DNA from: Maribacter sp.
GTDB lineage: Bacteria > Bacteroidota > Bacteroidia > Flavobacteriales > Flavobacteriaceae
Direction of reading: 5' to 3'
Assembly (NCBI GenBank): GCA_023141835.1
Contig: JAGLKG010000160.1
Location: forward strand, 1 to 33,612
DNA: 33,612 bases
Under the pieces are notes generated by a model. It did no database searches. It was not told the origin of the DNA and saw only the letters and a program-made list of their open reading frames with translations. Both the position numbers and the translations under genes were made by a program. This document shows positions 1-33,612 of the stretch, piece by piece; within the stretch, counting starts at the first letter, position 1; each line of letters starts with the position of its first letter.

Positions 1-1232
1 CCGACATAGTAATCCAAATTATTGTCTATTTTTTTAGAATATTCTGAAATGAAGCTTAAATAATTGATTCTTGATTCAAATTCTAATTCATTATCACTCT
101 CATGTTCTGGGAAAATGATTTTTGGAGTATACTGACTTGTCACTAAAATATTTCTCAGATTGGATTCATTATTGAATGTGTGGGTCCAAGTCAAAGTTCC
201 GTTTAAGGTTTGAAAATCGTATTGATTGTTACGGGCATTGACATTTTCAATTTGGGAAATCAAATCCAATTGATAAAAATCTTTGCTATAAAATCCTGTA
301 AATGATAATTGGTCATTTTGTGTAGGAAGGTACAAAAGCTTTAATGTGGCATCATGAAAATTGGCTTTCGTATTATCTAATCGTTCCGAGGCCAATGGCA
401 ACAAAAACCCGGTAAGCCCGGCACGAGTGCCCATACTTAACATCAATTTATCCTTTACAATAGGGGTTTCCAGAGTTAATCTGCTAGAGACAATACCTAA
501 ACCGCCACTTAATTTAAACTTTTCGGCATAGGGATTTTTAACCTTTATATCCAATACCGAGGTAGTCCTACCTCCATAACGAGCTGGAATATTCGCCCTA
601 TACAAATCAACGGTTGAAATCATATCTGGAGTAAAAACAGAGAAAAGCCCAAATAAATGTGTTGGATTAAAAACCGGAGCATAGTCAAATAGGATAAGAT
701 TTTGATCAAGCGATCCCCCACGAATAGAAAGACCATTGCTAATTTCCCCGGCGTTATTGACTCCTGCCAATAAGGTCATTCCTCGAAGTACATCAAACTC
801 CCCTACGGCTGCTGGGATTTTTTTTAAATCCTGGGACCGCAAGTTCAACGCACCCATTTGGGAGGACTCCAAGTTATCCAATATCCGTTTTGCCCGCACC
901 ACTACCTCAGATAGTTGCTCCTCCGCTTCAGTCAATTGCAACTTTAACCTCAAAGCTTTACTCAATGTTACCTCATGGGTTATATCTTTAAAACCGATAT
1001 AGGATACCGTGATTTCATATAGACCTATAGGAAGGCTTATGGAAAACCTTCCAAAAGAATTTGTATAACCTCCACAATTGCATGGACTTATGAGAATCTG
1101 AGCATTGTCCAAGGGCAATCCTGTTTCCTCTGCTAAAACCTCATAAGACAATATACGCTCCTCTGATTGGCCCATTATAAGGTTAAGGGCCAAGAAACCA
1201 AAGCCTAAAAAAGATAGTATTGTTTTGTTCAT
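1..1232 (-). CDS. TonB-dependent outer-membrane receptor, copy A (3' end outside window)
   Basis: Outer-membrane beta-barrel receptor that would import a ligand using energy from TonB/ExbB/ExbD. The frame is open from the ATG at 1232 to the window edge, about 410 codons, so the C-terminal half is missing. It starts with a signal peptide (MNKTILSFLGFGFLALN), followed by a carboxypeptidase-regulatory-like beta-sandwich (about residues 25-100) holding a C-N-C-G-G motif. The plug domain follows, with RGMTLLAGVNNAGEISNG and a RYGGRTTSVLDIKVKNPY stretch, then the first barrel strands. It is clearly collinear with and closely related to the receptor at 2756-5167. The gene begins 15 bases after the DUF4249 lipoprotein gene at 1248-2411, so the two are probably co-transcribed. 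The ligand is not predictable. Confidence 0.9.
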   Translation of the reverse strand, partial: MNKTILSFLGFGFLALNLIMGQSEERILSYEVLAEETGLPLDNAQILISPCNCGGYTNSFGRFSISLPIGLYEITVSYIGFKDITHEVTLSKALRLKLQLTEAEEQLSEVVVRAKRILDNLESSQMGALNLRSQDLKKIPAAVGEFDVLRGMTLLAGVNNAGEISNGLSIRGGSLDQNLILFDYAPVFNPTHLFGLFSVFTPDMISTVDLYRANIPARYGGRTTSVLDIKVKNPYAEKFKLSGGLGIVSSRLTLETPIVKDKLMLSMGTRAGLTGFLLPLASERLDNTKANFHDATLKLLYLPTQNDQLSFTGFYSKDFYQLDLISQIENVNARNNQYDFQTLNGTLTWTHTFNNESNLRNILVTSQYTPKIIFPEHESDNELEFESRINYLSFISEYSKKIDNNLDYYV

Positions 1233-1247
1233 CGCACCATTTTAAGA

Positions 1248-2411
1248 CTATTGATCGATCCATCCATTGGGAACAATTGCCGTTCTATATTTCGTCTCAC
1301 TACAGGGAGCTGTAGTATATATGGGCAATGGAACTGGGTCAGAGCTTACTTCTAGATTTAAGGGGTATTTTGAGTCCAAAGATTCCTCTGCAATTGAACT
1401 ACGATCAATAAAAGTTGATGAAACCGAAGTCGCCACGGCCGAGAACCTGCCGAACACAAAGTCTTCACTATCATTGGGATTCATCATGTTGCCAATCAAA
1501 GCCGCAGGTGGGGGGGCATTTAGTCTTGAATTATCAACAACGATATCCTTTAGCACCTCATAATACTCAAAAGCCGCCGGGGAGAGTAAAAATTGTTGCA
1601 CCTCCACAACTATATCCTCTTTAGTATATAGCAATAGATTACCTACCGAAAAATCAGATATCGTTTTTCCATTCGAAAACTTGTCATCAAAAATCGCAAT
1701 GCTTTCTGGGAAACGAATACGCCAGCAGTCAGTCTCACAAATATAATCATAGTAGGCATCCCTACCGCCTATTGTCGAGGGAGTATCCTGACATTCACCT
1801 TCCCTAAAAATGCCGGCCCAACATTTTTCGCAAATATTCAAGTTCTCATAGCCACGGTAGGTCCAATAGTAGTAATTATCTTCCTCACCGGGGTCATCGA
1901 AAGTTACCGCTATTGAATGGCCGGGTACATATTTTCCCCCATATAACTCCCTAAATTCAAGTTCGGGATCATAAGCAACGTTAATTCCTGTAATAGGAAC
2001 AGGTTCCATAACAGTTTCAATACCAGAAGTATATTGAGTTCCGTTGGCCATCACGACATCCAATTTCCATCGCTCACCAGGAAAAATGGAAAAATCATTA
2101 GGTGGTAAATACGCTCCAGACCTCAGGGTCAATGGCACCACCTCATCAGTGTCAACATTAGTAAAACTTGCCGAAGCACTTTCATCAAAATTCATAACGT
2201 ACACTCCAAATTCAATGGCAGATTGATTGATTGAAACAAAAGATGCACCTGGTAATGTCGAAGCAATTCCTTCTATAAAAACCAATCTTTCCTGAAACTC
2301 AAATCCAGGTTCTACCGGATCTACGCAAGATGATGCAATGAACAAGCTTAAACAACTCAAAATTATCTTCAATTTGAACAATGACATGCTTCTATTATTC
2401 CACATTCGCAT
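1248..2411 (-). CDS. DUF4249 family lipoprotein, copy A
   Basis: Predicted surface or periplasmic lipoprotein of the DUF4249 family, which in Bacteroidota is usually encoded next to a TonB-dependent receptor. The family's function is unknown; a role as receptor partner is inferred from linkage. A lipoprotein signal ends in the lipobox IASSC, then DPVEP. The middle holds a cysteine cluster (CEKC, then GEC, then CETDCWRIRF), and the C-terminus has APCSE followed by YRTAIVPNGWI. Both are shared with the two DUF4249 copies downstream in coordinate. The start at 2411 follows an A-rich AAAAAAGG; an ATG at 2387 (MSLFKLK) would give a more compact signal peptide and is a real alternative. Receptor copy A follows after 15 bases. 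Confidence 0.85.
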   Translation of the reverse strand: MRMWNNRSMSLFKLKIILSCLSLFIASSCVDPVEPGFEFQERLVFIEGIASTLPGASFVSINQSAIEFGVYVMNFDESASASFTNVDTDEVVPLTLRSGAYLPPNDFSIFPGERWKLDVVMANGTQYTSGIETVMEPVPITGINVAYDPELEFRELYGGKYVPGHSIAVTFDDPGEEDNYYYWTYRGYENLNICEKCWAGIFREGECQDTPSTIGGRDAYYDYICETDCWRIRFPESIAIFDDKFSNGKTISDFSVGNLLLYTKEDIVVEVQQFLLSPAAFEYYEVLKDIVVDNSRLNAPPPAALIGNMMNPNDSEDFVFGRFSAVATSVSSTFIDRSSIAEESLDSKYPLNLEVSSDPVPLPIYTTAPCSETKYRTAIVPNGWIDQ

Positions 2412-2755
2412 CCTTTTTTACAACATCCAATAAATTAAATTTCCGCATTTTTGTAGGCTTTTACTTGTTTTTTTAACGCGAAACAACCCTTTGATTTGCG
2501 CAAAAATCATGCCAGTGCCTTTTCGCTCAACTGGATATAATTACCGTGTGAAATCTTCAATCTTTACTGGTAGTAAAAGGGTACTGCTTGTAGCTTAAAA
2601 GGCGAAAGTGTGAATCAATGAATGTTTTACTCGTTCCAGTACCTTTTTTTAGCATTATTAATGTACAAAAATGTACGACATTTCACTTGAACTGGATGTA
2701 GATCTTCCAAGAACATAGTGTACAGGCCAAATTCTATAAAAAGTAGTGTTTCTAA
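2412..2755. other. Noncoding spacer between duplicated receptor/lipoprotein units
   Basis: This 344-base gap has no credible gene. It should hold the end of the copy B transcript and the start of the copy A transcript. It contains two diverged copies of a short motif pair: CCAGTGCCTTTT (2512-2523) with AACTGGATATA (2529-2539), and CCAGTACCTTTT (2636-2647) with AACTGGATGTA (2690-2700). The CCAGT and ACTGG parts can pair as stems. A GTACA-TTTT-TGTAC hairpin lies near 2663-2676. I found no good TAnnTTTG promoter box upstream of 2411. Confidence 0.5.
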
Positions 2756-5167
2756 TTAATCAAAGACAAAATTATAGGTTATCGCAAATAAGGGGCTGTT
2801 CATAATCGACAGCTCATAAGTACCTAACGGACTTCCGAGAAAAATATCCGCATCTTGGAGCCCTTGTCGTTGGGTGTAATAGAGATTGAAGGGGTTTCTT
2901 CTACTATAAACATTATATATTGTAAACGTCCAATCACCAACCCATCTTCTATTCTCTTTTTCACTATATTCTATCTTCCAAGAAAAATCCAAACGATGAT
3001 ACGGGCGTAAGCGCGCATTGTTTCGCTCCAAGAAAATGGGCACATCAATCTGCTCCAAGGCAAAGACACTATTGGCAACAGTATAGGGTCTTCCTGTTTG
3101 AGCCGTGAAATTTAAGCTCCAAGTATTGTATTTATCCCCTTCAAAATTAACAGTGCCATTAAATACATGAGGCCTGTCAAAATCAGAGGGATACCATTTA
3201 TTATTGTTGACCCGATCCGCTAATTTTTCATTTTCCGAACGCAATAAACTTCGAGACCATGTATAATTGACCCATCCATTTATTTTTCCTCTAGGCTTTT
3301 TTAGACTGAACTCAATACCATAGGCTTTACCTTCACCTTGAACAACATCCCTTTCTAAAAACTCCTCGAGGAAAAAATCCGCTCCAGGTTTGTAGGTTAA
3401 ATTATTCTGGGTATCCCTGTAATACCCCTCCAAACCTATTTCGATATTATTATCATCTAAGTTTTGATAAATACCAAAACCATAAGTATCACTTATTTGA
3501 GGTTTTATATTGGGGTCAGAAACTTTCCAACGAGAGGTTGGTAAGGGCGTTGTTGTGTTATACACATTTTGTAGGTACTGGTTCAACCTTGCATAACTTG
3601 CTTTTAGCGATGTAGATTCACTTAATTTAAGGTTGGCACCCAATCTCGGTTCTAGACCGCTGTACGTCTTTACAGCATCTCCCTTGCCAAATACATTTGT
3701 ATCTACCAAGGAACCTGTAAGCTCATCGAAAGAAGCTTGGGTATATGGTCCCACCAAGACAAAATGATTATATCGTAATCCACCTGAAAGAGATAGGTTT
3801 TCAAAAGGGTTCCAATTAACATTTGCATAACCCGCGAACTCATAGCTATTTTCCTTTTCCAAGGTAACGGGAAGTATGCTTTGGCCATTTCCCGGATCCA
3901 AATCGCCTGGACTTATTTGATAACGATTGGCCTGTGTCCCTATATAATAATTAAACGCATCGCTGATTTCTTTTGAAAATTCAGAAATGAAACTCATATA
4001 ATTGATCTTTGATACAAATTCAATCTCATTGGTGCTATCAACTTCCGGGAAAATAGTTTTGGGCGAATAATCACTGGCCACAAGAATGGTTCTTAAATTG
4101 GTTTGATTGTCAAAGGTATGGGTCCAATTCAAAGTTCCATTCAACGTCCTAAAATCATATTGATTGGTCTGAGCATTTATGTTCTGGATTTTTGTAATCA
4201 AATCCAATTGATAAAAATCCCTACTGTAAAATCCTGTGAAAGTAACCTGATCATCAGGGGTTGGCAGGTATAGCAATTTTAATGTGCTGTCATAAAAGTT
4301 GGCCTTGGTATCTTTTAAACGTTCAGAAACGAGCGGAAGTAAAAAATCGGTAAATCCTGCCCTTACTCCCATATTCATCATTAACTTATCCTTAATCAAT
4401 GGGGTTTCGATGGATAATCTGCTAGACACCAGCCCTATACCCCCGGATATCTTGATTTTGTCAACATAGGGATTTTTTACTTTTATATCCATAACCGATG
4501 TTATTCTGCCACCATATCTAGCAGGAATATTGGCCCTATACAGATCTACGCTTGACAATACATCAGGGGTGAAAACCGAAAACAACCCAAAAAGATGTGT
4601 TGGATTGAATACGGGAGCATAATCGAACAACATTAAATTTTGATCTAGGGCACCTCCACGAACCGATAGTCCGTTGCTTATTTCCCCAGCGTTATTGACC
4701 CCTGCCAGAAGGGTCATTCCACGAAGCACGTCATATTCACCGATTGCCGCAGGAATTTTTTTCAACTCTTTTGCCTCTAATTGCAAGGCTCCCATTTGTG
4801 GAAGTTCAAGGTTTTCATTGATTCTCTTTGCCCGTACAATGACTTCGGACAATTCTTCTTGTTCCTCGAACAAATACACTTTCAGGGATAAGGTCTTATC
4901 CAAAACCAAGGTTTGAATGTCATCTCTAAAACCGATATAAGTGATATTTACGGAATAGCTGTCTTGGGGTAAGGAAATGGAAAATTTGCCTTCTTTATCT
5001 GTAATACCACCACAAGCACAAGGTGTTATAGCAACCTCAGCATTCTCTAATGGCAATCCTGTTGTACCATCTAGAATCTCCAATGACAGATTATGTTCCT
5101 GTGACCAGGTAATTGTAATCGAAAATAACAATATAAAAAACAAATAATGCCCTATGGTAGTTTTCAT
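2756..5167 (-). CDS. TonB-dependent outer-membrane receptor, copy B
   Basis: Complete receptor of about 803 residues with the same architecture as copy A. It has a signal peptide (MKTTIGHYLFFILLFSITIT), a carboxypeptidase-regulatory-like domain to about residue 105 with a C-A-C-G-G motif, a plug domain at about 115-215 (RGMTLLAGVNNAGEISNG and RYGGRITSVMDIKVKNPY), and a long beta-barrel ending in aromatic-rich strands (AITYNFVFD). The frame is open up to 5200, but the ATG at 5167 gives the proper signal peptide and sits 17 bases after the DUF4249 stop at 5185, so it is chosen as start. About 800 residues is short for a SusC-type receptor but usual for this DUF4249-linked group. It is probably in one operon with the lipoprotein gene before it. 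Confidence 0.92.
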   Translation of the reverse strand: MKTTIGHYLFFILLFSITITWSQEHNLSLEILDGTTGLPLENAEVAITPCACGGITDKEGKFSISLPQDSYSVNITYIGFRDDIQTLVLDKTLSLKVYLFEEQEELSEVIVRAKRINENLELPQMGALQLEAKELKKIPAAIGEYDVLRGMTLLAGVNNAGEISNGLSVRGGALDQNLMLFDYAPVFNPTHLFGLFSVFTPDVLSSVDLYRANIPARYGGRITSVMDIKVKNPYVDKIKISGGIGLVSSRLSIETPLIKDKLMMNMGVRAGFTDFLLPLVSERLKDTKANFYDSTLKLLYLPTPDDQVTFTGFYSRDFYQLDLITKIQNINAQTNQYDFRTLNGTLNWTHTFDNQTNLRTILVASDYSPKTIFPEVDSTNEIEFVSKINYMSFISEFSKEISDAFNYYIGTQANRYQISPGDLDPGNGQSILPVTLEKENSYEFAGYANVNWNPFENLSLSGGLRYNHFVLVGPYTQASFDELTGSLVDTNVFGKGDAVKTYSGLEPRLGANLKLSESTSLKASYARLNQYLQNVYNTTTPLPTSRWKVSDPNIKPQISDTYGFGIYQNLDDNNIEIGLEGYYRDTQNNLTYKPGADFFLEEFLERDVVQGEGKAYGIEFSLKKPRGKINGWVNYTWSRSLLRSENEKLADRVNNNKWYPSDFDRPHVFNGTVNFEGDKYNTWSLNFTAQTGRPYTVANSVFALEQIDVPIFLERNNARLRPYHRLDFSWKIEYSEKENRRWVGDWTFTIYNVYSRRNPFNLYYTQRQGLQDADIFLGSPLGTYELSIMNSPLFAITYNFVFD

Positions 5168-5184
5168 AAATACATTTGGTAAAA

Positions 5185-6309
5185 TTAATTTTCTATCCAT
5201 CCATTAGGAGCAATAGCTGTTCTATATCTACTTTCCTCACAAGCTACATAAGTAGTTGCAGGCAGTGGATAGGGCGTTGGAAAAGTAGGTTCGAAAACCA
5301 AAGGGTCATTTCGTTCCAAGATATTTTCTACAATGCTATTTCGATCTATATAGATGAATTTGGTCACACTAGCTGCTGCGGTAAATCTTCCTAGAACGAA
5401 GTCTTCAGAGTCATTCACATTTATCATATTACCAACAAGCGCGGCAGGAGGTGGCGCATTAAATCCGCTATTGTTGTCTACAATATCCTTTAAAATTCGG
5501 TAATATTCATAGGCAGCCGGAGTTAAGGAAAATTGCTGAAGCTCTACAACCATATTCTCTTTGGTGTATAAGGGAATGTCCGCCACAGGCAAATCTGTAG
5601 TTGTTTTGCCATTGGAAAACATATCATCAAAAATATTGACTTGTTCAGGAAAACGAATTCGCCAACACCCTGTTTCACACAAGTAGTTGAAGTAAGGAGG
5701 AGTAGGAATAGGTGTTTTCCCACACTCTCCATTTCTTAAAATCCCATCATAACACGTATTACAAACTACTAAGTTTTCAAACGAACGAAAGGTCCAATAA
5801 TAAAAATTTTCTTGATTTGCGGGATCATCAAAAGTCACCGATATACTATGTCCAGGCTCAAACTTCCCTGAGCTTTCATTAAATCTTAATTCGGGATCAT
5901 AATCTGCTTTTATTTCAGACAACCCTACCGGTTCAAGAACCAATTCTGGCGCAGATTGAATCTGAGTGCCATCAACTAAGGTAATGTGCAACTCCCATCG
6001 GTCGCCAACGGCTGCTTTAAATTCAGAGGGTGGTACATAAGCCCCTTCTTGCTCAACTAGCTGAATAATTTGACCTGAGTCTGCATTTTCAAAGGATACT
6101 ATTGCTCCTTCCTCGAATTTTGTCTTATTGACCCCAAAATCCGATATTGATTTGTTAATAACAACATAAGACCCTCCCAGGGAGGTTGACGCAAAACCCT
6201 CAACAAAAATCAAGCCTTCCCTAAATTCAAATTGAGGTTCTACTGGATCTGTACAGCTGAAAAACAAAATGGAAAATAAAACGACAATGACAATTCTGCT
6301 TGATAACAT
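5185..6309 (-). CDS. DUF4249 family lipoprotein, copy B
   Basis: DUF4249 lipoprotein paired with receptor copy B. The reading frame extends upstream to 6489, but the extra N-terminus is lysine- and phenylalanine-rich and precedes a normal lipoprotein signal. The ATG at 6309 (MLSSRIVIVVLFSILFFSC, then TDPVEP) is therefore preferred, with 6327 as alternative. The protein is about 374 residues. It conserves the cysteine cluster of copy A (CNTCYDGIL, GEC, CETGCWRIRF) and the C-terminal ACEES and YRTAIAPNGWI. The block NNSGFNAPPPAALVGNMIN near the C-terminus is almost the same in all three copies. Function is unknown; a receptor-partner role is inferred from position. Confidence 0.85.
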   Translation of the reverse strand: MLSSRIVIVVLFSILFFSCTDPVEPQFEFREGLIFVEGFASTSLGGSYVVINKSISDFGVNKTKFEEGAIVSFENADSGQIIQLVEQEGAYVPPSEFKAAVGDRWELHITLVDGTQIQSAPELVLEPVGLSEIKADYDPELRFNESSGKFEPGHSISVTFDDPANQENFYYWTFRSFENLVVCNTCYDGILRNGECGKTPIPTPPYFNYLCETGCWRIRFPEQVNIFDDMFSNGKTTTDLPVADIPLYTKENMVVELQQFSLTPAAYEYYRILKDIVDNNSGFNAPPPAALVGNMINVNDSEDFVLGRFTAAASVTKFIYIDRNSIVENILERNDPLVFEPTFPTPYPLPATTYVACEESRYRTAIAPNGWIEN

Positions 6310-6348
6310 AGTATTTATGCAAGACATAGATGAAAAATAGTTAAACGC

Positions 6349-6356
6349 TAAATATA
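6349..6356 (-). promoter_or_regulatory. Possible -7 box before DUF4249 copy B
   Basis: On the minus strand this reads TATATTTA, seven of eight positions of the Bacteroidota TAnnTTTG box, about 40 bases before the preferred start at 6309. No matching TTTG lies at the usual upstream spacing. It would give copy B its own transcript within the 200-base gap after the third DUF4249 gene. Confidence 0.25.
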
Positions 6357-6511
6357 CTTTTGTTTTCTTGAAAAGAGCTATCAATGTTCTAAAAAAGAAG
6401 GTTTTTTTAAAAATAACACCTCTGTTTGTTAATTTCATACTAAACACCTTACTCAATAGCGCAAATAAAATTTTTCCAAATAGTATCACATCTACCTAAA
6501 TATTTTAGGTG

Positions 6512-7654
6512 TCAATTAACCCAATCATTTGGCATAATCGATGTTCTTAGCCGACTTTCTTGACACGGTGCATAAATGACTATGGGCGAAGGCGTTTCAT
6601 CTTCTTCGACCGAATTAATTATCCTCGCCTCTAACTGCGGCTCCTCAATAAATATTCGCTCGATGAAAGCCGATTTTTTAGAAGCTGAAGCGGCAATAAA
6701 CATCCCTAAAACAAATTCTTCATTATCATTCGTATTATAAATATTACCTATCAAAGGTGCAGGCAAAGGGGAATTAAAACCGCTATTATTGTCAACAATA
6801 TCTTTTAAGGTCTGCAGGTATCTAAACGCGTTCGGGGATATTGAAAATTGCTGTAATTCTACCAAGATATTGTCATTGGTAAAAAGGAGAACCTCCCCTA
6901 CCTGAAGATTACTGATAGTTGTCCCATTTGTAAATTCATCCGAAAATATTATAATTTCATCACTATATCTGACTCTCCAGCAATCGACTTGGCAAGAATA
7001 GGTGTAACGGGGCTTTCGAGGAGGAATGACAATCGTCGGGTTTGTTTCACATTCCCCGTTCCTGAAAATACCCTCAAAACATTCTTTACAATATATTAGC
7101 TTTTCAAAAGAACGAAATCTCCAATAGTAATAATTCTCTTCTTTTTTAGGATCATCAAAACTTATCATAATAGAATGCCCTGGCACAAAACGATTATAAG
7201 AATTCTCAAAACTCAACTCAGGATCATACTTTATTTTCAATTCAACTATTTCAACCGGTCCTGATAAAATTTCCGGCTCTGACCTATATTCTTTTCCATT
7301 GGGAAGTAATACCCTTAATTCCCATTGTTCGCCAATTTTGGCTGCAAAATCCGGGGAAGGAATATAAGTATTTTCATCCTCAACTAAGTCCACAACAATT
7401 CCACTCTTGGTATTTATGAACGAGACTTGGGCATCGCTTACAAAAACACTTTTGTTCACCCCAAATTCGGAAAATGATTCGGTCACTTTGACGTAGGAAG
7501 TTTCTGCGATATCCGTAATTAATGCATCAACATAAACTAGGCCCTCTTTGTATTCAAATTGGGGCTCTACAGGATCAGAACAGCTAGTAAAACAAATAGA
7601 TAACAAAACCGCAATAGCAGTTATATGTGAGAATTCCCTCCCAATAAAAGGCAT
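6512..7654 (-). CDS. DUF4249 family lipoprotein, copy C (no adjacent receptor of its own)
   Basis: Third DUF4249 lipoprotein, 380 residues. It has the lipobox SICFTSC followed by SDPVEP, the same cysteine cluster (CKECFEGIF, GEC, CQVDCWRVRY), the NNSGFNSPLPAPLIGNIYN block, and the C-terminal PCQES with RTSIMPNDWVN. It is more diverged from copies A and B than they are from each other, judged by eye. Unlike them it is followed by another DUF4249 gene and not by a receptor. It may have lost its partner or may work with receptor copy B. The start at 7654 is supported by the signal peptide; a weak TATATTAG box lies about 30 bases upstream. Confidence 0.85.
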   Translation of the reverse strand: MPFIGREFSHITAIAVLLSICFTSCSDPVEPQFEYKEGLVYVDALITDIAETSYVKVTESFSEFGVNKSVFVSDAQVSFINTKSGIVVDLVEDENTYIPSPDFAAKIGEQWELRVLLPNGKEYRSEPEILSGPVEIVELKIKYDPELSFENSYNRFVPGHSIMISFDDPKKEENYYYWRFRSFEKLIYCKECFEGIFRNGECETNPTIVIPPRKPRYTYSCQVDCWRVRYSDEIIIFSDEFTNGTTISNLQVGEVLLFTNDNILVELQQFSISPNAFRYLQTLKDIVDNNSGFNSPLPAPLIGNIYNTNDNEEFVLGMFIAASASKKSAFIERIFIEEPQLEARIINSVEEDETPSPIVIYAPCQESRLRTSIMPNDWVN

Positions 7655-7827
7655 GTCAAGTGTTTAGTTGAGCCTAATATACTCAGATTTGACCGAATAA
7701 GATTCCAATGGCTATTAAATCATCTGATTGAATAAAACAATATGGCTTTTACCGCCTTTTATAGAATTGATGTACAAAAAAAAGTACCAGTGCTAGCGCA
7801 ATGGAGCTTTTTTATTCAATTTTAATC

Positions 7828-8331
7828 CTACCTTCTCACGAATACCAAGTGCCCACCATCATTAAAGTTGGGAATATCCAGGTCAGCGGCATTAATGGTC
7901 ATTGTATCACCATCTATGGCAACATCTACCGTGATAGTTTCGCCAATGCCATCGTCAATAACCAATACCTCTCCATCGAAAGTATAGGTCCTTGATTCAA
8001 TATCACTTTCAGTAGGACAAGGAATTTCTAATCCAGTATTGGATGAGTTAACGCTTATTTCAATATAATTTGACGAGTTCTTAGCGGTAACACTCAAATC
8101 ACTACTGAAGGTAAAGGTAAGAATATAGCAATCCTTGGCTGTCAGAAAATTCAAAATATCCCTCCCATTCTTTGCATCATCGCTTGCCGTATTATCGTCT
8201 ATCACAAACTCAGTGGCATCCCATGCTCCTTCAATCGAGTTAGCATCTGCCATATCGCTATCCTTATCTGAAGAGCAAGAAATAACCAGAAATGCCCCTA
8301 ATACTAATAATAAAGAATGTCTTTTCATCAT
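7828..8331 (-). CDS. Small lipocalin-like lipoprotein
   Basis: A 167-residue predicted lipoprotein: MMKRHSLLLVLGAFLVISC, then SSDKDSD, a typical acidic linker after the acylated cysteine. The mature part is beta-rich and begins with IEGAWDATEFVIDD; one pair of cysteines (KDCYILTF and IPCPTES) could form a disulfide. It closes with GGHLVFVRR. This layout fits the lipocalin-like lipoproteins common in Flavobacteriaceae, but there is no catalytic signature and the assignment is by general pattern only. It is 173 bases upstream of DUF4249 copy C on the same strand, so linkage to the receptor locus is possible but not shown. Either of the first two methionines could be the start. Confidence 0.7.
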   Translation of the reverse strand: MMKRHSLLLVLGAFLVISCSSDKDSDMADANSIEGAWDATEFVIDDNTASDDAKNGRDILNFLTAKDCYILTFTFSSDLSVTAKNSSNYIEISVNSSNTGLEIPCPTESDIESRTYTFDGEVLVIDDGIGETITVDVAIDGDTMTINAADLDIPNFNDGGHLVFVRR

Positions 8332-8404
8332 TTTGCAGTTTTGTTCTTATAATAAGGCCATAACGTCAAAATGACCAAATTATTATAAACAATCCAGACC
8401 TACT

Positions 8405-9422
8405 TTATAAAATAAAACGACACGTTGCTTTTACAAGGAATATGTTTTGTGGTTTTTCATTACTGAACACATAACTTCCAAATCATAGAAAAGCCCCTCT
8501 TGAGGGTTTCCTGATTGGGACAAATCCCGTGACCATACCAAATAAATCTCCAAACTTGGGATATATTCCCAACGCACTACCAGGTTAGACCTAAATTGCA
8601 CAAAAGAGAAGTCGGGGTCGTCAAAATTAAAATCAACATCGCCGTCCAAATTATCATCAACCGAATAGATTTCATCGGTCAGGGATATCTGATTATTCTG
8701 AAATGTTGTAATCCTATCATTAAATGTATTGGCCATAGGGTTGGTCACTTCTTTGAAGTTTGTATAACGCCCTCTAGAAATAAAAGGCTGGCCCCAATAT
8801 TGGATTGTAAGGTTAGGATTTATGGTATAATTGAAATGTAATGACATACTTAAAGTCCTTTGACCCACTTCACCATTGGGATATCTGGACGTGCCGTTCA
8901 CATCAATATTGTCAATATACTGCAACTTGTCTTTGTTTATTCCATACTCTGGAGATGCCGAGATACGAAGCGTATTAAAAGACTGGCATGTAAGCCCGAA
9001 TTGCAGATTTAGGAACTATATGAACCTTCCGCAACTTTACTTCCGCTATGAAAAAGATTGAATCTCAATTTTTTTCGCCTGCCCATATTTATACCATTCC
9101 AAAATGTGAAATGGGAGATTTCTTTAATCTAGGACCGCCCCTAAGGGTAAAATTTGAGTATTTAATTACTTCATAATTAACACCAAGGTTTGTGAACCAG
9201 TTGCTTTTCCAATTTCGCCAACTATTCGTATTAAACATTAAACTATTGTGATTGCCGCCAAAATCCCAAACTCTCCAGTGATTGTAATTTATCCTCTCTT
9301 TTCAAAAGGTATTGTCCGATTTTAAAGTCTGGTATCCAATACAGGTATAATGTCTTATGTCATCAGACCGTCTTTGAAAATTGATATTGTTCAATTCAAG
9401 TTCAGGGAGGGGCAATCGGGAT
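8405..9422 (-). pseudogene. DUF5916 protein remnant (C-terminal part, disrupted)
   Basis: Collinear pieces of a DUF5916 protein C-terminal region occur in several frames. From 9422 leftward the frame gives LELNNINFQRRSDD, an in-frame TGA at 9302-9304, then INYNHWRVWDFGGNHNS and FTLRGGPRL (RGGP encoded at 9131-9142). At about 9101-9104 a lost base shifts the frame to WNGINMGRRKKLRFNL. This stops at 9009-9011, where another lost base would restore QFGLTCQSFNTLRISASPEY. The next frame is open from about 9000 to 8431 (SIEVQ-like barrel strands, QPFISRGRYTNFKEVTNP, FVQFRSNLVVRWEY). A final missing base at about 8431 hides the expected end LVKATCRF. The N-terminal part is absent: the homology runs up to the repeat element at 9426. 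The family is usually about twice this length or more. Confidence 0.8.
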
Positions 9423-9425
9423 TAA

Positions 9426-9586
9426 GAGCCTGTTTAAATTTTATCCTTCGGTTTTGTTATGGCTCTTTTTCCGCTACTTTTCGTTAACAAAATACTCACT
9501 TGACATTGCCAAACTGCGTTTTTGAAGCCTCAATTGACGAAAAAGTAGTGTATAACAAATTTCAAAAACAAAATTATAACAGGCTC
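9426..9586. mobile_element. MITE-like element with inverted ends and TAA duplication
   Basis: A 161-base element with no coding capacity. It begins GAGCCTGTT and ends AACAGGCTC. The inverted repeats extend imperfectly over about 35 bases (26 of 35 matching by my count, both reaching TTTGTTAT), and a further inner pair, CTACTTTTCG and CGAAAAAGTAG, lets most of the element fold into one long hairpin. It is flanked by TAA on both sides (9423-9425 and 9587-9589), a 3-base target duplication of the TNA type seen with some IS5-family elements. No transposase is present, so a parent element would be needed elsewhere. Confidence 0.75.
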
Positions 9587-9618
9587 TAAGGGCCAAAAAA
9601 AATAATCGGAAATAAGGA

Positions 9619-9649
9619 TTTGTATTTATACATAATAATTGTACATTTG
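9619..9649 (+). promoter_or_regulatory. Promoter of rplM-rpsI
   Basis: Perfect match to the Bacteroidota housekeeping promoter: TTTG at 9619-9622, a 19-base spacer, and TACATTTG at 9642-9649. Transcription would begin near 9656, about 40 bases before the rplM start. The MITE-like element ends only 32 bases upstream of the TTTG box. Confidence 0.85.
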
Positions 9650-9696
9650 CACCCCGTTTAACGGGATTGAAGTGTTTAATCAATAAAAACATTAGT

Positions 9697-10152
9697 GTGG
9701 ACACATTAAGTTACAAGACTATTTCTGCCAATAGGGCGACTGTAAACAAGCAGTGGTTATTGGTCGATGCCGAAGGAGAAACATTAGGTCGTATGGCCTC
9801 TAAAGTTGCCAAATTACTTAGAGGCAAGCACAAACCTAATTTTACTCCCCATGTAGATTGCGGAGATAATGTGGTTGTAATCAATGCAGAAAAAATTACT
9901 CTTTCCGGAAACAAATGGGAAAGCAAAACCTATAATCGGTATACAGGTTATCCAGGGGGTCAACGCACTACGTCTGTCATGCAGATGTTGGAAAAAACCC
10001 CAGGACGCATTGTTGAAAAGGCTATTAAAGGTATGTTACCAAAAAACAGATTGGGTGCTGAGCTTTTCAGAAACTTAAAAGTTTACGTAGGCCCTAACCA
10101 CGATCAAGAAGCCCAAAAACCAACCGCAATAAATTTAAACGACCTTAAATAA
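9697..10152 (+). CDS. rplM: 50S ribosomal protein L13
   Basis: Large-subunit ribosomal protein L13, 151 residues, the usual length in this phylum. Recognised by WLLVDAEGETLGRMASKVAK, LLRGKHKPNFTPHVDCGD, YTGYPGG and MLPKNRLG. The frame is open from 9667 with a TTG, but the family begins (M/V)DTLSYKT, which here is the GTG at 9697, so a GTG start is chosen. The stop overlaps the rpsI start as TAATG, the standard L13-S9 operon. Confidence 0.95.
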   Translation: MDTLSYKTISANRATVNKQWLLVDAEGETLGRMASKVAKLLRGKHKPNFTPHVDCGDNVVVINAEKITLSGNKWESKTYNRYTGYPGGQRTTSVMQMLEKTPGRIVEKAIKGMLPKNRLGAELFRNLKVYVGPNHDQEAQKPTAINLNDLK

Positions 10153-10538
10153 TGGAAGTAATTCACAAAATCGGTAGAAGAAAGACTGCTGTAGCACGTA
10201 TTTACCTTTCAGAAGGCAAAGGAAACATTACTGTTAATCAAAGGGATATAAATGACTATTTCCCAACTGCCACACTTCAATATAAAGTAAAACAAGCATT
10301 TACATTGACCAGCACGGAAGACAACTACGATGTTAAGGTAAATGTTTATGGTGGGGGGATTACTGGACAAGCTGAAGCAATTAGATTAGCTCTTGCTAGG
10401 GCCATCTGTGAAATCAACGAGGAAAATAGGGCTGTTCTTAAACCTGAAGGTCTTTTAACAAGAGACCCTAGAATGGTTGAACGTAAAAAATTCGGGCAGA
10501 AGAAGGCTCGTAAGAAGTTCCAGTTCTCAAAACGTTAA
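10152..10538 (+). CDS. rpsI: 30S ribosomal protein S9
   Basis: Small-subunit ribosomal protein S9, 128 residues. It has IGRRKTAVARIYL at the N-terminus, GGGITGQAEAIRLALARAI in the middle, and the basic tail RDPRMVERKKFGQKKARK ending FQFSKR, which in the ribosome reaches the P-site tRNA. Its ATG overlaps the rplM stop codon, so it is translationally coupled. A hairpin terminator follows 15 bases after the stop. Confidence 0.97.
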   Translation: MEVIHKIGRRKTAVARIYLSEGKGNITVNQRDINDYFPTATLQYKVKQAFTLTSTEDNYDVKVNVYGGGITGQAEAIRLALARAICEINEENRAVLKPEGLLTRDPRMVERKKFGQKKARKKFQFSKR

Positions 10539-10553
10539 TATCAGAATTATCAA

Positions 10554-10580
10554 GGTGCTCTTCAAAGAGCACCTTTATTA
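10554..10580 (+). terminator. Terminator after rplM-rpsI
   Basis: GGTGCTCTT (10554-10562) and AAGAGCACC (10565-10573) form a near-perfect stem with a tiny loop, followed by a short T-rich run. It lies right after the rpsI stop. Confidence 0.85.
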
Positions 10581-10781
10581 TATTTTTAACTAGTTCATTG
10601 AAAGTCTCTTCTCGAGACAATTAAAAAATCCCTTTTCCCGTCTTTGACGGAATGTTTCTTCAGGTAAGGCCTGAGAAAATCAAGGGTAAATTAGTTTAGC
10701 ATCTAAATATCGGAGGCTTCTGGCGCATTTCAGATACCACTCCAATATTGCTAATTCAAAAGAACGTAAACTAAATTTAAA
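10574..10781 (+). promoter_or_regulatory. Leader region of rpsB with three small hairpins
   Basis: This gap of about 200 bases before rpsB has no ORF and no clean TAnnTTTG box. It contains three successive short stems: GTCTC/GAGAC (10604-10608 with 10614-10618), CCGTC/GACGG (10638-10642 with 10646-10650) and CAGG/CCTG (10661-10664 with 10670-10673). A structured ribosomal-protein leader is possible but unproven. Confidence 0.35.
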
Positions 10782-11924
10782 ATGGCGAAAGTCGAAGTAA
10801 AAGAATTATTGGAAGCAGGTGTGCATTTTGGACACCTTACAAGAAAATGGAATCCCAACATGGCTCCCTACATCTACATGGAGCGTAACGGAATCCACGT
10901 TATCAATCTTTACAAAACCGTTGCAAAATTAGATGAGGCTAATGAAGCCCTTAAAAAAATTGCAGCATCTGGCCGAAAAATACTTTTTGTGGCCACAAAA
11001 AAACAAGCAAAGGATATTGTTGCCGAAAAAGTAGCCAAGGTAAACATGCCCTATATTACTGAAAGATGGCCGGGCGGAATGTTAACCAACTTTGTGACCA
11101 TTCGTAAAGCCGTTAAGAAAATGGCTTCAATCGATAGAATGAAGAAAGACGGAACCTTTCTAACCCTTTCCAAAAAGGAAAGACTACAGGTTGATCGACT
11201 TCGTGCAAAATTGGAAAAAAACCTAGGGTCAATTTCAGACATGACCCGCTTGCCAGGTGCATTATTCATTGTTGATACGATGAGAGAGCATATTGCCGTA
11301 AAGGAAGCCCAAAAATTGAACATCCCCATTTTTGCGATGGTAGATACCAACTGTGACCCTAGGGATATAGATTTTGTTGTACCATCCAATGATGATGCTT
11401 CCAAATCTATCGAAGTAATAATGACACAGATAACCGATGCTGTTGCTGAAGGATTGGCAGATCGTAAAGCTGAAAAAGTTGCCGATACCCCTAAAGCAAA
11501 AACTGAGGATGCGCCAAAGACAAAAACTGAAGATGCACCAAAAACTGAGGCAGCAACTGTAGAAGCCCCGAAGAAGGTCGTTGAAAAAAAAGCAGCTGAA
11601 AGCGTTGCAGAAGTAAAAGAGGAGAAATCAGTAGAGGAAGCTCCTAAAAAGGCAAAAAAAGCCAGTGCTAAAGGTGATGATCTTACTAAAATTGAAGGTA
11701 TCGGACCAAAAGCTGCTGAAGCCATTGTAAGTGCGGGTATTACATCCTATGCTGATTTGGCGGTTGCAAAATCAGACAAAATCAAGGAAATAATCACAGA
11801 GGCCAGCTCAAGAATGGCTCACCTAGACCCAACTTCTTGGCCCAAACAAGCGAAAATGGCAGCTGATGGCAAATGGGATGAGCTAAAAGAATGGCAAGAA
11901 AACACCAAAGGTGGTGTTGAATAG
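10782..11924 (+). CDS. rpsB: 30S ribosomal protein S2 with C-terminal helix-hairpin-helix-like tail
   Basis: Small-subunit protein S2. Residues 1 to about 230 are the normal S2 core (LLEAGVHFGHLTRKWNP, ERWPGGMLTNFVTIRK, TRLPGALFIVDTMREHIAVK, DTNCDPRDIDFVVPSNDDA). S2 is usually about 230-260 residues; this one has 380. A Lys/Ala/Glu-rich linker with a short tandem repeat (KTEDAPKTKTEDAPKT) spans about residues 232-300. It is followed by a compact domain, DDLTKIEGIGPKAAEAIVSA, whose GIGPKAAEAI resembles a helix-hairpin-helix nucleic-acid-binding turn. The end, DPTSWPKQAKMAADGKWDEL, resembles the tail I remember on flavobacterial L21. The role of the tail is unknown. tsf follows after 62 bases. 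Confidence 0.95.
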   Translation: MAKVEVKELLEAGVHFGHLTRKWNPNMAPYIYMERNGIHVINLYKTVAKLDEANEALKKIAASGRKILFVATKKQAKDIVAEKVAKVNMPYITERWPGGMLTNFVTIRKAVKKMASIDRMKKDGTFLTLSKKERLQVDRLRAKLEKNLGSISDMTRLPGALFIVDTMREHIAVKEAQKLNIPIFAMVDTNCDPRDIDFVVPSNDDASKSIEVIMTQITDAVAEGLADRKAEKVADTPKAKTEDAPKTKTEDAPKTEAATVEAPKKVVEKKAAESVAEVKEEKSVEEAPKKAKKASAKGDDLTKIEGIGPKAAEAIVSAGITSYADLAVAKSDKIKEIITEASSRMAHLDPTSWPKQAKMAADGKWDELKEWQENTKGGVE

Positions 11925-11986
11925 GTTTGATTGAGTATGCTTTCAATCAAATAATTAAAATTGACATAAACAAAAAAACAAATAAA

Positions 11987-12811
11987 ATGGCTAAAATTAC
12001 CGCCGCAGAAGTAAATAAACTAAGGAAGACCACTGGAGCAGGAATGATGGACTGTAAAAATGCATTGGTCGAAGCAGACGGGGATTTCGAAAAAGCTATC
12101 GAAATACTACGTAAGAAAGGACAAAAAGTTGCAGCAAAAAGAGCTGACAGGGATTCCTCTGAAGGTGCCGCAATCGCTAAAGTAAATTCAGATAGTACGT
12201 CTGGTGTTATAATTTCATTGAATTGTGAAACCGATTTTGTTGCAAAAAATGATGGCTTTGTTACCTTGGCAAACGAATTGGCCGATTTGGCCCTTGGCTA
12301 CGATAGCAAAGCTGATTTTCTAGCTGCAAGTTTCAATGGGCTGTCTGTACAGGAAAAACTTACCGAACAAACAGGAGTTATCGGTGAAAAAATCGAAATT
12401 GGTGGGTTTAGTAAGCTAAACGCGGCATTTGTAGGCTCATATATTCATGCAGGAAACAAAATCGCCACTTTAGTCGGACTTTCTGAAGCCGTTGATGGTG
12501 CAGCTGTTGCCGCAAAAGATGTTGCTATGCAGGCCGCCGCCATGAACCCGGTTGCCTTAAATGAAGATGGGGTTGACCAATCAGTAATTGACAAGGAAAT
12601 TGAAATTGCTAAAGATCAATTGCGCCAAGAAGGAAAGCCAGAAGCCATGCTAGACAATATTGCAAAGGGCAAACTTAAAAGATTCTTCAAGGACAATACT
12701 TTGGTGAATCAAAATTTCATCAAAGATAGCAAGCAAAGTGTAGCGCAATATGTAAAATCTGTTGACGCTGAATTGGTCGTTACCGGATTCGAAAGAGTTG
12801 CACTAGGTTAG
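11987..12811 (+). CDS. tsf: Elongation factor Ts
   Basis: Guanine-nucleotide exchange factor that recycles EF-Tu, 274 residues. The N-terminal UBA-like module has VNKLRKTTGAGMMDCKNAL, and the exchange signature NCETDFVAKNDGFV follows; the C-terminus has KFxx-type LKRFFKDNTLVNQNFIKD. The frame is open from 11927, but the family begins MAKITAAEV, so the ATG at 11987 is chosen. It follows rpsB on the same strand, the usual rpsB-tsf operon, and is closed by a terminator. Confidence 0.96.
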   Translation: MAKITAAEVNKLRKTTGAGMMDCKNALVEADGDFEKAIEILRKKGQKVAAKRADRDSSEGAAIAKVNSDSTSGVIISLNCETDFVAKNDGFVTLANELADLALGYDSKADFLAASFNGLSVQEKLTEQTGVIGEKIEIGGFSKLNAAFVGSYIHAGNKIATLVGLSEAVDGAAVAAKDVAMQAAAMNPVALNEDGVDQSVIDKEIEIAKDQLRQEGKPEAMLDNIAKGKLKRFFKDNTLVNQNFIKDSKQSVAQYVKSVDAELVVTGFERVALG

Positions 12812-12832
12812 GAAATAGACCAAACTGAATTT

Positions 12833-12869
12833 AAAACCGTCTTGACAGTAATGTTAGGACGGTTTTTTA
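12833..12869 (+). terminator. Terminator after rpsB-tsf
   Basis: AAAACCGTC (12833-12841) pairs with GACGGTTTT (12858-12866) across a 16-base loop and runs into a T tract. It lies 22 bases after the tsf stop, in the gap before the convergent M61 peptidase gene. Confidence 0.85.
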
Positions 12870-12988
12870 TTTCCAATCTGTTTTTTCCAATTCAAATAGT
12901 TCATTGGCCAGGACATCAAAAACCTCTGACAACCGCTAAGAAAGAACCGTAGAGGGAACATATTTCCCAAGTGGATATAAAATTCTCC

Positions 12989-14860
12989 CTATCTCCTAAG
13001 CCAGGCCTTCTTTAGTCTAATTTGCGAATCATCTGCATTCTCTTCAATGGGGACTATAGTTTCCACATCAAGCATTGGGGTGCCAACTTTCCCTTCTAAA
13101 TTGATTTCTTCTTCTCCACGCTTCACTACCATTGAAATATTAGTTTCAGAGGTCCAATTCCGGCTTTGAAATAGTATAGACCTCATGGCTTCCAAATCTA
13201 TCGGTATACCGTTGATGCTCTTGATAACATCGCCCCCCGCAGCCCCTAAATCGGTTAAAAAACTATTCAATGCAATTCCTTTTCTAATAAAAATGGCATT
13301 ACCATTCGATTGGTCAACATCTATAAAGGGAATATCACCATCCAAAAAATACCCCGATGATTTTTTAGTTTCTGCGGTCATCAATCCAACTTTTGTTAAA
13401 TATGTATTGTAATCAATTGGGGTATTCCCTATAACATGGCTGTCAAAAAAGGTGCGTACCTCAGGGTATGTCATGGCCACTATTTCATCTATCAGGGTAT
13501 CATCCTGGAACGGTGTGTTGTTGTCGTATTTTTTAGAAAGTTCTTTCATCAACCATAACACGCCGCGCTCACCCTTGCTCAATTCCCTTAGTGTAATATC
13601 CAATGCCATATTAATCAACGCTCCTTTTTCATATACATTTGCATAATTATCCTCATAAGGTTTACTTAGAATGTTCTTACTCATCACGGTAAAAGACATG
13701 GCATCATCATAGGACCTTGCATTGTTTATCTTGCCCATCATTCGTTTATAGAACTCGGTTTCATCAATTAATCCTTGTTGAATTTGGAACAAGTTGGCGA
13801 AATACTCCGTCGTCCCTTCATACATCCAAAGGTGCTGGGACATTTTTGGGTCATTGAAATCAAAATATTGGATTTCCTTGGAATGCACGTTCAATGGCGT
13901 TACAATGTGAAAAAACTCGTGCGAGACCACATCTACCATAGCTTGTTCAAGGCGATCTTTTGATAGCGCTTCGGGCAATACCACTACGGTAGACGTATGA
14001 TGTTCCAAAGCACCAAAGCCAGATGCGTCATTGGACTCCATTGTAGACAGGTAAAGAAGAATATTATACTCCTTTGTGCCATCTATTTCACCCAAAAAGG
14101 CCTTTTGGGCCGTCATCATCTTTTCCATACGGTCTTTCAGGACAGTAGCAGTGTACATGTCATTAGGCGAATACACGCTTAACGTAATAGTAATGTCATT
14201 AACCATAAATGATTCTGCATTGGATTTTGTATAAAGAATGGGGTTGTCAATGATTTCGAAGTATCGGCCAGCAAAAAACACATCAGTTGAAGGTACAGCA
14301 TTGTTAGCCTTTTTTAGCAACGAAGTTGTTGATTGCATGTCTGTAGGTCTCTTGATCGTCAATGCATAAGGTACCTCCTTAAATCCGTCAAAATACCCAA
14401 CAAAGCCATGAAGATTGAGCATAAAATTTTGATCCTTAAGAATATTGGTTCCAGCAGGTGAGAATACCGCTTCACCAATTTCGCTTTCGGTATCATATGT
14501 ATCATTCACATAATAAGTGACCCTATCCAACCTTTTCCCATTAGGGATACTCCAAGTATTATCATCTTCCTTGATAAAGGCAAGTTCCTTTCCGTTATAA
14601 CTATAAGCCTTAAAACCTTCAATATATTTTCCGTAATTATCTTCGCTATAAGTTCCCGGTATGGTTTTCGGTACGTAAAAGACAATATCATCCGTGGTAA
14701 ATGCACCAGGGTCTATCACAACCTTTACTTTGTCATCTACAATATCAACCAAATCCAAAACTACGGCTATTGGACCCTTATCGGCGGTCTCCAACGTCTT
14801 AATAGACCCGCAACTATAAAATATAAGCCCGCAAAAGGCAACTAAAACAACTTTCCTCAT
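12989..14860 (-). CDS. M61 family metallopeptidase, lipoprotein with PDZ domain
   Basis: Predicted zinc aminopeptidase of family M61 (glycyl aminopeptidase type), 623 residues, anchored as a lipoprotein (MRKVVLVAFCGLIFYSC). An N-terminal beta domain of about 200 residues precedes the catalytic part, with FGALEHHTS at about 283-290, the zinc motif HEFFH at 314-318, and WMYEGTTEYFANLF at about 345-358 supplying the further zinc-binding glutamate region. A C-terminal PDZ-like domain (GAAGGDVIKSINGIPID) follows. The frame reaches 14914, but the ATG at 14860 gives the lipoprotein signal. It is transcribed alone, converging on tsf. Confidence 0.9.
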   Translation of the reverse strand: MRKVVLVAFCGLIFYSCGSIKTLETADKGPIAVVLDLVDIVDDKVKVVIDPGAFTTDDIVFYVPKTIPGTYSEDNYGKYIEGFKAYSYNGKELAFIKEDDNTWSIPNGKRLDRVTYYVNDTYDTESEIGEAVFSPAGTNILKDQNFMLNLHGFVGYFDGFKEVPYALTIKRPTDMQSTTSLLKKANNAVPSTDVFFAGRYFEIIDNPILYTKSNAESFMVNDITITLSVYSPNDMYTATVLKDRMEKMMTAQKAFLGEIDGTKEYNILLYLSTMESNDASGFGALEHHTSTVVVLPEALSKDRLEQAMVDVVSHEFFHIVTPLNVHSKEIQYFDFNDPKMSQHLWMYEGTTEYFANLFQIQQGLIDETEFYKRMMGKINNARSYDDAMSFTVMSKNILSKPYEDNYANVYEKGALINMALDITLRELSKGERGVLWLMKELSKKYDNNTPFQDDTLIDEIVAMTYPEVRTFFDSHVIGNTPIDYNTYLTKVGLMTAETKKSSGYFLDGDIPFIDVDQSNGNAIFIRKGIALNSFLTDLGAAGGDVIKSINGIPIDLEAMRSILFQSRNWTSETNISMVVKRGEEEINLEGKVGTPMLDVETIVPIEENADDSQIRLKKAWLRR

Positions 14861-14911
14861 TGTATTCGATTTTTTAAAATTGATGAAAACCCCTAATTTT
14901 ATCAGGCGATA

Positions 14912-14919
14912 CAAGATTA
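14912..14919 (-). promoter_or_regulatory. Possible -7 box of the M61 peptidase gene
   Basis: Reads TAATCTTG on the minus strand, seven of eight positions of TAnnTTTG, about 50 bases before the start at 14860. There is no TTTG at the standard spacing. Confidence 0.3.
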
Positions 14920-14958
14920 TAAAATTCGGGACACCCTATCATCAAAATTATGAAATAA

Positions 14959-15744
<786 letters not shown>

Positions 15745-15785
15745 TTTTGGTATAATTTGTGTTAGATTGATTTAAAGCTTACGTT

Positions 15786-16340
15786 ATGAACGAAGAAATT
15801 GCATTTATTTTAGACGCTTCCAAAGAAAGCATGGATGCGGCCATTACCCATCTAGAAAAGGAGTTTATCAAAATACGGGCAGGTAAGGCAAGTCCGGCCA
15901 TGCTTTCATCCGTTATGGTTGAGTATTACGGCTCCCTTACCCCATTATCCCAGGTGGCAAATATAAATACCCCGGATGGCAGGACCCTATCGGTTCAACC
16001 TTGGGAAAAGGCAATGCTTCAAGAAATCGAGAAGGCAATAATGAACGCCAATTTAGGATTCAATCCTATGAACAATGGGGACTTCGTGATAATCAATGTA
16101 CCACCCTTGACCGAAGAGCGGCGATTACAGTTGGCCAAACAGGCAAAGGCCGAGGCTGAACACGCCAAGGTCGGCGTTCGTAATGCCAGACAAGAAGCCA
16201 ATAAAGAAATACGTGATTTGGACGCCTCAGAAGATTTACAGAAAAATGCAGAGTTCGACATTCAAGACCTTACCGATAAATTTACTAAAAAGATTGAGGA
16301 TTTTCTTGCCGCCAAAGAGGCAGAAATCATGAAAGTATAG
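15786..16340 (+). CDS. frr: Ribosome recycling factor
   Basis: Splits the post-termination ribosome together with EF-G. It has 184 residues, the standard length. Recognised by the helical N-terminus (MDAAITHLEKEFIKIRAGKA), the LSVQPWEKAM segment of the beta domain, NVPPLTEERRLQLAKQAK, and the C-terminal helix. It lies in the pyrH-frr operon and is followed by a terminator hairpin. Confidence 0.97.
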   Translation: MNEEIAFILDASKESMDAAITHLEKEFIKIRAGKASPAMLSSVMVEYYGSLTPLSQVANINTPDGRTLSVQPWEKAMLQEIEKAIMNANLGFNPMNNGDFVIINVPPLTEERRLQLAKQAKAEAEHAKVGVRNARQEANKEIRDLDASEDLQKNAEFDIQDLTDKFTKKIEDFLAAKEAEIMKV

Positions 16341-16370
16341 GTTTGTTCACTTAATTATGACATTAAGGAT

Positions 16371-16398
16371 AAAGCGACCCATCAGGTCGCTTTTTTTA
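16371..16398 (+). terminator. Terminator after pyrH-frr
   Basis: AAAGCGACC (16371-16379) pairs with GGTCGCTTT (16385-16393) and runs into a T tract. It lies 30 bases after the frr stop. Confidence 0.9.
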
Positions 16399-16464
16399 TT
16401 TGGAGTGCGAAGTTTTCAAAATTTATTTAAGCATCGCTTTATAGGAAGACAGCAGATCATTCTT

Positions 16465-16472
16465 TACCTTTG
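16465..16472 (+). promoter_or_regulatory. -7 box before the MMPL/RND transporter gene
   Basis: TACCTTTG, a full match to TAnnTTTG, about 97 bases before the ATG at 16569. A short hairpin, CCCGT/ACGGG (16488-16492 with 16499-16503) followed by TTTT, lies just after the predicted transcription start. Confidence 0.5.
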
Positions 16473-16568
16473 CGCTCGTAAAAAAGACCCGTAAAGTAAC
16501 GGGTTTTAATTCAAACCAACTGCAGCGGAATATACCTGAGGTCTTTTCCTGTAGAAGTCTCATTAAAA

Positions 16569-18962
16569 ATGGTAGCTAAACTAACACAAGGCTTTTGGGC
16601 TGTAACTGCCCGGGTAATTCTAAGGAATAGAATTCTAATTCTATTATTGATAGCGGCCTTTACCGTTTTTATGGCCATGCAATGGGAAAATATGCGTTTC
16701 AGCAATTCCCAAGCCAATTTACTGCCAGATGACCACCCATTGAATCTGGAATATCAAGATTTTTTAAAACTATTCGGGGAGGAAGGTAATGCCGTGGTAT
16801 TCGCGGTTAACGATAGCGCCCTTTATTCACCTACAAATTTCAATCGGTGGAATAAATTAAGTAAGCAATTAGGTGCATTCCCCGAGGTCGACTTTGTTTT
16901 ATCCACTGACAATTTACAAGAATTGATCAAAGACAAGGAAAAACAGGAATTTGTTCTTGAGTCTTTCATTAAAGCTGAAATTAATACACAAAAAGAAGTA
17001 GACACCCTTGTGAACCATCTGTTCAATGACCTACCTTTTTACGACAATCTTCTGTTCAATAAGGAAAGTCGAACCGTACGAACTGTAATGTATTTAGACA
17101 AGGACATTGTTAATACTTCTGTTCGCAAGGATTTTATTTTAAGGGACCTGGCCAGTCTTGTCGATAATTTTGAAAATGAAACTGGGTTAGACGTTCATAT
17201 TTCTGGAATGCCCTATATACGGACCATGAATTCCCAAAATATTATCGATGAGATCGGGAAATTCATATTGGCGGCACTTGGTGTAACCTCCCTGATTTTT
17301 TTCTTCTTTTTTAGAAGCGTCAGGGCCACCTTCATTTCGATGTTCGTTGTAATCATTGGCGTTATGTGGGCATTCGGTATTTTGGGCCTATTACAATACG
17401 AAATAACCGTTTTAACAGCTTTGATTCCACCACTCATTATCGTTATAGGAATCCCCAACTGTATTTTTCTAATAAACAAATATCAACAAGAGGTTAAGAA
17501 GCATGGAAATCAAGCTCTTTCCTTACAGCGGGTAATTTCAAAAATTGGCAATGCCACGCTAATGACAAATGTGACCACGGCTTCTGGGTTCGCCACATTT
17601 ATAATCACAGATAGTAAATTATTAAAGGAGTTTGGTATAGTTGCTTCTATAAATATCATTGGAATTTTCATAATATCCCTATTAATCATTCCGATTATCT
17701 ATAGTTTCATGCCCTTGCCAAAGACAAAACATTTAAAACATCTTAACAAAAAATGGATCGATGCTTTTGTCAATTGGATGGAGCGTATCGTTCGGGAAAA
17801 GCGGATTTCTGTCTATATTACCTCTATAATTCTTTTGGTGGTAAGTATTATCGGAATCTATCAAATAGACATATCGGGAAGCCCTATAGAAGATATGCCA
17901 AAAAAAGCTGATTTTTTTAAGGATATTCGATTTTTTGAAAAAGAATTTGATGGTATAATGCCGGTTGAAATCGTAGTGGACACCAAAAGACCTAAAGGAG
18001 TTTTAAAGCCGGCCACTCTTAAAAGAATGGATCAATTGGGTAATGTGATCGATGAGATTCCAGAGCTATCCAAACCAGTCTCCGTGGTTAATTTGGTCAA
18101 ATATTCCAAACAAGCTTTTTACAATGGCATTCCCAAGTATTATCAATTACCAACCACTCAAGAGAACAACTTTATTATGGATGTTGCCCGAAAATCATCG
18201 GATAATGGCAATCTCCTAAAAAGTTTTGTTGATAGTACTGGACAAATGGCAAGGATCACAACCTTTATGAAAGATGTGAAAACAGACCGAATGGAGGACA
18301 TCGAGGCCCGTCTCTTGGAAAATATCGCCAAAATATTTCCAGAAGAAAGGTATAGTGTCTATATGACCGGTAGCGCATTGCTTTTCTTGAAAGGAACCAA
18401 ATATCTAGTCAAAAATCTCATTCTATCGCTGGCCTTTGCCATTTTCTTAATAGCTCTTTTCATGGCCTACCTTTTCAGGTCATTTAGAATGATAATAATT
18501 TCACTCATTCCCAATTTACTTCCTTTGGTAGTTACAGCTGGAGTAATGGGTTTTGTTGGCGTTCCCATAAAACCCTCGACGATTTTGGTTTTCAGCATAG
18601 CCTTTGGCATTTCAGTTGATGATACAATACACTTCTTGGCCAAGTATAGACAGGAATTGACTGCGAGTCGTTGGCATATTAAAAATTCAGTCTATGCCGC
18701 ATTGCGGGAAACCGGAGTAAGCATGTTCTACACTTCGATAGTTCTTTTCTTTGGATTTTCCGTTTTTGTAATTTCTGATTTTGGTGGCACTGTCGCATTA
18801 GGCGCTTTGGTTTCGGCCACACTAATGTTCGCCATGCTTGCCAATCTCATATTACTACCATCCTTACTCCTGTCCCTTGAGAGAAGTATTGCAAACAAAG
18901 AGGTTTTGCGCAAACCTCAAATAGATATTCTTCCAAAAGAAGAACTCAATACAAAGGACTAG
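16569..18962 (+). CDS. MMPL/RND-superfamily membrane transporter
   Basis: Integral inner-membrane protein of 797 residues with the two-fold RND/MMPL layout. One membrane helix lies near residues 20-38, followed by an extracytoplasmic domain and a bundle of about five helices (about 225-380, including VMWAFGILGLLQYEITVLTA and IGIPNCIFLINKY). The pattern then repeats: a helix at about 418-435, a second extracytoplasmic domain, and a helix bundle with FSIAFGISVDDTIHFLAKYR. It is shorter than HAE1/AcrB pumps and lacks a visible membrane-fusion or TolC partner, so it belongs with the MMPL/sterol-sensing-like transporters, perhaps handling lipids or hydrophobic compounds. The substrate cannot be read from sequence. 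It is probably monocistronic. Confidence 0.88.
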   Translation: MVAKLTQGFWAVTARVILRNRILILLLIAAFTVFMAMQWENMRFSNSQANLLPDDHPLNLEYQDFLKLFGEEGNAVVFAVNDSALYSPTNFNRWNKLSKQLGAFPEVDFVLSTDNLQELIKDKEKQEFVLESFIKAEINTQKEVDTLVNHLFNDLPFYDNLLFNKESRTVRTVMYLDKDIVNTSVRKDFILRDLASLVDNFENETGLDVHISGMPYIRTMNSQNIIDEIGKFILAALGVTSLIFFFFFRSVRATFISMFVVIIGVMWAFGILGLLQYEITVLTALIPPLIIVIGIPNCIFLINKYQQEVKKHGNQALSLQRVISKIGNATLMTNVTTASGFATFIITDSKLLKEFGIVASINIIGIFIISLLIIPIIYSFMPLPKTKHLKHLNKKWIDAFVNWMERIVREKRISVYITSIILLVVSIIGIYQIDISGSPIEDMPKKADFFKDIRFFEKEFDGIMPVEIVVDTKRPKGVLKPATLKRMDQLGNVIDEIPELSKPVSVVNLVKYSKQAFYNGIPKYYQLPTTQENNFIMDVARKSSDNGNLLKSFVDSTGQMARITTFMKDVKTDRMEDIEARLLENIAKIFPEERYSVYMTGSALLFLKGTKYLVKNLILSLAFAIFLIALFMAYLFRSFRMIIISLIPNLLPLVVTAGVMGFVGVPIKPSTILVFSIAFGISVDDTIHFLAKYRQELTASRWHIKNSVYAALRETGVSMFYTSIVLFFGFSVFVISDFGGTVALGALVSATLMFAMLANLILLPSLLLSLERSIANKEVLRKPQIDILPKEELNTKD

Positions 18963-19028
18963 GAAGAATAATGCACATAACATAGGCTTTTAAACATTTC
19001 GAAAGTCGATTCTTTTTACCCAAAAGGC

Positions 19029-19036
19029 TATCTTTG
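19029..19036 (+). promoter_or_regulatory. -7 box before asnS
   Basis: TATCTTTG, a full match to TAnnTTTG, 26 bases before the asnS ATG. No TTTG at 19-base spacing was found. Confidence 0.55.
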
Positions 19037-19062
19037 CCCTTTTAATTTTTATTTGATTTAAA

Positions 19063-20496
19063 ATGAAATCTTCAAATGTAAAAGAACTTCTTTCCTCTGC
19101 TCCAAAGCATCAGGAAGTTGTGGTGAATGGCTGGGTAAGGACCTTTAGAAGCAATAGGTTTATTGCGCTAAACGATGGGTCAACAATCAACAACATTCAA
19201 TGCGTTGTTGATTTCGAGAATTTTGGAGAAGGTTTGCTAGGGCAAATCACTACAGGTGCGGCGTTAAAAATCAGCGGCACATTGGTAGAGAGCCAAGGAA
19301 AAGGGCAAAGTGTTGAAATCCAGGTCAAGGATATTTATGTTCATGGTGGTGCCGACCCAGAGGAATATCCCATTCAACCAAAAAAACATTCATTGGAATT
19401 CTTACGCGAAAAAGCACATCTCAGGATACGTACTAACACCTTTGCCGCAATTATGCGTGTGCGTTCAGCACTATCTTTCGCCATTCACCAATATTTCAGA
19501 CAAAATAATTTCTATTATTTCCACGCACCCATTGTTACAGGTTCTGATGCTGAAGGAGCTGGGGAAATGTTTCGTGTTACGACATTAGACGGTAAAAACC
19601 CTCCTTTGAATGAAGAAGGCGAAATTAACTATAGAGAAGACTTTTTTGGGAAAGAAACCAATTTAACTGTCTCTGGCCAATTAGAGGCAGAAGCCTACGC
19701 CATGGGATTGGGAAAAGTTTACACATTCGGACCAACCTTTAGAGCAGAAAATTCCAACACATCAAGACACTTAGCAGAATTCTGGATGATTGAGCCCGAA
19801 ATGGCCTTTTACGATTTGGATGCCAATATGGATTTGGCCGAGGACTTCATTAAAAGTGTAATCAAGTATATTCTTGAAAATTGTGAAGAAGACCTGCAAT
19901 TCTTGGAAAAACGATTACTGGATGAGGAAAAGACCAAACCCCAAGCAGAGCGTAGTGAAATGGCCTTGATTGAGAAGTTGAAATTTGTTTCGGGCAATGG
20001 TTTCAAACGAGTTACATATACCGAAGCCATAGATATTCTTCGCAACAGTAAACCCAATAAAAAGAAGAAATTTAAGTATCCTATTGACGAGTGGGGTACG
20101 GACCTACAAAGTGAACATGAACGCTTCTTGGTTGAAAAACATTTTAAATGTCCTGTTATTTTGTATGATTATCCAGCTAAAATAAAAGCCTTTTATATGC
20201 GCCTAAATGAGGATGGGAAAACCGTTCGTGCCATGGATATTCTTTTCCCTGGAATAGGTGAAATCGTAGGGGGATCACAGCGAGAAGAACGTTTGGACGT
20301 TTTGAGGGATAAAATTGCAGATTTAGGTATTGATGAAGAAGAACTTTGGTGGTATCTTGATTTGCGAAAATTTGGCTCGGCCATACATAGTGGATTTGGT
20401 CTAGGCTTTGAGCGTCTGGTTCTTTTTGCCACTGGCATGGGCAATATCAGGGATGTTATTCCATTTCCAAGAACACCGCAAAATGCCGAGTTCTAA
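19063..20496 (+). CDS. asnS: Asparaginyl-tRNA synthetase
   Basis: Class IIb synthetase charging tRNA-Asn, 477 residues. The N-terminal OB-fold anticodon-binding domain (VVVNGWVRTFRSNRFIALND) is followed by the catalytic domain with motif 2 (FRAENSNTSRHLAEFWMIEP) and motif 3 (GFGLGFERLVLFATGM). The internal insertion after residue 280 (KRLLDEEKTKPQAERSEM) is consistent with the Bacteroidota form. rpoN starts 40 bases after the stop with no terminator between, so the two are probably co-transcribed. Confidence 0.97.
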   Translation: MKSSNVKELLSSAPKHQEVVVNGWVRTFRSNRFIALNDGSTINNIQCVVDFENFGEGLLGQITTGAALKISGTLVESQGKGQSVEIQVKDIYVHGGADPEEYPIQPKKHSLEFLREKAHLRIRTNTFAAIMRVRSALSFAIHQYFRQNNFYYFHAPIVTGSDAEGAGEMFRVTTLDGKNPPLNEEGEINYREDFFGKETNLTVSGQLEAEAYAMGLGKVYTFGPTFRAENSNTSRHLAEFWMIEPEMAFYDLDANMDLAEDFIKSVIKYILENCEEDLQFLEKRLLDEEKTKPQAERSEMALIEKLKFVSGNGFKRVTYTEAIDILRNSKPNKKKKFKYPIDEWGTDLQSEHERFLVEKHFKCPVILYDYPAKIKAFYMRLNEDGKTVRAMDILFPGIGEIVGGSQREERLDVLRDKIADLGIDEEELWWYLDLRKFGSAIHSGFGLGFERLVLFATGMGNIRDVIPFPRTPQNAEF

Positions 20497-20536
20497 TCTG
20501 AAATCGCTAACTTTATAAGATAGACAACTAACCCCA

Positions 20537-21994
20537 ATGCTTAAACAACATTTACAGTTTAAACTATCTCAAAAACTCTCCCCTCAACAAATTCAGTTGA
20601 TGAAGTTGATACAATTGCCTACCCAGGCATTTGAACAGCGACTAAAACAGGAACTTGAAGAAAACCCCGCACTGGAAGGCGGTAAGGAAGAGAACGATGC
20701 TATAGCTGATGAATTCGATGAGCTCTATGACAATGATGCAGAAGGGGAAAATATCAATACGGAAGACATCAATATCGATGAATATTTGAGTGATGATGAG
20801 ATTCCCGATTATCGTACCAAAGCAAACAACTATAGTGCGGATGATGACGAGAAAAGCATACCATATGCAGCTGGAACCTCGTTCAATCAATACCTGATCA
20901 ACCAGCTAACTACCGTCTATCTAAATGAGCAAGAATGGGGCATCGCAGAGTTTCTTGTCGGCAGTGTTGATGAAAGTGGATATATTCGCCGTCCTTTATC
21001 CGATATAATGGATGACCTTGCATTTACACAGAACATATACACTGATGAGAAAACCATTGAATCTGTTCTCAAAATGGTCCAGGAATTGGATCCGCCCGGA
21101 GTTGCCGCAAGATCATTGGAAGAATGCTTGATCGTTCAACTAAAAAGAAAGGAAATAAATCCAAATATCGAAAAAGCCATTTTGATTTTGGAAAAGTCAT
21201 TTGAACAGTTTAGCAAAAAACACTATAAGAAGCTAATCCAAAAGCACAATATTACCGAGGAAGAACTAAGGAATGCCATTTCGGAAATAGAAAAGCTAAA
21301 TCCTAAGCCTGGTGGATCTTATGCAGGAAATAATAGGATTGTTGAGCATGTTGTTCCAGATTTTTCGATAAAAATCGTGGATGGGAAACTTGAGCTTACA
21401 TTAAATGGCAGAAATGCCCCAGAATTACATGTGTCCAAGGAATATAACAATATGCTAAGAGGCTTCAAGGACTCTAAGGAGAAGTCAAAATCCCAAAAAG
21501 ACACTGTCATGTTCATCAAACAAAAATTGGACGCTGCTAAATGGTTCATCGATGCCATCAAACAGAGGCAGCAGACGTTGTTCATTACAATGAATGCAAT
21601 TATGCAATATCAGAAAGAGTATTTCTTAACCGGTGATGAGCGCAATCTGCGCCCTATGATCTTAAAGAATATTGCGGATCAAATACAAATGGATGTATCT
21701 ACCGTCTCCAGAGTGGCCAATAGCAAATATGTAGATACTCCTTACGGAACAAAATTGATCAAGGAGTATTTTTCCGAATCCATGAAGAATGAACAGGGTG
21801 AAGATGTCTCGACAAAAGAAATAAAAAAGATACTTGAAACGGTTATCACTAACGAGTTGAAGAAAAAACCCCTTACCGATGATAGACTGGCCGCAATACT
21901 AAAAGAGAAAGGGTATCCAATCGCAAGAAGAACAATTGCAAAATATAGAGAGCAACTTGGAATACCGGTAGCCAGATTACGAAAGCAGATATAA
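20537..21994 (+). CDS. rpoN: RNA polymerase sigma-54 factor
   Basis: Alternative sigma factor that needs an AAA+ activator, 485 residues. The N-terminal region I is glutamine/leucine-rich (LKQHLQFKLSQKLSPQQIQL), followed by an acidic region II, the core-binding region with QELDPPGVAARSLEECL, a helix-turn-helix region (IQMDVSTVSRVANSKYV) and the C-terminal RpoN box ARRTIAKYRE at about residue 463. All key segments are intact. It lies downstream of asnS and overlaps the next gene by TAATG. No -24/-12 type promoter was searched for exhaustively in the window. Confidence 0.97.
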   Translation: MLKQHLQFKLSQKLSPQQIQLMKLIQLPTQAFEQRLKQELEENPALEGGKEENDAIADEFDELYDNDAEGENINTEDINIDEYLSDDEIPDYRTKANNYSADDDEKSIPYAAGTSFNQYLINQLTTVYLNEQEWGIAEFLVGSVDESGYIRRPLSDIMDDLAFTQNIYTDEKTIESVLKMVQELDPPGVAARSLEECLIVQLKRKEINPNIEKAILILEKSFEQFSKKHYKKLIQKHNITEEELRNAISEIEKLNPKPGGSYAGNNRIVEHVVPDFSIKIVDGKLELTLNGRNAPELHVSKEYNNMLRGFKDSKEKSKSQKDTVMFIKQKLDAAKWFIDAIKQRQQTLFITMNAIMQYQKEYFLTGDERNLRPMILKNIADQIQMDVSTVSRVANSKYVDTPYGTKLIKEYFSESMKNEQGEDVSTKEIKKILETVITNELKKKPLTDDRLAAILKEKGYPIARRTIAKYREQLGIPVARLRKQI

Positions 21995-22599
21995 TGGGGT
22001 ATTTTCTCAAGATAGTCTCATACATCTTCCACCCACTATTCATCCCTATTGCTGGGACTATTGCCTATTTTCAAATTACCCCCAAATATAGCCCCTTGGA
22101 ATTACTAGGGGGAAATATGTTGCCCATATTCATTTTGACTGTGATTATCCCTATAATTTCATTTCTAATCCTTAGGAATATTGGTATCGTACATTCCATT
22201 CAATTACCAACCATAAAAGAGCGTAAATATCCTTTATACCTCAATCTGGTACTCCTCTTTATAGTTGTATACAAAGTAATTCCGAATAATTACATTATGG
22301 AGTTATATTACTTCTTTGTAGGGCTGATAATCGCCACTTTGGCCTCTATACTATTGTTGTTCTTTAAGGTCAAAAGCAGCATGCATCTTTTGGGGATGGG
22401 TAGCCTATTTATGTTCCTAACGAATCTAAGTGTTCATTTTGAAACAAACATAACCCTTTCCTTAAGTATTTTTATTTTATTGACCGGTTTGGTAACTACA
22501 TCGAGGTTATACTTGAATGCCCATACCAAATCAGAAGTATTTATTGGGTTTTGTATTGGACTGATTTCACAACTTCTCACTGTCAAATACTGGCTATGA
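21994..22599 (+). CDS. Multi-pass membrane protein, possibly PAP2-like
   Basis: A 201-residue, very hydrophobic protein with about six membrane segments. The segments KSSMHLLGMG and SRLYLNAHTKSEVFIGFCIG recall the S-x-H and R-(x5)-H-(x3)-D arrangement of PAP2 phosphatases, but the aspartate position is not clearly kept, so enzyme activity is uncertain. Its ATG overlaps the rpoN stop codon (TAATG), which argues for translational coupling. It is the last gene of the asnS-rpoN group and converges on the exbD remnant. Confidence 0.8.
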   Translation: MGYFLKIVSYIFHPLFIPIAGTIAYFQITPKYSPLELLGGNMLPIFILTVIIPIISFLILRNIGIVHSIQLPTIKERKYPLYLNLVLLFIVVYKVIPNNYIMELYYFFVGLIIATLASILLLFFKVKSSMHLLGMGSLFMFLTNLSVHFETNITLSLSIFILLTGLVTTSRLYLNAHTKSEVFIGFCIGLISQLLTVKYWL

Positions 22600-22619
22600 C
22601 CAGCTGTTTAATTTAAAAA

Positions 22620-23103
22620 TCAAGGAAAAGTTTCAGTTGTTTCTCCAACATAGGTGGTATAATTGATTTTCAGAACATTCACCTTTCGCAACCCTTCCTT
22701 TACATCAGAGATTAGTCCCATACTCGCCTTTTTATCCACTTTTAAAGCAACCGTAACGACACGCCTCGACTCAACAGGCATTTTGCTTATATGCCCTAAA
22801 CGTACTGCCCCACTTCAGAAACTTTTGCATATTTATCATTGAGCTGAATTCTAGGTTCAGTTCCCCACGATTTCGGATAACTGCCGTTAGGTGTGCCGAG
22901 GTGCACATAAATAACCCTGTATTTATTTTCAATCTTTTTCACTTCGGTGACGGTTGGAAGTTCATTATCAACCCTTAATGGAATGTCTTTCATAACCGTA
23001 ACCGTCATAAAAAGAATAGTAGTATAAAAACTATAACTAGCAATGAAGCCGTCGAGACTTCCAGTGCGTCAAGCATCTCTCGTTTATTGAATCTACTTAT
23101 CAT
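22620..23103 (-). pseudogene. exbD-2 duplicate, disrupted by two frameshifts
   Basis: Decayed copy of the ExbD gene at 24615-25097. The ATG at 23103 gives MISRFNKREMLDALEVSTAS and then LLVIVFILLFFL before a TGA. One missing T in the T run at about 23008-23013 would join it to MTVTVMKDIPLRVDNELPTV, which stays open to 22796. A second missing T there would restore VLGHISKMPVESRR and LKVDKKASMGLISDVKEGL, ending at 22620. The pieces are collinear with the intact gene. The conserved membrane aspartate (SLPDIVF in the intact copy) has become valine (SLLVIVF), so even a repaired protein should not work as a normal proton-path ExbD. Confidence 0.85.
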
Positions 23104-23107
23104 ATAT

Positions 23108-23722
23108 CTATTTGGTTTCCGATTCTGTAAATTTTAGAGGAAATAATTCTTTAATGTTCTTTATTTTACTTTTTAGATGTTCCGCTTCTTCAATGGTTAT
23201 TGTCGGGTCTTTGTATTCAGATTCCAATGTTGCATAATCTTTTTGATAAAGTCTTTGCGCCTCTCTATTACGCAAATAGCCATAAGCTCTAAGTAACTCA
23301 TTTTGAACTGAAATATATGCTCCATACTTAGTTTCGCGATTATTGCTTAAAGAAATTATAGCCTTTGAAGGAGCATCTGAGGAATTCGGATTTCTTTCTC
23401 CTTTGCAATAGCCACAATAAGCTGGGTGGTTATACGCAAAACCACCGTTATCTAAAAAAGCAATTGCCTTTTGCCTTAGATCAGTCAATTCAATTAAAAC
23501 ATCATCGACAAGTAACTGCCCATGATCATCTATAAGTACGCGCAGAATATTTCTTTCAAATACATCGGCGATCACCGGGTTTTTTTCAAGTTTTGGCAAC
23601 ATCCTGTCAATACCTACATCGGTCTCAATTGAAGTGGTAACCAAGAAAAATATCAATAGCAAAAAAGCAATATCCGCCATTGACCCTGCATTTACTCTTT
23701 GGATATTTGTTCGTTTACCCAT
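23108..23722 (-). CDS. ExbD/TolR family protein, duplicate copy of exbD-1
   Basis: A 204-residue ExbD-type protein: a short cytoplasmic N-terminus, one membrane helix with the conserved aspartate (NAGSMADIAFLLLIFFLVTT), then a periplasmic domain. It is a clear paralog of the exbD-1 gene at 25121-25741, sharing the internal CGYCKG motif (CSYCKG in the other) and the KAIISLSNNRETKYGAYISV block. The frame is intact and key residues are kept. Its partner copy, 4 bases downstream, is broken, and no exbB gene precedes it, so its own expression and use are doubtful. Confidence 0.85.
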   Translation of the reverse strand: MGKRTNIQRVNAGSMADIAFLLLIFFLVTTSIETDVGIDRMLPKLEKNPVIADVFERNILRVLIDDHGQLLVDDVLIELTDLRQKAIAFLDNGGFAYNHPAYCGYCKGERNPNSSDAPSKAIISLSNNRETKYGAYISVQNELLRAYGYLRNREAQRLYQKDYATLESEYKDPTITIEEAEHLKSKIKNIKELFPLKFTESETK

Positions 23723-23743
23723 ACTAATACATTTAGGTTATTA

Positions 23744-23850
23744 AAATATAATACCTAGCAAGTAAGAACAGTATAGCAAGAGCACTGGGGCAGAAATTAC
23801 AACTAAAACCATTTGTTTTTCTGCTTTGGTGACAGCAATATTTATGCCAT
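23744..23850 (-). pseudogene. Possible membrane-protein remnant before the exbD duplicate
   Basis: The gap between the PorT-like gene and the exbD-1 copy has an open stretch without a start that reads PINGINIAVTKAEKQMVLVVI followed by a hydrophobic tail ending in GIIF and a stop at 23744. It occupies the same position, relative to exbD-1, as the small membrane protein at 25752-26183, so it may be that gene's C-terminal relic. Sequence similarity is weak. Confidence 0.25.
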
Positions 23851-24537
23851 TTATAGGATATAGAATATTAACCCAACACGTAGAGGCTTCAATTTTAAAT
23901 CTTCGCCCTCAAAGACAACACCTTCTTCAAATAAATTCTTTAGAGAGTAGTACATATGAATATTGAATGTATTATAGCCAACGCTGAACATTAGTCCATA
24001 TTGAAACTTTCGAACATCTGGGTTTTTGAATGAAGTTTTATTTTCGGCGGTAACCAATTTAGAACGCGAACCAAAAACATATCCCAGCTTTAGCCCAGAG
24101 TACACCCTCCAAAATTTATATTCTTCAGAAGTTGAGTCTCGCCATCTAACTTCTAAAGGCAGTTCAATCAAATGAGTTTCAAATTTACTCCGTTTTACTT
24201 GGGAGTCCCCTCTGGCTATCTCATATAAAATAGCACTATTCATTTCACTGGCCACCAAATTGGAATAATATGAATTGATGGCATACCCCAACCCCAACCC
24301 TAAGGCAAAAGTCCTTTTGGAATTAAGTGGAATATCCTTGATAATACCCCCTTGTAGGCCATAAGACAAATTTCTTTGCGTAAAATCAGTAGGTTTATCC
24401 AAAAGGAAATTATAGGTAATACCGAAATAAAATTGATCTTCCAGATAATTATTGTCCTTACTATTGTATCCCTGTATAGTCTGAGCGTATATACCAGTCA
24501 CAAAAAGAACAAAAAAACACAGCATACACTTTTTCAT
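23851..24537 (-). CDS. PorT-like outer-membrane beta-barrel protein
   Basis: A 228-residue protein with a signal peptide (MKKCMLCFFVLFVTGIYAQ) and alternating beta-strand pattern typical of the small eight-strand barrels of the PorT/OMP_b-brl group (YFGITYNF, ALGLGLGYAINSYYSN, THLIELPLEVRWR, LKLGYVFG, LMFSVGYNTFNIHMYYSLKN). PorT itself belongs to the type IX secretion system, but many relatives have other or unknown roles, so no symbol is given. The frame continues upstream to 24582 through a terminator hairpin; the ATG at 24537 is chosen for its signal peptide. Confidence 0.8.
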   Translation of the reverse strand: MKKCMLCFFVLFVTGIYAQTIQGYNSKDNNYLEDQFYFGITYNFLLDKPTDFTQRNLSYGLQGGIIKDIPLNSKRTFALGLGLGYAINSYYSNLVASEMNSAILYEIARGDSQVKRSKFETHLIELPLEVRWRDSTSEEYKFWRVYSGLKLGYVFGSRSKLVTAENKTSFKNPDVRKFQYGLMFSVGYNTFNIHMYYSLKNLFEEGVVFEGEDLKLKPLRVGLIFYIL

Positions 24538-24557
24538 GAATGTAAAATTAAATAAAT

Positions 24558-24592
24558 AAAAAACGCCCTGATAAAATATCAAGGCGTTTTTT
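24558..24592 (-). terminator. Terminator after the exbB-exbD operon
   Basis: Strong hairpin: CGCC-T-TGATA pairs with TATCA-G-GGCG over a 3-base loop, with A and T tracts on both sides, so it could work in both directions. It lies 22 bases after the exbD-2 stop and 20 bases before the PorT-like gene's ATG, separating the two transcripts. Confidence 0.85.
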
Positions 24593-24614
24593 AAAGTTTG
24601 AAAAATCGTATTAA

Positions 24615-25097
24615 CTATTGTAAATTATTGAAAGCATCACCATCATACGTGGTATAATTTACTTTAAGGGCATTTACCTTTCTTAACTCTTGCTTAATAT
24701 CTGAAATCAACCCCATATTAGCATTTTTATCAACTTTAAGGGAAGTAGTCAAGACATTCTGCAATTCCTGTGATTTCTTGGCTCGTTCTGCCAAAATATA
24801 ATCTCCAACAGCTGAAGGGTCAGCAAATTTGTCGTTCAACTGTATCTTAGGCTCGGTCCCAAAAACTTTTTGAAACTCCTGTGTGGGCTTACCCACATAT
24901 ATATAAATAACACGATCCTTTTTTTCCAACTTCTTAATTTCGTTAGCGTTAGGAAGAACGTTCTGTACTTTAAGAGAACTATCCTTCATAACGGTCACTG
25001 TCATGAAAAAGAATAGCAGCATAAAAACAATATCCGGCAGCGAAGCCGTTGACACTGGTGGTAATTCACCGCTTTTTTTCTTACTAAATTTAGACAT
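24615..25097 (-). CDS. exbD: ExbD/TolR family protein, exbD-2
   Basis: Second ExbD of the energy-transduction operon, 160 residues. N-terminal membrane helix with the conserved aspartate (STASLPDIVFMLLFFFMTVT), followed by a periplasmic domain (DRVIYIYVGKPTQEFQ, TEPKIQLNDKFADPSAVGDY, LKVDKNANMGLISDIKQELR). It would work with ExbB as a proton-driven motor for TonB or a similar force-transducing protein. It sits 23 bases after exbD-1. No tonB gene is in the window. A frameshifted paralog lies at 22620-23103. Confidence 0.92.
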   Translation of the reverse strand: MSKFSKKKSGELPPVSTASLPDIVFMLLFFFMTVTVMKDSSLKVQNVLPNANEIKKLEKKDRVIYIYVGKPTQEFQKVFGTEPKIQLNDKFADPSAVGDYILAERAKKSQELQNVLTTSLKVDKNANMGLISDIKQELRKVNALKVNYTTYDGDAFNNLQ

Positions 25098-25120
25098 ATT
25101 TTACACTATTAGAATATTAA

Positions 25121-25741
25121 TTAGTTCGAAGTGGTTTCAGCTTCAGACAGTTTTTGAGGAAATAAATCCTGTATTCTCTTAACCTTATCCTTCAAATCAT
25201 CTTTGGCACTCTGTGCCGTTTCAGGATTCAAATATTCAGCCTCCATATCGGTAAACTTCCGACCAAACAAGCGTTCCGATTCCCTATTACGTAAATCGTT
25301 ATAAGCCCCAACCAATTCATTCTGGACCGTAATATAAGTGCCATATTTGGTTTCCCTATCGTTTTTAAGCGATATAATCGCTTTTGCAGGGCTATCGGAA
25401 GAACTAAGATCTCTTCTCCCCTTACAATAACTACAATAATCCGGGCTTCCGGAAGCAGCACCTCCATTGTCCAAGAAGGCCATTGCCTTGGCTCTCAAGT
25501 CTTTAAGCTCAATCAATTCATCATCAGCCAGTAATTGGCCATTCATATTTATGTTAACCTGAAAGATATTCTTCTGTTTAATTATAACATCAGTATCTGG
25601 CGGCTCAATTGGCGGTAACATACGATCCAAACCTGCATCTGTCTCAATGGTTGTGGTAACCAAGAAAAAGATCAATAGTAAGAAAGCTATGTCTGCCATA
25701 GAACCGGCATTTACCTCTGGTGCTCCTGCTCTTCTAGCCAT
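25121..25741 (-). CDS. exbD: ExbD/TolR family protein, exbD-1
   Basis: First ExbD of the operon, 206 residues, longer than the classical 140 or so. The membrane helix NAGSMADIAFLLLIFFLVTT carries the proton-path aspartate. The periplasmic domain has an insert with CSYCKG and a charged helix-like stretch (QNELVGAYNDLRNRESERLF). Two ExbD genes in tandem after ExbB is a common flavobacterial arrangement, suggesting a mixed ExbD pair. An intact paralog lies at 23108-23722. Confidence 0.92.
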   Translation of the reverse strand: MARRAGAPEVNAGSMADIAFLLLIFFLVTTTIETDAGLDRMLPPIEPPDTDVIIKQKNIFQVNINMNGQLLADDELIELKDLRAKAMAFLDNGGAASGSPDYCSYCKGRRDLSSSDSPAKAIISLKNDRETKYGTYITVQNELVGAYNDLRNRESERLFGRKFTDMEAEYLNPETAQSAKDDLKDKVKRIQDLFPQKLSEAETTSN

Positions 25742-25751
25742 AGTTTATGTT

Positions 25752-26183
25752 TTATTTACTGAATAATTTTTTAATTCCAGGCAATATTATTGCAACTACC
25801 GCAATTACAGTTAGAATAAAGAACACATTAAGTCCCATTCCTATTTTCTTAACTGTACTTTCATCGGACATGGCCATAAAGTCCTCTGAAACATCTGTTC
25901 CACTTGACATTACATATGAAATGGCAACAACCAACAGAAACCCAACAGCCACAAACAAAGTCTTCTTAAGACCTTTTGGGTCTGAAAAAAGGTTTTTTAA
26001 AGTAAACATTAAGCTAACAATTACCCCTACAGCCAATAATAGGTAGGTTATCATAAACATTGCGTTCATTGGCCCACTCTGGGCCGCTTGAGCTGCAGGC
26101 ATATTGCTATCAGGAAGCATGAACCAAAGTCCAGCACCGATAAGCCCAACAACTACCAATACTATTTTTAATATTTTATGCAT
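25752..26183 (-). CDS. Small membrane protein of the exbB-exbD operon
   Basis: A 143-residue protein with about four hydrophobic segments: ILKIVLVVVGLIGAGLWFML, MFMITYLLLAVGVIVSLMF, LKKTLFVAVGFLLVVAIS and LNVFFILTVIAVVAIILPG. No known catalytic motif. It lies between exbB (24 bases upstream) and exbD-1 (10 bases downstream), a position held by a similar unknown protein in related bacteria as I recall, so it may be an accessory part of the motor complex. That role is inference from position. Confidence 0.82.
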   Translation of the reverse strand: MHKILKIVLVVVGLIGAGLWFMLPDSNMPAAQAAQSGPMNAMFMITYLLLAVGVIVSLMFTLKNLFSDPKGLKKTLFVAVGFLLVVAISYVMSSGTDVSEDFMAMSDESTVKKIGMGLNVFFILTVIAVVAIILPGIKKLFSK

Positions 26184-26207
26184 GATACAGTTTGTATTAA
26201 GTCCGAC

Positions 26208-26954
26208 TTATTTTTTATGGTCTACCAACATATCAATCAAAGAGATTGATGAATCTTCCATATCATTAACAATACTATCAATTTTTGCAATAATATAGTT
26301 ATAGAAGATTTGAAGTATGATAGCCACAATAAGACCAAATACCGTTGTTAATAATGCTACCTGAATATCACCTGCAATTAGTGATGCACTCAAATTACCA
26401 ACTGCACTAATTTTCTGGAAGGCTCGAATCATACCAATTACCGTACCCATGAAACCAAGCATTGGTGCAATAGCAATAAATAAGGATAACCAGGAAACAT
26501 TCTTCTCCAATTGCCCCATTTGAACACCACCATACGCTACTATAGATTTCTCTGCAGATTCAACACTTTCCCCAACTCTATCCAATCCTTGGTAGTAAAT
26601 TGATGCAACAGGGCCTTTTGTATTTCTACAAACTTCCTTAGCAGCTTCAACACCACCAGATGCCAAAGCATCTTCAACTTGTTGCTTTAATTTTGCAGTA
26701 TTTGTGGTTGCCATGTTCAAATAGATAATTCTTTCAATGGCAACTGCCAAACCAAGAATCAAACATAAAAGAACAATACCCATAAATCCGGCACCACCTG
26801 TTATGAACATTTCCTTTAGAACCTGGGTGAAACCTTTGCTAGCCTCAGGAGCTGCATCTTGCAAAACTACTGCCGCTGCAACGTTTGCACTTACTGTATT
26901 TGTACCTGCTACAAATAACCCAGCAACTGCTAGGATAGAGAATGATCTTTTCAT
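26208..26954 (-). CDS. exbB: MotA/TolQ/ExbB proton channel protein
   Basis: ExbB-type inner-membrane channel subunit, 248 residues. An N-terminal signal-like helix (MKRSFSILAVAGLFVAG) and an Ala-rich stretch precede the first core helix (AGFMGIVLLCLILGLAVAIE). The conserved MotA/TolQ/ExbB region follows: LEKNVSWLSLFIAIAPMLGF, MGTVIGMIRAFQKISAVG, and IQVALLTTVFGLIVAI. It is the first gene of the operon with the small membrane protein and two exbD genes, which ends at the hairpin at 24558-24592. Confidence 0.95.
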   Translation of the reverse strand: MKRSFSILAVAGLFVAGTNTVSANVAAAVVLQDAAPEASKGFTQVLKEMFITGGAGFMGIVLLCLILGLAVAIERIIYLNMATTNTAKLKQQVEDALASGGVEAAKEVCRNTKGPVASIYYQGLDRVGESVESAEKSIVAYGGVQMGQLEKNVSWLSLFIAIAPMLGFMGTVIGMIRAFQKISAVGNLSASLIAGDIQVALLTTVFGLIVAIILQIFYNYIIAKIDSIVNDMEDSSISLIDMLVDHKK

Positions 26955-26988
26955 TTTTTCAAACTTAAATTTAGTTATTTAATAGGGT

Positions 26989-26996
26989 TAAAGATA
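26989..26996 (-). promoter_or_regulatory. Likely -7 box of the exbB operon
   Basis: Reads TATCTTTA on the minus strand, seven of eight positions of TAnnTTTG, about 35 bases before exbB. A T-rich CTTT lies near the expected upstream distance. The box lies between the tRNA-Ser gene and exbB. Confidence 0.4.
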
Positions 26997-27031
26997 AAAA
27001 AAAATTGCAATAATAAAAGTAAAACTTAATG

Positions 27032-27119
27032 CAGAGAGGAAGGGATTCGAACCCTCGATACACTTTTGGTGTATACACACTTTCCAGGCGTGCGCCTTCG
27101 ACCACTCGGCCACCTCTCT
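27032..27119 (-). tRNA. tRNA-Ser (anticodon GGA)
   Basis: An 88-base class II tRNA. The acceptor stem AGAGAGG pairs with CCTCTCT, the discriminator is G, and the anticodon loop CTGGAAA carries GGA (27083-27085) for UCC/UCU serine codons. A long variable arm (ATACAC with GTGTAT) marks serine, and the T arm has GGTTCGAATCC. The 3' CCA is not encoded (GCA follows). It lies between the asparaginase gene and exbB, same strand. Confidence 0.97.
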
Positions 27120-27186
27120 AGTTTAGCCTTAAAGGTTGGCCAATTAACAAAAAAATAATTAAGTAATAAAATTAAAGTTGTTATTT

Positions 27187-28215
27187 TTATTGCATTTCTC
27201 CTCGTAGGGATGTTTCAAAAATAGTTTTAAACAGTTTTGGAGAAACCTTACTTCCTAATAAGTACATTAGTTTGGTTATTGCTGCCTCTGTTGTAATATC
27301 CTTACCATTAATGATTTGCATCTTCTTCAATGCATCACTGGTTTCATATTGCCCCATAATAACACTCCCTCCTGAACATTGGGTAACATCAACAATATGC
27401 AAGCCGCTTGCAATTGCATTTTTTAATTCGGTTAAGAACCATTTTTGGGTTGGGGCATTGCCAGCACCATAAGTTTCCAAAACCAAGGCCTTCAAACCTC
27501 GGATATTAAGAATACTATTCAATACCGATTTGCCAAGTCCCGGGAATATTTTTAATATGGCCACATTGGCATCCATATTCTTATGCACTTTTAATTTTTT
27601 AAAAGTTTTTGGCTTTGCGATAAACTCGTTATACACCTTTAAATGTACCCCCGATTCTGCCAAGGGCGGATAATTTGGCGAATTAAAGGCCTGAAAATGT
27701 TCTGCATTTATTTTGGTAGTTCTATTGCCCCTATATAGCTTATATTCAAAATAAAGACCAACTTCCCGAATAACAGGTTCGCCTTTTTTCCAAAGGCTGG
27801 CCAGCTGAATAGAGGTTATGAGGTTTTCTTTGGCATCTGTACGCAAATCTCCTATTGGCAATTGTGAGCCGGTAAGGATTACCGGTTTCGTTAAGTTTTC
27901 GAGCATAAAACTCAAGGCCGAAGCCGTATAGCTCATAGTATCACTACCATGTAAAACAACAAATCCATCATACATGGAATCGTTGGCCTCAATCAATTCT
28001 ACAATATTGGCCCAATGGCCAGGGTTCATATTTGAAGAATCTATGGGTGTATCAAACGATACACTTTCAATTTGGCAATCCAACTGATTCAACTCGGGAA
28101 TACTCAAAAGAAGCGAATTAAAATCGAAGGCCTTTAGGGCCCCAGATTCATAATCTTTGACCATACCGATTGTTCCACCCGTGTATATAAGTAAAATTCT
28201 TGGTTTTTTATCCAT
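27187..28215 (-). CDS. ansA: Type I (cytoplasmic) L-asparaginase
   Basis: Hydrolyses asparagine to aspartate and ammonia; 342 residues, no signal peptide. The first catalytic threonine motif is ILLIYTGGTIGMV near the N-terminus; the second is VVLHGSDTMSYTASALSFML, with the D-T pair, and the lysine segment follows in GDLRTDAKENLITS. The C-terminal domain has LVLETYGAGNAP. It begins 5 bases after the TatD-family gene stop, so they form an operon, and tRNA-Ser lies 67 bases downstream. Confidence 0.94.
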   Translation of the reverse strand: MDKKPRILLIYTGGTIGMVKDYESGALKAFDFNSLLLSIPELNQLDCQIESVSFDTPIDSSNMNPGHWANIVELIEANDSMYDGFVVLHGSDTMSYTASALSFMLENLTKPVILTGSQLPIGDLRTDAKENLITSIQLASLWKKGEPVIREVGLYFEYKLYRGNRTTKINAEHFQAFNSPNYPPLAESGVHLKVYNEFIAKPKTFKKLKVHKNMDANVAILKIFPGLGKSVLNSILNIRGLKALVLETYGAGNAPTQKWFLTELKNAIASGLHIVDVTQCSGGSVIMGQYETSDALKKMQIINGKDITTEAAITKLMYLLGSKVSPKLFKTIFETSLRGEMQ

Positions 28216-28220
28216 ATAAG

Positions 28221-28988
28221 TTATATGCCAAATACTTCTTTAGAATTAATCGTTGTAATGTGCGCAATTTTTTCACTAGACACATTATAAATATCCGCCA
28301 ACTTTTCCGATACTTTGACCAAATAGGCACTCTCATTCCGTTTACCTCTAAAAGGTACCGGCGCTAAATATGGGGCATCAGTCTCCAACACAATATGTTT
28401 TAAATCTATATCGTTCAAAAAAGCATCTATTTTGCCATTCTTAAAGGTTGCGACCCCTCCTATTCCCAATTTCATATTATAGGAGATTGCTTTTTTGGCC
28501 TGCTCCAAGGTTCCAGTAAAGCAATGGAATATTCCAAAAAGATCTTGGTCTTTCTCGCTTTCCAAAATCTCAAATATCTCATCAAATGACTCTCTACAAT
28601 GAATTACAATGGGTAGTTTATATTTTTTCGCCAATCCTATTTGGTATCTAAAAGCTTTTTGTTGCTCTTTCAAAAAAGTCTTATCCCAATACAAGTCAAT
28701 TCCTATCTCACCAACGGCATAGAATTTTCTTTTTTGGAGCATTTTTTCAACATGATCAAGCTCCTGCCTAAAATTTTTCTTTACATGGGTAGGGTGCAAA
28801 CCCATCATCAAGAACATATGCTCTGGATATCTTTTCTCCAATTCCAACATTGAATTTGTATAGGTCGAGTCTATTGCGGGAATAAAAAAACGCTTAATTC
28901 CCAAATCAAGAGCTTTCTGAATCACCTCGCCCCGATCTTCCTCAAATGCCTCACTATAAAGATGTGTGTGTGTATCTGTCAAAACCAT
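28221..28988 (-). CDS. TatD family metal-dependent hydrolase (DNase)
   Basis: TIM-barrel amidohydrolase-type nuclease, 255 residues. Metal ligands are visible in DTHTHLY at the N-terminus, in GEIGIDLYW (glutamate), in LPIVIHCRES and GIFHCFTG (histidines), and in LETDAPYLAP (aspartate). The family removes 3' nucleotides from DNA and has been linked to DNA repair. First gene of an operon with asparaginase. A TATTTTTG box ends only 5 bases before its ATG, which would give a nearly leaderless message. Confidence 0.93.
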   Translation of the reverse strand: MVLTDTHTHLYSEAFEEDRGEVIQKALDLGIKRFFIPAIDSTYTNSMLELEKRYPEHMFLMMGLHPTHVKKNFRQELDHVEKMLQKRKFYAVGEIGIDLYWDKTFLKEQQKAFRYQIGLAKKYKLPIVIHCRESFDEIFEILESEKDQDLFGIFHCFTGTLEQAKKAISYNMKLGIGGVATFKNGKIDAFLNDIDLKHIVLETDAPYLAPVPFRGKRNESAYLVKVSEKLADIYNVSSEKIAHITTINSKEVFGI

Positions 28989-28992
28989 GGAG

Positions 28993-29000
28993 CAAAAATA
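28993..29000 (-). promoter_or_regulatory. -7 box of the TatD-asparaginase operon
   Basis: Reads TATTTTTG on the minus strand, a full match to TAnnTTTG. Its distance from the ATG (at 28988) puts transcription start at or next to the start codon. Confidence 0.4.
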
Positions 29001-29004
29001 ACCT

Positions 29005-29012
29005 TATCTTTG
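29005..29012 (+). promoter_or_regulatory. -7 box of the retropepsin-like gene
   Basis: TATCTTTG, a full match to TAnnTTTG, 13 bases before the ATG at 29026. It lies back to back with the minus-strand box at 28993-29000, so the two divergent promoters are only 4 bases apart. Confidence 0.45.
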
Positions 29013-29025
29013 ACAAAAAAAATAC

Positions 29026-29478
29026 ATGTCTAGCCTCAAAAAGTTTTTAAAGAAAAAAAACTATTTAAAAGTACCTTTAGTATTAACGGCGACAAATCAT
29101 TTTGAAATAGTTGCAAAAATAAACGGAATCGCAGGGAGGTTTATCCTGGATACAGGTGCTTCAAATACTTGTGTAGGCCTGGATAAGATTGAATTTTTCA
29201 ATCTGGTATCAAAGGAATCCAAGATCAAGGCAGCAGGTGCCGGTGCCACAAACATGGAAACCTTGATATCCTCTAAAAATAACATAGAAATTGGCAGATG
29301 GAATGCCAAGAAGCTGAAAATTGTTCTGTTTGACTTGAAACATGTCAACGAGGCCCTGACTACCCACAAAGCCTTTCCTGTAGACGGAATTATTGGTGCC
29401 GATGTGCTAAAAAAATCGAAAGCCGTAATTGATTACAAATCTTCCTGTGTTTATTTTAAACAAAAAGGATCTAAATAA
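29026..29478 (+). CDS. Retropepsin-like (clan AA) aspartic protease domain protein
   Basis: A 150-residue, single-domain protein with the aspartic protease motif FILDTGASNTCV near residue 40 and the matching hydrophobic-hydrophobic-Gly segment VDGIIGADVLKKSKAVIDY near residue 120, as in retropepsin-like families. Such proteins act as dimers. There is no signal peptide; the N-terminus is lysine-rich (MSSLKKFLKKKNYLKVPL). Substrate and role are unknown. It is divergent from the TatD gene and closed by a hairpin. Confidence 0.85.
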   Translation: MSSLKKFLKKKNYLKVPLVLTATNHFEIVAKINGIAGRFILDTGASNTCVGLDKIEFFNLVSKESKIKAAGAGATNMETLISSKNNIEIGRWNAKKLKIVLFDLKHVNEALTTHKAFPVDGIIGADVLKKSKAVIDYKSSCVYFKQKGSK

Positions 29479-29493
29479 TATCAATCCTTTTTT
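29462..29493 (+). terminator. Terminator of the retropepsin-like gene
   Basis: AAAAAGGAT (29462-29470) pairs with ATCCTTTTT (29484-29492) across 13 bases that include the stop codon at 29476-29478. The A and T tracts on both sides could also serve the convergent sucB transcript. Confidence 0.75.
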
Positions 29494-29516
29494 ATTCATG
29501 TAACACCTCTCGAAAT

Positions 29517-30731
29517 TTACATCTCGAGCGCCTTCTTTACTTGGTTATCCATCAATAGTTCTTCTGGATTTTCCAAAGCCTCCTTAATAGCTACTAAAAA
29601 ACCTACCGATTCCTTTCCATCTATGACTCTATGATCATATGAAAGAGCCACATACATAATTGGGGCTATCTCAACAGCACCGTTCTTTACAACAGGTCTT
29701 TCAACGATATTATGCATCCCCAGAATAGCACTTTGCGGAGGGTTTATTATTGGTGTGGACAACATGGAACCGAATACACCCCCATTGGTAATAGTAAAGG
29801 TTCCTCCCGTCATTTCATCAACAGTGATCTCACCTTCACGCGCACGAATAGCAAGTCGTTTTACCTCAGCTTCCACTCCTCTAAAAGTAAGGTTTTCAGC
29901 ATTCCTAATTACTGGGACCATCAAACCTTTCGGCCCTGAAACCGCAATACTTATATCGCAGAAATCATAGGATATCATCTCTTTACCATCAATCATTGAA
30001 TTTACAGCGGGGTACATCTTAAGAGCCCTTACAACGGCTTTTGTAAAGAATGACATAAACCCCAGGCCTACACCATGCTTATTTTTAAAAGTTTCTTTGT
30101 ATTCCTTGCGAAGTGCAAAAATTGGAGACATATCAACCTCATTGAAAGTTGTCAACATGGCTGTTTCATTTTTTGCGGCAACCAAGCGTTCAGCCACTTT
30201 TCTGCGTAGCATTGATAGTTTGGACCTAGTTTCACCCCGGCTACCTCCTGTTGTTGGGCTACCCATGGCCGGAACCGCTTTAACAGCATCATCTTTGGTA
30301 ATCCTTCCATCCTTGCCCGTACCTTGGATTTTCAAAGGATCAATTCCCTTTTCGGCCAACACCTTTTTTGCGGCCGGAGAAGCCGTCCCAGTAGCATAAG
30401 TTTGTTTGCTTTTTTGTTCAACTTTTGGAGTCGATGTTTCTGGTTTCACCTCTTCTTTTTGGGTTTCACCTAGCTCGACCCCTGAAGGTTTATCGGCACT
30501 AGTATCAATCAAACATACCACCGCCCCAACTTCGACAGCATCCCCTACCTCAGCTTTCAAGGTAATGGTACCACTTTCCTCAGCAGGAAGTTCCAAAGTG
30601 GCCTTATCGGAATCCACTTCAGCAATGGCCTGGTCCTTTTCGACATAATCACCATCTTCGACCAACCATTCCGCAATCTCAACTTCTGTGATAGATTCTC
30701 CCGGCGATGGGACTTTCATCTCTAAAATCAT
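29517..30731 (-). CDS. sucB: 2-oxoglutarate dehydrogenase E2, dihydrolipoamide succinyltransferase
   Basis: Core enzyme of the 2-oxoglutarate dehydrogenase complex; transfers the succinyl group to CoA in the TCA cycle. It has 404 residues. The lipoyl domain (1-75) has the lipoylated lysine K43 in [13 protein letters not shown]; a Pro/Lys/Thr linker follows, then the E3/E1-binding domain ([20 protein letters not shown], residues about 118-150) and the catalytic domain with [16 protein letters not shown], including the active-site histidine and aspartate. It starts 19 bases after the sucA stop, so the two are one operon; no E3 gene is here. Confidence 0.96.
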
Positions 30732-30750
30732 TCTTTAATAATTTGATATT

Positions 30751-33555
30751 TTATTTCTTCGTTTTTCTTCTAGTCAAGTTATCCTTGTTCTTATCAAAGA
30801 CGTAATCTATAACTTGTTGATGCCTATTTTTTGAGCGCACGGCGCTACCGGCAGAGGGTGATGCATAAAATCTCCTTGATGCGACCCTAAATTTATTTGA
30901 TTCACTAAAATGCATCATCAAGTGACTCCAAGCGCCCATATTCCGCGGTTCTTCCTGTGCCCAAACCAAATCATCAGCCTTGCCATATTTGGCAATAATC
31001 GCTTTTATTTGTTTTGAAGGCAACGGAAACAATTGTTCTATCCTAACCAATGCAACATCTTTCCTGCCCTGATTTTCCTTTTCGTCTAAAAGATCGTAGT
31101 AGAATTTTCCTGTACAGAATACTAAACTTTTGATTTTATTAACATCAGCTGTTGTATCATCAATGACTTCTTGAAATCTGCCTAATGCAAATTCCTCGAC
31201 AGTCGAAACAGCTTTTGGATGACGCAAGAGGCTTTTGGGTGTGAAAATTATCAAGGGTTTTCTGAAATTAACTTTCATCTGACGTCTCAATATATGAAAC
31301 ATCTGCGCAGGTGTACTCACATCCGCAATATACATATTATCCCTAGCACACAATTGCAAATACCTTTCCATACGTGCTGATGAATGCTCTGCTCCCTGAC
31401 CTTCATACCCGTGCGGCAACAACATCACCAAACCATTTTGCAATTTCCATTTATCCTCAGCAGCAGAAATATATTGATCGATCATTATTTGGGCCCCATT
31501 GCTAAAGTCACCAAATTGAGCTTCCCAGATTGACAAGGTGTTAGGGCTCGCCATGGCATATCCATAGTCGAATCCAACCACTGCGTATTCTGATAAGAGC
31601 GAGTTATAAATTTGAAACTTGCCTTGTTTATCTGATATAAGGTTCAATAGCATCACCTCCTCCTCACTCTCCTCCACCTTCATGACGGCATGTCTGTGCG
31701 AAAAGGTGCCCCTTTCCACATCCTGACCTGACATTCGTACGCCAAAACCTTCTTCTAATAGAGTGCCAAAGGCCAGCAATTCGCCCATGGCCCAATCCAA
31801 CTTATTGGCCTCAAAGAACATTTTTTTACGGTCATTTACCAGCTTAACAATCTTTCTCAAAAACTTCTTTTCAGCAGGAAGTTCAGTAAGTACCTTGGCA
31901 ATTTGAGTCAATTTATCAATACTGTAAGTCGTATCAACAGTTTCTAACATCTCCCATTCCCGAACGGCTTCGAATCCACTCCATTCATCTGCCATAAAAG
32001 GTGTAACAATAGTCTTGTCCTCTTTTCTGGAGTCTTCCAGTTTTACTTCCAAAGAAGATTTGTATTCTGCCTCAAGTTGTTTCACATAATCTTGTTCAAT
32101 CACCCCTTCCGCAAGAAGCTTGTCAGCATAAATATCCCTGGGATTTTTATGCTTGGCAATTACCTTGTACAACTTTGGCTGTGTGAATCGTGGTTCATCA
32201 CCTTCGTTATGCCCATACTTTCTATAGCCTAACAAGTCAATAAAAACATCAGAATTGAAGCGCATACGATACTCCAATGCAAAGAGAGAGGCATGTACCA
32301 CCGCTTCGGCATCATCTGCATTTACATGCAAGACTGGGCTTAGCGTTACCTTACCAACATCTGTGCAATAGGTAGACGACCTGGCATCCTTATAGTTGGT
32401 TGTAAATCCAATTTGATTGTTTACAACCATGTGAACGGTACCATTTGTCTTATAACCATCCAAAGTAGCCATTTGCACTAATTCATAGACAATACCCTGC
32501 CCGGCAATGGCAGCATCCCCATGCACGACAATAGGCAACACCTTTGAAAAATCATCAGGGAAATTGGCATCTTGTTTTGCCCTGGCAATACCTTCAACCA
32601 CCGCACCAACAGTCTCAAGATGAGAAGGGTTGGGCGCAATGTTCATTTTTATCTTGTTACCCTTATCCGATTTCCTATCCGACGTCCAACCCAAATGATA
32701 TTTGACATCGCCATCAAAAATCTCTTGTTCATAATCCTTTCCATCAAATTCACTAAAAATGTCTTTTGCCGATTTACCGAAAATATTGGTCAAAACATTA
32801 AGACGACCCCTATGGGCCATCCCCATTACAAACTGTTCAACCCCCATTTCTGCCGCCCGCTCCACGACGGCATCCAAGGCTGGAATCAATGATTCATTTC
32901 CTTCCAAGGAAAATCTTTTTTGGCCTACATATTTTGTATGAAGAAATCCTTCAAAAGACACTGCTTGGTTCAACTTCCTGAGAATGTGTTTTTTTCGATC
33001 ATTATCAAAAGTCGGATGATTATCATTGATATTCAGCCGATTTTGCATCCACTCGACAAGCTCAGGTTTGCGTATATACATATACTCTACACCAATGGCA
33101 TCGCAGTAAATTCGCTTCAAATGACCAATAATCTCCTGCAAAGGTTTTGGACCTATCCCAATTATCTCACCAGCAGTGAAAACCGTTTCCAGATCATCAG
33201 TTGAAAGTCCAAAATTCTCTACGTCCAAACTTGGAATATACTGTCTACGATCACGAACGGGATTTGTTCTGGTAAAAAGGTGGCCCCGACCTCGATAGCC
33301 ATTTATCAATCGTATTACCTGAAATTCTTTATGTAGCGCTTCTGGCACTTCGCCCCCAGCTGTTACCGAAGTTATTGCACTTCTATTTTGGGATGGCAGG
33401 TCTAACTCGTCCAAAGTGCTTTCCATGCCAAAATCGAAACCTTGAAAAAAAGCTCGCCAACTGGGCTCAACACTATCGGGATTTGTTAAATATTTGTCGT
33501 ATAACTCTGCGAAGAAAGAGGTGTGCGCAGTGTTTAAAAAGGAATACTTATCCAT
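30751..33555 (-). CDS. sucA: 2-oxoglutarate dehydrogenase E1 component
   Basis: Thiamine-diphosphate-dependent decarboxylase of the TCA cycle, 934 residues, full family length. The N-terminal segment MDKYSFLNTAHTSFFAELYD is followed by the E1o core: GMAHRGRLNVLTNIFGK, HGDAAIAGQGIVYELVQMA with NNQIGFTTNYKDARSS (cofactor and metal site), GDEPRFTQPKLY, and the C-terminal half with LPHGYEGQGAEHSSARMER and RRQMKVNFRKPL. It is transcribed with sucB. The start at 33555 fits the conserved N-terminus. Confidence 0.97.
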   Translation of the reverse strand: MDKYSFLNTAHTSFFAELYDKYLTNPDSVEPSWRAFFQGFDFGMESTLDELDLPSQNRSAITSVTAGGEVPEALHKEFQVIRLINGYRGRGHLFTRTNPVRDRRQYIPSLDVENFGLSTDDLETVFTAGEIIGIGPKPLQEIIGHLKRIYCDAIGVEYMYIRKPELVEWMQNRLNINDNHPTFDNDRKKHILRKLNQAVSFEGFLHTKYVGQKRFSLEGNESLIPALDAVVERAAEMGVEQFVMGMAHRGRLNVLTNIFGKSAKDIFSEFDGKDYEQEIFDGDVKYHLGWTSDRKSDKGNKIKMNIAPNPSHLETVGAVVEGIARAKQDANFPDDFSKVLPIVVHGDAAIAGQGIVYELVQMATLDGYKTNGTVHMVVNNQIGFTTNYKDARSSTYCTDVGKVTLSPVLHVNADDAEAVVHASLFALEYRMRFNSDVFIDLLGYRKYGHNEGDEPRFTQPKLYKVIAKHKNPRDIYADKLLAEGVIEQDYVKQLEAEYKSSLEVKLEDSRKEDKTIVTPFMADEWSGFEAVREWEMLETVDTTYSIDKLTQIAKVLTELPAEKKFLRKIVKLVNDRKKMFFEANKLDWAMGELLAFGTLLEEGFGVRMSGQDVERGTFSHRHAVMKVEESEEEVMLLNLISDKQGKFQIYNSLLSEYAVVGFDYGYAMASPNTLSIWEAQFGDFSNGAQIMIDQYISAAEDKWKLQNGLVMLLPHGYEGQGAEHSSARMERYLQLCARDNMYIADVSTPAQMFHILRRQMKVNFRKPLIIFTPKSLLRHPKAVSTVEEFALGRFQEVIDDTTADVNKIKSLVFCTGKFYYDLLDEKENQGRKDVALVRIEQLFPLPSKQIKAIIAKYGKADDLVWAQEEPRNMGAWSHLMMHFSESNKFRVASRRFYASPSAGSAVRSKNRHQQVIDYVFDKNKDNLTRRKTKK

Positions 33556-33588
33556 AAGGGGTTCTCTATCTTAACCACAAGATTTGCT

Positions 33589-33596
33589 CAAAAATA
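33589..33596 (-). promoter_or_regulatory. -7 box of the sucA-sucB operon
   Basis: Reads TATTTTTG on the minus strand, a full match to TAnnTTTG, 33 bases before the sucA ATG. The position of the partner TTTG would fall just outside the window, so the promoter cannot be confirmed in full. Confidence 0.5.
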
Positions 33597-33612
33597 CAAT
33601 ATTTCCCATATC

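Follow-up and report, generated by a model that had tools for sequence, protein, structure and literature searches.

Results

The uS2 gene and its C-terminal domain

The window, a stretch of 33,612 nucleotides of Maribacter sp. DNA, carries the gene of ribosomal protein uS2 (rpsB; ORF of 380 aa, 10782-11924, + strand), which consists of a core, a linker and a C-terminal helix-hairpin-helix (HHH) domain. The core (10782..11453, +) belongs to Pfam Ribosomal_S2, the profile being matched completely (1-216 of 216) by residues 9-224 with 304 bits against a cut-off of 26 (E 6e-91). It is followed by a charged linker of about 72 aa (residues ~225-296; 11454..11669, +), delimited by composition and lengths and rich in K, E and A (E 21%, K 21%, A 20%). 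Counted from residue 221 the linker comprises 77 aa in the window, as compared to a median of 72 and a range of 28-133 among 94 genes. The last 84 aa (residues 297-380; 11670..11921, +) form a five-helix HHH domain, as identified by Pfam, AlphaFold2 and the alignments A1 and A2; residues 299-337 score 37.2 bits on HHH_5 (PF14520), exceeding the gathering cut-off of 27 (E 4e-9), and thus fall into this family. In an alignment of 16 domains from S2, L21, L27 and one membrane-type protein the residues L, E, G, G, P and K of the hairpin motif LTKIEGIGPKAAEAI (11682..11726, +) are invariant in all 16 sequences, as are W, Q, A, A, W, L and Q in the second half of the domain, WPKQA...GKWDELKEWQ (11838..11897, +). 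According to the ORF list the stop codon follows at 11922..11924 (+). The next ORF (11927..12811, +) was recognised by eye as EF-Ts (tsf), its likely ATG lying inside the listed TTG-initiated frame. Opposite uS2 there is an antisense open frame of 224 aa (11051-11725, - strand), which is probably a by-product of uS2 codon usage.

AlphaFold2 modelling of the last 84 uS2 residues together with 72 further uS2 tails resulted in a five-helix domain with a mean pLDDT of 92.4. The model of full length uS2 (36 sequences) was poor, with a mean pLDDT of 60.4 and a pTM of 0.41; the block means of the HHH domain were 86-94 as far as residue 370, and pLDDT fell below 50 in linker residues 235-296, but also in core residues 1-42. 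Given this overall quality, the full length model is weak evidence for linker disorder and carries no information on docking. A preliminary description of the locus had proposed an S2 core followed by a charged linker and a compact HHH-like domain, in agreement with the HHH_5 match above cut-off and the pLDDT of 92; it had placed the start of the tail at 11476, which is one base out of frame, the tail beginning near 11454.

The modelled domain has its structural neighbours among HHH domains, namely those of Pol theta (Z 9.2), of RadA/Rad51 (7.8) and of the C-terminal repeats of NusA (7.1 and 6.7), where Z ≥8 was reached by 8 out of 129 chains and values below 8 may reflect a mere common arrangement. 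The NusA C-terminal acidic repeat 1wcn, with a Z of 7.1, gave a weak profile match (E 0.017), and other HHH families score equally high. Profile resemblance of the hairpin was detected to DNA polymerase beta (E 4e-4) and RadA (E 5e-4), and a Foldseek search with the modelled domain returned nothing at E 0.001 or better.

Distribution of the uS2 tail

We scanned genome contigs for the tail and found that in all of the best 80 of at least 445 relatives the domain is the end of uS2. In 78 cases the assignment is based on a uS2 core motif; the other two, L140 and L185, start inside uS2 at a contig start and were assigned by eye. The titles of tail carriers include Maribacter, Zobellia, Flagellimonas/Allomuricauda, Robiginitalea, Eudoraea, Pricia, Croceitalea, Kriegella, Ulvibacterium, Saonia, Euzebyella, Pareuzebyella and Muriicola; the marine bacteria that bear the tail are known polysaccharide degraders.

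In an even draw of 110 genomes of the family, which judging from the named carriers is Flavobacteriaceae, uS2 was matched in 107, and 17 of these 107, the genome of the window counted, carry the tail among the matches listed, down to E near 7e-24. Twelve of the 17 align through residue 380, and the tail of the other five aligns as an additional segment without change of frame. When we searched again with L21 as query, with matches listed to ~1e-12, the identical 17 uS2-sized carriers came up and no other. We then placed tail presence on a tree of S2 and L21 cores from 63 genomes, eight of the 71 fetched uS2 being left off (five missed by the motif, three with no L21 read). The 17 carriers form one group (support 100/98) and the tail occurs in none of the 46 others, so that its presence on uS2 is explained by one change with no loss among the 17 genomes of the group; this single change concerns the presence of the tail and not a single origin of the tail domain. 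G130, drawn from the phylum set, is an eighteenth carrier (Pfam S2 and HHH_5, L343). Long uS2 proteins of other Bacteroidota families (L377-L384) have long charged or Arg/Gly-rich ends and were rejected as HHH carriers, as the profile found no HHH in those read.

To quantify selection we calculated dN/dS by the Nei-Gojobori method for 94 tailed uS2 genes, a set in which some genomes possibly entered twice via two loci, using 500 pairs with a core dS of 0.15-1.2 and excluding saturated values. The median dN/dS is 0.045 in the core as against 0.066 in the HHH domain, the domain being below 0.3 in 496 of the 500 pairs, although domain dS is often high, rendering single-pair values rough. Median dN rises from 0.043 in the core to 0.105 in the domain. 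Hence, the HHH domain evolves faster than the uS2 core, yet under strong purifying selection. The low dN/dS and the fact that the best relatives are uS2 ends throughout indicate that the tail is real and not a chance match. The net charge of the HHH domain is negative, with medians of about -4 to -5 on S2 and -3 on L21, and the median of Rho_N is +2.

Other hosts of the HHH domain

The domain was found at the C-terminus of at least five ribosomal proteins belonging to both subunits, namely uS2, bS1, bL17, bL21 and bL27. In a phylum draw of 198 genomes it was detected at E 1e-10 or better in 20 genomes (44 rows). Sixteen rows from 13 genomes are ribosomal, comprising uS2 (4), bL21 (5), bL27 (3), bL17 (2) and bS1 (2); among the remaining 28 rows, 25 (23 ORFs) have a hydrophobic start and one is glycogen-binding-domain-like, both as judged by eye, and two are NrfD-type. 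Pfam confirmed L27 with HHH_5 in L049, L344 and L051, L17 with HHH_5 in L351 and L430, S1 domains with HHH_5 in L360 and NrfD with a sub-threshold HHH_5 in L426. L360, which is cut at the locus edge, scores 419 bits against a cut-off of 368 on one NCBIfam bS1 model. The window domain is 51-69% identical to aligned Bacteroidota L21 and L27 tails.

The preliminary description had expected the same add-on on proteins of both subunits, which holds for uS2 and bL21 and extends to bL27, bL17 and bS1. It had also named a WPKQA/GKWDEL ending on L21; bL21 ends in HHH in many family members, and the WPxQA/GKWDEL ending does occur on L21. Recurrence on other ribosomal proteins, on which it had staked its proposal, is borne out by the 41 of 78 classed family L21 that end in HHH, in addition to four divergent ones. 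As a general statement on flavobacterial L21 the idea does not stand, since L21 of G134, from the genus of the window, ends in Rho_N and L21 of F. johnsoniae lacks HHH. The search within the genome itself that it had suggested resulted in membrane-type and NrfD-type hosts, and the contig with L21 ends in the linker.

In the genome of the window, contig C450 encodes a protein of ~188 aa, hydrophobic at its N-terminus, which bears the same HHH domain and adjoins an OmpA-family gene (L003:1360-1926 (-) / L003:1937-2824 (-)), and on contig C307 there is an NrfD-family membrane subunit with a distant HHH version at its end (L004:1486-3183 (-)). The NrfD-type host of G158 and G064 carries a close HHH version, and L428 and L429 (G064, G158) encode membrane-type proteins with two tandem HHH domains. 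A census of seven genomes of the uS2-HHH group detected the domain on uS2 and on a ~190-aa membrane-type protein in 7/7 each, on the NrfD-type protein in 7/7 (weak) and on L21 in 3/7; at E 0.1 these seven genomes contained no domain host beyond those four kinds. Of the nine phylum-draw genomes in genus code g2, which resembles Flavobacterium in its L21, eight show no HHH ribosomal protein, so the tail is dispensable.

HHH and Rho_N alternate on L21

Rho_N is named after the transcription terminator Rho; it is unrelated to HHH and on L21 follows a linker similar to that of the HHH tails. In the genome of the window the contig ends within the L21 linker, after ...KAKAEA, and profile searches for HHH and Rho_N identified no loose L21-tail fragment in the assembly. 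In G134 the Rho_N end of L21 scores 37 bits against a cut-off of 24.9. We classed 78 family L21, which are not a random draw as 30 are the best matches to an HHH-bearing query and most others were chosen by hand, and obtained 41 with HHH, four with a distant HHH, 31 with Rho_N, one with neither and one, that of the window's own genome, which is cut. None of the 78 scored for both domains. In L111, L112, L252 and L253 the L21 end is a different HHH (ADDLKEINGIGPAYEKRLN type) behind a longer insert; by eye this ADDLKEINGIGPAYEKRLN type is nearer to the NrfD-subunit version. Outside the 78, the phylum draw contained three further family L21 with Rho_N (L043, L053, L056), six g2 L21 with the linker and no domain (L047, L057, L059, L060, L063, L064), and L21 of other families that are mostly tailless.

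The two tail types are mixed among relatives. Among the 17 genomes with uS2-HHH, L21 ends in Rho_N in nine and in HHH in seven. On the 63-genome tree the L21 types (35 HHH, 26 Rho_N) require 18 changes, at least nine of which are forced by well-supported branches; shuffled labels gave a mean of 19.9 changes, 114-120 out of 500 shuffles being as low, so L21 tail type shows hardly any structure on this tree. On a tree of L21 cores (72 rows), built from few columns and with weak support at many forks, 18 changes are needed, at least six of them forced, and only 4-11 of 500 shuffles (mean 23.4) are as low, i.e. tail type is somewhat clustered. In the closely related G213 (Rho_N) and G279 (HHH) the L21 cores are equal at 101 of 102 residues and the rpmA genes are 89% identical, which is the level of same-tail pairs (84-89%), indicating that this pair differs in the tail region only. 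We therefore rejected the idea that movement of entire rplU genes is the sole cause of the alternation, as the L21-core tree mixes tails too and both core and rpmA are shared by close pairs. A switchable cassette was also rejected because no spare HHH tail is present in the three census genomes with L21 Rho_N, G275 being the one L21-HHH genome of the census with a further ORF that ends in Rho_N.

Within the census of seven genomes, the hosts of Rho_N above cut-off are Rho (7/7; identified by NCBIfam TIGR00767 with 619-650 bits against 509), L21 (3/7) and a single further ORF in G275. The latter, a 102-aa frame (L299:1285-1590 (+)) in a genome with L21 HHH, has a Rho_N end above cut-off and is neither Rho nor L21. 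Across the phylum an L21-type Rho_N profile matched 42 of 198 genomes at E 1e-5. Its 25 strong matches (E <1e-18) are all on frames of 167-203 aa, five of them from the window's family and the remaining 20 from a single other family, and the weaker ones are mostly on frames of other kinds.

Origin of the domain

In a tree of 69 HHH domains, rooted on the membrane-type domains, which themselves are one group (100/99), 15 of the 17 uS2 tails cluster together (100/97), and this cluster joins the L21 tails of G226, G232 and G275 (98/88). A separate long-branched pair (100/99) is made up of the tails on uS2 of G251 and G297. The tree comprises 83 columns, which makes placements tentative; with this proviso an L21-type tail is the probable source from which most uS2 tails were copied, and in the lineages of G251 and G297 the uS2 domain may have been replaced, gained apart or strongly diverged.

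A plasmid origin was considered in view of ~100-kb Riemerella anatipestifer "plasmid" records (L387:5623-6541) and rejected, as these records, which hold murB, murA, miaA, rplU (with HHH tail) and rpmA, look like chromosome pieces. A phage search for the HHH domain gave no match at E 0.01.

Beyond Bacteroidota, a Methylobacterium bullatum record contains a uS2 with a C-terminal domain of the HHH type, which scores 653 bits on PRK12311 (cut-off 526) and whose tail matches the C-terminal parts of NCBIfam L21, NuoE and phasin models. Pfam at E 0.01 gives S2 alone for this protein and the A1 profile matches weakly (E 7.8e-6, 28 bits), so that the NCBIfam matches, together with the profile match to 8yy9_O, are the basis for regarding the two domain branches as kin. 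A Shinella record has the domain on NuoE, identified by eye from its place before nuoF, and on one other protein. The lineage-specific character that the preliminary description had suggested does not hold strictly, as the Methylobacterium uS2 has an HHH tail.

Discussion

A proposed tethered docking module on the ribosome

Extensions of ribosomal proteins are usually regarded as local rRNA glue. Here, one small folded domain is located behind a low-complexity linker on at least five ribosomal proteins, and on uS2 in two phyla. Its occurrence on many hosts and the L21 alternation (at least nine times on supported branches) predict a docking function off the ribosome surface. We tentatively favour, at somewhat less than an even chance, that the uS2 tail is a tethered docking module with nucleic acid or nucleic-acid machinery as the most likely partner. 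The linker, whose composition and weak modelling suggest flexibility, would hold the compact HHH domain off the ribosome surface, and the tethered domain would capture a non-ribosomal partner, the ribosome serving as carrier. RNA, DNA, RNA polymerase or a termination factor are candidate partners. The HHH fold neighbours in Pol theta, RadA/Rad51 and NusA, the low dN/dS and the contacts that RNA polymerase makes with uS2 and bS1 also speak for this reading. As the domain resides on five different host proteins, the attachment point seems to be irrelevant and being on the ribosome seems to be what matters; variation of the attachment point by lineage is more in keeping with a tether than with a fixed site and, together with the exchange of the tail for Rho_N, favours a partner linked to nucleic acids. 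RNA or DNA binding by the HHH domain, whose hairpin residues are conserved, is possible. However, a net acidic domain appears unlike a general nucleic-acid binder, which counts against the docking-module reading, as do the domain relatives on NrfD-type, membrane-type (one beside OmpA), NuoE and reaction-centre hosts, for which we know of no nucleic-acid role, the dispensability in g2 and the weak fold matches. A protein partner is quite possible, since the net negative charge and the presence on respiratory and membrane proteins allow for it.

Should the HHH domain bind another HHH-bearing or membrane protein, ribosomes would be kept near the membrane or clustered. This is consistent with the acidic nature of the domain, with the membrane-type protein carrying the same domain in 7/7 census genomes and with its presence on NrfD-type and NuoE respiratory subunits. 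We nevertheless regard it as doubtful, for it leaves the HHH/Rho_N alternation unexplained and G025, G057, G170 and G174 (g2) have the membrane-type protein and no HHH ribosomal protein at E 1e-10, implying that this protein is independent of the ribosomal HHH. A link between transcription and translation is a specific form of the docking-module explanation, in which HHH, resembling the NusA C-terminal repeat, and Rho_N, resembling the Rho N-terminus, contact RNA polymerase or its factors. The fold neighbours indeed include the NusA C-terminal domain (Z 7.1 and 6.7), and Rho_N is found mainly on Rho and L21 in the seven census genomes, the 102-aa ORF of G275 being the addition. Moreover, the review PMC6566652 describes contacts of RNA polymerase with uS2 and bS1 in 30S-RNAP reconstructions. 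RadA and Pol theta, however, score equally well or better, Z values below 8 may indicate just a common arrangement and NusA is matched only weakly by profile (E 0.017), so that we consider this form quite unlikely.

Two further explanations fare worse. Bridging of the subunits or docking of a hibernation factor would profit from having the domain on both subunits at once, as is the case in 7/17 uS2-HHH genomes, but L21 ends in Rho_N in 9/17, and none of the four carrier kinds in the seven-genome census is a hibernation factor. Furthermore, bL17, bL27 and bS1 are not known to share a ribosomal site, and we judge this explanation to be very improbable. Alternatively, the domain might be a mobile passenger, neutral or mildly useful, that spreads via recombination between Ala/Lys-rich linkers. 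The linkers are low in complexity and L21 tail type is hardly structured on the 63-genome tree (18 changes vs 19.9 for shuffled labels), but the dN/dS of the uS2 domain (0.066 in 500 pairs) is nearly as low as that of the core, the uS2 tail was never lost among the 17 genomes of its group and tail type is somewhat clustered on the L21-core tree (4-11 of 500 shuffles as low), which makes a passenger improbable. Going beyond the tethered docking module on uS2, many Bacteroidota and some Alphaproteobacteria might use interchangeable docking modules, where ribosomal protein (uS2, bS1, bL17, bL21, bL27) and module (HHH or Rho_N) vary and docking is kept, establishing a ribosome-transcription or ribosome-nucleoid link with an evolution separate from that of the NusG-type bridge; we put this forward as a speculative and rather unlikely generalisation.

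Comparison with known systems

The preliminary description had suggested inspecting solved flavobacterial ribosomes near the S2 C-terminus, and in that of F. johnsoniae the tail is absent. In 7jil, which is from F. johnsoniae according to PMC9976891, L21 has 147 aa, the match ending in the linker, and carries no HHH. The nearest solved S2, 9oy8_H, comprises 254 aa with no tail and no HHH; we take it to be from F. johnsoniae because it shares the entries 9oz9, 9ozn and 9ozz with that L21. This solved ribosome has neither tail and so cannot reveal the predicted docking. In the open-licence literature we found no study of HHH or Rho_N tails of ribosomal proteins.

The C-terminal repeats of NusA and the hairpins of DNA polymerase beta and RadA have the HHH fold and the hairpin motif in common with the window domain, but the similarity is weak. 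A C-terminal HHH of the same general type is found in the NuoE-type subunit NF009040 / PRK12373 and in the reaction-centre chain 8yy9_O, to which the window domain gives a profile match with E 1.6e-9; these hosts are parts of respiratory or photosynthetic complexes, whereas the host in the window is the ribosome. The 'sunset domain' variants of S2 and L17 (NF051451, NF051448) and a fusion of L20 with an unknown domain (NF011109) are likewise C-terminal add-ons of ribosomal proteins. The window uS2 scores 262 bits against 710 on NF051451 and thus is not a member, bL17 of L430 is below the sunset cut-off with its HHH beyond the matched part, and L21 of G134 matches NF011109 over linker and Rho_N with E 1.5e-5, a value to which the low-complexity linker may contribute.

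The closest parallels are the NCBIfam long-form models. NF008966 / PRK12311 describes a long-form S2 with the same order of uS2 core, linker and C-terminal HHH-type domain, i.e. curators already hold a model for this architecture, but with 272 bits the window uS2 stays below its cut-off of 526 and outside the family. The long-form L21 models NF008915 and NF008916 / PRK12278 have the same plan of L21 core, linker and C-terminal HHH; in Alphaproteobacteria, L21 with HHH is indicated by the NCBIfam models. L21 of L102 aligns with them over residues 2-206 of 224, scoring 132 and 133 bits against cut-offs of 281 and 193, and in G134 the Rho_N end of L21 lies mostly outside the part that they match. 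Long-form S2 and L21 with such tails are thus already known from NCBIfam, and what seems to be new is the breadth of the phenomenon, the uS2 tail across a whole clade, its kinship to L21 tails and the alternation of HHH with Rho_N.
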